Below, piece by piece: positions 1-53,682 of a DNA stretch of 53,682 nucleotides. How positions within the stretch are numbered: the stretch's first letter is position 1; each line of letters begins with the position of its first letter. The DNA lies in contig RGZI01000002.1 of the NCBI GenBank assembly GCA_010031635.1, positions 1 through 53,682 on the forward strand. Direction: 5' to 3'. Source of the DNA: Actinomycetota bacterium (GTDB taxonomy: Bacteria > Actinomycetota > Actinomycetes > Nanopelagicales > Nanopelagicaceae). A model generated the notes under the pieces. It was given only the letters and a program-made list of their open reading frames with translations. It was not told the DNA's origin and searched no databases. The position numbers and the translations under genes are program-made.

Positions 1-2
1 AT

Positions 3-437
3 TTGTGGGGAGAAGGTAAGCCGGAATTTTCAACTGAAGATTGGCGAATGTTCTACGACCATGCATTAAAAGGAAATTATGAGTCTTGGGATCCTGAAGG
101 GGCAGACCAGGAGCTGATTTATCTAGCCATGAGAGATCAAAAAGTAGTTGGAGCAATAGCTTTATGCGATTTCGATGATCTCGAGGAGTTTCGAAACCTC
201 AAGCCTTGGATCGCCGCATTTATTGTTGACCCGAATTTACGAGGTAGTGGTTTGGGGAGTGCGATCCTGAAGTTGATGGAAGCGAAAGTTCTCGCATTTG
301 GAATTAAAACCATTTATCTGTGGAGTGAAAATAGGAATGATTTCTATAAAAATCGCGGTTACCTATCAATCGATCGTTTACATAAATCCGGATTATCAGA
401 ACGGGAAATAGAGATCTACCGAAAGGCCCTAGGGTAA
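3..437 (+). CDS. GNAT family N-acetyltransferase (probably 5'-partial)
   Basis: A GCN5-related acetyltransferase, which would transfer acetyl from acetyl-CoA to an amine; the substrate cannot be told. The acetyl-CoA pyrophosphate loop is visible as R-G-S-G-L-G-S near residues 80-86, following a beta strand ending FIVDP. The C-terminal half has the usual pattern, including the FYKNRGY segment where family members bind CoA. The frame is open to the left edge of the window, and the TTG at position 3 has no visible ribosome binding site, so the true N-terminus probably lies outside. The next gene follows after 26 bases on the same strand. Confidence 0.75.
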   Translation: MWGEGKPEFSTEDWRMFYDHALKGNYESWDPEGADQELIYLAMRDQKVVGAIALCDFDDLEEFRNLKPWIAAFIVDPNLRGSGLGSAILKLMEAKVLAFGIKTIYLWSENRNDFYKNRGYLSIDRLHKSGLSEREIEIYRKALG

Positions 438-463
438 ACTTTTCCCCAAGCGGGGAGTACTAA

Positions 464-2221
464 ATGAGAGTCAAGGCGTTCAAGGCATTAGCTGAAAAAC
501 TGAAACCGGCTGAACCAGCAGTAGGTTTCGCAATTCGCGACGACAGAGTTTTAACACAAATTTCTGGAATTACTGGAGCCACTAAAGGCACTCACACAAC
601 CAATTTAGCTTGCGATACGGTCTCAGATCCCAAATGTGCTACTGCTTCAAACTTAAGAGTGATGGCAGTACTTCCACCATGTGCACCAGATGCAGCGTTA
701 ACCGATGTCTGCATCAAAGCTGTACGCACCGGTGATTCGGCAGGAAATTTTCAAGATGCAAAACTTCAATACGAAATCAATACCTTTAAATTCCCCAAAA
801 ATAGTAAATATAATTTACCGGCTGGTGGGGGAATAAGCGTTTGGCGCGGTCAGACCATCAAAGGTACCCAATTAGACTTTTCAGTAGCGGTTGACTTGCA
901 AATTAATTTTAATACCAAGCAAAGTGGCAAAAGTGGGACCGCGACTATAGGGAATTCTCCAGATGGATATGAGAGCGATGTAATTGGCTTTAGTGCGCAG
1001 ATATTGCCAACAAAGGTAATAACTGGAAATTACTATCCTGCTAAACACGACGCCACAAAGAGCGCGAGCAACCCACAAGGTTATGAATTCGAAGTATTAG
1101 ACAACCCTGGCAAAGGTCCGGAAGATAATTATCGTGATTGCATTTGGCATGACTTAGGTAGATGCGGAATGCCAGAGACATTTTTTGGAGATCAGCCAAT
1201 TGAATTAGTTTTACAAATGGATAGTCAAGTTAGTGGTTGGATATTCGGGCGAATGAAAAATGTCATTGCGTCCTCTAAGTCACTAAGTAAAACCACATCA
1301 CTGGTTAGTGTCAGTGGCCAATCTATTAATGTCCCATCTGGAGTTTCCTGGGTCCCAGTAAAAGAGTTTGATAATTCTTTGGGGTTGAAGGAAATGAATT
1401 GGGATAACCGAGCCCAAAAAGCCTCAGGGCAGATCATGTGGAGCGAACCATCAAACCATCCTGACTTATTTGAATTCCCCAGATTTGGTATTCCACCAGA
1501 GATGGGCGGTGGCGTTCACGAACCAAATCCCAAACTCAAAAATGCGGGTGGGTTTTTACAGGCAGTTGAACCATGGTTGAAAACATCTGAAGTAACTCCG
1601 ACTTGGCGTTTTCAAGGCATGGATCCTTCATCTTTTTGGGGAATGGATCAAAGTCAAGGAAATAAAGTTTTTGAATGTACGGTCAAGGACACAAGCAAGT
1701 TGCATGGAGTTATGACTACAAACGCCATGGCATATAGCTGGAGCCCACCGGCATTTAAAGATGGAGTTCTAAGTTACAAAGTTGCTGGTGCACACCATGA
1801 TGTTGATGGATCAGTATTCAAAGGAACTTATGACTTAGCGATGAACCAAGAATCTGCGAAATGTATTTATGGGTTCACTGATGCTCCGATCAAAGCATCT
1901 GTTTCGGTAGTGAGTTCTGATGGGGGAGTTCAAGAGATTGCTACTGAAATGCTCACAGTCAAAAATGGATGGCTGCAGTTAAGTGCAAAGAATTTTACTT
2001 TTTCGGCCCCAACTATTCGAATAAAACTATCTCAGGAGAATTCAGTAAAAGCAGCGGTCACTTCTACCGATACCCAGAATACAAGTAAGAATGAGGACAA
2101 GGTTGCTGCTCCGGTTACAGCGCCGAAAAAGATAAAGGTAATCAACTGCGTGAAAGGAAAAGTGATTCGCAAGATATCGGGTGTAAATCCAAAGTGTCCG
2201 ACTGGATTTAAGGTCAAATAG
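464..2221 (+). CDS. Unknown large protein with C-terminal Cys/Lys tag
   Basis: I do not recognise the main body of this 585-residue protein. It has several Cys residues and Gly/Asn/Ser-rich beta-like stretches, as exported proteins often do, but no signal peptide: the N-terminus is charged (MRVKAFKALAEKLKP) and an in-frame TAA directly precedes the ATG, so no upstream start is available. A ribosome site (GGGGAG) sits 6 bases before the ATG. A Lys/Thr/Ala-rich linker near residues 530-555 leads to a last 24-residue block with Cys at block positions 1 and 17, Gly12, Pro15, CP at 17-18, G-F-K at 20-22 and a final Lys. The same block ends two other proteins in this window. It converges with the CAP-domain gene, with the two stop codons 2 bases apart. 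Confidence 0.7.
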   Translation: MRVKAFKALAEKLKPAEPAVGFAIRDDRVLTQISGITGATKGTHTTNLACDTVSDPKCATASNLRVMAVLPPCAPDAALTDVCIKAVRTGDSAGNFQDAKLQYEINTFKFPKNSKYNLPAGGGISVWRGQTIKGTQLDFSVAVDLQINFNTKQSGKSGTATIGNSPDGYESDVIGFSAQILPTKVITGNYYPAKHDATKSASNPQGYEFEVLDNPGKGPEDNYRDCIWHDLGRCGMPETFFGDQPIELVLQMDSQVSGWIFGRMKNVIASSKSLSKTTSLVSVSGQSINVPSGVSWVPVKEFDNSLGLKEMNWDNRAQKASGQIMWSEPSNHPDLFEFPRFGIPPEMGGGVHEPNPKLKNAGGFLQAVEPWLKTSEVTPTWRFQGMDPSSFWGMDQSQGNKVFECTVKDTSKLHGVMTTNAMAYSWSPPAFKDGVLSYKVAGAHHDVDGSVFKGTYDLAMNQESAKCIYGFTDAPIKASVSVVSSDGGVQEIATEMLTVKNGWLQLSAKNFTFSAPTIRIKLSQENSVKAAVTSTDTQNTSKNEDKVAAPVTAPKKIKVINCVKGKVIRKISGVNPKCPTGFKVK

Positions 2222-2223
2222 AG

Positions 2224-3637
2224 TTATTTGCTCTTGTAACCCGAAGGGCATTGAGGCTTGTAGCCCACATATCTTTTTTCTACACCTGCCTTGAAGCAGC
2301 GTATTACGGTATTTGATTTCGTGGTCAACCTTGTAATTTGAGTAAAGAGTGATTTTATCTTTCAAATACGCAAAATCTCCAACCCATGGGTACGAGGCTT
2401 TTAATATTTGTGGTGTTTCGATTCCGGGGCCATAAAAACAACTGGGCTCAGCAATTGAAAATAAACGCGTTTCAACCGAGACACAAAATAGTTTGTTCTT
2501 CAAATCATTACCTAGATTAAATGATGTGAAAGACTTGTTATCATCAGTTGTAGTGAACTCATCTACTGTTTTAGCGACTTGATCTTTCACTTTTATCGTA
2601 TATCCCAAAACCGGGTCTTCGGAAAGGCCGCGAATATCTTTCCACTCTAAATCTTTACCATTTTTTGATACGAAGGAATGAGTCGCAAGTGGGGCGGTCA
2701 AGATGTTAAAACTCCAAGTTATATCTTTTTGACCTGGTTGCGTGATCTTGGCAGTATGAAAGCCGTAGCCTAAAGGGTTCCGTGCAAACATAACTACCAT
2801 GTGATCATTACTTAAGATTGGTCCAAGAGCTCCACCATAAGCTTCATCTGTGGTTTTGAAGTTATTCTCTGTTACGACACAAAGATTTTCACTGTCATCA
2901 AAAGTAACCCCATCTGGTGTAGTTAAAGAGGCCTTCAGATTTTTGTGAGGTTCTTTCAATAAAGAAGCGATGATCGCTAATCCATGAAAAGATTTCCAAT
3001 CACCAGCGCAGGATTCACGGGGCTCTGGAACTTCATTTCCGTCAAATGAATTTAATTTTACAGTTGATCCATCTCCTGGAAAAAGAATGACTTTACTTCG
3101 TTTCTCTTTAGATAACCCACTTAAGGTACTGAAAGTGTGTACAAAGGAATCTTTTCCATCCTCAGGTGAAAAGCCATATCCAGTTGTTTCAAGATTCTCA
3201 CGTAAAAATCCGATTGCATGAATCGGTGCTCCCATTAACTGATGAACCGAATTTGCAGCGCTATCAGAGCTGGACCAAGCAATCTGTCCTGCACCATCGG
3301 TGATTCCTTCTTCAGTTGCGTACGGACTATCCGGATTTTCTTTATGTTTATTCTCATACACACCCGTAAAGTATTTTTCAGGAGTCTTCCCAACATATAT
3401 TGCGTGTTTTTTTGCTGCCGCAGAAAATGCTTTGACCTCTTTAACTGGCGAGACCCCTGAAGCGATCCGATAGTAATTTAAGGTTTCCAACCAAGTTGCA
3501 GATTTCCCAGGTACTGGATTTGCATTAGATTCTAGATTTGCAGCAGCCATCGCAGGTGAGCAAACAGAAGTGAACAGTAAAACAAGAGCCACCCTTGCTA
3601 ATTTAATACGAGATATTTTAGCGCTGCTAATTATCAT
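2224..3637 (-). CDS. Secreted CAP (SCP/PR-1) domain protein, frameshifted near its C-terminus
   Basis: The N-terminus is a signal peptide: a basic start, a hydrophobic core (VALVLLFTSV) and an Ala-rich cleavage region near residues 28-33. A CAP-type domain follows (LNYYRIASGVSPV, then SAAAKKHAIYV and further family-like blocks). CAP proteins are extracellular with varied roles. The uninterrupted frame would run to 2042, overlapping the convergent gene by 180 bases. However, one extra A in the A4 run (+ strand T's at 2353-2356) shifts the frame. Removing it gives a protein that stops at 2224 and ends in the same 24-residue tag (CFK...GYKPQCPSGYKSK) seen in two neighbours. I therefore give the corrected end. 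The start overlaps the stop of the upstream lactonase gene (ATGA), so the two are probably co-translated. Confidence 0.7.
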
Positions 3638-4509
3638 CTCTTCAGCTCATTATCTAGTTTGCCTGATACCGGCAAATCTACCCGAAAACAATCCCCACCC
3701 ATTTCTGAACCAAAATTGTATTGCGGGTCAAATGTAGTTTTAGCTGAAGTTATAAAGAGAGTTTGCAAATTGGGCCCACCAAAAGAACAACAAGTAATTA
3801 ATGCTGTTGGACATTGAATCGTGTTGAGGAGTTGTCCAGCCGGCGAATAATTTCTCACTTGACCAGCACCCCAAATAGCTACCCAAAGGTTACCTTCGTT
3901 GTCGGTGCACATTCCATCAGGCACCCCGGGAGAATCAGTCAGGGAGATTGGTTTCAAAGCGGCTCCCAATGTATTAGTACTAGCGTCAAACTCATATTTC
4001 TCAATAGATTTAATTGGTGAATCTATGTAGTACATGATTTTTGAATCAGGCGACCAATCAATTCCATTAGATATCGCAACATTTCGTTTAGCAACAAAAG
4101 CAAGCAAATTATTATCTAAGTGGAAAAGATTAGCTTTTGCATTACCTTCAATGACGTCAGCTGTTCCAATCCATAATCTTCCGAAATGATCAATATTTCC
4201 GTCATTTGTATTTTCGATCTTTGCATCTAAATTGAGATCTGTTTCTTCTTCAACTTCAAAATTTTCATTAAGTAAATAAATATGTTTGACACTTGCCACG
4301 ACAAATCCTGATCCGGCGCGTTTACCTATATAACTGACATTCCACGGCATTTGGTGGTGGGAGATTAGATTACTAATTGGGTCATAACTCTTGATCAAAT
4401 TTTTATAAACATCGACCCAAAGGAATTTTTGAATTCGCTCATCCCACAATGTACCTTCACCTAAATTAGAGTTTGAGCCTATTACAGGGACGGCTTCGTA
4501 GACGGACAT
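3634..4509 (-). CDS. SMP-30/gluconolactonase family sugar lactonase
   Basis: A six-bladed propeller hydrolase of the SMP-30/regucalcin/gluconolactonase family, which opens sugar-acid lactones using a divalent metal. The expected ligands are visible: Glu in LGEGTLWDE near residue 18, Asn in SNGIDWSPD, and Asp in PDGMCTDNEGNLWVA. The length of 291 residues is normal and no signal peptide is present, so it is cytoplasmic. It is divergent from the dehydratase gene on the other strand with almost no gap. With the nearby dehydrogenase and dehydratase it fits an oxidative, non-phosphorylating sugar pathway. The physiological substrate is not readable from sequence. Confidence 0.85.
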   Translation of the reverse strand: MSVYEAVPVIGSNSNLGEGTLWDERIQKFLWVDVYKNLIKSYDPISNLISHHQMPWNVSYIGKRAGSGFVVASVKHIYLLNENFEVEEETDLNLDAKIENTNDGNIDHFGRLWIGTADVIEGNAKANLFHLDNNLLAFVAKRNVAISNGIDWSPDSKIMYYIDSPIKSIEKYEFDASTNTLGAALKPISLTDSPGVPDGMCTDNEGNLWVAIWGAGQVRNYSPAGQLLNTIQCPTALITCCSFGGPNLQTLFITSAKTTFDPQYNFGSEMGGDCFRVDLPVSGKLDNELKR

Positions 4510-4555
4510 CTTGCCTCCCCCTCAATCTCCCATATTATACTTCCAGGTAGTTATA

Positions 4556-5713
4556 TTGGAAGGAGTAAAAATAATTAAAGTTGTCGGTTTTGAAACATTT
4601 TTAGTTAACATTCCTTATAAACGTACTGAAGTTTCTTCTATTGTTTTCCGCGGTGGGGTTACATCCGTTTTGGTCAAGTTAACTACCGATGATGGAGTTG
4701 TAGGCTGGGGCGAATCTTGTGTCGGTGCCGACGCTCATTCAATTGATGCCGCGATGCAAGCCATGTGGCCCTTTGTGAAAGATCGTTCACCTTGGGATCA
4801 TGAAGATATTCGTGCAGATCTATTCAAGCGTGGATTGTGGGCGCTTAGATCTTCAACCGGTAATTATGCCTGGGCCGGTTTTGATATGGCGCTGTGGGAT
4901 ATTTGTGGGAAAAGCGTAGATAAGCCAGTTTATGAGTTACTTGGTGGCGCAGTGCGGGATAACGTGAATTACTTTTATTACTTAACTCACGGAGATCTTG
5001 ATGATATTGAGAGTCAATGTAATGAAGGCATGTCTCTAGGCTATGAAACTTATTATCTGAAAACTGGAATAGATTTTGAATCTGAATTGCAAATGATTGA
5101 GAGAGTTAGAAACATTATTGGTTCAAAAAATAGGATTCGAATAGATTCAAACGGAGCTTGGAGTGCGCAAGATGCGCCTCGTTACCTAACAGCTTTTGAA
5201 AAGTTTTCGATAGATTTTGCCGAACAACCTGTTCGTGAGCATCCAATGTCTTTAATGCAAGATTTACGAAATAACACGAATGTGCCGCTAGCGGCTAATG
5301 AGGGATTGTGGTCCGAGGAAGATGCAAATAGATTGATCACAAACCGTGTTGCAGATGTATATACATTTTCTCCCTATTGGGTGGGAAGTTTACGAAAGTT
5401 TCAGCAAGTTGCGTATGTGGCAGAGATGATGGGAAGTTTAGTTTGTCGTCATACCCATGGTGAGTTAGCTATAGCTGCCTCTGCATTTCATCACGTGAGT
5501 TTAACGATCCCTAATTTAGTAGAAGGAAATCAACAAACAGCTGCACATATGGGCAATGATATTTTAGATAAAGCGATCCCTATAGCGTCTGGTCCTAATT
5601 GGGGATTGCCAACCGAAAGTGGTTTAGGAGTAAAAATCAACCAAAAAGCACTGGATGAAGCGGTATCAGATTTCAAAATTAATGGGCAATTCCTTCCATA
5701 CGGCCAGATTTAG
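4556..5713 (+). CDS. Mandelate racemase/muconate lactonizing (enolase superfamily) sugar-acid dehydratase
   Basis: An enolase-superfamily TIM barrel. With TTG 4556 as start, the metal ligands are Asp197 (RIDSNGAW), Glu223 (FAEQPV) and Glu249 (AANEG). The general-base Lys169 lies in YLKTG, where the first Lys of the usual K-x-K motif is Tyr, and His299/His301 lie in CRHTHGE. The family removes a proton alpha to a carboxylate, so sugar-acid dehydration fits the neighbouring lactonase and sugar transporter. The start is uncertain: no ATG or GTG exists near the conserved N-terminus. TTG 4556 and the longer TTG 4511 are candidates, and a GGAAGGAG just after 4556 could instead serve an ATA or ATT codon at 4571-4574. 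Confidence 0.8.
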   Translation: MEGVKIIKVVGFETFLVNIPYKRTEVSSIVFRGGVTSVLVKLTTDDGVVGWGESCVGADAHSIDAAMQAMWPFVKDRSPWDHEDIRADLFKRGLWALRSSTGNYAWAGFDMALWDICGKSVDKPVYELLGGAVRDNVNYFYYLTHGDLDDIESQCNEGMSLGYETYYLKTGIDFESELQMIERVRNIIGSKNRIRIDSNGAWSAQDAPRYLTAFEKFSIDFAEQPVREHPMSLMQDLRNNTNVPLAANEGLWSEEDANRLITNRVADVYTFSPYWVGSLRKFQQVAYVAEMMGSLVCRHTHGELAIAASAFHHVSLTIPNLVEGNQQTAAHMGNDILDKAIPIASGPNWGLPTESGLGVKINQKALDEAVSDFKINGQFLPYGQI

Positions 5714-5764
5714 TACTAACCTTCAGGAAAATGTGCACTTTATAAGCAGACCGAAAGGCGTGAA

Positions 5765-7117
5765 ATGAAACTAGGAAAACAAAAATATGTTGTGGCGGCT
5801 GTAGCTGCACTATTTAGTTTAGTGCTGGCATCATGTTCCTCCTCTTCCAATACTTCAGATTCATCCGCAACGGAAGACACAACAGCTGCTAAAGCTGTTG
5901 ACTTGACCTGGTGGTGGTGGGGTACCGGTGACGTCCCCAAGATGAATACTTGGGTTGAATGGGTAGCTAAGGCATATGAAGACTCTCACCCTGGAGTAAA
6001 AATTAATTTTGAAGAAAGAACCGACACTGATATCACAACTGCCTTTGAAGCAGCTGCTGCGGCAAAGAAAGGCCCAGATATTGCACCAGCATGGGCGAGT
6101 GCACCAGTGCTTACTCAAGTATGGGCAAACAATATTGAGCCACTCGATGATTTAGTTGGCGCTGATGAAATGGGAAATTGGTTAAACGTTGCTGAAAATG
6201 CCTACGAAGGTAAAACTTGGGCAGCGCCAATTTACATAGTCGGATTGCCAATTGCCTTTAATAAATCTTTGTTCGCAAAGGCAGGAATAGATGCAACTAA
6301 ACCGCCAGCTACATGGAAAGAATTCCTTGGGTTCTGCACCTCACTAAATAAAGCAGGCATCACTCCAATTGTTGGTGGAAACCGCGCCGGATTTGAAGGT
6401 TCGTGGTGGTTTGCACATTTAGGTAAGCAATATATGGATTCACCTGCTGATTTGCAGAAAGCTGCATTGAGTGGTGACTTTAAGCGAATTGGGCAATGGT
6501 CTGATCGATTTAATGAGATGTTTGAAAGTAAGTGCTTTAATAAAGACGTAAACTCTTTAGAGTTGCAAGAAAAATATGACGTCTTTAATAAAGGTGGAGC
6601 CGCAATGGTTCTAGCAATCGATGGTGCCGCTATTGGAGCCTCAGAAGCAATTGGTGCGGAAAACTTTGGAACTATGGTTCTCCCTGCATTCGGTGATGGA
6701 AAAATGGCCGAGTACTACACCGCCACGCAATCAATTTCGCACTTCATTACTTCTTGGAGTCCGAATAAAGAAGTGGCTGCTGATTTCATTAAGTTCTGGC
6801 ACACAACTGAATCACTAAATAAGTGGGTTGAATTAACAGGAGTTATGCCTGCCGATTCGCGATTTGATCAGTCAACTGTTACTGATCCAGTTAAGCAACA
6901 ACTATTTGCGCTTAATGCAAAACCAAGCGTGTGGTTGAGCAACTTTGAGCCAGGTCCGGTTTTTGAACAAGCAGATCTAGCTGGAGGGCAATTAATAAGC
7001 ACCAGAAAAGGCGTAGGTAAGGACAACACAGCATTATGGGTGAAAGCCTCTAAAGGTTGGGTTGAACAAAAGCCTGAGGAAGTTGCAAACTTCAAGAAAT
7101 GGGCTGGCGTAAAGTAA
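5765..7117 (+). CDS. ABC sugar transporter solute-binding lipoprotein (family 1)
   Basis: An extracellular sugar-binding protein of the MalE/UgpB type. A lipoprotein signal ends in LASC with the modified Cys at residue 24, followed by a Ser/Thr-rich linker. The mature part begins with a Trp-rich strand (LTWWWWGTGD) and contains the family pattern for carbohydrate-binding proteins, such as GLPIAFNKSLFAKAGID and the later WHTTESLNKWVE. The length (450) is typical. It is preceded by GAAAGGCG as ribosome site and followed by a strong terminator before the permease gene, an arrangement that commonly gives excess binding protein over permease. The ligand is inferred only to be a sugar or sugar acid. 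Confidence 0.88.
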   Translation: MKLGKQKYVVAAVAALFSLVLASCSSSSNTSDSSATEDTTAAKAVDLTWWWWGTGDVPKMNTWVEWVAKAYEDSHPGVKINFEERTDTDITTAFEAAAAAKKGPDIAPAWASAPVLTQVWANNIEPLDDLVGADEMGNWLNVAENAYEGKTWAAPIYIVGLPIAFNKSLFAKAGIDATKPPATWKEFLGFCTSLNKAGITPIVGGNRAGFEGSWWFAHLGKQYMDSPADLQKAALSGDFKRIGQWSDRFNEMFESKCFNKDVNSLELQEKYDVFNKGGAAMVLAIDGAAIGASEAIGAENFGTMVLPAFGDGKMAEYYTATQSISHFITSWSPNKEVAADFIKFWHTTESLNKWVELTGVMPADSRFDQSTVTDPVKQQLFALNAKPSVWLSNFEPGPVFEQADLAGGQLISTRKGVGKDNTALWVKASKGWVEQKPEEVANFKKWAGVK

Positions 7118-7126
7118 AGTAATTCA

Positions 7127-7175
7127 AAATGCCCCCGGTTTAGTTCGAAAGAATTAAATTCGGGGGCATTTTTAT
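7127..7175 (+). terminator. Rho-independent terminator between binding protein and permease
   Basis: A perfect 11-bp stem (AAATGCCCCCG at 7127-7137 with CGGGGGCATTT at 7161-7171) is followed by T's. The inner part can fold further around TTC-GAAA-GAA, giving a long hairpin capped by a GAAA tetraloop. It lies inside the transport operon, 14 bases before the permease start, so partial read-through would lower permease relative to binding-protein mRNA. Confidence 0.85.
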
Positions 7176-7189
7176 GGGAGGATCTTGAA

Positions 7190-8998
7190 GTGTTACTAAC
7201 CGAAAAGCGAAATCATATTTATCTGAATATTCGCAACCTGGTTCAGGGTGCTTCATACACAGTATGGGCTATCGGCTTGATGTGCTTAGTCTTTGCTTAC
7301 CCCCTGATTAATGTAATTTTACTAGCCTTTAAGCGGGCTGGGAAGTTCGTAGGATTAGATAATTACAAAGCATTGCTTTCTGATTCCGTCTTTCACGACT
7401 CTTTGAAAAATAACTTAAAATTACTGCTACTCGTTCCGATTATTATTTTCCTAGCTTTAATCCTCGCAGTTATTATCAATGAAAGACCAAAGGGATGGAA
7501 ATTTCATAGATTTTCGATATTAATTCCTTTTGTATTGCCAATCCCGGTTTCTGCAATAGCCATTGCGGCAATCGTTGCTTATCGCGGTGGCTTGAATAGT
7601 TTTTTCGAAAAGGTGGGATTAGATTTTCTGGTATTGGATTGGCTCGGTCAGGGAAACACAGCCTTTTTTATCATTGCGTTTGCTTTAATCTGGCGTGAAA
7701 TTGGCTTTTGTGCCATTTTAATTTTCTCTCGATTGGGAAATATAGATAATGAAATAGTTGAAGCGAGCGAACTCGACGGCGCTGGTTGGTGGAGGAAATT
7801 GCAGCACGCAATTTTGCCACAAATTTCTGGAGTTTTAATAACAATTGTTGTTTTGGAAATTATTACGGTCTTTTTTTACACTTTTGAATGGGTATATGTT
7901 TTGACTCGGGGTGGTCCTGCAGGTACCACGATGGTGGTTGATCTTTACATATTCCAACAAGCTGTTGCTTTTAGATCAATTGGAATTGCGACTGCAGCAT
8001 CAAGCAGTATTCTTGCATTACTAGGATTAAGTTTTCTTGGTACTAGAGTTATTAGAAGAATTCTAAGTGAGCGTAAATCTAAAGCACAAAGACACCTTTA
8101 CATTGCAGATAATTCATTAATTGCAAAAAGTAATATTAAGAAAACTTTTAAGCAGAACAATCTATTCATCACAAAATTTGTGAATTTAATTAATTTATTT
8201 TTACGGCAAGGTTTAATGTGGAGTTTCTCGTTTTTGTTTGTACTCCCACTATATTTTATTATTGTAAATGCTTTTAAATCTAAGAGTGATTACGGGGATT
8301 CTCCTTGGTCTATACCGATACACCCAACGATCGCATCCTTTAAGGAAGCGTTCGGCAGGGGAGAAATCGCAACATGGTTTAGAAATAGCGTAGTAGTTAG
8401 TTTTGGCGCGGTATGCCTCATAACAATTAGTGCAGTTTTAGCAACTTACTATGTCTCTACAGGTTCAAAAAGATTTAGTAAATTTTTTAGAAGAAGTTTT
8501 ATCCCTTTGATAGCCATTCCGCCGATTATTATGATAATTCCACTCTTTGTTTTATTCAGCAACTTGGGATTGATCAATACTTTTTCGGGAGCAATTATTG
8601 TCTTTTCTGGTTTGCTTCTCCCCTTTAGTTGCTATCTCTTATTAGGCTTTTTTGACACCTTTCCGCGTGAAATAATCGAGGCTGCCTCAGTGGATGGCGC
8701 AAGCAAATTTAGAACATTACTTCAAGTTATTTTACCTAGTGCAAAACCGGTAATTGGGACACAGTTTGTGATTAATTTGCTTTATGTGTGGAATTCACTT
8801 TTAATCGTTTTAATTTTCTTACAAGGGGATGACAGACGTACTTTGTCTGCTGGTATAAGTATTTTTCAAGGTCGCTTTTTCCGAGACACACCATTAGTTA
8901 TGGCCGCGTCATTGCTAGTCGTATTGCCGATGTTCCTTGTTTATTTATTTGCTCAACGTTCTTTCCGCAAAGGTTTGATGGCGGGTGCAATCAAGTAA
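7190..8998 (+). CDS. Fused ABC sugar permease (MalF-like + MalG-like in one chain)
   Basis: This 602-residue membrane protein contains two complete binding-protein-dependent permease units. The first half carries an EAA loop near residue 190 (EASELDGAGWWRKLQHAILP). The second carries another near residue 496 (EAASVDGASKFRTLLQVILP). These are the sites where the ATPase docks, and family members are normally two proteins of about 300 residues each. A basic linker around residues 290-345 joins the halves. The start is GTG with GGGAGG 8 bases upstream. It ends overlapping the epimerase gene (TAATG). No ATPase gene is present in the window, so a shared MsmK/UgpC-type ATPase elsewhere is likely. 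Confidence 0.9.
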   Translation: MLLTEKRNHIYLNIRNLVQGASYTVWAIGLMCLVFAYPLINVILLAFKRAGKFVGLDNYKALLSDSVFHDSLKNNLKLLLLVPIIIFLALILAVIINERPKGWKFHRFSILIPFVLPIPVSAIAIAAIVAYRGGLNSFFEKVGLDFLVLDWLGQGNTAFFIIAFALIWREIGFCAILIFSRLGNIDNEIVEASELDGAGWWRKLQHAILPQISGVLITIVVLEIITVFFYTFEWVYVLTRGGPAGTTMVVDLYIFQQAVAFRSIGIATAASSSILALLGLSFLGTRVIRRILSERKSKAQRHLYIADNSLIAKSNIKKTFKQNNLFITKFVNLINLFLRQGLMWSFSFLFVLPLYFIIVNAFKSKSDYGDSPWSIPIHPTIASFKEAFGRGEIATWFRNSVVVSFGAVCLITISAVLATYYVSTGSKRFSKFFRRSFIPLIAIPPIIMIIPLFVLFSNLGLINTFSGAIIVFSGLLLPFSCYLLLGFFDTFPREIIEAASVDGASKFRTLLQVILPSAKPVIGTQFVINLLYVWNSLLIVLIFLQGDDRRTLSAGISIFQGRFFRDTPLVMAASLLVVLPMFLVYLFAQRSFRKGLMAGAIK

Positions 8999-9795
8999 TG
9001 ATGATCTGTTCTGAGCAAATCAAAATAATGGTCGAGCCTGAATTTGGTGGCAGAATTACAAATCTGTCTCGCATCCGGGGTCAAGAATGGCTGGCGCCGG
9101 CGCATGCTCCATTGGTAGCACGCGCTTTTGGTGAGGTTTACATCAGGCCTGAGATGGGGGGCTGGGACGAAATGTGCCCAACAACCGATGAATGTATTGG
9201 TTTTGATGGCAAGGAATTGCCCGATCATGGTGAAGCTTGGAGCAGGTCATGGGAGGTAATACAAAAATCCAATTCTTCAGTGACTCTTTCAGTTGATTTA
9301 ACATCTCGTCCTTTGCGATTGGTACGTAAAATTGATATTGCTGGAAACGAGGTTTTGCTTTCCTATGCAATTGAAAATATCGGAAACTCTTCAACACCGA
9401 TTTTCTGGTCGGCACACCCATTATTTGACGCAACCGAGATTGTGGAAGTCGTACTCTTACCTAAAGATGTAATCAATAAAGAACTTTTAGCCACAAATCT
9501 TCTCAAAGGTACTTCTGCCGAACATTGGATTTCTCCAGGGGTATTTATCAATAGGGTTGAATTGCATAAATCAAATAAAGAGAAGTTATCTATCTCTTGG
9601 GACAATCAAGAGATCCCATATTTTGGAATCTTTATCGATAATGGTGAATATTGCTTCGACCCTGTTATCTCTCCGCAGCCGGCAATAGGACATAAGGTCT
9701 CCGAAAAAAATGCCTACGAAAGTGGAAATATTGAGATTTTACTTCCTGGTCAAGTTAAACAATTTGAATTAAAACTAAAACTTGAAGAAGTTTAA
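8998..9795 (+). CDS. Aldose 1-epimerase (mutarotase)-like protein
   Basis: Resembles the galactose-mutarotase fold: an early GGRITNL strand, the DHGEAWSRSW segment around residue 80 and a WSAHPLFD segment near residue 140, where family members place catalytic His residues. It would interconvert sugar anomers, supplying the right anomer to the dehydrogenase. The length (265) is slightly short for classic GalM but normal for the wider aldose-epimerase family. Its ATG overlaps the permease stop codon, indicating co-translation, and it converges with the dehydrogenase gene by a 4-base overlap. The sugar specificity is unknown. Confidence 0.72.
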   Translation: MMICSEQIKIMVEPEFGGRITNLSRIRGQEWLAPAHAPLVARAFGEVYIRPEMGGWDEMCPTTDECIGFDGKELPDHGEAWSRSWEVIQKSNSSVTLSVDLTSRPLRLVRKIDIAGNEVLLSYAIENIGNSSTPIFWSAHPLFDATEIVEVVLLPKDVINKELLATNLLKGTSAEHWISPGVFINRVELHKSNKEKLSISWDNQEIPYFGIFIDNGEYCFDPVISPQPAIGHKVSEKNAYESGNIEILLPGQVKQFELKLKLEEV

Positions 9796-10550
9796 GCTTT
9801 TTCCGCGGTGTATCCGCCGTCCACGGTTAGGGTCGTGCCGGAGATGTATGAAGCGCGCGAAGAGGCTAGAAAGCAAACAGCTTCTGCTACTTCTTCTGGC
9901 TTTCCCATCCGCCTAAGTGGAGTGTTAGAAGTTACTAGATTGCGATACTCATCGGTCGTGTCATCCCAAATCGGAGTCAAAATTGGTCCAGGCAATACCG
10001 TGTTGACTCGAATCTCAGGTCCGTAATCAACTGCTAATTGGCGACCAAATGCAACCATCCCACCTTTTGAAGCAGCGTATGCGCCATGATGAACGAACCC
10101 AAAATTTGCGTGGATTGAAGAGGTATTAACAATCGCACCATGATTTTTCTTTAAATCCGACAAAAATGTTAATACAGACATTTGCATTGAAACCAAATTT
10201 ACTGAAATTTGCTTTTCCCATTCAGCAATACTTGTTTCACTAGTGGATTTTTCGATTTTCATGAAAGCATTGTTATGAACAACGTTCAGCTCACCAAGTT
10301 TGGAATGGATCTCATCTCTCACATTCTCCCAATGCGTCATATTTGACACATCGTGCAAAATTGCAATCGCTTTGCCGCCAGTACTATTGATTTCCTCGAC
10401 AGTTTTTTGAGCGGAAGCTAAGTTGATATCAGTAACGGCCACTTTAGCGCCTCGTTTTGCAAACAATTTCGCTGTAGCAGCTCCAATTCCACTTCCAGCA
10501 CCTGTCACTAATGCGACTTGGCCAACGAATTCATTGGAATCGATTTGCAC
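9792..10550 (-). CDS. Short-chain dehydrogenase/reductase (probable sugar dehydrogenase)
   Basis: A classical SDR of about 252 residues. The NAD(P) loop is TGAGSGIG, an Asp follows beta-2 (VAVTD, favouring NAD), the catalytic Ser lies in NTSSIHANFG, and YAASK gives the Tyr/Lys pair. The C-terminus has the usual ISGTTLTVDGGY. I place the start at GTG 10550, preceded by AGGAG at 4 bases. The open frame continues upstream to 10619 only because it reads through a tRNA-Val remnant, which is not plausible protein. In this cluster it would oxidise the imported sugar to the lactone used by the SMP-30 enzyme; this is inferred from context. Confidence 0.85.
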   Translation of the reverse strand: MQIDSNEFVGQVALVTGAGSGIGAATAKLFAKRGAKVAVTDINLASAQKTVEEINSTGGKAIAILHDVSNMTHWENVRDEIHSKLGELNVVHNNAFMKIEKSTSETSIAEWEKQISVNLVSMQMSVLTFLSDLKKNHGAIVNTSSIHANFGFVHHGAYAASKGGMVAFGRQLAVDYGPEIRVNTVLPGPILTPIWDDTTDEYRNLVTSNTPLRRMGKPEEVAEAVCFLASSRASYISGTTLTVDGGYTAEKA

Positions 10551-10576
10551 GTATCTCCTAACAATTTTTATTATTG

Positions 10577-10618
10577 GTGGACGATACTGGTTTTGAACCA
10601 GTGACCTCTTCCATGTCA
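10577..10618 (-). repeat. Partial tRNA-Val(GAC) copy, left end of a 42-bp direct repeat
   Basis: These 42 bases are identical to 11997-12038, the 3' part (anticodon to discriminator) of the intact tRNA-Val(GAC). Only the 3' portion is present, so it is not a functional tRNA. A 3'-tRNA fragment in direct orientation relative to an intact tRNA is the classic att scar of site-specific integration. Confidence 0.9.
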
Positions 10619-10874
10619 CTACTTTAATTATGTAGTTTTAACTTGCACCAATCATATTCCAATATGGGCTAATAACCGATAACAACAATATGCAGGCTCT
10701 TGGTCAATATCTATAAATGGGGTCATCAGGAGTTGTAACCACGAAAATGAGCCTCTCACAGGGGGTTATATGGCTTTTGTGGTGCTAAATCCAGGAGATT
10801 GCAAATGGGAGAATGACAAAGTACTTCCCTTTGAGTCCATGGTGCAGAACAATAGGAATCTACTTAAGGACACC
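10619..10874. other. Intergenic region of the putative element
   Basis: About 250 bases without a confident gene. A T/A-rich stretch around 10700-10720 (TATCTATAAATG) could be a -10 region, but I see no convincing -35. AGGGGG at 10760-10765 followed by ATG 10770 would give the protease a 35-residue N-terminal extension ahead of its signal peptide. I see no integrase remnant. Confidence 0.4.
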
Positions 10875-11942
10875 ATGAAGAAGTACATAGTTCTCGCTCT
10901 TTCATTCACATTGCTATTTCCAATTACTTCATCTTCTGCCGTCGAATTTGGCCAGGACGCAACAGGTGATCCGAACGCTGTTCAAATTCAAGGAAATACC
11001 TCTGGATTTCTCTATTCTGAAAGGATCATTCTCACCGCTGCGCATGTGTTAAGACAATTACCAATTGAACGAAACGGCGATGTTTATGGTGGTTTTGTAT
11101 TTGCACCTGGACTTGCCGACAAGTCCAACGCAAAACGTTACAAGATTATTAAAGCCTTTATTCCTAACACTTTTATTATTTCAGATAACAGTCAAAATAT
11201 TCAAGCAATTGACGACTTTGCAATTGTTGTGATCGACGAAGATATGCCATTAAAGGTAAAGGTAAAGATTGCAACCGAAGATCAAATGAGGAAATTTGTC
11301 AAAGATAAATCTGAGGTAGTAATGATTGGTTATGGACTACAAAGTGGGAGTCAGCGGAAAGATCCACAAGACATCATACGGGCACCTCACAAAATGACTG
11401 GATATCTTTATACGCCAGAAATGATGGCAGAGCATTACCGTCAATATAATCTCAGACCTTGGACGCCTACCGATTGGGGTGTAAATCACAATCAAAAAAC
11501 AGGAAGCATATGTAGTGGAGATTCAGGATCAGGCCACTTTGTTGAGGAAAATTCTGTACGGTATTACGTAGGAACTGCTGGAAACGGTGGAGAATCTTCA
11601 AATTGCAAAGCGGATGGAACCTTTAGTTTCACTCCAGGGGGATTCATGGCTAATTTTACTCCTCCTTATAAATTCCTAGATCTAATCAAGAGTGCCGAAA
11701 CATTCGTTGAAGAACATAAGAAGACGCAGTTGGTAAAGGCTGAAGAAGCACGCCTGGCCGCAGATCTCAAAGCCAAGCAAGAAGTAGAAGCAAAGGCAGT
11801 CGCTGAAGCTAAAGCCAAGCAAGAAGCAGAAGCGATGGCCGAAGCACTTAAGAAAACAACTATTGCTTGTTCAAAGGGAAAATTAGTAAAGAAAGTAACT
11901 GGAGTTAAACCAGTTTGCCCAAAGGGTTATAAGAAAAAGTAA
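10875..11942 (+). CDS. Secreted trypsin-like serine protease with coiled coil and C-terminal Cys/Lys tag
   Basis: Starting at ATG 10875 (AAGGA upstream), residues 1-22 form a signal peptide (hydrophobic core, SSSA cleavage). The S1 catalytic triad is visible as His57 in LTAAHVL, Asp114 in DDFAIVV and Ser217 in CSGDSGSG. The oxyanion glycine is intact, so activity is likely. Residues from about 265 to 325 form an E/K/A-rich heptad-like helix, followed by the 24-residue tag (CSKGK... to GYKKK) shared with two other proteins in the window. A longer start at ATG 10770 has a strong AGGGGG site but would bury the signal peptide. The gene is the only one inside the tRNA-Val repeats. Substrates are unknown. 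Confidence 0.85.
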   Translation: MKKYIVLALSFTLLFPITSSSAVEFGQDATGDPNAVQIQGNTSGFLYSERIILTAAHVLRQLPIERNGDVYGGFVFAPGLADKSNAKRYKIIKAFIPNTFIISDNSQNIQAIDDFAIVVIDEDMPLKVKVKIATEDQMRKFVKDKSEVVMIGYGLQSGSQRKDPQDIIRAPHKMTGYLYTPEMMAEHYRQYNLRPWTPTDWGVNHNQKTGSICSGDSGSGHFVEENSVRYYVGTAGNGGESSNCKADGTFSFTPGGFMANFTPPYKFLDLIKSAETFVEEHKKTQLVKAEEARLAADLKAKQEVEAKAVAEAKAKQEAEAMAEALKKTTIACSKGKLVKKVTGVKPVCPKGYKKK

Positions 11943-11996
11943 TTATTCACATTAGTGACCGTTATATAGTCAGTTCTTATGTAAAGGCACCTGCTA

Positions 11997-12038
11997 GTGG
12001 ACGATACTGGTTTTGAACCAGTGACCTCTTCCATGTCA
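11997..12038 (-). repeat. Right end of the 42-bp tRNA-Val direct repeat
   Basis: Identical to 10577-10618 and part of the intact tRNA-Val. Identity stops just beyond the discriminator on one side (10576 G against 11996 A) and inside the anticodon arm on the other (CT against AG after 10618/12038), which defines the repeated core. Confidence 0.9.
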
Positions 12039-12069
12039 AGGAAGCGCTCTACCACTGAGCTAATCATCC
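11998..12069 (-). tRNA. tRNA-Val(GAC)
   Basis: A complete 72-base cloverleaf on the minus strand. The acceptor GGATGAT pairs with ATCGTCC (one G-T pair), the D stem is GCTC/GAGC, and the anticodon stem is CTTCC/GGAAG with loop TTGACAT (anticodon GAC). The T stem is ACTGG/CCAGT with loop TTCAAAA, and the discriminator is A. CCA is not encoded. The first 6 bases overlap the stop codon and 3' end of the upstream ABC exporter gene. It is the apparent integration target of the adjacent repeat-bounded segment. Confidence 0.93.
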
Positions 12070-13686
12070 GAAGTGGGGCAATCCTAGCGGTTGGTCATTT
12101 CCGGCACCGATCTCAACAATTCGGCCATTCTCCATCACTGCGATTCGATCAGCGTCACGGACGGTAGATAAACGGTGGGCAACAATAAAAGTAGTGCGGT
12201 CTTTCCGTAGTTTTGAAATTGCATCTTGAATTAATAATTCTGATTCAGTATCCAAGGCAGAGGTTGCCTCATCAAGGATCAGAATTTTAGGATCTCGAAT
12301 AATTGCACGGGCGATTGCAAGTCGTTGACGTTGTCCTCCAGAAAGAGAAGCTCCACGTTCGCCAATTTCAGTGTTAAGACCTTCAGGCATCTCGTCAATG
12401 AATTGTTGAGCATTGGCCATTGCAAGTGCGTGAGCAATTTGTTCATCCGTCACATCTGGCAAACCGTAGGAGATATTTTCTTTGATAGATGCATTAAACA
12501 AAACTGTTTCTTGAGGTACGACTGAGATAAATTTTCTTAAGGTTCGCATATCTAGGCTCTCAAGACGCGCATTGTCACAACTTATATATCCACTGGTTGG
12601 TCGCACAAAGCCAATCACCAGATTAATTAAAGTGCTTTTGCCGGAACCGGATGATCCAACAAGAGCGATAGTTTCTCCGGCCGGGACTGTGAGATCTAGA
12701 TTTGAGACAGCCTCTTTGTCACTGCCAAGGTATTTATAAGAAACATTGTGAAAAATAATTTCACCAGAAACTTCAGAGACAAATATTTTGCCTTCATTGG
12801 CTTCAAGATCTGGAGATTCAAGAATTTCACCGAGAGAACGAACGGATTGCAAACCTTTGCTGATAATTGCACCTAAGCTAGTTAGAGCAATGATCGCGTT
12901 AACAATTGAGGTGAAGTAAGCGCTAAGCATTACAACATCTCCAGCGGTGATATCTAAGGTTCCGGTATAGGAAGCCCAGCAAGCGAAAGTTAAACAAGAA
13001 AAGTTTGCCATTTGGAAAATCACCCAAGATAAAGAACCAAAATTGGCATTCACTAAATCCAAGCGAGTTCCTGCAAATCTGACTTTGCTAAAAGTTTCAC
13101 CAACGCGGCGTAAGGCATCATCTTCTAATCCATGAGCGCGAGTAATTGGCAAAAGGGTTGTCATCTCATTGACCCGTGATGACATAACTTCAATCTCTTC
13201 GCGGAACTCTCGGTTTTTAACATTCAAGGAATTTCGCATCTTGATAATCAAAACGCTAACCAGCGGAATGACTATAAAGAAGAACGGTAAAAATTGTGGC
13301 GCTTTGAATGAGGTTATAACGATGGACATAACCAACATATTGATCGCGCCCCAGCCACTCTCACCAAGGTTTGCAATCATCTGTTGAATATTTTCGACAT
13401 CGCGTAAGACTTTTGTTTGCAACATTCCAGCACTGGTACGTAGATGGTAGGAGATTGAAAGTTGTTGCAAGCGAGCGGCGAGCGCTGAGCGCAACTTAAT
13501 CTCGATTGTGCGACTAGCTCTGCTCAGATATTTAACAAAGAGCACATGGTTAGGCCAATTTTGGAAAGTTAGAAAGCCAATGAATATTGCATTTGCAAAT
13601 AATTGCCAGAGCGGTTTTTTATAAACGAGGATGTCGATCATGTTTGCGGTAATTAATGGAAATAACCAGGCAGGGGATTGCTTCAT
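12064..13686 (-). CDS. ABC exporter (fused membrane + ATPase domains), 5' end damaged
   Basis: A half-size ABC exporter: helical membrane domain, then an ATPase with Walker A GSSGSGKST, signature LSGGQRQ, Walker B ILILDEATSALD and the H-loop AHRLSTV. Drug or lipid export is possible; the substrate is unknown. ATG 13686 gives 540 residues, but family-like coding continues upstream in frame to about 13791 (RKYRGESPVRTLFALFAP), including the rest of the first membrane helix. No ATG, GTG or TTG precedes it in that frame, and the upstream sequence is the T arm of a tRNA-Gly. The gene is therefore either translated from an unusual start or truncated by recombination at the tRNA. Its stop codon lies within the tRNA-Val gene. 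Confidence 0.75.
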   Translation of the reverse strand: MKQSPAWLFPLITANMIDILVYKKPLWQLFANAIFIGFLTFQNWPNHVLFVKYLSRASRTIEIKLRSALAARLQQLSISYHLRTSAGMLQTKVLRDVENIQQMIANLGESGWGAINMLVMSIVITSFKAPQFLPFFFIVIPLVSVLIIKMRNSLNVKNREFREEIEVMSSRVNEMTTLLPITRAHGLEDDALRRVGETFSKVRFAGTRLDLVNANFGSLSWVIFQMANFSCLTFACWASYTGTLDITAGDVVMLSAYFTSIVNAIIALTSLGAIISKGLQSVRSLGEILESPDLEANEGKIFVSEVSGEIIFHNVSYKYLGSDKEAVSNLDLTVPAGETIALVGSSGSGKSTLINLVIGFVRPTSGYISCDNARLESLDMRTLRKFISVVPQETVLFNASIKENISYGLPDVTDEQIAHALAMANAQQFIDEMPEGLNTEIGERGASLSGGQRQRLAIARAIIRDPKILILDEATSALDTESELLIQDAISKLRKDRTTFIVAHRLSTVRDADRIAVMENGRIVEIGAGNDQPLGLPHFG

Positions 13687-13783
13687 AATGTAAAAGATTG
13701 AGGAGATTCCAATATTTCTTTTTTCGGGAGCGAAAAGTGCAAAGAGGGTGCGAACCGGACTTTCGCCACGGTATTTACGCTCT

Positions 13784-13861
13784 AGCGGATCGTTGGGACG
13801 GGATTCGAACCCGCGACATTCACCTTGGCAAGGTGATGCGCTACCACTGCGCTACATCCGC
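13784..13861 (-). tRNA. tRNA-Gly(GCC) with an insertion before the acceptor 3' strand (possibly non-functional)
   Basis: The minus strand shows a 5' acceptor GCGGATG, D stem GCGC/GCGC, anticodon stem TCACC/GGTGA with loop TTGCCAA (anticodon GCC), and T arm GCGGG-TTCGAAT-CCCGT. The 3' acceptor strand should follow at once, but seven bases (CCCAACG, 13791-13797) intervene before ATCCGC-T, which can pair with GCGGAT. The acceptor can therefore form only six pairs around a bulge. The intervening and following bases are also read as the N-terminal codons of the ABC exporter. This may be a pseudo-tRNA or an assembly error; the anticodon identity is clear. Confidence 0.6.
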
Positions 13862-13947
13862 ACTGCTTAACCAGAGGGTCAATCTACCCCAGAGCCTATG
13901 GCAGGGCTAACTGCGCTTAATAATTAGGGGTGGGCTAGCGTTCACTT

Positions 13948-14955
13948 ATGCATTTAAAGGAGCCTTTCCTCTGGATGGGCGGCTTATTGGCCACGCAGAT
14001 CGACCTAGAAAGTGCAGACCCAGCCGATTTAGATCGAATCCAGAGCGGCTTATGGGCGGTAATTAACAATTTTGAAGGTGGCTTTCGGTTTGTGCATTTC
14101 ACTAAAGTTGAAAGAGTTGCACAGCCGCCGGATTTACCTGCTTGGAGCAAATTGGCAGGTAGTTGGAGCACATCACTTGATCAAAATGCTTATCAAAATG
14201 GCGTTAGTAAAATTCGTGAGGCGGTATCTCGCGGTGATGTTTATCAAGTAAACCTTTGTCGAGTTCTTTCGCATCCAATTTCAAATGATCAATCTATTTT
14301 GGGGTTAGCAGCTGAGTTAGCCAGTGCTAATCCTGCACCGCATGCAGTTGTGATTTCAATTCCGGATCTTGAAATTGTTTCAGCATCTCCCGAGCTTTTT
14401 ATAAAACGTTATGGTGATGATTTGATGAGTAGTCCAATTAAGGGCACTGGGAAAAGTGAAGCCGAGATTTTGGAGAAAGATAAGGCTGAGAACATCATGA
14501 TCGTTGATCTGGTTCGCCATGATTTAAGTCAAATATGTGAAATGGGATCGATTCATGTTCCGCGGTTGATGGAAGTAGAACATCATCCAGGTTTGGTGCA
14601 CTTGGTTTCTGATGTAAGTGGGAAGTTACTTCCTAATATTTCTTGGGCAAAGATCTTTGCGGCAATCTCTCCTCCCGGATCAGTAAGTGGAGCACCGAAA
14701 ATTGCAGCGTTAGAAATCATCAAAGAGTTAGAACCGGTTGAACGTGGTCCGTATTGCGGAGGAATTGGTTGGATCATGGGGGATAAATGTGAAATTGCAG
14801 TAGGTATCCGCACTTTTTGGCGGGATTTCAAAAGCAACCAGATATATTTTGGAACTGGAGCCGGCATTACTTGGGGTTCAGATCCACTTAAGGAATGGAA
14901 TGAGACTGTCTTGAAAGCAGATCGATTAATCAATATCGCCGGAGGTCAGCTGTGA
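13948..14955 (+). CDS. pabB: Aminodeoxychorismate synthase component I
   Basis: Chorismate-using enzyme of the TrpE/PabB fold. It makes 4-amino-4-deoxychorismate for folate synthesis, taking ammonia from a PabA/TrpG glutaminase not found here. The PIKGT motif (SSPIKGTGKS, near residue 170) has the Lys typical of PabB, against Ala in TrpE. Other family blocks are VYQVNLCR, DLVRHDLSQ, SPPGSVSGAPK and GPYCGGIGW. At 335 residues it is short: the N-terminal non-catalytic part is reduced. The stop overlaps pabC by 4 bases, so the two are co-translated. Confidence 0.93.
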   Translation: MHLKEPFLWMGGLLATQIDLESADPADLDRIQSGLWAVINNFEGGFRFVHFTKVERVAQPPDLPAWSKLAGSWSTSLDQNAYQNGVSKIREAVSRGDVYQVNLCRVLSHPISNDQSILGLAAELASANPAPHAVVISIPDLEIVSASPELFIKRYGDDLMSSPIKGTGKSEAEILEKDKAENIMIVDLVRHDLSQICEMGSIHVPRLMEVEHHPGLVHLVSDVSGKLLPNISWAKIFAAISPPGSVSGAPKIAALEIIKELEPVERGPYCGGIGWIMGDKCEIAVGIRTFWRDFKSNQIYFGTGAGITWGSDPLKEWNETVLKADRLINIAGGQL

Positions 14956-15731
14956 TCTGGCTCAATGATCGATTAGTTGCGACAGCGGATGCGGTAATTC
15001 CAGTTAGTGATCGTTCCTTTTTATTAGGTGAAGGTGTTTTTGAAACTATTAGAACCCAAAATGGTGAATCCATTGCATTAGATCGGCATTTGAAACGGTT
15101 GCGTAAAGGAGCAACCGTTTTAGAATTCAATATCCCGAAGGATGATTTTATAAGTTCAGCGGTAAGTGAAGTATTAAGTGCGACTAAGGAGATTTTAACC
15201 GGGCGAATGCGCATCACTGTCTCCGGTTCCGGAAATTTAGTGATCACACACGCGTCTTACACGCCATGGAGTGAGCCGGCGGGAGTTGTTACCTACCCTT
15301 TTCCACTAAATGAAAGATCACTTTTGGCAAATGTTAAATCAACTTCCTACGCGACCTCATTGAGTGCACACAAATACGCAACCGCTCGAAATGCCGATGA
15401 CGCAATCCTTTTTGGGACCAAAGGCCAATTAGCCGAGGCAAGTACTGCAAATATTTTTCTATTGATCGGAAATAAATTGTTAACTCCAAATTTAGATTCT
15501 GGAGCCCTGCCGGGAATTACTCGCGAATTAATTCTTGAGTGGGGATTGGCTCAAGAGGCCGAGTTGAATTTTGATGATTTAGCAAAAGCCGAGGGAGCAT
15601 TGCTCTCTTCAAGTTTGCGGCATTTGCAACCAATAAATCGGATCAATGCTCGTTCATTTAAAGTTAACAAAAGAATTGAAGAGATTATGAGTTCCTTCTC
15701 CGAGCAACTTTCGGTTAACCTAAACCCATGA
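14952..15731 (+). CDS. pabC: Aminodeoxychorismate lyase (class IV PLP enzyme)
   Basis: Fold-type IV PLP enzyme converting aminodeoxychorismate to p-aminobenzoate and pyruvate. The PLP-binding Lys lies in SAHKYATARN (near residue 138), followed by the family's LAEASTANIFL and PGITRELILE segments. Position directly after pabB with a 4-base overlap favours PabC over a D-amino-acid or branched-chain aminotransferase. It is 259 residues, a normal length. The GTG start is shared with the pabB stop region, and its own stop overlaps the following small membrane-protein gene. Confidence 0.88.
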   Translation: MIWLNDRLVATADAVIPVSDRSFLLGEGVFETIRTQNGESIALDRHLKRLRKGATVLEFNIPKDDFISSAVSEVLSATKEILTGRMRITVSGSGNLVITHASYTPWSEPAGVVTYPFPLNERSLLANVKSTSYATSLSAHKYATARNADDAILFGTKGQLAEASTANIFLLIGNKLLTPNLDSGALPGITRELILEWGLAQEAELNFDDLAKAEGALLSSSLRHLQPINRINARSFKVNKRIEEIMSSFSEQLSVNLNP

Positions 15732-16072
15732 TTAAGCGATTCCGCTCCCATGTTAAGCGCAGTAAATATGGTGCGCCGATTTGGCGGGTACTTGTTGGTG
15801 TGGTGGGCGGGTTGGTCACGGTACTAGGAGCGGTCGCATTAATAGGGCCAGGGCCTGGTTGGCTAATTATTTTTGCCGGACTTGGAATTTTGGCTTCCGA
15901 ATTTGCATGGGCTGACAAAGCTTTAATTAAGACCAAGATGTTGGCAATTAAAACAGCGCAGCGCGCCCTTCCTGCCGATACCCGGAAAAGTGTCATCTAT
16001 TTAATTGGGACAGTGCTCATAATTGCGATTGCAATCGGCGCAGGCATCTCTTATTACCTATTCGCACGTTAG
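15728..16072 (+). CDS. Small PGPGW-type membrane protein (TIGR02611-like)
   Basis: A 114-residue protein with a basic N-terminus and three hydrophobic segments. The first pair is separated by the hallmark IGPGPGW turn near residues 40-46, as in the actinobacterial PGPGW/TIGR02611 family, whose function is unknown. The C-terminal helix (LIGTVLIIAIAIGAGISYYLF) is a clear membrane span. Its start overlaps the pabC stop by 4 bases, and thrS follows after 19 bases, so it sits in one transcription unit with them. Confidence 0.8.
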   Translation: MIKRFRSHVKRSKYGAPIWRVLVGVVGGLVTVLGAVALIGPGPGWLIIFAGLGILASEFAWADKALIKTKMLAIKTAQRALPADTRKSVIYLIGTVLIIAIAIGAGISYYLFAR

Positions 16073-16091
16073 CAATTGGTAGACTGGTCTC

Positions 16092-18089
16092 ATGGCTACC
16101 TTCGAAATTAATCTCAATGGCGAGCCGAAATCAGTTACCGTTGAAAAATACACCAGTGAACTTTTCCGCGACCAGCCCCAAGTAATTGCATTACGAATCA
16201 ACGATCAGTTGGCAGATTTGAATGCTGAAATCAAGGGTGGCGACAAAGTCGAGACGATAGAACTTGCCTCTGCCGATGGATTAATGATTTTGCGGCACTC
16301 AACGGCCCACGTTTTAGCCCAAGCGGTTCAAAAATTATTTCCACAAACCCGGCTAGGTATCGGGCCGCCGATTAAGGATGGCTTTTATTACGATTTTGAA
16401 GTTGAAAGACCATTTACACCTGATGATCTCTTGGCGCTGGAAAAAGAGATGTCCAAAATTGTTAAAGCCAACCAGAGATTTAGAAGAAGAGTTACTAATG
16501 AGGCAGATGCGCTTATTGAACTTGCCGCAGAACCTTTTAAATGTGAATTGATTAAAGATAAGTCACCATCAACTGATGAAGCATCAGCTGAAGGGGTCGA
16601 GGTAGGCGCCGGCGAATTAACAATCTACGACAATTTAAATCGTGATGGTGAGATTGAATGGCGTGACCTTTGTCGCGGACCACACATCCCGAGCACCAAA
16701 ATAATTCCAGCTTTTAAATTGATGCGGACATCAAGTGCTTATTGGCGCGGATCAGATAAGAATCCAAGTTTGCAACGAGTTTATGGAACCGCTTGGCCAT
16801 CACAAGAAGAGTTAGATGGTTATTTAAATTTCTTGATTGAAGCCGAAAAACGAGATCACCGTCGCTTAGGTGTTGAGTTAGATCTTTTTTCATTTCCAGA
16901 AGAGATTGGTTCGGGCCTTGCGGTCTTTCATCCCAAAGGCGGAATCATTCGCCGCGAAATGGAAGAGTACTCACGTAAGCGTCATGAAGAAGAAGGTTAT
17001 GAGTTTGTTTACTCTCCACATTTAACTAAAGCAGCGTTGTTTGAAACTTCCGGTCACCTTGAGTGGTACTCCGAAGGAATGTACCCACCAATGATTTTGG
17101 ATGAAGAGCGCAATTTAGATGGAACTGTTAAACGCGCAGGTGCGCAGTACTACATGAAACCGATGAACTGTCCTTTCCACAATTTGATTTATCGCTCACG
17201 TGGTCGTTCTTATCGTGAACTTCCTCTACGGTTATTTGAATTCGGCACTGTTTACCGTTATGAAAAATCCGGTGTTATCCAAGGTTTGACCCGTGCTCGT
17301 GGCTTTACCCAAGATGATGCCCACATTTATTGCACCCCTGATCAAATGGTTGATGAACTCGACAGTTTGCTGACATTTGTACTCGGATTACTTCGTGATT
17401 ATGGATTAACAGATTTTTACTTGGAGCTTTCCACAAAAAATCCAGCCAAATCGGTCGGATCAGATGAGGATTGGGAAAAAGCAACTGAAGCTTTGCGCGA
17501 ATCAGCTAATCGTCAAAAACTAGAATTAATTTTAGATCCAGAAGGTGCTGCATTTTATGGTCCGAAAATTTCGGTACAAGCAAAAGATGCAATTGGTCGT
17601 ACTTGGCAGATGTCTACGATCCAAGTTGATTTCCAACTTCCACAAAGGTTTGAACTTGAGTATGTCGGAACAGATGGAACTAGACAACGGCCGGTCATGA
17701 TTCATAGAGCGCTATTTGGATCAATTGAAAGATTCTTCGGAGTTCTTACCGAACATTACGCTGGAGCTTTTCCACCATGGCTTTCCCCTGTTCAAGTTAC
17801 CGCCATCCCGGTTGCGGATGCATTTTTGCCGTACTTAGAAAAGATAGTTTCGCAGATGCGCAAATTAGGCATTCGGGCCGAAATTGATAGTTCTGATGAT
17901 CGGATGCAAAAGAAGATTAGAAATGCACAGATGCAAAAAACTCCTTTTATGATTATTGCTGGCGAAGTTGATGAACAGGCAAATGCGATCTCAATTCGCT
18001 ATCGCAACGGTGAGCAGAAAAATGGAATTTCAGTAGCAGAGGCGATTGCTGAAATTACTAAAGTGATTGCTGATCGTTCACAAGTTTAA
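16092..18089 (+). CDS. thrS: Threonyl-tRNA synthetase
   Basis: Class II synthetase that charges tRNA-Thr. The domain order is complete for 665 residues: N-terminal TGS domain (1-60), editing domain with [10 protein letters not shown] and CRGPHIP, catalytic core with zinc ligand Cys near residue 360 ([10 protein letters not shown]) and motif 2 ([11 protein letters not shown]), a motif 3 region ([15 protein letters not shown]), and the anticodon-binding domain ending near 660. It begins the conserved actinobacterial run thrS-pgsA-pimA. The 3' end overlaps the convergent EF-G-like gene by 32 bases. Confidence 0.97.
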
Positions 18090-18708
18090 TTAAATCCATT
18101 ATTTCATTAAAACCGATATCTGCTTTAACAGAAAGCGGAATTGCCGGAATGAAAAGCCCAAAAACAAAAGAATCTTCACCGAACTCCTCAAGTGAAGCAA
18201 GGTGCTCTTCTCTGAATTCTTGAATTACCACTTTATGATCCTCATCGCATGGATAGATTTTAAATTCAGCGGTTGAGTAATCATGAATTGTTAAATCTTT
18301 TAAGTTTATTAGCGCACATGGAGCCCCACCATCATCATGTAAAACCAAATACGGAGTTGTGAAATTATCAAGCACTCGACGAGCGATTAAAATTGCCTCA
18401 TCAAAATCTGCTTCCTGATCTTCGATTTTGGTTATGAGTAGTGCCCGGGGGAGTGATAAATCGGATGCCACCTCCCACCATTTCAAAATCTGTTGATCTA
18501 AACCTTCATGTGCGCTCATTGCAAAAAATGCCAGATCAAAGTTTTCTAAATTAAGTTCAGTTGAATTGGTTGTGGCAGTTTCAAAGGGAGTTACCGCTAA
18601 TGGCGACTCCAGGGTGAGCAAGCCATGGTCGGCAATAGATTTAGCCAAAGGTGGTAAATCGGCTGTCGAATGACCGATTAAGGCGATTTTGAGCGCTGTC
18701 GATCTCAT
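18058..18708 (-). CDS. Degenerate EF-G-like GTPase-domain protein
   Basis: This 216-residue protein looks like the G domain of an EF-G paralogue with its nucleotide site lost. The opening [18 protein letters not shown] aligns with the EF-G-type GHSGAGKTT P-loop, but the P-loop Lys is Leu18 and both Thr are Pro19-Pro20. The NKxD motif is TKIE at 93-96, followed by EADFDEAI, which resembles the EF-G segment after NKxD. The end ([12 protein letters not shown]) resembles the close of the EF-G G domain. Domains II-V are absent. GTP binding is unlikely, so a scaffold or regulatory role is possible. It is divergent from pgsA and overlaps thrS. The assignment is by motif reading only. Confidence 0.5.
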
Positions 18709-18734
18709 TGCCGAAAGCCTACGATGTACTCACT

Positions 18735-19325
18735 ATGTTGAGCGCCATTTTGCGGAAGCCGGTCGCCCGTGTTGTTGATCCAGTCGCGGTCTTGTTACTG
18801 CGAATTGGGGTCACTCCAAACGGAATGACTTTTTTCGGCTCCTTAGGCACTTGTGGAATTGCATTGTGGTTATGGCCACAAGGGGAGTATTTCTGGGGAA
18901 CTATGGGAGTGATCGCTTTTATCTTTAGTGATCTTCTTGATGGAACTATGGCGCGGATCAGTAAAAAAAGTACTCAATGGGGAGCATTTTTCGATTCCAC
19001 CATTGATCGAGTTGTAGATGTCGCGTTAATCGGCGCACTTCTCTTGTCTTTACTGAAAACTGATGATCGCTTAGCGGTGGTGGCGTTTACTGCTTTGATC
19101 GGTGGTTTTCTAGTTTCTTATGTAAAAGCTAGAGCACAGGCTCTTTCATTTAATTGTGATGGAGGATTTGCCGAACGTGCTGAACGAGTAATAATTTTAC
19201 TGACCGCTGTCGGATTCGCCGGTCTTGGAGTTCCTTACATCCTTGCTATTGGAGTTTGGATCTTAGCCATCACTTCTTTGGCTACATTTGTTTTCCGAGT
19301 TCATCAAGTCTGGAAACAGAGATGA
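18735..19325 (+). CDS. pgsA: CDP-alcohol phosphatidyltransferase, probable phosphatidylinositol-phosphate synthase
   Basis: An integral membrane enzyme with the CDP-alcohol phosphotransferase signature D-G-x2-A-R-x8-G-x3-D-x3-D, seen in LLDGTMARISKK and GAFFDSTIDR. Four catalytic metal-binding Asp are present. With the acyltransferase and PimA-like genes downstream it fits actinobacterial phosphatidylinositol-phosphate synthase, which starts PI and PIM synthesis from CDP-diacylglycerol and inositol phosphate. I choose ATG 18735; a TTG at 18708 would overlap the divergent gene's start and add nine residues not typical of the family. The stop overlaps the next gene (ATGA). Confidence 0.87.
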   Translation: MLSAILRKPVARVVDPVAVLLLRIGVTPNGMTFFGSLGTCGIALWLWPQGEYFWGTMGVIAFIFSDLLDGTMARISKKSTQWGAFFDSTIDRVVDVALIGALLLSLLKTDDRLAVVAFTALIGGFLVSYVKARAQALSFNCDGGFAERAERVIILLTAVGFAGLGVPYILAIGVWILAITSLATFVFRVHQVWKQR

Positions 19326-20215
19326 GTGGATTAAAAGATTCAATGATTGCGCAATTATATTTACTTGGTTGGAGGATAGTTCAAGTTTTACCTGAGAAAA
19401 GTGCATATAGATTATTTGAAAAATTAGGAAAGGGTTTTTATAGTCGAAATGGTAAAGCAGTTAAAAGATTTCGATCAAATTTACAAGTAGTTATGCCGAG
19501 TGCTGACTCAATTGAATTAGAAAAGAGTGTTATCAAAGGCATTTCCTCATATTTTCGGTATTGGTGTGACACTTTTAGATTTCCAGGGTGGGGTAAACAG
19601 AAGATATTAGATTCCGTAAATGCTTCAAATGAAAACTTGCTGCAAGATCCTATTTCAGCTGGTACCGGGGTAATTGTGGCTTTACCGCATTCTGGAAATT
19701 GGGATCATGCTGGTGCATATTTTTGCGTACAAGGAATTCCATTAGTTTCGGTAGCGGAAAGATTGAAGCCAGAAAAACTTTTTCAGAAATTTCTAACTTA
19801 TCGGCAAGCCCTTGGGATGGAAATATTGCCGCTTGATAGCAATACCTTGCCAACGTTAAGTGATCGATTAAATGCAGGAAAATTGATTGCACTTGTCGCT
19901 GATCGAGACTTTTCAAAAAATGGAGTTGAAGTTGATTTCTTCGGCAAAAAGGCGAAGATGCCAATTGGTCCAGCACTTTTGTCACTACGTACCGGCGCTC
20001 CATTAATTACCGCTCAAGTTTCCTACAATCCAAAAGGAATCCAAATAGATTTCTTAGGGCCATTGACTCCAAGGATTCAAGGATCATTAGAGGATCAGGC
20101 AAAAGATTTAGTCCAGCAGTGCGCTGATAATTTTGCAATTGGTATTTCTAAAAAACCTGAAGATTGGCATATGTTGCAAAGAATTTGGATTGAGCCTGAG
20201 GTTTCAAATGGATAA
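19322..20215 (+). CDS. Lysophospholipid-type acyltransferase, probable PIM acyltransferase (PatA-like)
   Basis: Member of the LpxL/HtrB-PatA acyltransferase family. The catalytic H-x4-D lies in PHSGNWDHAG near residue 122, and downstream blocks (VSVAERLKPEKLF, ALVADRDFSKNGVEVDFFG) match the family. In actinobacteria the gene between pgsA and pimA acylates the mannose of phosphatidylinositol mannosides at the cytoplasmic membrane face. Length is 297 residues from ATG 19322, which overlaps the pgsA stop. It overlaps the glycosyltransferase start by 8 bases. Confidence 0.85.
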   Translation: MSGLKDSMIAQLYLLGWRIVQVLPEKSAYRLFEKLGKGFYSRNGKAVKRFRSNLQVVMPSADSIELEKSVIKGISSYFRYWCDTFRFPGWGKQKILDSVNASNENLLQDPISAGTGVIVALPHSGNWDHAGAYFCVQGIPLVSVAERLKPEKLFQKFLTYRQALGMEILPLDSNTLPTLSDRLNAGKLIALVADRDFSKNGVEVDFFGKKAKMPIGPALLSLRTGAPLITAQVSYNPKGIQIDFLGPLTPRIQGSLEDQAKDLVQQCADNFAIGISKKPEDWHMLQRIWIEPEVSNG

Positions 20216-21368
20216 GAAACTTAAAATCGGATTGGTATCTCCGTATGGGTGGGATTTACCGGGTGGAGTTCAGATTCATATTAGAGATTTAGCAGAGCAC
20301 TTAATTGCCAAGGGACATGAAGTTTCAGTACTTACTCCGGCAGTAGAGGAAGAACTTCTTCCTGCCTGGGTGCAATCAGCGGGCCGACCTTTGGCGATTC
20401 CATACAACGGTGCTGTAGCCCGAGTTAGTTTTGGACCTGTTGCTACTTTGCGAGTGCGGAAATGGATTTCAGAGGGTGATTTTGATTTACTGCACTTGCA
20501 TGAACCAGCGATACCTTCGCTCTCTTTGCTTGCGTGCTGGGCTGCCGAGGGTCCAATGGTCGGAACATTTCACGCAACTGCGCCAAGACAAAAAGCTATT
20601 TTTGCTGTTGGTCCAATTCTTGAACCGGCAATTGAGAAATTAAGCGCCCGAATTGCGGTAAGTGAAATGGCACGCGAAACGTTAACGGAACATTTAGAAA
20701 CCAACGCCATTGTGATTCCAAACGGTATTAATCATCAATTTTTTAGTGATGCAAAAGCTAACCCAGAATGGGTAGGGAGTTCTATTGGTTTTGTGGGCAG
20801 ATTTGATGAACCCCGAAAAGGTTTAGATGTGCTGATTAGAGCGTTGCCAGAAATTATTAAGAACAATCCAGATTTACGAGTCATAGTTGCCGGACCTGGC
20901 GAAAGTGAAGATGTACTTAAAGGTGTTGAGCAATCAATCCGTAATCGTTTTCTTTTCCTTGGTCGCGTTTCAGATGTAGATAAAGCCAGATTGCTGAAAT
21001 CTGTTGATTTGTATGTTGCACCAAATACCGGCGGCGAATCTTTTGGAATTATCTTGGCTGAAGCAATGGCTGCTGGAACTGCAGTAGTGGCCAGTGACTT
21101 ACCAGCCTTTAGAGCGACGGTTAACAACGGAAACGCAGGAGCATTATTTATAAATGAAGATTCAACTGACTTAGCGCGAGTGGCTAATAATTTGTTATTA
21201 AATGGTGAGTTAAATCGAGAATTCGGCGAAAGCGGTCGCGAGTGGTCGAAAAGGTATGATTGGTCAAATGTTGCTCATCAGATTGAAAATGTTTATGAAA
21301 TGGTGAGTTCAACTGGGGAGAAAGTCTCACTTGGTAGTGATTTGCGTGGATGGATGAGGTCAAAATAG
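20208..21368 (+). CDS. pimA: GT4 glycosyltransferase, probable phosphatidylinositol mannosyltransferase PimA
   Basis: GT-B fold retaining glycosyltransferase. The N-terminal acceptor domain opens with IGLVSPYGWDLPGGVQIHI, where the glycine loop is typical of PimA. The C-terminal donor domain has FVGRFDEPRKGLDVLI, an R/K pair and the E-x7-E motif in GGESFGIILAEAMAAGT. It would transfer mannose from GDP-mannose to phosphatidylinositol. From ATG 20208 it is 386 residues, close to mycobacterial PimA, and the longer upstream frame lacks family sequence. Operon context with pgsA and the acyltransferase supports the call. Confidence 0.9.
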   Translation: MDKKLKIGLVSPYGWDLPGGVQIHIRDLAEHLIAKGHEVSVLTPAVEEELLPAWVQSAGRPLAIPYNGAVARVSFGPVATLRVRKWISEGDFDLLHLHEPAIPSLSLLACWAAEGPMVGTFHATAPRQKAIFAVGPILEPAIEKLSARIAVSEMARETLTEHLETNAIVIPNGINHQFFSDAKANPEWVGSSIGFVGRFDEPRKGLDVLIRALPEIIKNNPDLRVIVAGPGESEDVLKGVEQSIRNRFLFLGRVSDVDKARLLKSVDLYVAPNTGGESFGIILAEAMAAGTAVVASDLPAFRATVNNGNAGALFINEDSTDLARVANNLLLNGELNREFGESGREWSKRYDWSNVAHQIENVYEMVSSTGEKVSLGSDLRGWMRSK

Positions 21369-21884
21369 ATGTTGAGTTGGCCATTAATCTCTTTGCTTTT
21401 TTCAATCCTATTAATAGTTTGGTATTTGTCTTTTACGGCTACCCGATTAGATCGATTGCACCATCGCGTAGAAACTACCTGGGGGAATTTAGATGCGGCG
21501 CTCCACAAAAGGGCGGGAATTGCACTAGAAATTGCGCGCTCAGGAATGCTTGATCCAGCTAGCTCGGTAATTCTTTCGACTGCGGCTCATACCGCTTTAG
21601 TCGCCCTTCCAGAAAATAGATCTGATGCCGAAGAGGATCTTTCCGAAATCATCACTTCAATGGTGAATATCGAAGTGCTTGGTGCAGATCTACGTTTGAA
21701 AGCTTTTGAATTAACTGAGAGTTTAAATGAAGTTCGCGCCCGAGTTCGAATTGCAATTTCATTTCACATTGAAGCTGTCAATTCCACAAAATTGCAACGC
21801 TCTCGCGGATTGATTAAGTTTTTACGCTTAGCCGGACGCGCTCCGATTCCGGTTCAATTCCCTTTTGAGGAGATTGCAGTATGA
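21369..21884 (+). CDS. Membrane-anchored LemA-like protein
   Basis: A 171-residue protein with one N-terminal membrane helix (residues 3-22) followed by a helical cytoplasmic part. The stretch RLDRLHHRVETTWGNLDAALHKRA resembles the start of the LemA helical domain seen in actinobacterial proteins placed after pimA. The function is not established. The start directly abuts the PimA stop, and the stop overlaps the next lipoprotein start by 4 bases, so it belongs to the PIM operon. Confidence 0.65.
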   Translation: MLSWPLISLLFSILLIVWYLSFTATRLDRLHHRVETTWGNLDAALHKRAGIALEIARSGMLDPASSVILSTAAHTALVALPENRSDAEEDLSEIITSMVNIEVLGADLRLKAFELTESLNEVRARVRIAISFHIEAVNSTKLQRSRGLIKFLRLAGRAPIPVQFPFEEIAV

Positions 21885-22909
21885 AAAAAATAATTGGGAT
21901 TTCATTAGTTGTTGCATTGCTAACTTCGTGCTCGGGAGTTTCGCTACCTGGGGGCTCCAAGAGTGAGAAAATTGAAGTCCAAAAAAATCTACTAACTGGC
22001 TTGCCAGGTAGCAACAATGAAATCATTGTTGTCAAAATAGACGATACTCATCAAGCACAACCACAAACTGGAATTGAAGATGCAGATGTGGTTTACATTG
22101 AGCAGGTCGAAGGCGGGGCAACCAGAATTGCTGCTGTTTATTCATCAAAATATCCAGAGGTCGTCGGTCCAGTACGTAGCGCCCGTATAAGCGACATGGA
22201 AATTTTTGCACAATACGGGAAATTTGGATTTGCCTATTCTGGCTCCCAACACAAACTTCTCCCAGTTATTACTGCAGCAAATCTTTTTAACATGAGTGCG
22301 GAACATTTTGGTTATTACGAACCATACTTTCGAGATGACACCAGATACGCTCCAGTAAATTTATATTTACACCCAAATATTTTGTTAGAGAAAGCTCATG
22401 CTAAAGATATTTACTTTGAAAAAGCAGATAAAAGTGGATGGATATTTGGGTCAGCAGCATCAGGTGGACGCAAAGTCCTCGGAGTTGATTTCTCTTGGCC
22501 AGCAGTTAAATATGGTGCAGATTGGGACAAAGTAAGTAAGAAGTGGTTGATCCGCCAAAATGGTGAACCGAAGATGGCTAAATCAGGAATCCAGTTGGGC
22601 GCAGATACTTTAGTTGTGCAATTAGTTTCGATTACCGATTCTGAGTATGGGGACAAATACGGTGGAGTTACTCCGCATGTAGCAACAATTGGAACCGGCA
22701 AAGCATTGATTTTCCGAAATGGGAAAGTATTTGATGCAATCTGGAATCGACCAACCGCAACCGAGACCACAACCTGGAAAGATGCCACGGGGGCTGATAT
22801 CCCATTCGCGACTGGGCAGACTTGGATCGCTTTAGTTGATAAAGAGCGCGAACCCAAGGTGATTGAGCCTGAAATGCCATCGGATGCCGCTTCGCCGGCG
22901 ACAAAGTAG
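21881..22909 (+). CDS. DUF3048-domain lipoprotein (YerB-like)
   Basis: A lipoprotein with signal peptide ending LLTSC (Cys17), then a linker and the DUF3048 pattern: NLLTGLP near the start, VVKIDD, ADVVYIEQVEGGATRIAAVY, GPVRSARISDMEI and the C-terminal block with WNRPTATETTTW. The family is widespread in Gram-positives on the outer membrane face; its role is unknown, though cell-envelope functions are suspected. Length is 342 residues. A small hairpin (22906-22922) lies just after it, without a clear T run. Confidence 0.87.
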   Translation: MKKIIGISLVVALLTSCSGVSLPGGSKSEKIEVQKNLLTGLPGSNNEIIVVKIDDTHQAQPQTGIEDADVVYIEQVEGGATRIAAVYSSKYPEVVGPVRSARISDMEIFAQYGKFGFAYSGSQHKLLPVITAANLFNMSAEHFGYYEPYFRDDTRYAPVNLYLHPNILLEKAHAKDIYFEKADKSGWIFGSAASGGRKVLGVDFSWPAVKYGADWDKVSKKWLIRQNGEPKMAKSGIQLGADTLVVQLVSITDSEYGDKYGGVTPHVATIGTGKALIFRNGKVFDAIWNRPTATETTTWKDATGADIPFATGQTWIALVDKEREPKVIEPEMPSDAASPATK

Positions 22910-22966
22910 AGTATCCCTCTACGGATTTGCAGGAATTTTAAGTAGGTATAAATAGGGGAGTAATTA

Positions 22967-23854
22967 ATGGATCAGGTAACCGGTACCGCCCGAGTTAAAA
23001 GAGGCATGGCTGAAATGCTTAAGGGCGGAGTAATCATGGATGTGGTGAATGTTGAACAAGCGCGCATCGCTGAAGATGCTGGCGCTGTTGCAGTCATGGC
23101 ATTAGAGCGGGTCCCGGCAGATATTCGCGCCCAAGGTGGCGTTGCTCGAATGTCAGATCCAGATATGATCGAAAAAATTCAAGCAAGTGTTTCAATTCCC
23201 GTAATGGCCAAAGCTCGCATCGGACATTTTGCTGAAGCCCAAATCTTGCAATCACTTGGTGTCGATTACATCGATGAATCAGAAGTTTTAACTCCAGCAG
23301 ATTTCGAGCATCACATTGATAAATGGAACTTCACTATCCCATTTGTTTGCGGTGCAACAAATCTTGGTGAGGCTTTGCGACGGATCAATGAAGGTGCCGC
23401 AATGATTAGATCCAAAGGTGAAGCAGGAACTGGTGATGTTTCAAATGCAACAACGCACATCCGCACCATCACTGGAGAAATTCGCCGTTTAACATCATTG
23501 CGCCCAGAAGAGTTGTACGTCGCAGCTAAAGAGTTACAAGCTCCTTACGCCTTGGTGAAAGAAGTCGCTGAAACCGGAAAATTGCCAGTTGTTTTATTCA
23601 CTGCTGGTGGAATTGCAACTCCTGCTGATGCCGCGATGATGATGCAATTAGGTGCCGACGGTGTATTTATCGGTTCTGGCATTTTCAAATCAGGCAATCC
23701 AGCTCAAAGAGCAGCGGCTTGTGTGAAAGCAACTACATTTTTTAATGATGCAAAAGTTGTAGCCGATGCCTCCCGTGGTTTAGGTGAAGCAATGGTTGGA
23801 ATCAATGTTGCTGACATCCCAGCACCGCACCGTCTTGCTGAACGCGGTTGGTAG
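22967..23854 (+). CDS. pdxS: Pyridoxal 5'-phosphate synthase, synthase subunit
   Basis: TIM-barrel subunit of the deoxyxylulose-independent PLP synthase, joining ribose 5-phosphate, glyceraldehyde 3-phosphate and ammonia. It is highly conserved: [18 protein letters not shown] at the N-terminus, [13 protein letters not shown] with the catalytic region, and the phosphate loop [11 protein letters not shown]. Length (295) is standard. AGGGGAG precedes the ATG. The ammonia comes from PdxT, encoded 29 bases downstream, with which it forms the 12+12 complex. Confidence 0.97.
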
Positions 23855-23883
23855 TTAACGATTTCGTAACGGATTGAGATCAA

Positions 23884-24483
23884 TTGAAAAAAATTGGCGT
23901 ACTCGCATTACAAGGTGATGTTAGGGAGCATATTTTTGCAATTGAAAATTGCGGTGCTACTGCTTCAGAGGTCAAACGACCAAGTGATCTCGAAAAACTT
24001 GATGGCTTGATCATTCCGGGTGGGGAATCAACAACAATTGCGAAGTTGCTGAGAATTTTTGATTTGTTTGAACCGTTGCAGAAAGCATTGCGAAATGGTT
24101 TGCCGGTTTATGGCAGCTGCGCCGGAATGATTCTGCTTGCCAACAAGATCATTGATGGAACCGCAGATCAAGAAACTCTTGAAGTAATCGATATTACGGT
24201 GAAAAGAAATGCATTTGGACGCCAGGTAGATTCATTTGAACAAGAGTTATTAATTCCTGAAATCGATGACAAACCTTTCAATGCAATATTCATTCGTGCG
24301 CCATGGATTGAAGAGATTGGCGCTGATGTGAAATCACTTGCCGACTTAACAACTGTGGGCGGAAAAGTTCACTCAGTTTTAGCGAGAAGTGAAACTGCAC
24401 TTGTTTCATCTTTCCACCCAGAGTTAAGTGGAGATCTGCGAGTTCACCGTTATTTTATTGATAAAATCTGTTGCATTAACTAG
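23884..24483 (+). CDS. pdxT: Pyridoxal 5'-phosphate synthase, glutaminase subunit
   Basis: Class I-like glutaminase feeding ammonia to PdxS. The triad is visible: Cys in YGSCAGMIL (near residue 80) and His/Glu in SSFHPELSGD near the C-terminus. The PGGEST oxyanion strand is at about 47-52. The start is TTG at 23884, directly before the conserved KKIGVLALQGDV. At 199 residues it is of normal length. It follows pdxS in the same operon and is followed by yebC after 32 bases. Confidence 0.95.
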   Translation: MKKIGVLALQGDVREHIFAIENCGATASEVKRPSDLEKLDGLIIPGGESTTIAKLLRIFDLFEPLQKALRNGLPVYGSCAGMILLANKIIDGTADQETLEVIDITVKRNAFGRQVDSFEQELLIPEIDDKPFNAIFIRAPWIEEIGADVKSLADLTTVGGKVHSVLARSETALVSSFHPELSGDLRVHRYFIDKICCIN

Positions 24484-24515
24484 AGTTCGCAACAGGCTAA
24501 ACAAGGAGTTGAGAG

Positions 24516-25268
24516 ATGTCGGGTCATTCCAAATGGGCGACTACAAAGCATAAGAAGGCGATCATCGACGGTCGCAGAGCAAAAACCTTTGCAAAGTTGA
24601 TTAAAGGTATTGAAGTTGCTGCACGCACCGGCGGAATTGATGTTGCTGGAAATCCAACCCTGTTTGATGCAATTACAAAAGCAAAAAAGAGTTCAGTTCC
24701 ATCTGACAATATCGACCGGGCAATCAAACGTGGTGGCGGTCTTGAATCAGGCGGAGCAAATTGGGAAACAATTATGTATGAGGGTTATGGCCCTAATGGA
24801 GTAGCACTACTAATTGAATGTTTATCAGATAATCGAAACCGTGCTGCTGGCGAAGTTCGTTTAGCAGTAACTCGCAATGGCGGATCGATGGCCGACCCAG
24901 GTTCGGTTTCATATCTTTTTGGTCGCCGCGGAGTAGTTATCGTTTCAAAAAATGCTGGCGCTATTTCCGAAGATGATTTATTAGCAGTCGTGCTTGACGC
25001 CGGTGCAGAAGAGATTAATGATCTTGGTGAGACCTTTGAAATCATTAGCGATGCTTCTGCGGTAGTAAAAGTACGTCAAGCGTTGCAAGGCGCGAAGATT
25101 GATTATGAATCTGCAGATACTCCATTTTTGCCAACCATGAGTGTCGAATTAGATGCTGATGGCGCTAATAAAGTATTTGCATTAATCGAAGCGATTGAAG
25201 ATTGCGATGATGTGCAGAACGTATTCGCCAACTTCGACGTATCTGATGAGGTTATGGCTACCCTTTAA
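24516..25268 (+). CDS. yebC: YebC/PmpR/TACO1 family protein
   Basis: Shows the family's N-terminal signature [24 protein letters not shown]-type block and the three-domain length (250 residues). Members have been described as DNA-binding regulators and more recently as translation factors that relieve ribosome stalling. It sits just before ruvCAB, as in many bacteria. A clear AAGGAG lies 8 bases upstream of the ATG. Nothing unusual is seen in the sequence. Confidence 0.94.
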
Positions 25269-25327
25269 GGCAAGCTTTTCGGCGAGGCAGCCGACCCGAT
25301 CAACGCAACTCAATTAGGCTTAAGTTC

Positions 25328-25834
25328 ATGCTGGTTCTTGGAATTGACCCTGGATTAACTAGGTGCGGCGTTGGCGCTGTTTCCGGCGCTCCGGGCCAGG
25401 TCTTGAAATTTATCGATGTTGGAGTGATTCGTTCCTCACCAGAGTTACCGGTTGAATTACGTTTGCTTCAAATATCAAATGGTTTGGTCGAATGGATTGA
25501 GAAAATTAAACCGGACTCAATCGCCGTAGAGCGAGTATTTGCACAAGCAAATAGAGCCAGCGCGATGGAAACAGCGCAAGCCGCTGGAATCGCTTTACTA
25601 CTCGCCGCCCAACGCAATATTCCAGTTGCACTGCATACTCCGACTGAAGTAAAGGCTGCAGTTACTGGTTCAGGCGTCGCTGGAAAACCACAAGTTGGTG
25701 AGATGGTGAAACGGTTATTGAAATTGGATGAGATTCCAAAACCTGCAGATTCAGCGGATGCGTTAGCGCTAGCGATCTGCCACATAATTCGCGCACCGAT
25801 GAAAGCCCGAATTGAAAACGCCAGGTTTCGATGA
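25328..25834 (+). CDS. ruvC: Holliday junction endonuclease RuvC
   Basis: Resolves Holliday junctions with RuvAB. The acidic catalytic residues are in place: Asp7 in [11 protein letters not shown], Glu in [10 protein letters not shown], and the Asp pair in [12 protein letters not shown]. Length (168) is slightly shorter than the E. coli protein, mostly at the C-terminus. It overlaps the ruvA start by 4 bases, so the three ruv genes form one operon. Confidence 0.95.
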
Positions 25835-26436
25835 TTGCAAGTATTAGAGGCGAAGTTTTGGCGATCATTGATAACTCGGTGGTGATTGATGTTGGGGGAG
25901 TTGGCATCTCAACTCTGGTGGTTGAAAGAACTCTGCAAACTTTGAGTATCGGCGCCAAAGCAACTTTGCATACCTCGCTGATGGTCCGCGAAGATTCATT
26001 AACACTTTTTGGTTTTGAAGATACTCAAGAAAGAGATTTATTCGTTCTATTGCAAACTGTTACTGGAATCGGACCCCGTGTTGCGCAATCAATATTGAAT
26101 ACTTTGACAGTGAGCGATTTAAGAAATGCGATTGGGAATGAAAGCGCCGCCGCACTTGAGAAAGTTTCTGGATTAGGCAAAAAGGGAGCAGCGAGAATTA
26201 TTTTGGAGTTGAAAGATAAAGTTTCTGGCGTAAATCAACGCATCGCAAGTGGCGATAGTGGTTGGCAAAGTTCAATTAGTGCCGCGCTCTCTGGATTAGG
26301 TTTTACGGGCCGTGAAATTGATCAAGCGATCTCATCTGTTGCGGTGACCGCACTTGATCAACCGTTAGAAGAGAAGTTACGAGTTGCACTGTTGAATTTG
26401 CAATCACCACAGAGTCGAGGTGGTGCACGTGGATGA
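25831..26436 (+). CDS. ruvA: Holliday junction DNA helicase subunit RuvA
   Basis: Junction-binding tetramer subunit that recruits RuvB. It begins MIASIRGEV, carries the OB-fold then two helix-hairpin-helix motifs ([13 protein letters not shown] and [17 protein letters not shown]), and ends with a short domain III ([17 protein letters not shown]) that contacts RuvB. It has 201 residues, the family norm. Overlaps at both ends with ruvC and ruvB suggest translational coupling. Confidence 0.95.
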
Positions 26437-27496
26437 AGAACAACCCTTAACTTCAGGAGCGCTTCACGCCCTGGATGAAGGGATAGATGGCGCTTTACGG
26501 CCAAAATCCTTAGGTGAATTTATTGGGCAAAAAAGGGTTTGCGATCAGTTGAGTTTAGTTTTAGAAGCAGCTAAACAACGTGGCAGTGCTGCTGACCATA
26601 TTTTACTTTCTGGACCTCCGGGGTTAGGCAAAACAACACTGGCTTACATTGTTGCTACCGAGATGGATGCACCATTGCGAATCACGAGTGGGCCTACCTT
26701 GCAAAGAGCTGGTGATCTAGCAGCGATACTTTCAACGCTTACCGAAGGTGAAATTCTTTTTGTTGATGAGATACATCGGATGTCACGTCCTGCTGAAGAG
26801 ATGCTTTATCTGGCGATGGAAGATTTTAGAGTGGACATAATTGTCGGTAAGGGTGCAGGAGCGGCATCTATTCCACTTGCAATACCTAAATTTACTTTGA
26901 TCGGCGCAACTACAAGAGCCGGATTATTACCAAGTCCATTGCGCGACAGATTTGGATTTACCGCACTTTTAGATTTTTATGATGCCGGAGAATTAACGCG
27001 AGTACTTGTGCGCAGTGCCAAGTTATTGCAATTAGAAATTTCAGCTGATTCCATAAATGAAATTGCGGGACGTTCAAGAGGTACGCCGCGAATAGCTAAC
27101 CGTTTACTTCGGCGAGTACGTGATTACGCGCAAGTTCATAATGGGGCTAGTAAAAATAAATCGATCTCAGTTGCTCAAGTTGAAGCAGCGTTAGAACTTT
27201 ATGAAGTTGATCAATTAGGACTGGATAGATTAGACCGCTCAATTTTGCGAGCGCTAGTAGAACGGTTTAATGGCGGGCCGGTTGGAATCTCCACTTTGGC
27301 ACTTACGGTGGGCGAGGAGGTCGAGACCGTGGAAGCTGTTTGTGAGCCATTTTTAGTTCGCACCGGTTTGCTGCTTCGTACCCCTCGCGGAAGGGTGGCG
27401 ACGGAGGCTGGTTGGCGACATTTAGGCTTAACACCACCTGAGAGCTTGAACCTGTTTAGCGGCGGCGAGTTCGCTTCTAACCCATTAGAACCCTAG
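26420..27496 (+). CDS. ruvB: Holliday junction DNA helicase motor RuvB
   Basis: AAA+ motor of branch migration. Walker A is GPPGLGKTT, Walker B is LFVDEIHR, sensor 1 lies in LIGATTRAG, the arginine finger follows in SPLRDRFG, and the C-terminal winged helix starts around residue 270. It has 358 residues. Start codons GTG 26420 and GTG 26429 are both possible within the overlap with ruvA. secD follows after only 11 bases, so the yajC gene often found between them is missing here. Confidence 0.96.
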
Positions 27497-27507
27497 ACTC
27501 ACCCCTC

Positions 27508-29205
27508 GTGTCTAAGACTTCTTCTTCCTCAAGGCCGGGCCGTTCCTTAACCGCCCTTTTATTGATTTTGGTGGCTTTAACCGCCTCGATATTTATCCAA
27601 GGAGCTAAGCAAGTTCGGCTTGGTTTGGATCTGCGTGGTGGAACCAGTGTGGTCTTGCAACCGCGAATCACGGCTGGTCAAGAAGGCAAAGTTACCAATG
27701 AGGCAATTGATCAAGCGGTTAGCATTATTCGCCAACGGGTTAACTCACTTGGTGTAGCGGAAAGTGAAGTTGTTGCCCAAGGAAGTGGCACCAATCGCCA
27801 AATTTTGATCTCTGTTCCTGGTGAATCAGGTGAGCGAGTTGTTGAATTAGTTGGCCAAACTGCAGAGTTACGTTTTCGCCAAGTTTTATCAACCGGTGGT
27901 CCAGTAGAAGCACCAACGCCAGCACCAGCACCGTCTGCAAGTACAGTCGTAACTCCTGCGCCTTCAACTTCAGGCTCTAAACTTTCTAAGAGTGCGCCAC
28001 ATTTTGCCGATCCAACACCGTCTGCGTCACCAATTGTTACTCCTAAAGCCCCTGCTGCTCCGGCAGCGCCTGCGCCTCCTGCCCCTACTGATGCGCAATC
28101 ACAAGCAGCTGCTGCAGCGGGAGAAATTCTTTCCCAAGAGTTTGCTGCACTTGATTGCACTAAAGATGAATCACGTCGCGGTGGTGGTGGAGATTCCGCA
28201 GATTTACCTTTCGTAACTTGTGATCGCGATGGAACTGCACGTTATGTTTTAGGACCTGCCGAAGTACTTGGTACTCAAGTAAAGAAAGCAACTGCTGCAA
28301 TTGATCAACAAGGTAGCGGCGGTTGGTATGTAGCACTTGATTTTAACAAAGAGGGAACCTCAAAATTTGGTGCAATTACTCAACGAGTAGTTTCACTTGC
28401 TGCACCACAAAACCAGGTCGCAATTGTCCTTGATGGTCTTGTGGTTTCTGCGCCAAGAATTATTAATGCAATTATCGGCGGAAGTGCTCAGATCACCGGT
28501 GACTTCACTCAACAAGAAGCAAGTGATTTAGCAAATGTATTGAAGTATGGCTCTTTGCCCTTGGCTTTTGATCGTGGCGAAGTACAACAAGTTTCTCCAA
28601 CTCTGGGAACTGATCAATTACGTGCCGGGCTACTTGCAGGTGGCTTAGGATTAATTTTAGTAATTCTTTATTCGCTCTTTTATTATCGGGCACTTGGGTT
28701 TATAACAATTGGTTCATTAACTCTGGCTGCATTGATTCTGTATTTAACAATTGTTGTGCTCGGAGAGAATATTGGATTCACATTAACGTTATCTGGCATC
28801 GCTGGAGCGATTGTGGCTATTGGTATTACCGCTGACTCATTTATTATTTACTTCGAACGGCTAAGAGATGAAATCCGAGAAGGCAGATCTTTGCGATCAG
28901 CTGTTGAAAACGGCTGGATTAGAGCCCGTAGAACAATCATCATCTCAGATGTGGTCTCGCTCATCGCGGCCTTACTGCTTTACATATTTGCAATTGGAAA
29001 TGTCCGCGGCTTCGCTTTTGCACTTGGATTAACAACGATTATCGACTTGATCGTGGTGTTCCTATTTACCAAACCAATTATTACCCTTCTGGCCAATGTT
29101 CCATTTTTCCGAGATGGACATCCGCTTTCAGGGCTTGATGCACATAAAGTGGTGCGCGGGAATGTGTTGGTCAAAAGTGACAAGACAGAGAAAGGGAGCA
29201 ACTAA
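27508..29205 (+). CDS. secD: Protein translocase subunit SecD
   Basis: Membrane component that uses proton motive force to help late steps of Sec export. It has an N-terminal helix, a large external P1 domain beginning LGLDLRGGTSVVLQ, and a C-terminal RND-like bundle of five helices containing GIAGAIVAIGITADSFI and FERLRDE. Within P1, around residues 130-195, there is a Pro/Ala/Ser/Thr-rich low-complexity insertion, as in other actinobacterial SecD proteins. Start is GTG 27508. secF starts one base after the stop. Confidence 0.95.
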   Translation: MSKTSSSSRPGRSLTALLLILVALTASIFIQGAKQVRLGLDLRGGTSVVLQPRITAGQEGKVTNEAIDQAVSIIRQRVNSLGVAESEVVAQGSGTNRQILISVPGESGERVVELVGQTAELRFRQVLSTGGPVEAPTPAPAPSASTVVTPAPSTSGSKLSKSAPHFADPTPSASPIVTPKAPAAPAAPAPPAPTDAQSQAAAAAGEILSQEFAALDCTKDESRRGGGGDSADLPFVTCDRDGTARYVLGPAEVLGTQVKKATAAIDQQGSGGWYVALDFNKEGTSKFGAITQRVVSLAAPQNQVAIVLDGLVVSAPRIINAIIGGSAQITGDFTQQEASDLANVLKYGSLPLAFDRGEVQQVSPTLGTDQLRAGLLAGGLGLILVILYSLFYYRALGFITIGSLTLAALILYLTIVVLGENIGFTLTLSGIAGAIVAIGITADSFIIYFERLRDEIREGRSLRSAVENGWIRARRTIIISDVVSLIAALLLYIFAIGNVRGFAFALGLTTIIDLIVVFLFTKPIITLLANVPFFRDGHPLSGLDAHKVVRGNVLVKSDKTEKGSN

Positions 29206-30294
29206 ATGAATACCAAACTTTCTTTCGGTGATCGTCTCTACCGTGGCGAAAAATCATTTAACTTCATAGGCAACCGTCGACGTTGGTATGCGCTTTCTGC
29301 CCTGTTGATTATTACCTCTGCGCTTTCACTGGGCATTCAAGGCTTGCATCTAGGTATTGAATTCAAGGGTGGCTCGGAATTTATCGTTAAGAAAGCTGGT
29401 CTCACAGTGCCAGATGCACGTGCGGCTATGGTGAAAGCAAATGTGCCTGGAGATCCGATAATTCAGACTATAGGTTCTAATAAAGTTCGAATTCAAACCG
29501 GCGTACTAACTAGCGTTGAATCTTCCCGAGTAGCCGATGTCTTATCTTCAACTTTCTCAGTTTCTAAAAATGAAATTGACACCCGCTTAGTGGGACCATC
29601 TTGGGGTAAAGAGATAACAAAGAAAGCTGTCACGGCTTTAGTGGTATTTCTCTTTGCGATCATCATCTTTCTTTCTATTGCATTTGAACCAAAGATGGCG
29701 ATCGCCGCAATCATCGCCTTGTTCCACGATGTTTGGATCACTGTTGGTATTTACGCATTGATTGGATTCGAGGTAACACCGTCAACTGTGATTGGCTTCC
29801 TGACGATTTTGGGATATTCACTTTATGACACTGTTGTGGTCTTTGATAAAGTTCGTGAAAACACCCGTGGAATATCTGGTGGATCGCGATTAACTTATTC
29901 AGGTGCAGCCAATTTAGCTGTTAATCAAACTTTAGTTCGTTCAATCAATACCTCGATAGTCGCACTACTTCCAGTTGGATCAATTTTGTTTATTGGTACC
30001 GGTGTACTTGGTGCTGGTCCACTTAAAGATCTCTCCCTTGCCTTGTTTATCGGTCTGGCCGTTGGAACTTATTCTTCGATCTTTGTAGCAACCCCATTCT
30101 TAGCCGCAATGCGTGAGCGCGAACCGGCGATGAAAGCTTTGGCTAAGCGAGTTTCGGCTCGCACCGGAAAGAGCGAGAGCTCAAGTACTTCAGCAAGTGG
30201 CAATGAAGGCGCAGCATCGGTAGGACCAGTTGCCAATGGCGAACGGGGACCACGTAACCAACCGAAGCGTAAGAAGGCCGGCAAGCGCAAGTAA
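29206..30294 (+). CDS. secF: Protein translocase subunit SecF
   Basis: Partner of SecD with six predicted membrane helices. It opens with the first helix and GIEFKGGSEF, and the bundle has FHDVWITVGIYAL and GYSLYDTVVVFDKVREN, the family hallmarks. Length is 362 residues, with a charged cytoplasmic tail rich in Ser, Gly, Lys and Arg from about residue 315. It abuts secD and is followed after 15 bases by the rel gene; apt, often between them in relatives, is absent. Confidence 0.95.
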   Translation: MNTKLSFGDRLYRGEKSFNFIGNRRRWYALSALLIITSALSLGIQGLHLGIEFKGGSEFIVKKAGLTVPDARAAMVKANVPGDPIIQTIGSNKVRIQTGVLTSVESSRVADVLSSTFSVSKNEIDTRLVGPSWGKEITKKAVTALVVFLFAIIIFLSIAFEPKMAIAAIIALFHDVWITVGIYALIGFEVTPSTVIGFLTILGYSLYDTVVVFDKVRENTRGISGGSRLTYSGAANLAVNQTLVRSINTSIVALLPVGSILFIGTGVLGAGPLKDLSLALFIGLAVGTYSSIFVATPFLAAMREREPAMKALAKRVSARTGKSESSSTSASGNEGAASVGPVANGERGPRNQPKRKKAGKRK

Positions 30295-30309
30295 CCGTAT
30301 CCTGTCTAT

Positions 30310-32490
30310 ATGAGTTCGCAATTAATTTCGCCATTACTGTCGATTATTGATGCGAATAAAAAAGAACGGGCCGAAATTGAACGTGCCTATGAAACCGCTG
30401 AAAAAGCTCATCTAGGACAAAATCGTAAATCAGGGGAAGAGTACATTTCCCACCCAGTAGCAGTCGCGCAAATATTGGCAGAGTTAGGTATGGGATCTTC
30501 AACCATAATCGCAGCGTTGTTACATGACACAGTAGAAGACACCTCTTACTCGATTGAACAGTTGAGAATTGATTTCGGAGATGAAGTTGCTGATTTAGTG
30601 GATGGGGTAACTAAATTAGATCGGGTAACTTACGGGCCAGATGCTGAAGCAGAGACAGTTCGTAAAATGGTAGTTGCGATGTCTAAAGATATTCGGGTTT
30701 TAGTAATCAAGTTAGCCGATCGTTTACACAATGCCCGCACTTGGGAGTTTTTGACTCCAGAAACCGCAACTCGAAAAGCTCGTGAAACTTTAGATATCTA
30801 CGCGCCTCTATCTCACCGTTTAGGTATGAGTACCATTAAATGGGAACTTGAGGATATTTCTTTTCGAACACTAGAACCGAAGAAATATGAAGAGATTGGT
30901 CGTTTAGTTGTAGATCGCGAATCGATTCGCGGAGAATATGCCACAGAAGTTATTGCTGAAATTAAACGTGAACTGAAAGAAGCGGAAATTAAAGCTGATG
31001 TAACTGGTCGCTATAAACATTACTATTCAATTTATCAAAAAATGGTGATGCGCGGTCGCGAGTTTAATGAAATTTATGATTTAACTGGAGTTCGGGTCTT
31101 GGTGGAGGATGTTAAGGATTGTTACGGAGCATTGGGTGCAATCCATGCTCATTGGAATCCAGTTCCGGGCAGATTTAAGGATTACATCGCAATGCCTAAA
31201 TTTAATCTTTATCAATCTCTGCACACAACCGTGATTGGACCTGAAGGAAAAGCAGTTGAGATTCAGATTAGAACCAAGGATATGCACGCTCGCGCTGAGT
31301 TTGGAATTGCCGCTCACTGGAAATATAAAAAAGGCAAGAGTAATAATGAATTAGAAGGAGCCAATAACGATGCAAATATGGCTTGGCTAAAGCAGTTACA
31401 TGAATGGCAACAAGAGACTAAAGATGCTGAAGAATTTTTGGAATCTTTAAGATTTGATTTAGGTACACCAGAGGTGTTTATCTTTACGCCCAAAGGTAGT
31501 GTTTTGGCGCTGCCTTCAGGTTCAACTCCAGTTGATTTTGCCTACGCCGTGCATACAGAGGTTGGACGTCGTTGTATTGGTGCCAAAGTAAACGGGAAAT
31601 TGGTGACTTTAGGGACTCCATTGGTAAATGGCGATGTAGTAGAGATTTTGACTAATAAAGCTGAGACCGCTGGCCCAAGTCATGATTGGTTGAATTTTGT
31701 AAAAAGTCCACGGGCACGGTCAAAAATTAAAGCGTGGTTCTCTAAAGAACGCAGAGATGAAGCGATTGACGCTGGTAAGGAATCGATTGCGCGTCAACTA
31801 AGAAAACAGGACCTACCTTTACAAAAGATTCTCACTAGTCATGCATTACTTGAATTAGCACATGAGATGAAGTATTTAGATATCACCTCTCTTTATGCAG
31901 CGGTGGGCGATGGACATGTTTCAGCGGCTTCCATAGTCGAGAAATTGATTTCATCACTTGGAACAGATGAGCACGAGCATGAGCACAATGATCATAATTT
32001 TTTATTAGAAAATCCGAGTTCCACAACTAATCGACGTAACGCAGGAGTCGACGTTGTTGGTGCCAAAGATTTGTTGGTTAAGTTGGCCCGCTGTTGTGCT
32101 CCAGTGCCAGGGGATGAGATCGTCGGTTTTATAACGAAAGCAAGTGGAGTTTCTATTCATCGAGTTGATTGCACAAATGTTGATGATTTACAGCGAACTC
32201 AACCGGAACGATTTTTACCAGTTTCGTGGACTCCGGGTGCGGTAACGCTTTTCTTGGTTAACATTCAAGTAGAGGCATTAGATCGGGCGAGATTGTTATC
32301 TGATATCACCAAGATGCTCTCTGATTCGCAAGTAAATATTTTGAGCGCGTCAGTTACAACAACACGAGATCGAGTTGCGATCTCTCGATTCACTTTTGAA
32401 ATGGCGGATGCCACGCATTTGGAAGATGTATTACGCGCAGTTAGAACTGTTGATGGTGTTTATGATGTTTACCGAATTACCAACAATTAA
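30310..32490 (+). CDS. rel: Bifunctional (p)ppGpp synthetase/hydrolase (RelA/SpoT homologue)
   Basis: Long RSH protein that makes and degrades the stringent alarmone. The hydrolase domain is intact (ISHPVAVAQIL and ALLHDTVEDT, with His72-Asp73). The synthetase domain has GRYKHYYSIYQK, DLTGVRVLV and EIQIRTKDMHARAEFG. A TGS domain (TPKGSVLALPSGSTPVDFAYAVH), a Cys-containing helical/RIS region (ARCCAPVPGDEI) and a C-terminal ACT domain follow. All 726 residues match a single actinobacterial Rel. Its stop overlaps the convergent DUF349 gene by 4 bases. Confidence 0.97.
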   Translation: MSSQLISPLLSIIDANKKERAEIERAYETAEKAHLGQNRKSGEEYISHPVAVAQILAELGMGSSTIIAALLHDTVEDTSYSIEQLRIDFGDEVADLVDGVTKLDRVTYGPDAEAETVRKMVVAMSKDIRVLVIKLADRLHNARTWEFLTPETATRKARETLDIYAPLSHRLGMSTIKWELEDISFRTLEPKKYEEIGRLVVDRESIRGEYATEVIAEIKRELKEAEIKADVTGRYKHYYSIYQKMVMRGREFNEIYDLTGVRVLVEDVKDCYGALGAIHAHWNPVPGRFKDYIAMPKFNLYQSLHTTVIGPEGKAVEIQIRTKDMHARAEFGIAAHWKYKKGKSNNELEGANNDANMAWLKQLHEWQQETKDAEEFLESLRFDLGTPEVFIFTPKGSVLALPSGSTPVDFAYAVHTEVGRRCIGAKVNGKLVTLGTPLVNGDVVEILTNKAETAGPSHDWLNFVKSPRARSKIKAWFSKERRDEAIDAGKESIARQLRKQDLPLQKILTSHALLELAHEMKYLDITSLYAAVGDGHVSAASIVEKLISSLGTDEHEHEHNDHNFLLENPSSTTNRRNAGVDVVGAKDLLVKLARCCAPVPGDEIVGFITKASGVSIHRVDCTNVDDLQRTQPERFLPVSWTPGAVTLFLVNIQVEALDRARLLSDITKMLSDSQVNILSASVTTTRDRVAISRFTFEMADATHLEDVLRAVRTVDGVYDVYRITNN

Positions 32491-33782
32491 GCGGAAAACT
32501 CAGATAGAGAACGTTGTGCTTCAGCCAACCAACTACGTCTAGCCTCTGCTGATTCCAAAGCATCTGCTGCACGTTTGGCATCATTATTAGCAGTTGCTTT
32601 TGCGGCAACCTTCTCGTAATTTTCGATTGCTTCAGTTAATTGACGTACAACATCTGCTGCGCGGGCTTTTGCGGCTGGGTCAGTTTTGCGACGATGCTCT
32701 TCATCAAGAACGCGAATCTCTTTCTCAACAGCCCCAACTCTGATTTCAAGTGCATCTCGCTTGTCGCGGGGGATTTGCCCAACTTTTTCAAGTTGTGAGA
32801 GGAGATCACGGAAACTCTTTTTAGCAGTTGGAAAATCGGTGATTGGAAGCAACGCCTCAATCTGTTTAGCGATCTCTTCCTTCTTGGCCAAGTTTGCACC
32901 CATAGAGTTTTCACGACGTTCTAAATCTGCTTTCTTAGCAGCAAAAAAAGCTTCTTGTGCGGCACGGAATCGCTCCCAAAGTGCATCATCACTTCTTTTT
33001 TGTCCGCGACCGGAAGTTTTCCACTCTTGCATTAAGGTACTAAATCTGCGAGCAGTGGCGACCCAATCCCGAGATGTCACAAGTGTTTCCGCCTCGGTCA
33101 CAATTTTTTCCTTGGCAGAGGCAATGGTGCTCTGTTCTGCAACTAATTTTGCAAAATGTGCTCGGCGGCGACGGTCAAAACCATTTCGGGCTACTGAAAA
33201 TCTTTTCCATAATTGCTCATCGCTTGCTTTATCAATTCTAGGTAATGCTTTCCATTGATCTAACAACTCTTTGAGGCGATCGCCGGTAACTTTCCAAGAA
33301 TCTTTATCGCAGATAGCTTCAGATTCAACAACAATTGCTTCTTTAGCAATTTTTGCATCGTTGCGAGCGGTAGCACGCGCGTTAGCTTCATCAGCTTTCT
33401 TCGCTGCATAAATTTGTCTTTGTTGATCAATCAATGGTGGAATTTGTTCAACTGCAATTGCAAGTGCAGCCAAATCTCCGACCGCATTAATTGTCGCGAT
33501 ACTTTCACGCAATTTTGCAACAGCGATCTCACCATCCTGCGGAAGGATCGCTCCACTGCGAACTCGAGCTGCAGTTAAGGCGATTTCAGATGCCAGGGTT
33601 TCAAATTTGCGGACAAAGTATTGCAACGCTTCTTCTGGGCTTTTGCCGGGATAGGAACCAACGGGTTTTTCACCAGCTTGTGTCCAAACATAAACAGTTC
33701 CATCGTCATGAACTCGACCAAAGAGGGCAGGATCTCCAATGAGGGCACTTGCTGCTGAAATTAATCCTTCATTCTCGCTCAA
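32487..33782 (-). CDS. DUF349-domain protein
   Basis: A 431-residue, highly charged, helical protein with repeated DUF349 units. Each has a central W-K pattern: QWKALPRIDKASDEQLWKRF, EWKTSGRGQKRSDDALWERF, and a third more divergent copy. The N-terminal 75 residues form a separate small domain (GRVHDDGTVYVW). The family is common in actinobacteria beside rel and has no settled function, though nucleic-acid or ribosome association is suspected. It is transcribed toward rel and divergent from the metallo-hydrolase gene across 163 bases that should hold both promoters. Confidence 0.85.
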   Translation of the reverse strand: MSENEGLISAASALIGDPALFGRVHDDGTVYVWTQAGEKPVGSYPGKSPEEALQYFVRKFETLASEIALTAARVRSGAILPQDGEIAVAKLRESIATINAVGDLAALAIAVEQIPPLIDQQRQIYAAKKADEANARATARNDAKIAKEAIVVESEAICDKDSWKVTGDRLKELLDQWKALPRIDKASDEQLWKRFSVARNGFDRRRRAHFAKLVAEQSTIASAKEKIVTEAETLVTSRDWVATARRFSTLMQEWKTSGRGQKRSDDALWERFRAAQEAFFAAKKADLERRENSMGANLAKKEEIAKQIEALLPITDFPTAKKSFRDLLSQLEKVGQIPRDKRDALEIRVGAVEKEIRVLDEEHRRKTDPAAKARAADVVRQLTEAIENYEKVAAKATANNDAKRAADALESAEARRSWLAEAQRSLSEFSA

Positions 33783-33945
33783 GGTAAATCTCCTTTACGC
33801 TCTTTGCGCGCCACCTGATCAGCCACTTTTGTGAGGCCGGTCCGGCTCGCTATTTTGACGGTGAATGGAAGTATTGGGGACAGGGAGGACACGGTACCGG
33901 TAGCCTTAACAAACCCCCAAACTTTGCTTTAAAAATGGAGAATCT

Positions 33946-34620
33946 GTGCTGGTGAGCGTAGTTGTGGCCAAAGCTTTTGCCACCAATGCCTGGATTATTG
34001 CTACCGGCAAAGGCAATGAAGCGCTGATTGTGGACCCTGGAATCGGCGATCCAGACCTAAGTGGGGCAATTTTAGAGCGGGCGGCAAAGCACAACCTAAA
34101 GCCGGTGGCGGTACTGCTCACTCATGGCCACCTCGACCACACCTTCTCCCTTGCACCCTTATGCGCCAAGGTAGGTGTTCCGGCGATGATTCATAGCGCC
34201 GATCGGATTTTGCTCGAGCATCCGGAATTCGCCTTATCAAGTGAGAGTCGGTCTTTAACTAACGGACAGAGTTTTGTGGAACCAGAAGAGGTTATCGAAT
34301 TAACCGATGGAAGTGAGATTGAAATTGCTGGTCTGAATTTGCGCTTTGTTCACGCCCCTGGACACACCGCAGGTTCTATTCTGTGCCATATAAATAATGA
34401 GATTTTGATTTCTGGCGATGTCTTGTTTGCCGGATCGATTGGCAGAACCGATCTGCCAACTGGATCTCACGCACAGATGCAGGAGACGCTGATGCATAAG
34501 ATTTGGCCACTAGCCGATGACTTACGCGTTCTACCTGGCCATGGTGAGGAAACGACTATTCGTGCAGAGCGGGCACATAATCAATATTTGAAAGCTGCGG
34601 CCATCGGGAAGTTGTTATGA
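33946..34620 (+). CDS. Metallo-beta-lactamase-fold hydrolase (glyoxalase II-like)
   Basis: Two-zinc MBL-fold hydrolase. The ligand motif H-x-H-x-D-H is in THGHLDHTFS near residue 60. Further ligands lie in HAPGHTAGS, SGDVLFAGSIGRTD and LPGHGEETT. It resembles glyoxalase II-type thioesterases, and actinobacterial homologues commonly sit just before hisS. The substrate is unproven. Start is GTG at 33946 (GTG 33952 also possible). The stop overlaps hisS (ATGA), implying co-translation. Confidence 0.88.
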   Translation: MLVSVVVAKAFATNAWIIATGKGNEALIVDPGIGDPDLSGAILERAAKHNLKPVAVLLTHGHLDHTFSLAPLCAKVGVPAMIHSADRILLEHPEFALSSESRSLTNGQSFVEPEEVIELTDGSEIEIAGLNLRFVHAPGHTAGSILCHINNEILISGDVLFAGSIGRTDLPTGSHAQMQETLMHKIWPLADDLRVLPGHGEETTIRAERAHNQYLKAAAIGKLL

Positions 34621-35861
34621 AATTTCAAGTTCCTAAAGGGGTTAAAGAGTATTTACCCCCTGAATCGGCAAAATTTGAATTAGTCCGTGAAAATTTAATT
34701 TCCCCAGCACGTTTAGCGAATTATCAATTAATGGAGACCGCAGTCTTTGAAGACACCGGCTTGTTTACCAGTGGAGTTGGTGAATCTACTGATGTAGTTA
34801 GCAAAGAAATGTATACCTTTACAGATCGTGCAGATCGGTCACTTACATTGCGTCCCGAAGGTACTGCAGGTGTGATGCGAGCGGTGATTGAAAGTGGATT
34901 AGATCGTGGACAACTTCCAGTAAAAGTTTGGTATTCAGGTGCATTCTTTAGAGCAGAACGTCCACAAGCGGGGCGTTATCGGCAGTTTTATCAAGTCGGC
35001 GTTGAGGCAATTGGTGGAGACGATCCACTGATTGATGTGGAAGTAGTTTCATTAGCGGTGCAGGCTTTCAATAATTTAGGCTTACATGATTATGAAGTAC
35101 AGATAAATTCTTTGGGAGATAAACCATCGCGAGATTCGCATAGAGAAGCGTTAGTTAAATTTTTGAAAGAGATTGATCTAGATGAAGTAACACGTGAGCG
35201 GGCCAAAATTAATCCACTGCGAGTTTTGGATGACAAGCGTCCCGAGATGATTGCGGCTCTTAAAAATGCTCCAGTAATTTTAGATTATCTGACTCAAGAA
35301 GCTAAAGAGAGATATTCAGCAGTTAAAAATGGATTGACTAATCTTGGTATCAAATATATTGAAAATCCAAAATTGGTACGCGGTTTGGATTACTACACTC
35401 ATACAACTTTTGAATTTGTACATCATAAACTTGGGGCGCAATCTGGAATTGGTGGCGGCGGCCGTTACGACGGTTTAATGGAAAAACTTGGTGGACAATC
35501 TCTCTCTGGTATCGGATACGGCATTGGGGTAGATCGGGTTTTACTTGCTTGTGAAGCCGAGGGAATTGAATTACCACCTGCTACGCAACTTTCACTTTAT
35601 CTGGTCCCACTTGGCGAAGAAGCGCGCACTTTTGCAATTGAATTGTTATCAAATCTGCGGAATAACGGTATTCGATGCGATATGGCATATGGCGAACGCG
35701 GCTTAAAAGGAGCGATGAAAAGTGGCGATAAATCCGGTGCAAAGTATCTAGCAGTTTTAGGGGAGAACGAGATCAGTTCCGGGCAAGCAGAGATCAAACG
35801 CATGAGCGACGGTGTGGTTACATCAGTTAGGCTTACGGAGTTAGCCGACTTCTTAAAGTGA
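34617..35861 (+). CDS. hisS: Histidyl-tRNA synthetase
   Basis: Class II synthetase charging tRNA-His. It has motif 2 ([19 protein letters not shown]), the His-specific region [15 protein letters not shown] and motif 3 ([14 protein letters not shown]), then an anticodon-binding domain from about residue 325 to 414. It is co-translated with the upstream MBL hydrolase and followed by aspS after 25 bases. Confidence 0.96.
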
Positions 35862-35886
35862 AGAGAAATTTAAGCGAGGCAAGATT

Positions 35887-37629
35887 TTGATACGTACACA
35901 CGGGGCAGGTCAATTAACTGCGCACAATGCCGGAGATACTGTGACTTTGGCTGGCTGGGTGGCCAGACGACGTGACCATGGTGGCGTTGCTTTTATTGAT
36001 TTAAGAGATGCAACTGGGTGGTCGCAAATCGTCATTCATGACGAGAGCGTGGCCGGAGCCTTAAGAGCTGAATGGTGCATCAGCGTTACTGGAAAAGTAT
36101 CTTTACGACCAGATGGCAATTTAAATGAAAATGTTCCAACTGGAGCGATTGAAGTAATTTGTGATCAATTAACAGTATTGAGTGAGGCAGCTCCATTGCC
36201 ATTCCCAATTGACAGCGGTGAACGTGTTGATGCAAACGAAGAGGTAAGACTTAAATACCGTTATTTAGATTTACGACGTGAAGGACCAGCCGCGGCTTTG
36301 AGATTGCGTTCCAAAATCACTTCGACTATTCGTGCAGTTATGGAAGGCGAGGGTTTCTTAGATATTGAAACACCGTATTTGACTCGTTCAACTCCAGAAG
36401 GTGCCCGAGATTTTCTAGTGCCGGTCCGATTGCAACCAGGCAGTTGGTATGCCCTGCCACAATCACCACAGTTATTTAAACAGTTGTTGATGGTTGCCGG
36501 AATGGAAAAGTATTACCAAATTGCCCGGTGTTTTCGCGATGAAGATTTCCGCGCAGATCGCCAACCAGAGTTCACTCAGTTAGATGTTGAAATGAGTTTT
36601 ATTGATCAAGAAGATATTTTAACTCTTACTGAAAAGATTTTGAAGAAGTTGTGGAAAGAAGTTCTAGGCATCGAAATTTCAACCCCAATTCCAAGAATGA
36701 CTTTTCTTGAAGCAATGCGCAGATTTGGATCAGATAAACCAGATCTACGGTTTGAATATGAGTTAGTAGAAGTAACGGAGTATTTTGCTAATACTGAATT
36801 CCGAGTTTTCAAGGCCCCTTACGTAGGTGCGGTTGTTATGCCAGGAGGAGCGACAACTCCACGCCGTGAATTAGATGGTTGGCAAGAGTGGGCAAAAGCG
36901 CGTGGGGCCAAAGGACTTGCTTATATTTTGATTGACGCAACAGGTGAAGTTACCGGTCCAGTTGCAAAAAATATTTCCGAGAGTGAAAGAGCTGGGATCG
37001 CCGCAAAAGTTGGCGCCAAACCAGGAGATGCAATATTTTTTGCAGCAGGAGAGCGAGATGAATCGCAAAAACTTCTTGGTGCGGCACGATTAGAGATTGC
37101 CAAAAAGTGCAACTTGATTCCAGATCATATGTGGGAATTCTTGTGGGTTGTTGATGCACCGATGTTTGAACCAACTGATAATGGTGGTTGGACTGCGGTA
37201 CATCATCCATTTACTGGTCCAAAACCAGAGTACGCAACGACATTTGATAAAGATCCAGCAAACGCTTTGGCTTATGCATATGACATTGTGTTAAATGGTA
37301 ATGAAATCGGCGGCGGATCTATCCGTATTCATCAACGTGAAATTCAACAACGGGTATTTGATGTTATTGGGTTAACCCGCGAGGAAGCGCAATCTAAATT
37401 TGGTTTTCTATTAGATGCATTTAATTATGGACCACCACCTCATGGGGGCATTGCAATTGGCATCGATCGAGTGAGTGCTTTGATGGCAGGTGTTGAATCC
37501 ATCCGCGAAGTAATCGCATTTCCGAAAACTGCAAGTGGTGGCGATCCATTAACCGGTGCACCTACTCCAATTACGTCAGCTCAACGAAAAGAAGCTGGGA
37601 TCGATAAAGTAGAGAAGTTAGAAAAGTAA
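35887..37629 (+). CDS. aspS: Aspartyl-tRNA synthetase (bacterial type)
   Basis: Class II synthetase of the bacterial AspRS type, 580 residues. It starts with the OB anticodon domain ([23 protein letters not shown]-type block). The catalytic core has [16 protein letters not shown], motif 2 ([19 protein letters not shown]) and motif 3 ([13 protein letters not shown]), interrupted by the bacterial insertion (GAD-type) domain around residues 285-415. Whether it also charges tRNA-Asn cannot be decided here. The TTG start at 35887 directly precedes the conserved RTHGAG. The following lipoprotein gene starts 2 bases after the stop. Confidence 0.96.
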
Positions 37630-37631
37630 CA

Positions 37632-38279
37632 ATGAAAGCACGCGCGCTATCTTTAACTATGGCATCAGTTTTACTTTTATCAGGATGCGCGCAAAGCAGT
37701 CAAAGATACGCCTCCAATAAAGATGTGGGCGCTTATTTCACTGTTCCAACTGAATGGACAAAAATCAATCAAAAAGTTTTACATAAAGCGGAAATAACCG
37801 GTGCAACTGCTGCTGGCCGAGAAAAAGCCAACTTAGTTCTCTGGCAAGAGGCGTACAGCAAAGTGCCCAATATTCTGCCTAAGGAAATTTTTGGTCTAAT
37901 TCCAACTGAACATCCAATTGCTTTTACCAGAGTTCGGCAATTGACGATAGAGGAAAGCAATGGCGTTTCCTTAAATTCGCTGAGAGATTTAATTATTCCA
38001 GTTACCAAACTTTATGCTGGCGAAAGTTCTGTTGTTACAGATTTTGTTCTTTTAGATGATGAAGAGATAATTGAAAAAGGAGCCCGTGGAGTAAGAACTA
38101 CTTTTTCTTTCACGCCACCAGGTGCGCTAAATGAAACTGTAAAACAAACAGCGTTGATATCAGCAGACCGTAGTACTTTATATTTTTTCATAGTTAGATG
38201 CTCCACTAAATGCTTTAAAGCTAATTCTGATGAGATCAACAAGATTTCTGATTCATTTACGGTAAGGGGCCTCCAGTGA
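37632..38279 (+). CDS. Predicted lipoprotein of unknown function
   Basis: A 215-residue protein with a lipoprotein signal (MASVLLLSGC, Cys19). The mature part opens with AYFTVPTEWTKI, a pattern seen in small PsbP-like or lipoprotein families where a strand pair precedes W-x-K. Two Cys near the C-terminus (RCSTKCFKAN) could form a disulfide. I do not recognise a catalytic motif. It abuts aspS and overlaps the FtsH-like gene by 4 bases (GTGA), so it may act with that membrane protease; this is inferred from position only. Confidence 0.75.
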   Translation: MKARALSLTMASVLLLSGCAQSSQRYASNKDVGAYFTVPTEWTKINQKVLHKAEITGATAAGREKANLVLWQEAYSKVPNILPKEIFGLIPTEHPIAFTRVRQLTIEESNGVSLNSLRDLIIPVTKLYAGESSVVTDFVLLDDEEIIEKGARGVRTTFSFTPPGALNETVKQTALISADRSTLYFFIVRCSTKCFKANSDEINKISDSFTVRGLQ

Positions 38280-40549
38280 GTAATACTGAACAATATACAA
38301 GCAGAATGCGTGATTCTGATCGTAAAGTTCGCATTCATCTAAGTGCTTTTGATAGATTAAAGTTTCTGATCACGCTATCAATTGTTTATTTAACTTTGGC
38401 GTGGGCGTTAATGGCCGACAATCCACTCTTTGGTTTTGGTGACTCGATCAAAGAGGTAGGTAATACCCGCCCTTGGCTTTTTGTTTTAGCTGGTATTGAA
38501 ATTATTAGACAGATCCACTTCTTGATTGCAGAGTTCGTTGCGCCGTATCACAGCGGTTGGCAAAAGTATTTTTCTTTTACGGATCGATTAATACATAAAA
38601 TTAGCGACTGGAATAGGTATCGTTTATCTAGAGCCATCAAAGTTTTGATTTGGATCGCTTTGTTGAGTGTGGTTCTAGGTGCGGTTTATCACGAGCCTCC
38701 AGTGCAGGCGTTATTTCTGGCCCCTAAAGCATTGTGGAGTGCGCTTCCTTTATTAGGTCAATTACTTTTTGCAGTGGTATTTATAGTTATCCAATTTGTG
38801 GCAATGTTTTGGTTTTTATCGCGCGGAGGAATTGATGTTTATTTTCCAGATGATATTAAAACTCGCTTTTCAGATGTCTGGGGACAAGATCATGTCTTAG
38901 CGCGAATCCGCGAAAATCTAATGTTTTTAGAAAAACCAGAAGAGATTGAAAAATACGGTGGTTATGTGCCGGGGGGTATCTTGCTTTGGGGACCTCCAGG
39001 AACTGGAAAAACTTTGATGGCGGAATCCATGGCAGGTGAAAGCGGTAAGCCATTCGTCTTTGTTGATCCAGGCGCATTCAATGCGATGTTTTTCGGTATT
39101 GGAGTAATGAAAGTTAAAGGGCTATTTCGCAAATTACGAAAATTGTCCTTGCGCTATGGGGGAGTCGTAGCATTCTTTGACGAAGCAGACTCTTTAGGTA
39201 ATCGCGGTTTAGCACCTTCTGGCGGCCAAGGAAGATTCACTCCAGATGTATTTGGAAGTTCATGTCATGGCGGCAATTACTTATCTCAAGATGCAGCAAA
39301 TTTAATTACTCGAGAGAAATTTGTAATGGGTGGTGCTGGTGGCGGTGGCGGTGGTGGCGGAATGGGAACTTTGCAGGCGCTGCTTACTGAGTTGTCGGGA
39401 TTGAAAAAACCACGTGGATTCTTTAACCGTATCGTTCGTAGAACTTTAGGCATGCGTCCGAAACAACCTCCTAAGTATCGAATCCTTACGGTTATGGCTA
39501 CAAACATGCCAGAAGCATTGGATGAAGCTTTACTTCGTCCAGGTCGAATTGACCGTATGTACCGTGTTGGTTATCCCAGTAAACCGGGCAGAGTTCGCAC
39601 CTATCAAGGTTACTTAGATAAAGTTTCACACTCTTTAACAGCGGAAGAGATCGATAAATTAGCGACCATCACACCATATGCAACTGGTGCGACTATCAAA
39701 GATACGATCAATGAAGGTCTGATTAATGCGATCAGAAATGGTCGTACCAGCATCACTTGGCTTGACATAATCAAAGCCAAACAATTAAAAGAGCTTGGAC
39801 CTCCAGAAGATGTTGAATATATTGAACGTGAACGACATGCTGTGGCAATACATGAAGCCTGTCATGGAGTTATGGCACATGTAATGCGCAGACATATGAT
39901 GATTGATCTTGCCACTATTGAAAAAGGCTCAGATTATTTGGGAATGGTTGCCAGTATTCCACCCGATGATCAATTCACCAGATGGCGAACGGAGTACGAA
40001 GCAGATATTTTGGTCTCCGTAGCGTCTCTCTCAGGCGAAAGATTATTTTTTGCCGGCGATAATTCTTCAGGAGTTTCGGGCGACCTAGAAAGTGCCACAA
40101 CTATTGCCAGTTTTATGGAAGGTCATTGGGGAATGGGTTCCACCGTTTCATCGCACGCCTCAAATAAGCGATTTGAATTAGGGTCACCGGGTGGAAAAGG
40201 TAAACCTGGTGAGAGCGCGGAAAAGGAACTTCGAAATGCATTATCAGACCGTATCGAAGACAACTTGGCCACTTTGTTGCAGCGCTCAGAAGAGATTTTG
40301 CAGAGCAATAGAAACAAAGTTCTTGCTTTAGCGCATGCGTTAGAAGTGCACCGAACTTTGGCTGGTGATGATGTGGCTGCGGTTATCGATTGTGTAAAGG
40401 GTCCCATTATTGATGGAACTCCCTATGCAGATACAAGAGTTATCGCAGCGCTGGAGGAGTATCACACCGCTGCTGTCGTGGCACACAAAAATCACAGCAC
40501 CCCAAATCTTCCCTTAACGGATATTTCTTCTTTGATAACAACGATCTGA
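38276..40549 (+). CDS. FtsH-like membrane AAA+ metalloprotease
   Basis: This 757-residue protein has three to four N-terminal membrane helices (to about residue 185). An AAA module follows with Walker A GPPGTGKTLMAES (near 238), Walker B FFDEADSLG (near 300), and the second region of homology ending RPGRIDRMYRVGYP. A C-terminal M41-like peptidase has HEACH near residue 526 (intact H-E-x-x-H) and a candidate third ligand Asp in GVSGDLESATTIA. Unlike standard FtsH, a glycine run (residues about 352-361) and other inserted residues lie between Walker B and sensor 1. It would degrade membrane or misfolded proteins. Start is GTG, overlapping the lipoprotein stop. Confidence 0.82.
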   Translation: MSNTEQYTSRMRDSDRKVRIHLSAFDRLKFLITLSIVYLTLAWALMADNPLFGFGDSIKEVGNTRPWLFVLAGIEIIRQIHFLIAEFVAPYHSGWQKYFSFTDRLIHKISDWNRYRLSRAIKVLIWIALLSVVLGAVYHEPPVQALFLAPKALWSALPLLGQLLFAVVFIVIQFVAMFWFLSRGGIDVYFPDDIKTRFSDVWGQDHVLARIRENLMFLEKPEEIEKYGGYVPGGILLWGPPGTGKTLMAESMAGESGKPFVFVDPGAFNAMFFGIGVMKVKGLFRKLRKLSLRYGGVVAFFDEADSLGNRGLAPSGGQGRFTPDVFGSSCHGGNYLSQDAANLITREKFVMGGAGGGGGGGGMGTLQALLTELSGLKKPRGFFNRIVRRTLGMRPKQPPKYRILTVMATNMPEALDEALLRPGRIDRMYRVGYPSKPGRVRTYQGYLDKVSHSLTAEEIDKLATITPYATGATIKDTINEGLINAIRNGRTSITWLDIIKAKQLKELGPPEDVEYIERERHAVAIHEACHGVMAHVMRRHMMIDLATIEKGSDYLGMVASIPPDDQFTRWRTEYEADILVSVASLSGERLFFAGDNSSGVSGDLESATTIASFMEGHWGMGSTVSSHASNKRFELGSPGGKGKPGESAEKELRNALSDRIEDNLATLLQRSEEILQSNRNKVLALAHALEVHRTLAGDDVAAVIDCVKGPIIDGTPYADTRVIAALEEYHTAAVVAHKNHSTPNLPLTDISSLITTI

Positions 40550-40560
40550 TAATTACTTAC

Positions 40561-41689
40561 ATGGAGTTGTTTACTTTTGACACAGAAGGTGGGGAGTTAT
40601 CTTCCTCTGAAGGTGGTGAAATCTCAGAAAACGCACCGCTTGCAGCACGGTTACGCCCAGATAATCTTTCTGAGGTCTTAGGACAAGATCATTTGATTAG
40701 TGAAGGAACGCCGCTGCGAAGGTTGTTAGATGGATTGCCAGGTGCGCCGCCATCAATTATTTTATATGGACCCCCAGGTGTAGGTAAAACCTCGCTAGCT
40801 TTGTTGTTATCAAAGGGGCGCAGATTTCGGCAACTCTCAGCAGTAAATGCCGGCGTTAAAGATGTTCGCGAAGAGATTGAATCGGCAAGATTTCAATTAG
40901 CTCATAAAGGGATACAAACTTTACTTTTTATTGATGAAGTTCATCGGTTTAACAAAGCACAACAAGATGCCTTGCTGCCAGCGGTTGAGGATAAATTAAT
41001 TACTTTAGTTGCCGCAACAACTGAAAATCCAGCATTCTCAATAATCTCACCATTGTTATCGCGTTCATTAGTTTTGACTTTAAATGCTTTAAGTGAAGAG
41101 TCCGCTGAGAAATTAATTGAGCGAGCATTGTTGGATCCAAAAGGATTAAATAATAAAATTGAAATTGATCAAGATGCTAAATCTGAGTTGATAAAAATTT
41201 CTAATGGCGATGGCAGAAGAATTTTAACTTACTTAGAAGCTGCAGCTGGTGCCAGTCAAGATAGTGGTGTAATAACAGTTGATAATCTAGCAAAAGCAGT
41301 TTCTCAGGCCATAGTTTTATACAATATAGATCAACATTACGATGTAATAAGTGCATATATAAAAAGCATGCGCGGCTCTGATGTTGATGCAGCATTACAT
41401 TATTTGGCACGCATGATTGAAGCAGGGGAAGATCCAAGATATATGGCCCGGAGATTGATGATCTTTGCAAGTGAAGATATTGGGATGACTTCGCGATGGG
41501 GCCACACCATTCGGTGCCAGCGGGGATTACCGGTATCCTCATGACTATCCAGAGGGAGTAGTTGCGGCCCAATACGCTCCAGATCCGTTGGTCGGGAAGC
41601 AGTATTACCGTCCAACTCTTCACGGAGCTGAAGCCAGAGTGGCAAAAGCTTTGGAACGGATACGCGAGATTTTGGGGGGATCAAAATGA
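40561..41689 (+). pseudogene. rarA: Replication-associated recombination protein A (RarA/MgsA) with internal deletion and frameshift
   Basis: The N-terminal 309 residues are normal RarA: Walker A GPPGVGKTS, Walker B LFIDEVHRFNKAQQDALLP, sensor ATTENPAFSI, and the C-terminal-domain entry ARRLMIFASEDIGM. Immediately after that Met the sequence jumps, in the +1 frame, to LRDG...GDYRYPHDYPEG and on to the family's C-terminal end (QYYRP...EARVAKALERI), with a stop at 41687-41689. About 65-70 residues that should lie between are missing. The unshifted frame instead ends with 18 unrelated residues at 41544. The final stop still overlaps the next ATG. Either a real inactivating deletion at about 41488 or an assembly error. 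Confidence 0.82.
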
Positions 41690-42030
41690 GTGCAGGCGGA
41701 ATTGCAGCAATTATCGCTGCCTCATCACTTGCTGTTGTAGCAGTAGCTATCGCTTATGCAGTTATTAGATTTGGAAAAGTTTTAGATGAAGCTGGCGTTG
41801 CGATTAAAAATGTCAGCCAAGAAACGGTTCCATTGCTTGAAGAGGTCACCACGACTGTAAATCTCACCAATAAGCAGTTTGAACGAATTGATAACATCAC
41901 CAAAAGCGCAGAAGGTTTTACTACAAGATTGACCGCCGCCGCTGATTCGATTCTTTCCCGTGGTCCGGCCGCCAAAATGGCTGCTGTTGCATGGGGGATT
42001 GCAAAAGCAAGAAATAAAAATCGCGATTAA
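41686..42030 (+). CDS. DUF948 membrane-anchored protein
   Basis: A 114-residue protein with an N-terminal membrane helix (residues 5-27) followed by an amphipathic helix carrying the pattern ETVPLLEEVTTTVNLTNKQFERID, typical of DUF948 proteins. The function is unknown. The position between rarA and alaS is conserved in actinobacteria. The ATG overlaps the rarA stop of the shifted frame, which supports that frame as the ancestral rarA end. Confidence 0.85.
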   Translation: MSAGGIAAIIAASSLAVVAVAIAYAVIRFGKVLDEAGVAIKNVSQETVPLLEEVTTTVNLTNKQFERIDNITKSAEGFTTRLTAAADSILSRGPAAKMAAVAWGIAKARNKNRD

Positions 42031-42055
42031 TTTTCATTAGTAGAACGGATTTGGT

Positions 42056-44737
42056 GTGGATTCAGCGGAGATACGTAAACGATGGCTTGACTTCTTTGAA
42101 AAAGACAACCACGCTGGCTTAACTCACACTGTAGTTCCTTCAGCCTCATTGATCGCTGATGATCCAAATTTACTTCTAGTTAATGCCGGCATGGTGCCTT
42201 TCAAACCATATTTTTTGGGAGAAATTCCGGCACCATACAAGAGAGCGACATCAGTTCAAAAATGTGTGCGAACTTTAGATATTGATGAAGTTGGTAAAAC
42301 AACCAGACATGCATCATTTTTTCAAATGTGTGGAAACTTTTCTTTTGGTGATTACTTCAAGGAGGGCGCAATCACCTTAGCTTGGGAGTTGTTAACCCGT
42401 TCTCAATCTGATGGCGGATATGGATTTGATCCAGAACGATTGTGGGTAACGGTTTATCTTGACGATGATGAAGCAGCAGATATTTGGCACAAAAAGATTG
42501 GCGTACCAAAAGAACGGATTCAACGTCGAGATATGGATGACAATTTTTGGTCCATGGGAGTTCCCGGGCCGTGCGGTCCGTGTTCGGAGATTTACTTTGA
42601 TCGTGGTCCAGAGCATGGCGCCGAAGGTGGCCCAATTGCTGATGAAAATCGGTACATGGAGATCTGGAATTTGGTCTTTATGCAATCAGAGCGCGGCATT
42701 GGAAATGGAAAATCAGATTTTCAAATCTTGGGAGAGTTACCGAAGAAAAGTATTGATACCGGTTTAGGTTTAGAAAGAACTGCGGCTTTGCTGCAAGGCG
42801 TGGAAAATATCTACGAAATAGATACAACTAGATTAATTTTGGATAAAGCCAGCGCATTAGCAAATGTTAAATATGGCAAATCAATTGGATCAGATGTTTC
42901 CCTCCGTGTTATTGCCGATCATGCACGGACTGCAGCGATGTTGATTGGTGATGGCGTAACTCCAGGTAATGAAGGTCGTGGTTATGTACTTCGCAGAATG
43001 ATGCGTCGAACTATTCGTAACATGAGATTACTTGGTTCCGGAGACCCAACCACCCATGAGTTGATTACAACTGCTATCGCAGCGATGTCTCCGCAATATC
43101 CGGAGTTACACACCGATAAAGCACGCATCCTAGAAATTGCAGTGGGAGAAGAAAGCGCATTTTTACAAACCTTAAAATCAGGTACTTTAATTTTTGATTC
43201 AGCAGCAGGCGCCACTAAAAAAAGTGGGGCCAAATCATTATCCGGCTCAGATGCTTTCAAATTGCATGACACTTATGGATTTCCCTACGACTTAACTTTA
43301 GAGATGGCTTCAGAACAAGGATTGACCGTCGATGAGGATGCCTTCCGTAAATTAATGAAAGAACAACGCGATCGGGCGAAAGCAGATGCGCGCGCTAAGA
43401 AATCTGGCCATGCTGATCTTTCGATTTACCGAGCCGCGCTAGATCAATCTGGAGTAACAGAGTTCACTGGTTATACCCAAACAAAGAGTGAATCAAAGAT
43501 TAAGTATTTGCTAGTTGATGGAGTTCCTGTTGCCGCGGCTAAAGCCGGGGATGAAATTGAAATTATGTTAGACCGAACTCCTTTTTATGCCGAAGGCGGT
43601 GGACAACTCGCTGATAGTGGTTTCATCCGCACTGCAAATGGAGCGTTGATTGAAATTGATGATGTACAAACACCTATACCGAATCTATTTTTACACAGAG
43701 GAAAAGTTGTAAGTGGTGAAGCACTGGTAAGTGAGAGTGGATTTGCGGAGATCGATATTGATCGTCGGGCCGGAATTTCGCGTGCGCACACTGCAACTCA
43801 TATGGTTCATAAAGCATTCCGCGAAGCATTAGGTGAAACTGCGACACAAGCAGGTTCGGAAAATGCACCAGGACGTTTTAGATTTGATTTTTCTGCGGTA
43901 GGTGCGGTCTCGGAAGCGACCATGAGCGAAGTTGAAGATCGGGTTAACACTTTGTTGGTAACCGATCTAGAAATTACCGCAGAGATAATGAGTCAAGATG
44001 AGGCAAAAGCTATTGGAGCGATGGCCTTATTTGGTGAAAAATATGGTTCAGAGGTTCGCGTCGTTTCAGTAGGTGATTGGGCTAAAGAACTGTGTGGCGG
44101 TACCCATGTCTCTCGCTCGAGCCAACTTGGAGTTGTTAAATTATTGGGTGAGTCATCAATTGGCGCAGGAGTCCGCAGAGTAGAGGCTCTTGTCGGTGTA
44201 GATGCATATCGCTTCTATGCAAGAGAACATGTCATTCTAAATATCGTTGGTGATATGGTGAAATCAACGAGATCCGAAGAGTTGCCGGAGCGAATAAGTG
44301 CACTGCTAGATAAGGTCAAAAATATCGAACGTGAAATTTCTGGGGCGAAAAGCAAAGAAGCTTTGGCTTTAGTTAAGCCGCTTGCAGAGAAGGCAGAGCA
44401 GATTGGCAATAATAAAGTGCTCTTAGCTCAACTTTCCGATGGAGTTTCTGGAGATGATTTACGAACAGTCGCTCTTGAGATTAGGAATTTATTGGGTGCC
44501 GGGGCTGTAGTAGTGCTACTTAGTAACAATGAAGATAAACCAGTTTTAGTGGTGGCTTGCGATGAGAGTGCTCGGAAATCTGGTTTGAAAGCCGGTGAAT
44601 TAGTGCGCACTGGTGCTAAAGCATTGGGTGGTGGCGGCGGCGGAAAAGATGATTTTGCGCAAGGTGGCGGCATCGATACATCTGCGGTTCAAAACGCGCT
44701 GAAATCAATCAAAGATCAGATACTTGCTCTTAAATAG
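42056..44737 (+). CDS. alaS: Alanyl-tRNA synthetase
   Basis: Charges tRNA-Ala. The 893-residue chain has the full set: catalytic domain ([44 protein letters not shown]), editing domain with zinc ligands in [15 protein letters not shown] and [15 protein letters not shown], and a C-terminal DHHA1 domain ending with Gly-rich [16 protein letters not shown]. Start is GTG at 42056. ruvX follows after 19 bases, beginning the alaS-ruvX-mltG-aroE run found across actinobacteria. Confidence 0.97.
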
Positions 44738-44756
44738 CGTCAAGTAAGATTAGAAG

Positions 44757-45173
44757 ATGAAAAAGGGGCGAAAGTTAGGCCTTGATTATGGAAGCACCAG
44801 GATTGGCTTAGCAATTTGTGATCCTGACGGGATATTGGCAACGCCTTTTTCAACTTTACCTTCGGGGCCAGGCTTAATTGAAGAAATTAGTTCAATCTGT
44901 AAATCAGAGGAGATAGTTGCCATTGTTGTGGGCTTGCCTAGATCTTTAAATGGCGAAATCAGTCATGCTGCAAATTTAGTAAATGATTTTGTAGCGCAAT
45001 TAACTGCGCACCTTCCCGATCTGCCAATTCTTACCTTTGATGAACGGTTTACGACGACTTTAGCGAATCAAGCTTTAAGGGCTAGCGGTAGAAGTGCAAA
45101 AGAGGGTAGAGCAGTGATTGATCAAGTTGCTGCAGTAAATATCTTGCAAAGTTACCTTGATGCGAATGGCTGA
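44757..45173 (+). CDS. ruvX: Putative pre-16S rRNA nuclease (YqgF/RuvX)
   Basis: Small RNase H-fold protein (138 residues) of the YqgF family, implicated in 16S rRNA 5'-end maturation. It has the opening LDYGSTRIGLAICDP with the first Asp, VVGLPRSLNGEISHAA, and DERFTTTLANQAL with further acidic residues, then DQVAAVNILQSYLD. It overlaps the start of mltG by 14 bases. Confidence 0.92.
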   Translation: MKKGRKLGLDYGSTRIGLAICDPDGILATPFSTLPSGPGLIEEISSICKSEEIVAIVVGLPRSLNGEISHAANLVNDFVAQLTAHLPDLPILTFDERFTTTLANQALRASGRSAKEGRAVIDQVAAVNILQSYLDANG

Positions 45174-46239
45174 TCTGGTGGAAGATGATTTACTTGTTCC
45201 AAAAAAATCTGTCAATCTGAAAGCAATTCTTTCTATAGTAATTGTTTTAATTATTTTGATTTTCGGGGTAGTGTTTTGGAATCAAACTCATCCGGATTTG
45301 GATTACCTAGCGAGCACTGCTGGGCCAGAAATTGAAGTAAATATTCCAGCAGGAAGTTCGGGTGTCGAAATTGGTCGAATCTTGGCCAAGGCAGGTGTAG
45401 TAAAAACCTCTTTGATTTTTTTCAGGGCAGCGACTGGCGATGAAAGGGCGGGGAGCATCTCTGCCGGCTTGTATCTACTTAACACTCATTTATCAGCTAA
45501 AGAAGCAATTGCTCAATTACTGGATAAGAAACGGCTGCAAGGTAAATTTCTAATTGTAGAAGGTGCCAGGATAAGTGAGGTCCGAAAAAATTTAATTAAT
45601 GAGGGATTCGACGCTGATCAAGTTGATCAAGCTTTTACAGATTTAAAACTTCCTAGTGAATTTAATATTGGCAATGCGGAGGGAATGTTGTTTCCAGCAA
45701 ATTATACGATTTTGCCAGGAGGAGATCCAGGAACTTTGCTTCAAAGTGCGATCAATAGATTTGCCCAAGAGTTAGAAAAGTTACAATTTTATGGTGCCGC
45801 TAAAAATCGAGATCTGACACCATTAGAACTTTTAATTATTGCGTCCATCGTTCAGGGTGAAGGTTTCAATCAGGAGGATTTCGGCAAGATTGCTACTGTT
45901 ATTTACAATCGGTTAAAAATCGGAATGGCGTTGCAGATGGATTCCACTTTGATGTATGTGAATCAGAGTAGAGGTGAGATTCGGGTGAGTAATCAAGAAC
46001 TCAAATCATCTTCAAAGTACAACACCTACAAGTACAAAGGTTTACCTCCTGGGCCGATCGGATCTCCAGGGAGCGCTGCGCTTACGGCAACGATCACCCC
46101 TGCCCCCGGGAGTTGGCTCTACTTTGTTACCGTTGCACCTGGGGATACTAGATTTACCGATAAATATTCGGAGTTCCTAAAATTTAAAGCTGAGTTTATC
46201 CGTAATTACAAAGCCGGTTTATTTAAGGGGAGTAAGTGA
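45160..46239 (+). CDS. mltG: Endolytic murein transglycosylase MltG (YceG-like)
   Basis: Membrane-anchored enzyme thought to end peptidoglycan strand growth. It has a short cytoplasmic N-terminus, one membrane helix (residues about 20-42), then an external LysM-like subdomain (VNIPAGSSGVEIGRIL) and the YceG catalytic domain. The family's active-site Glu region is IIASIVQGEG, followed by NRLKIGMALQMDSTLMY and YNTYKYKGLPPGPIGSPG. ATG 45160 is chosen, with ATG 45166 possible. It overlaps aroE by 4 bases (GTGA). Confidence 0.93.
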   Translation: MRMADLVEDDLLVPKKSVNLKAILSIVIVLIILIFGVVFWNQTHPDLDYLASTAGPEIEVNIPAGSSGVEIGRILAKAGVVKTSLIFFRAATGDERAGSISAGLYLLNTHLSAKEAIAQLLDKKRLQGKFLIVEGARISEVRKNLINEGFDADQVDQAFTDLKLPSEFNIGNAEGMLFPANYTILPGGDPGTLLQSAINRFAQELEKLQFYGAAKNRDLTPLELLIIASIVQGEGFNQEDFGKIATVIYNRLKIGMALQMDSTLMYVNQSRGEIRVSNQELKSSSKYNTYKYKGLPPGPIGSPGSAALTATITPAPGSWLYFVTVAPGDTRFTDKYSEFLKFKAEFIRNYKAGLFKGSK

Positions 46240-47045
46240 TTCAAGCCGCGGTACTTGGTCATCCAGTCGGGCATTCACTTTCGCCTACTTTGCACAAATG
46301 TGCATATGAAGTATTGGGTTGGGATTGGGATTACACCGCGATTGAAGTAAAAAGCGGTGATCTGGCGCAATTCATTGCAGCTAACCGAAGGATTTTCAGG
46401 GGTCTGTCATTAACTATGCCGTTAAAAGAGGAAGCATTGATGATTGCTGACTCGCTTGATCCATTAGTTAAAAGAATTAATGCAGCCAATACTTTAATTT
46501 TCGAAGATCATGAAATTAGTGCATATTCAACTGATGTCTCTGGATTTGCTCAAGCGTTAGCTAAGGCTGAAGTCGTTATTCCAAATGAGATCACAATTTT
46601 AGGTGGCGGAGCGACTGCGCGTTCAGCGATTGCTGCCCTAGATATTCGCGGTAGAACTATTACGGTTTACAGTCGTAGCGCATCAAGAGCTGCGCAATTA
46701 ATTAACAGTGCTATTTCGGCGACAGTAGAAGTTAAAGATTGGAGTGAGGCGCAATCTGGATTATCGGCAAATCTAATTATCGCAACTACGCCATCCGGAG
46801 CAACTGATCATTTATTTCCTACCCAAACCAGCGGAACTCTATTTGAATCTCTTTATTCACCATGGCCAACCAAATTATTAGGGCGCTGGAAAGATGCAGG
46901 TGAAAAATACATTGATGGGTTAGATCTACTTGTTGAACAGGGAATAGGCCAGATTGAGTTAATGGCTTATGAACCGTTAACTTTAGATTTACGCTCACTA
47001 GCAGTAACCATGCGGGCCGCAGGATTACAGAAGTTAGGCCTTTGA
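46236..47045 (+). CDS. aroE: Shikimate dehydrogenase
   Basis: NADP-linked reduction of 3-dehydroshikimate to shikimate. It opens with AVLGHPVGHSLSPTLHKCAY (substrate Ser residues), has the catalytic Lys in LTMPLKEEA, the NADP loop as LGGGATARSAIAAL, and the C-terminal EQGIGQIELM, where the family usually has GxxQ. Length is 269. It is co-translated with mltG and belongs with the aroC-aroK-aroB-aroQ cluster downstream, separated by a prepilin-peptidase gene. Confidence 0.93.
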   Translation: MIQAAVLGHPVGHSLSPTLHKCAYEVLGWDWDYTAIEVKSGDLAQFIAANRRIFRGLSLTMPLKEEALMIADSLDPLVKRINAANTLIFEDHEISAYSTDVSGFAQALAKAEVVIPNEITILGGGATARSAIAALDIRGRTITVYSRSASRAAQLINSAISATVEVKDWSEAQSGLSANLIIATTPSGATDHLFPTQTSGTLFESLYSPWPTKLLGRWKDAGEKYIDGLDLLVEQGIGQIELMAYEPLTLDLRSLAVTMRAAGLQKLGL

Positions 47046-47101
47046 TTAACTTTTAAGAGTTGCACTTTTGATCGCAAATTCTTTTGCCTTATTTTTTGTC
47101 G

Positions 47102-47707
47102 ATGGAGATATTCGCTTTAGTAATCTTTTACATTTTGGGTTACTTAATCCATCTCTTTCTTTGTCGCAGATTTAACACTGACCCGCAAAAAATCAAAACC
47201 TCTCTTTTCTATCTCTTTATTTCCCTGATTTCCGGCGGAGCACTTTCACAAAATCTGAATTTAGCTGCGTTCCCATTATTAATCCTAGGTTGGTCAATAA
47301 TTTTGATTGATCACAAATTCCATCGGATACCAAATTTCATCACCGGATATTTATCGCTCTTACTGGTGGTAATCCAACTTTTTCAGCATCAGTTTTTTGA
47401 TTCGATCACAGGAGGAGTTGAATTCATTTTGTTCTTTGGGGTATTAACTATTATTTCTAGAGGCGGCATTGGGATGGGTGATGTAAAACTCGCTGGCCTG
47501 ATTGGTTTAGTAATCGGTCGGGTCAGTTTTCTGGAATTAATCAATTTCTCCCTATTGGCCGCATTGGCCGCGATTTTGGGCCTACTTTCAACTCTAGGCA
47601 AATCTCGACTAAAGCACTTCCAGGGTGGGATTGCATTTGCGGCACCGATGCTTGCGGCTGCTGTCTGGTTCTGGCCGATCTCGCCGATGTTGCACATGAA
47701 AGGGTAA
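47102..47707 (+). CDS. A24 family prepilin peptidase-like membrane protein
   Basis: A multi-helix membrane protein with the two catalytic Asp of type IV prepilin peptidases: [10 protein letters not shown] near residue 72 and GMGDVKLAG near residue 130. It has the A24 core of about six helices without the N-terminal zinc or methylase domain, like archaeal FlaK or TadV-type enzymes. It would cleave leader peptides of pilins or pseudopilins; none is encoded nearby. ATG 47102 is chosen because the earlier TTG 47084 gives a less hydrophobic start, but neither has a strong ribosome site. Confidence 0.85.
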
Positions 47708-47727
47708 GTATCTGCGAGAATTGCACC

Positions 47728-48912
47728 ATGTTGAGATGGCTAACTGCAGGAGAGTCCCACGGACCAGTTTTGACCGCGATTTTAGAAGGGTTGCCGGCTC
47801 AGGTAGAGGTCACCAGTGCCGATTTGGATTACCACCTACGCAGACGCCGTCTAGGGGTTGGCCGAGGTGCGCGGCAGAGTTTTGAAGCGGATCAGATCAG
47901 TATTTTGGGCGGTATCCGGCATGGTTTAACTCAAGGTGGACCGATCGCAATTCAGGTCGCCAATAGTGAATGGCCAAAATGGCAGGTTGTAATGGGGGCT
48001 GACCCAATAGATCCTGCTGAACTCGAAGGATTGGCGCGGAACGCACCATTAACCCGTCCACGACCTGGACATGCAGATTTAGTTGGAATGCAAAAATATG
48101 ATTTTGATGACGCACGTCCGATTTTAGAGAGAGCGAGTGCGCGTGAAACTGCGGCACGAGTTGCACTTGGCGCAGTAGCGCGAGCATTTCTGCAACAAGC
48201 AGCAGGTGTCACAATTTTGTCTCATGTAATTTCAATTGGTTCAGCCAGAGTTCCCGAAGGTTACGCGATGCCTACCGCCCACCAAATGGAGAGCATTGAT
48301 GCTGATCCAGTACGAGCAAGTGATCCAGCAAGTAGTTTGCGGATGGTTGCTGAAATCGAAGATGCTCATCTAGCCGGAGACACCTTGGGTGGAGTTGTTG
48401 AAGTTTTAGCTTTTGGTTTGCCTGCCGGTCTTGGTTCACATGTCCATTGGGATCGCAGACTTGATGGCCGTATTGCTGGAGCGATGATGAGTATCCAAGC
48501 CATGAAAGGTGTTGAAATCGGCGATGGTTTTACCACTGCGACTCGTCGTGGATCAGTTGCACATGATGAGATTGAATTAAATCCGGATGGAACTGTAAAA
48601 CGTAGATCAGGACGCGCTGGCGGAACTGAAGGTGGAATGAGTACTGGTGAATTGCTAAGAGTAAGAGTTGCAATGAAACCGATATCTACAGTGCCACGCG
48701 CATTGGATACTATCGATACCTCGACCATGCAACCTGCGAAAGCGATCAATCAGAGATCAGATGTATGCGCAGTGCCAGCATCAGGTGTAGTTGCTGAAGC
48801 AATGCTGGCTTTAGTTTTGGCAGATGCATTGCTAGAAAAATTTGGTGGAGATAGTTTGGGTGAGACGAAACGAAATCTGGATTCCTACTTAAACACCCGC
48901 ACAATAAAGTAA
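47728..48912 (+). CDS. aroC: Chorismate synthase
   Basis: FMN-dependent last step of the shikimate pathway, giving chorismate. Signature blocks are [17 protein letters not shown] at the N-terminus, [40 protein letters not shown], and the C-terminal [15 protein letters not shown]. The 394-residue length is normal for actinobacteria. Chorismate made here also feeds pabB-pabC encoded earlier in the window. Confidence 0.97.
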
Positions 48913-48918
48913 TTTCCC

Positions 48919-49428
48919 ATGCCACCTAAAATTGTTTTAATCGGCCCACCTGGTTGTGGAAAAAGCACAGTTGGACGTGGACTAAGTCATGAACTGAAGC
49001 TGAGTTTTTCAGATACAGATTCAATGATTGAAGATCGAGAGAAAACTTCGATCTCAGATATTTTTACGGAACAAGGAGAAGGATATTTTCGGGCGATCGA
49101 AGAAGAAGTGGTTGCGCAGGCTTTAAGTACCGAGAATGGGGTTTTGTCATTAGGTGGGGGAGCGATTTTAAGTGAAGTAACTCAAGAACTTCTCCGTAAC
49201 TCAGGAAGTGAGATCGTGTTCCTGGATGTTTCGATAACAGGTGCTGCGCCAAGAATTGGTTTTAATAGAGACCGTCCACTGTTAATTGATAATCCACGCG
49301 CAAGATGGGTTGCTCTTATGGCGCAACGTCGGCATATTTATGAATCTTTAGCTACTCATGTGATTAACACAGATGACAAAAGCCCTAACGAGACGGTGGA
49401 TTCACTGCGGAAGGAGTTGTCGAAATGA
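48919..49428 (+). CDS. aroK: Shikimate kinase
   Basis: P-loop kinase phosphorylating shikimate. Walker A is GPPGCGKSTVGR, substrate Asp/Arg residues lie in DTDSMIE and GYFRAIEEE, then SLGGGAIL, and the lid carries NRDRPLL. Length is 169. It is in the aroC-aroK-aroB operon, 6 bases after aroC and overlapping aroB by 4 bases. Confidence 0.95.
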   Translation: MPPKIVLIGPPGCGKSTVGRGLSHELKLSFSDTDSMIEDREKTSISDIFTEQGEGYFRAIEEEVVAQALSTENGVLSLGGGAILSEVTQELLRNSGSEIVFLDVSITGAAPRIGFNRDRPLLIDNPRARWVALMAQRRHIYESLATHVINTDDKSPNETVDSLRKELSK

Positions 49429-50489
49429 AGAAGATTAATATTTCAGCCGAACATAAATATCAAGTTTTGATTGGTGATCTTGATGTAGGGAATTTAAAAC
49501 CTTTGTTGAAGGATTGCTCAAAAGTCGCACTTTTGTATCCTGCTGAAATAAGTGAAGTTGTTGATAAAATTTCGGCCGAATGGGATTTGCAACAGGAATT
49601 AGTAATGATCGAACTTCCAGAGGGAGAATCTCAAAAGAGCGCAGAGGTATTAATTGAAATTTGGAATACTTTATCTGCTCACAATTTTACCCGCCGCGAT
49701 TGGATCATTGGCATCGGTGGAGGCGCCACCACTGATCTAGCTGGATTTGCGGCTGCCTCATGGTTGCGTGGGGTCAATTGGGCAAGTATTCCGACAACAG
49801 TCGCCGGAATGGTCGATGCAGCTATCGGAGGAAAGACTGGAATAAATATTCCGGCTGGTAAAAATTTGGTAGGTGCGTTTCACTCACCACAAATAGTATT
49901 TGTTGACCCGAACTTTCTAGAAACACTTCCGATCGACGAATTGCGCTCTGGCCTGGCAGAAATTATTAAATGTGGCTTTATTGCAGATGAAGAGATACTT
50001 AAGATCTTCGAAGCAAATTCGCAGAGATTGTTGCAGTGGAATTCACCTCAGTTACTAGAGATTATTCAACGTTCTATTCAGGTCAAGGCTGATGTAGTTT
50101 CTGCCGATCTAAAAGAAGCTTTATTACGCGAGATTTTGAATTACGGCCACACACTGGGACATGCGATCGAAGCAGTTGAAGAGTTCACCTGGAGACATGG
50201 AGATGCGGTCTCTGTTGGAATGGTTTTCGCCGCCGAATTAGCACTACAAGTTGGTTTTTGTGATCAAAAATTTGTTGATAGACATCGCGCAATTTTATCT
50301 TCGGTTGGTTTGCCAACTTCTTACAAAAAATCGGCATTGCCGGAATTAGTTGAGCGGATGGGTCGCGATAAGAAAGTAAGAAATGGGCAACTGCGCTTTG
50401 TGTTGCTTGAAAATGTGGAAAAAATTAAACGGCTCGAAGGAGCGTCTGAATCAGATCTGGCGATCGCTTATGAGAAAATATCGTTATGA
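49425..50489 (+). CDS. aroB: 3-dehydroquinate synthase
   Basis: NAD- and zinc-dependent cyclisation of DAHP to 3-dehydroquinate. It has the NAD-binding GIGGGATTDLAGFAAASWLRG, the PTTVAGMVDAAIGGKTGIN block, and zinc ligands in GLAEIIKCG, NYGHTLGHAIE and WRHGDAVSVGM. It has 354 residues. Overlaps with aroK and aroQ show tight coupling. Confidence 0.96.
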   Translation: MKKINISAEHKYQVLIGDLDVGNLKPLLKDCSKVALLYPAEISEVVDKISAEWDLQQELVMIELPEGESQKSAEVLIEIWNTLSAHNFTRRDWIIGIGGGATTDLAGFAAASWLRGVNWASIPTTVAGMVDAAIGGKTGINIPAGKNLVGAFHSPQIVFVDPNFLETLPIDELRSGLAEIIKCGFIADEEILKIFEANSQRLLQWNSPQLLEIIQRSIQVKADVVSADLKEALLREILNYGHTLGHAIEAVEEFTWRHGDAVSVGMVFAAELALQVGFCDQKFVDRHRAILSSVGLPTSYKKSALPELVERMGRDKKVRNGQLRFVLLENVEKIKRLEGASESDLAIAYEKISL

Positions 50490-50920
50490 ATATTTGGGTA
50501 ATTAATGGACCTAATCTTGGAAGATTAGACCTGCGCGATAGCGCCACTTACGGAGATATCACTTACCCTGATTTAGTAGCTTTTTGTGAGAAAAGTGGAA
50601 AAGACTTAGGGCATACAGTTTCAGTCTTTCAAAGCGATGACGAAACTGAAATTATTCATTTGTTACATAAAGCAGCGGATGAGAAAGTACCAGTAATTAT
50701 CAACCCCGCCGCCTTTACTCATTATTCCTATGCAATTAGAGATGCCGTTGCAATGTTGAAAGCTCCGGTAATTGAAGTGCACTTATCAAATCCATTATCC
50801 AGAGAAGAGTTTCGCCATACCTCTGTTGTTTCAGGAGTAGTAAATGGAACTATTGGTGGATTTGGATTGAACTCATATGAATTGGCTTTGCGGGCAATTT
50901 CAACAATAAAAGCAAGGTAG
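50486..50920 (+). CDS. aroQ: 3-dehydroquinate dehydratase, type II
   Basis: Small dodecameric type II dehydroquinase. Catalytic Tyr lies in SATYGDI and the active-site loop is [17 protein letters not shown]. It differs from the usual NLLGxRxP sequence but keeps the Arg. [17 protein letters not shown] holds the Asn and His region, and [15 protein letters not shown] the conserved substrate-binding His/Asn/Arg. Length is 144. It overlaps aroB by 4 bases. Confidence 0.93.
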
Positions 50921-50960
50921 AATCACCTCACTCTTTAAATATTTAGGATTGGAATCCAAA

Positions 50961-51521
50961 TTGGCTACTACCAATGATTTGAAAAATGGCATCACGTTGA
51001 ATATCGATAACCAACTTTGGAATGTGGTTGAGTTTCAGCATGTCAAACCTGGAAAGGGTCCAGCTTTCGTACGGACCAAACTAAAGCATCTGCTTTCTGG
51101 CAAGGTAGTAGATAAAACCTTTAACGCCGGCTTGAAGATCGAAGTTGCCACAGTTGACAAGCGCGATATGACTTATCTATATAAAGATGGCGACGATTTT
51201 GTATTTATGGATAAAGAAACTTACGACCAGATGACGATCACTGCTGCAACGGTAGGAGATGCTGCAAATTACATGTTGGAGGAAGTTAAAGCCGTTGTTG
51301 CAGTCTACGAAGGTGAACCATTATTTATTGAGTTGCCAGCATCTGTTGAATTAAAAATTACTTATACAGAGCCCGGTTTACAAGGTGACCGTTCTAGCGC
51401 TGGAAGCAAGCCAGCAACTTTAGAAACTGGAGTTGAAATTCAAGTACCGTTATTTATTAATCAAGATGAAAAGGTTCGCGTCGACACCAGAGATGGTTCG
51501 TACCTGGGTCGCGTTAACTAA
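50961..51521 (+). CDS. efp: Translation elongation factor P
   Basis: Relieves ribosome stalling at polyproline. Domain I starts ATTNDLKNG and holds the loop [12 protein letters not shown] with the Lys that in other bacteria may be modified. Domains II and III follow, with the C-terminal signature [24 protein letters not shown] choose TTG 50961 because conserved ATTNDL follows directly and GGA lies 8 bases upstream; the TTG at 50949 would add four residues. The protein has 186 residues. nusB starts at the base after the stop region (shared A/ATG). Confidence 0.95.
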
Positions 51522-51943
51522 TGTCAGCAAGATCAAAGGGGCGAAAACGGGCTTTAGATATTTTGTATGAAGCAGAGTTACGCGGCCGTGCGGCAACGGC
51601 ATTTCTAGAAGAACGGTTAGATGAGAACACTCCAGCGATTGCCGAGTTTGCCCGTCTGCTGGTAAATGGAGTTATGGCATATAAATTCGAGATAGATAAT
51701 GCAATTACTGCTCATGCAAAGGAGTGGGATCTCGACCGCTTGCCTGGAATAGATCGCAATATTTTGCGAATTGCTATCTATGAAATTAAATGGTGTTCAG
51801 ATGTACCAAATGCAGTGGCGATCGATGAGGCTGTAAGTATGGCTAAGAATCTTTCAACTGATGATTCCGCCGGATTCATAAATGGCGTTCTCGGTGAGAT
51901 AAATAGAGAGTTACTAGTTACGCCTGCTGTTGGGGATGTATAA
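51521..51943 (+). CDS. nusB: Transcription antitermination factor NusB
   Basis: RNA-binding subunit of the rRNA antitermination complex. The all-helical NusB pattern is present: RSKGRKRALDILYEAELRG at the start, WDLDRLPGIDRNILRIAIYEI in the middle and VAIDEAVSMAKNLSTDDSAGFINGVL near the end. Length (140) is typical. It is directly downstream of efp and convergent with the bldD homologue, overlapping its 3' end by 26 bases. Confidence 0.94.
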   Translation: MSARSKGRKRALDILYEAELRGRAATAFLEERLDENTPAIAEFARLLVNGVMAYKFEIDNAITAHAKEWDLDRLPGIDRNILRIAIYEIKWCSDVPNAVAIDEAVSMAKNLSTDDSAGFINGVLGEINRELLVTPAVGDV

Positions 51944-52409
51944 GAACGCCCCATTTTTCAAATTGTTCAAAGAGCGCAACTTCGCTTGTTTCAAACAAGA
52001 TCGCCAAGGTTTCTAAATCACTTTTTCGCAGTGAGAGCATTTGCCCATTCCAATCTTCACGTTTTGTAGTAATGGCTGAGATATATCGTCGAGCAGGTGC
52101 TACCTCTTCTCCGAGTCCTCCCAAATTACGGAATTTATGTAAATCAAGAATTAACTGCTTAACCTCTATTTTGTTTTGACTAGGCATTGAAAAACATGAT
52201 GAGATCGGCACTTGGTAGAAATGTAATAGTTCAGCTAATTTTCCGACCGAAAGAGCGCGATCGGCCCGTTCATATGATCCAATTACAACCGCTTTCCAAT
52301 GCCCATGAGATCTCTTTTCTACCTCCTGCAAACTCATCTTTTGTGATTTGCGGATTATCCGTAATCGCGCACCCAACTCCTGGGCTGCTTGTTTCTTAAT
52401 CTCTTCCAT
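51918..52409 (-). CDS. bldD: BldD-like transcriptional regulator
   Basis: Homologue of actinobacterial BldD. Residues 10-75 form a helix-turn-helix domain (LGARLRIIRKSQKMSLQEVE, then VVIGSYERADRALSVGKLAEL). Residues 85-155 match the BldD C-terminal domain that binds c-di-GMP. The known BldD binding signature RGD-x8-RxxD appears as RED (117-119) and RKSD (128-131) with exactly the same spacing, only Gly replaced by Glu. Position next to nusB is conserved. ATG 52409 is chosen; AAGGTAGG is its ribosome site but lies inside a strong terminator-like hairpin. The longer TTG 52454 frame would run through that hairpin and is unlikely. Confidence 0.9.
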   Translation of the reverse strand: MEEIKKQAAQELGARLRIIRKSQKMSLQEVEKRSHGHWKAVVIGSYERADRALSVGKLAELLHFYQVPISSCFSMPSQNKIEVKQLILDLHKFRNLGGLGEEVAPARRYISAITTKREDWNGQMLSLRKSDLETLAILFETSEVALFEQFEKWGVLIHPQQQA

Positions 52410-52410
52410 T

Positions 52411-52451
52411 AAAAAACCTACCTTCCGTTGATTTACAACGAAAGGTAGGTT
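52411..52451 (-). terminator. Intrinsic terminator-like hairpin overlapping the bldD ribosome binding site
   Basis: On the minus strand a 15-bp stem (52436-52450 with 52416-52430, one G-U pair, loop TAAAT) is followed by six T's and then the bldD ATG after one base. It would end transcripts of the upstream dehydratase gene (minus strand) and also hides the bldD ribosome site (AAGGTAGG) in the stem, so it could act as an attenuator. Confidence 0.75.
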
Positions 52452-52490
52452 CAATTACTACTTACGGCAATTAACTATCCACAGCTATGG

Positions 52491-52530
52491 ATTATGGTCG
52501 CTTATGGTCTCCTATGGTCTCCTATGGTCT
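52491..52530. repeat. Four 10-bp tandem units at the stop codon of the RspA-like gene
   Basis: Units ATTATGGTCG, CTTATGGTCT, CCTATGGTCT and CCTATGGTCT lie head to tail on the + strand. In the minus direction the rightmost unit contains the TAG stop of the dehydratase gene, and the others repeat a TAG or TAA. Probably a slippage duplication at the gene end. Confidence 0.8.
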
Positions 52531-53682
52531 CCATGCACCACCATCTGGAGTTCGGGCCGTCGTCCACATATCTTTAACTGCATCTTTGTTATCGCACGGG
52601 AATTGCGCTGCCAATTTCTCATCGATGTCGATTCCTAGGCCTGGTTTGTCATTTGGATAGACATATCCACCCTTAAGAATTGGAGTTCCAGGGAATACCT
52701 CTTGAATTTTGTCAGAGGGTCCCCACCATTCCTGAACACCAAAGTTTGCAGAGCTAACATCGATATGCAAATTAGCGGCGTGACCAATTGGAGAGACATC
52801 TCCCGGACCATGCCATGCAGTTCGAACGCTAAATGCTTCACAAAGGTGTGCCAATTTCTTGGCTGGGGTAATTCCACCAATTGTGCTGATGTGACAACGA
52901 ATGAAATCGATTAGCCGATTTTGAATCAAAGGCAACCACTCTTGCGGGTGGGTAAATAATTCACCCATCGCAACTGGTGTGGAACTTTGATTTCGCATAA
53001 TTGCAAACCAGTCAACTTGTTCCGGCGCAAGTGCATCCTCTAAGAAAAATAAACGGTATGGCTCTAAATTTTTAGATAAACGAATTGCTTCAATTGGTGC
53101 CAATCGTTCATGTACATCATGTAAAAGTTCGATGTCATGTCCAACTGTGTTACGCATATGTTCAAATAATTTAACGGTATTGCGGGCATAACCGTGCGGA
53201 TCAAAGTAAGCACCAGGAAGTGCACCTTCTGGAGATTTGATCTGATCGATCCGGCCACCATAACCGCCCATTTGGCAACGGATATAAAGCAGACCTTGTT
53301 CCATATATTTACGAACATTGTCTTCAACTTCAGTTAAGGATTTGCCATCAGCATGACGATAGACAGCTGCGGCTTCGCGGGTTTTTCCGCCAAGCAAGTC
53401 ATAGACCGGCATTCCAGCAACTTTGCCTTTGATATCCCAAAGTGCCATATCAATACCGGAAACGGCGTTGTTGGTGATCGGCCCGTTGCGCCAATATGCG
53501 CTAGTCATACAGGTCTGCCAAATATCTTCGATTTGAGCAACATCGCGGCCGATTAAGAATGGCGCCAAATACTCATCAATTGCGGTAGCTACAGCGAGGT
53601 AGCGTTGTGTGAAAGTGGCGCACCCAAGTCCATACAGACCAGGTTCTGAGGTTTCAATTTTGACGATTACTAGCGGAATTTT
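52522..53682 (-). CDS. Mannonate dehydratase/RspA family enzyme (enolase superfamily), 5'-partial
   Basis: Enolase-superfamily member of the ManD/RspA type, related to D-mannonate and D-gluconate dehydratases. It has the subfamily's long loop (KSPEGALPGAYFDP), metal-site regions in LLHDVHERL, FFLEDALAPEQ and VAMGELFTHPQEW, the catalytic HGPGDVSPIGH, and the C-terminal GGYVYPNDKPGLGIDIDE. The frame stays open to the window edge (continuing through PGLYGLGCATFTQRY), so the N-terminus lies outside and the ATG-like start inside the window is not the real one. It is upstream of bldD on the same strand. Substrate unknown; likely sugar-acid catabolism. Confidence 0.88.
   Translation of the reverse strand, partial: KIPLVIVKIETSEPGLYGLGCATFTQRYLAVATAIDEYLAPFLIGRDVAQIEDIWQTCMTSAYWRNGPITNNAVSGIDMALWDIKGKVAGMPVYDLLGGKTREAAAVYRHADGKSLTEVEDNVRKYMEQGLLYIRCQMGGYGGRIDQIKSPEGALPGAYFDPHGYARNTVKLFEHMRNTVGHDIELLHDVHERLAPIEAIRLSKNLEPYRLFFLEDALAPEQVDWFAIMRNQSSTPVAMGELFTHPQEWLPLIQNRLIDFIRCHISTIGGITPAKKLAHLCEAFSVRTAWHGPGDVSPIGHAANLHIDVSSANFGVQEWWGPSDKIQEVFPGTPILKGGYVYPNDKPGLGIDIDEKLAAQFPCDNKDAVKDMWTTARTPDGGAWRP

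Follow-up and report, generated by a model that had tools for sequence, protein, structure and literature searches.

Why should three proteins with unrelated bodies, encoded in one stretch of a Nanopelagicaceae genome (the window; that is, the whole 53,682 nucleotides analysed here), finish in the same short sequence, and what might such an end do? The first-pass annotation had claimed a 24-residue end common to the three proteins, and translation confirms it, with all of the residues listed at that time being shared. The tag CVKGKVIRKISGVNPKCPTGFKVK (24 residues; 2147..2218, plus strand) forms the C-terminus of gene 464-2221, CFKAGVEKRYVGYKPQCPSGYKSK (24 residues; 2227..2298, minus strand) belongs to a CAP gene, where it lies in a different frame from the body and has an intact orthologue in L282/L131, and CSKGKLVKKVTGVKPVCPKGYKKK (24 residues; 11868..11939, plus strand) ends a trypsin-like protease; the translated ends align over 24 residues without gaps. 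In BLASTP, the product of 464-2218 aligns significantly with the protease (E 5e-7) and with the intact CAP orthologue (E 4e-5) over the last 26–27 residues only, and the bodies are therefore unrelated, as had also been claimed. The homology reaches a few residues upstream of the first cysteine (consensus K-x-T-I-T-C). For the core DNA pattern of the tag, the window has 3 occurrences where 0.04 are expected; the window's own genome has 10, and a reversed-pattern control gives 0. A profile built from ten own-genome tags found 14 tags at E < 1e-7 in the 1.64-Mb MAG, a count that is partly circular (that is, the genome's own tags built the profile), whereas the core-pattern count of 10 is independent.

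Of the three carriers, gene 464-2221 (464..2221, plus strand; ~585 aa) is a tagged member of a multicopy family of ~570-aa secreted proteins, and no Pfam or NCBIfam model matches it at a score above cut-off; a fold search of the PDB with the 585-aa body likewise gave no significant match. The window copy shares about 89% identity with its orthologue and lacks ~24 residues that orthologues have, among them the hydrophobic portion of their signal peptide. The CAP-domain secreted protein (body at 2321..3637, minus strand; Pfam CAP, 1.2e-5) was read against an intact 527-aa orthologue in the genus-mate L282 (on the same contig as L131, Baikal-deep-G34), in which the same convergent order of the 464-2221 gene and the CAP gene is kept. 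Residues 1–439 of this orthologue match 3637-2321 (frame -1) and residues 496–527 match 2322-2227 (frame -2), followed by a stop codon at 2226-2224 on the minus strand; about 56 codons are absent between body and tag, and the frame shifts at the join. The earlier reading that the CAP protein, after frame correction, ends in the tag at 2224 thus stands, but a simple frame slip does not account for the gene, as about 56 codons are missing as well. The missing signal segment and the broken CAP gene may both stem from errors in the assembly of this fragmented MAG. The secreted trypsin-like protease (10875..11942, plus strand; Pfam Trypsin, 3.3e-11) was listed as an open reading frame from 10770, yet its true start is very probably 10875 (MKKYIVLALSF..., a signal peptide), as in a phage homologue. 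Its sequence has a Lys/Ala/Glu-rich linker (11706..11855, plus strand) and AlphaFold2 gives a pLDDT of about 90 over the tag.

As a physical unit, the shared end is best explained as an autonomous mini-domain some 27 residues long. Modelled alone, the tag gives a confident beta-hairpin in AlphaFold2 (pLDDT about 90) and, in a 585-aa model (pTM 0.79), it is placed with a pLDDT of about 91 at the end of a disordered tether (residues 527–552; 2042..2119, plus strand; pLDDT < 50). The predicted fold is a two-stranded beta-hairpin (T-I-x-C-x-K-G-K / x-x-K-K-V-x-G; residues 558–564/567–573 in the product of gene 464-2221) followed by a loop, P-x-C-P-x-G-[YF]-K-K-K. Given their invariance and their placement in this predicted fold, we infer that the two cysteines of the tag form a disulfide. 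Their spacing is 16 in 196/197 tagged open reading frames among the matches listed, a constancy partly imposed by the fixed search pattern, and profile searches also yield a spacing of 14. VKOR, one common disulfide-forming oxidase, was considered as a partner in this step and dropped, being present in 0/19 genomes. Across 51 of the ~570-aa paralogues, mean pairwise identity is 65% in the tag, 22% in the N-terminal body, 45% in the C-terminal body and 26% in the linker, the value for the tag being raised by the gathering of these paralogues via their tags. The net charge of the tag has a median of +8 (range +5 to +10) in the same proteins, the bodies of which are slightly negative on average, and the consensus bears out the earlier statement that no hydrophobic segment is present.

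Position was read from tag-like matches in closed frames of named genomes, and export and cargo from the unique tagged open reading frames among the matches listed, of which there are 197 (144 complete). Although the scan pattern carries no position requirement, 141/144 of the tag-like matches are at the extreme C-terminus, ending 2–6 residues after the aromatic residue. A signal-like N-terminal segment, called by a simple hydrophobicity rule rather than a trained predictor, is present in 141/144 complete frames, and a second transmembrane-like segment in 0/144. The bodies fall into about 28 BLASTP clusters, the largest of which (101 members) is the ~570-aa family; Pfam domains on the bodies include trypsin, CAP, fn3, laminin G, kelch, BspA-type LRR, YHYH, TIG and InlB-type repeats, among others.

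Among genomes, the tag is found in 116 of 151 sampled Nanopelagicales, with 651 copies in total and 0 to 23 per genome. Outside the order, in samples across the phylum that overlap in genomes, the strict pattern occurs in 0/395 genomes and a 64-row profile (E <= 1e-4) in 0/295. An exact-pattern scan of GTDB contigs gave matches of which nearly all those listed are freshwater actinobacterial records (for example, Ca. Planktophila lacus, IMCC26077, IMCC19121 and IMCC26103), together with a few freshwater Acidimicrobiia MAGs (Ilumatobacteraceae, acIV). Beyond Actinobacteriota, matches in a Saprospiraceae (L091) and an Erysipelotrichaceae record (L149) look like chance on inspection; those in a Methylopumilus MAG (L109) and a Fonsibacter MAG (L150) are genuine tags on what look like mis-binned contigs, the former perhaps a phage. 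The lineage restriction foreseen in the first-pass annotation therefore holds, the lineages being mainly Nanopelagicales with a few Acidimicrobiia MAGs and phage contigs, and so does its expectation that a profile search would return many matches, nearly all of them at extreme C-termini of signal-peptide proteins and confined to certain lineages.

The number of tags tracks the ~570-aa family, the conserved body domain of which has 14 matches in the window's own genome and occurs in 38/151 Nanopelagicales genomes: the median is 13 tags (3–23) in these 38 and 1 (0–8) in the other 113. In a named comparison of 19 genomes, the family is present in 7/7 tag-rich and 0/12 tag-poor genomes. As 78 of the 113 genomes without the body domain still have at least one tag, the tag is not merely a part of this family.

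The tag pattern is also present in 56 IMG/VR contigs, 1–6 residues before the stop in all of the open reading frames read, and is borne mainly by trypsin-like proteases and by a secreted protein of ~562 aa. In L182 the tagged gene immediately follows that for the large subunit of a terminase, with UvsX- and RuvC-like genes in the vicinity, and the protease of L224 is 65% identical to the window protease over 300 aa. WhiB-like genes, which are markers of actinophages (PMC10202952), were recognized by motif in 11 tagged contigs, with Pfam confirming 3 of the 3 tested. The tag-bearing phages may infect Nanopelagicales, of which phages were first isolated only recently (PMC10202952); among named phage records, no relatives of three carrier proteins were found.

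Whether such a module had been described before was sought in several collections. Pfam has no significant match to the tag, the best NCBIfam value is 0.1 (for one member), the best PDB matches are E 0.92 by sequence and E 1.8 by fold, and no description was found in the open-licence literature searched by tag sequence and topic. Within these sources, the earlier remark that the tag has no described function is upheld. The module itself appears to be undescribed, whereas C-terminal surface modules as a kind are already known; it has no membrane segment, and its fold is small with two cysteines, which sets it apart from the known C-terminal tags.

We give about an even chance to the reading that the tag is a module for non-covalent retention at the cell surface, in line with the binding to the wall or a surface polymer that the first-pass annotation had named as one option. 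What the sequences themselves show is the tag with its modular use, its place in the protein, its limitation to certain lineages, its tandem copies and its presence in phages; its fold is predicted, and its ligand and the retention are what we infer. The tagged proteins would be exported by Sec, carrying the tag behind a flexible linker and having no other visible anchor; after export, the lysine face of the tag may bind an anionic component of the envelope (for example, a teichoic-acid-like wall polymer, a lipoglycan or phospholipid head groups), through which the cell would retain at its surface proteases and CAP proteins, proteins with LRR or other repeats and the ~570-aa family. Retention is favoured by export without another anchor, by a constant basic module on variable bodies, by the flexible tether, by the use that phages make of the tag and by tandem copies, which are expected of a binding module. 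Non-covalent cell-wall-binding modules of Gram-positive bacteria include CWB2, GW, SLH, LysM and SH3b. Like the tag, these are small, sit on unrelated exported bodies, are often C-terminal or repeated and in several cases are basic; unlike it, they are larger and are in Pfam, whereas the tag has about 27 residues and two invariant cysteines and normally occurs as a single copy at the very end. The features of a binding module that the tag displays are unrelated secreted bodies and a tandem-repeatable autonomous unit (2–4 copies in four proteins, with the fold being predicted). Against retention speak the near-invariant C-terminal place, which is stricter than in most wall-binding modules, the predicted fold, which has no significant PDB match hinting at function, the absence of VKOR from the 19 genomes searched for it, and one tagged protein (L119) that has a lipobox and looks like a lipoprotein already anchored in the membrane.

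The same strict end position (141/144 among the matches listed), together with invariant residues that run to the final lysines, the few lineages and the wide range of unrelated cargo, would suit a true sorting signal, recognized by a dedicated enzyme or export component and then cleaved or covalently linked (as for LPXTG, PEP-CTERM or type A T9SS proteins). LPXTG signals, which are processed by sortase (PF04203), are similarly C-terminal on unrelated signal-peptide surface proteins and have basic residues at the end, but the tag has no LPXTG-like motif and no hydrophobic stretch. None of the tag-rich complete genomes checked by name encodes sortase (there is no match in G000, G397, G404, G407, G408 or G410), and the ~570-aa family is present in 4 of the 24 (out of 151) Nanopelagicales genomes that do, without association; on these grounds we rejected sortase as the partner. 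PEP-CTERM and MYXO-CTERM are also lineage-restricted C-terminal tags with tens of copies per genome, and the MYXO-CTERM motif also holds an invariant cysteine (PMC11980579). In those tags, on which intramembrane enzymes act, a transmembrane helix is present, whereas the tag studied here is without one. The T9SS C-terminal domains of Bacteroidetes resemble it in being folded and without a transmembrane helix, and are used for surface display (PMC9143113). They are much larger, and T9SS moves its cargo over an outer membrane, which Gram-positive-type Actinobacteria do not have. Moreover, some genomes hold a single tag, for which dedicated machinery would be uneconomical.

Copies that are tandem or internal bear most directly on processing. 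One IMCC19121 protein has 3 tandem tags and its counterparts have 3 (Ca. P. lacus) and 4 (IMCC26103), all less basic and followed by 20–30 or more extra residues; a 2256-aa TIG/InlB-repeat protein carries two copies, and there is an internal tag in one LRR-type protein, 110 residues before its end, and a tag about 20 residues before the end of a YHYH protein. A DNA pattern for tandem tags matched 10 of 296 genomes, of which only G410 clearly has a tandem tag by the matched sequence, several other matches being reading frames without relation to the tag; the pattern missed the tandem proteins already known from G407 and G408 and so undercounts. Non-terminal and tandem copies are rare, yet they would hardly be expected if the tag were an obligatory signal for cleavage, and together with the predicted self-folding they make a small binding module the better fit. 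Of the earlier suggestion that the tag behaves as sorting or anchoring signals do, the modular C-terminal tag on unrelated secreted proteins is supported, and the comparison with processing of the LPXTG or PEP-CTERM type is weakened (no sortase in the tag-rich complete genomes, tandem and internal copies, predicted self-folding). A processed sorting signal is unlikely, but it keeps an appreciable share of our belief, given the strict end position and given that sortase is the sole partner enzyme tested.

Strong positive charge on a flexible tether, with adhesive or lectin-like bodies (fn3, laminin G, kelch, BspA-type LRR and TIG), would also be expected of a module that captures anionic polymers of the environment (DNA, polyphosphate, polysaccharide or dissolved organic matter) and not the cell's own envelope. 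We consider this rather improbable, as the cargo includes proteases and CAP proteins with no common extracellular substrate and the strict C-terminal place is left unexplained. That place and the compact predicted structure could alternatively reflect a cap without a ligand (that is, a disulfide-pinned end that guards against carboxypeptidases or aids folding); long disordered or Lys/Ala/Glu-rich linkers part the tag from the body, the fold of which it therefore cannot cap, and stability as the sole role would leave the fixed pattern of lysines and the tandem copies unexplained, all of which makes a cap quite improbable. A neutral origin, in which the 3′ ends of genes were recently duplicated or recombined and selection maintains no function, draws on the existence of paralogous tandem gene clusters and on three family members in the window's own genome in which the tag is missing or disrupted. 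It is already contradicted by the contrast between the tag and the rest of the highly diverged paralogues, of which the tag is the best conserved part, and by the spread of the tag over about 28 unrelated body groups, a few Acidimicrobiia MAGs and phage contigs, and we hold it to be very improbable.

Few freshwater bacteria are as abundant as the Nanopelagicales (acI), which are difficult to grow, and the tag provides a simple sequence mark by which as many as 23 probable surface proteins, drawn from unrelated families, can be picked out in a genome. It predicts which proteins are exposed to phages and grazers and offers metagenomics a marker for phages of Nanopelagicales hosts; if binding is true, it would also be an unusually small natural surface-display tag. 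As a more specific and tentative proposal, which we regard as doubtful, the tag may belong to an undescribed surface-display route of Nanopelagicales, in which a putative dedicated envelope receptor or linking enzyme recognizes it, the ~570-aa family (sometimes beside an ECF sigma factor and a putative anti-sigma factor) is displayed and phages exploit the route for their own proteins. In four genomes, a tagged cluster adjoins the gene for an ECF sigma factor and a second, conserved gene of 215–234 aa, which obtained no name from Pfam or NCBIfam and is a putative anti-sigma gene as judged from its location only. This gene is missing from the window's own genome and from its two sampled genus-mates and is thus not a general requirement. 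It occurs in 24/151 genomes, all of them within the 38 that have the ~570-aa family (hypergeometric p 2e-18, uncorrected for shared ancestry; the match in G418, which is among the 24, is weak). The tag also points to a family of secreted proteins that may be co-regulated and that roughly a quarter of the sampled species have.

In the window itself, two neighbouring genes for tagged proteins differ from their orthologues. The CAP gene (2227-3637, minus strand), compared with the intact orthologue of a genus-mate (L282), has apparently lost both approximately 56 codons and its reading frame ahead of the tag, changes that may be real or assembly errors. The copy of the ~570-aa secreted family at 464-2221 lacks approximately 24 residues, including the hydrophobic signal segment, that are present in its orthologues at L131 (the same contig as L282), L121 and L071. 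In three further members of this family in the same genome (L297, L298 and L299), it is the tag that is missing or disrupted.

Elsewhere, clusters of tagged paralogues adjoin a conserved pair of genes that encode an ECF sigma factor and a putative anti-sigma factor (L269:8871-10173, L273:12260-13508, L283:11678-12926 and L308:974-2222). The putative anti-sigma gene, the family of which is unnamed, is confined to genomes that carry the ~570-aa family.

In many viral contigs, the tag is also borne by a secreted protein of approximately 562 aa, for which we found no PHROGs match and no significant Pfam match. It is encoded at L182:9255-10943, where its gene immediately follows that for the terminase, and at some 30 further loci in viral sequences. 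The phage contig that encodes a protease similar to that of the window (L224) also carries genes for a tryptophan halogenase (3465-5069) and Hsp20 (8299-8718), both assigned by PHROGs. Tagged proteins are present on contigs binned as Methylopumilus (L109) and Fonsibacter (L150), which are probably mis-binned. In IMCC19121, a 2,256-aa protein (L270:990-7760) combines two tags with TIG and InlB-type repeats.
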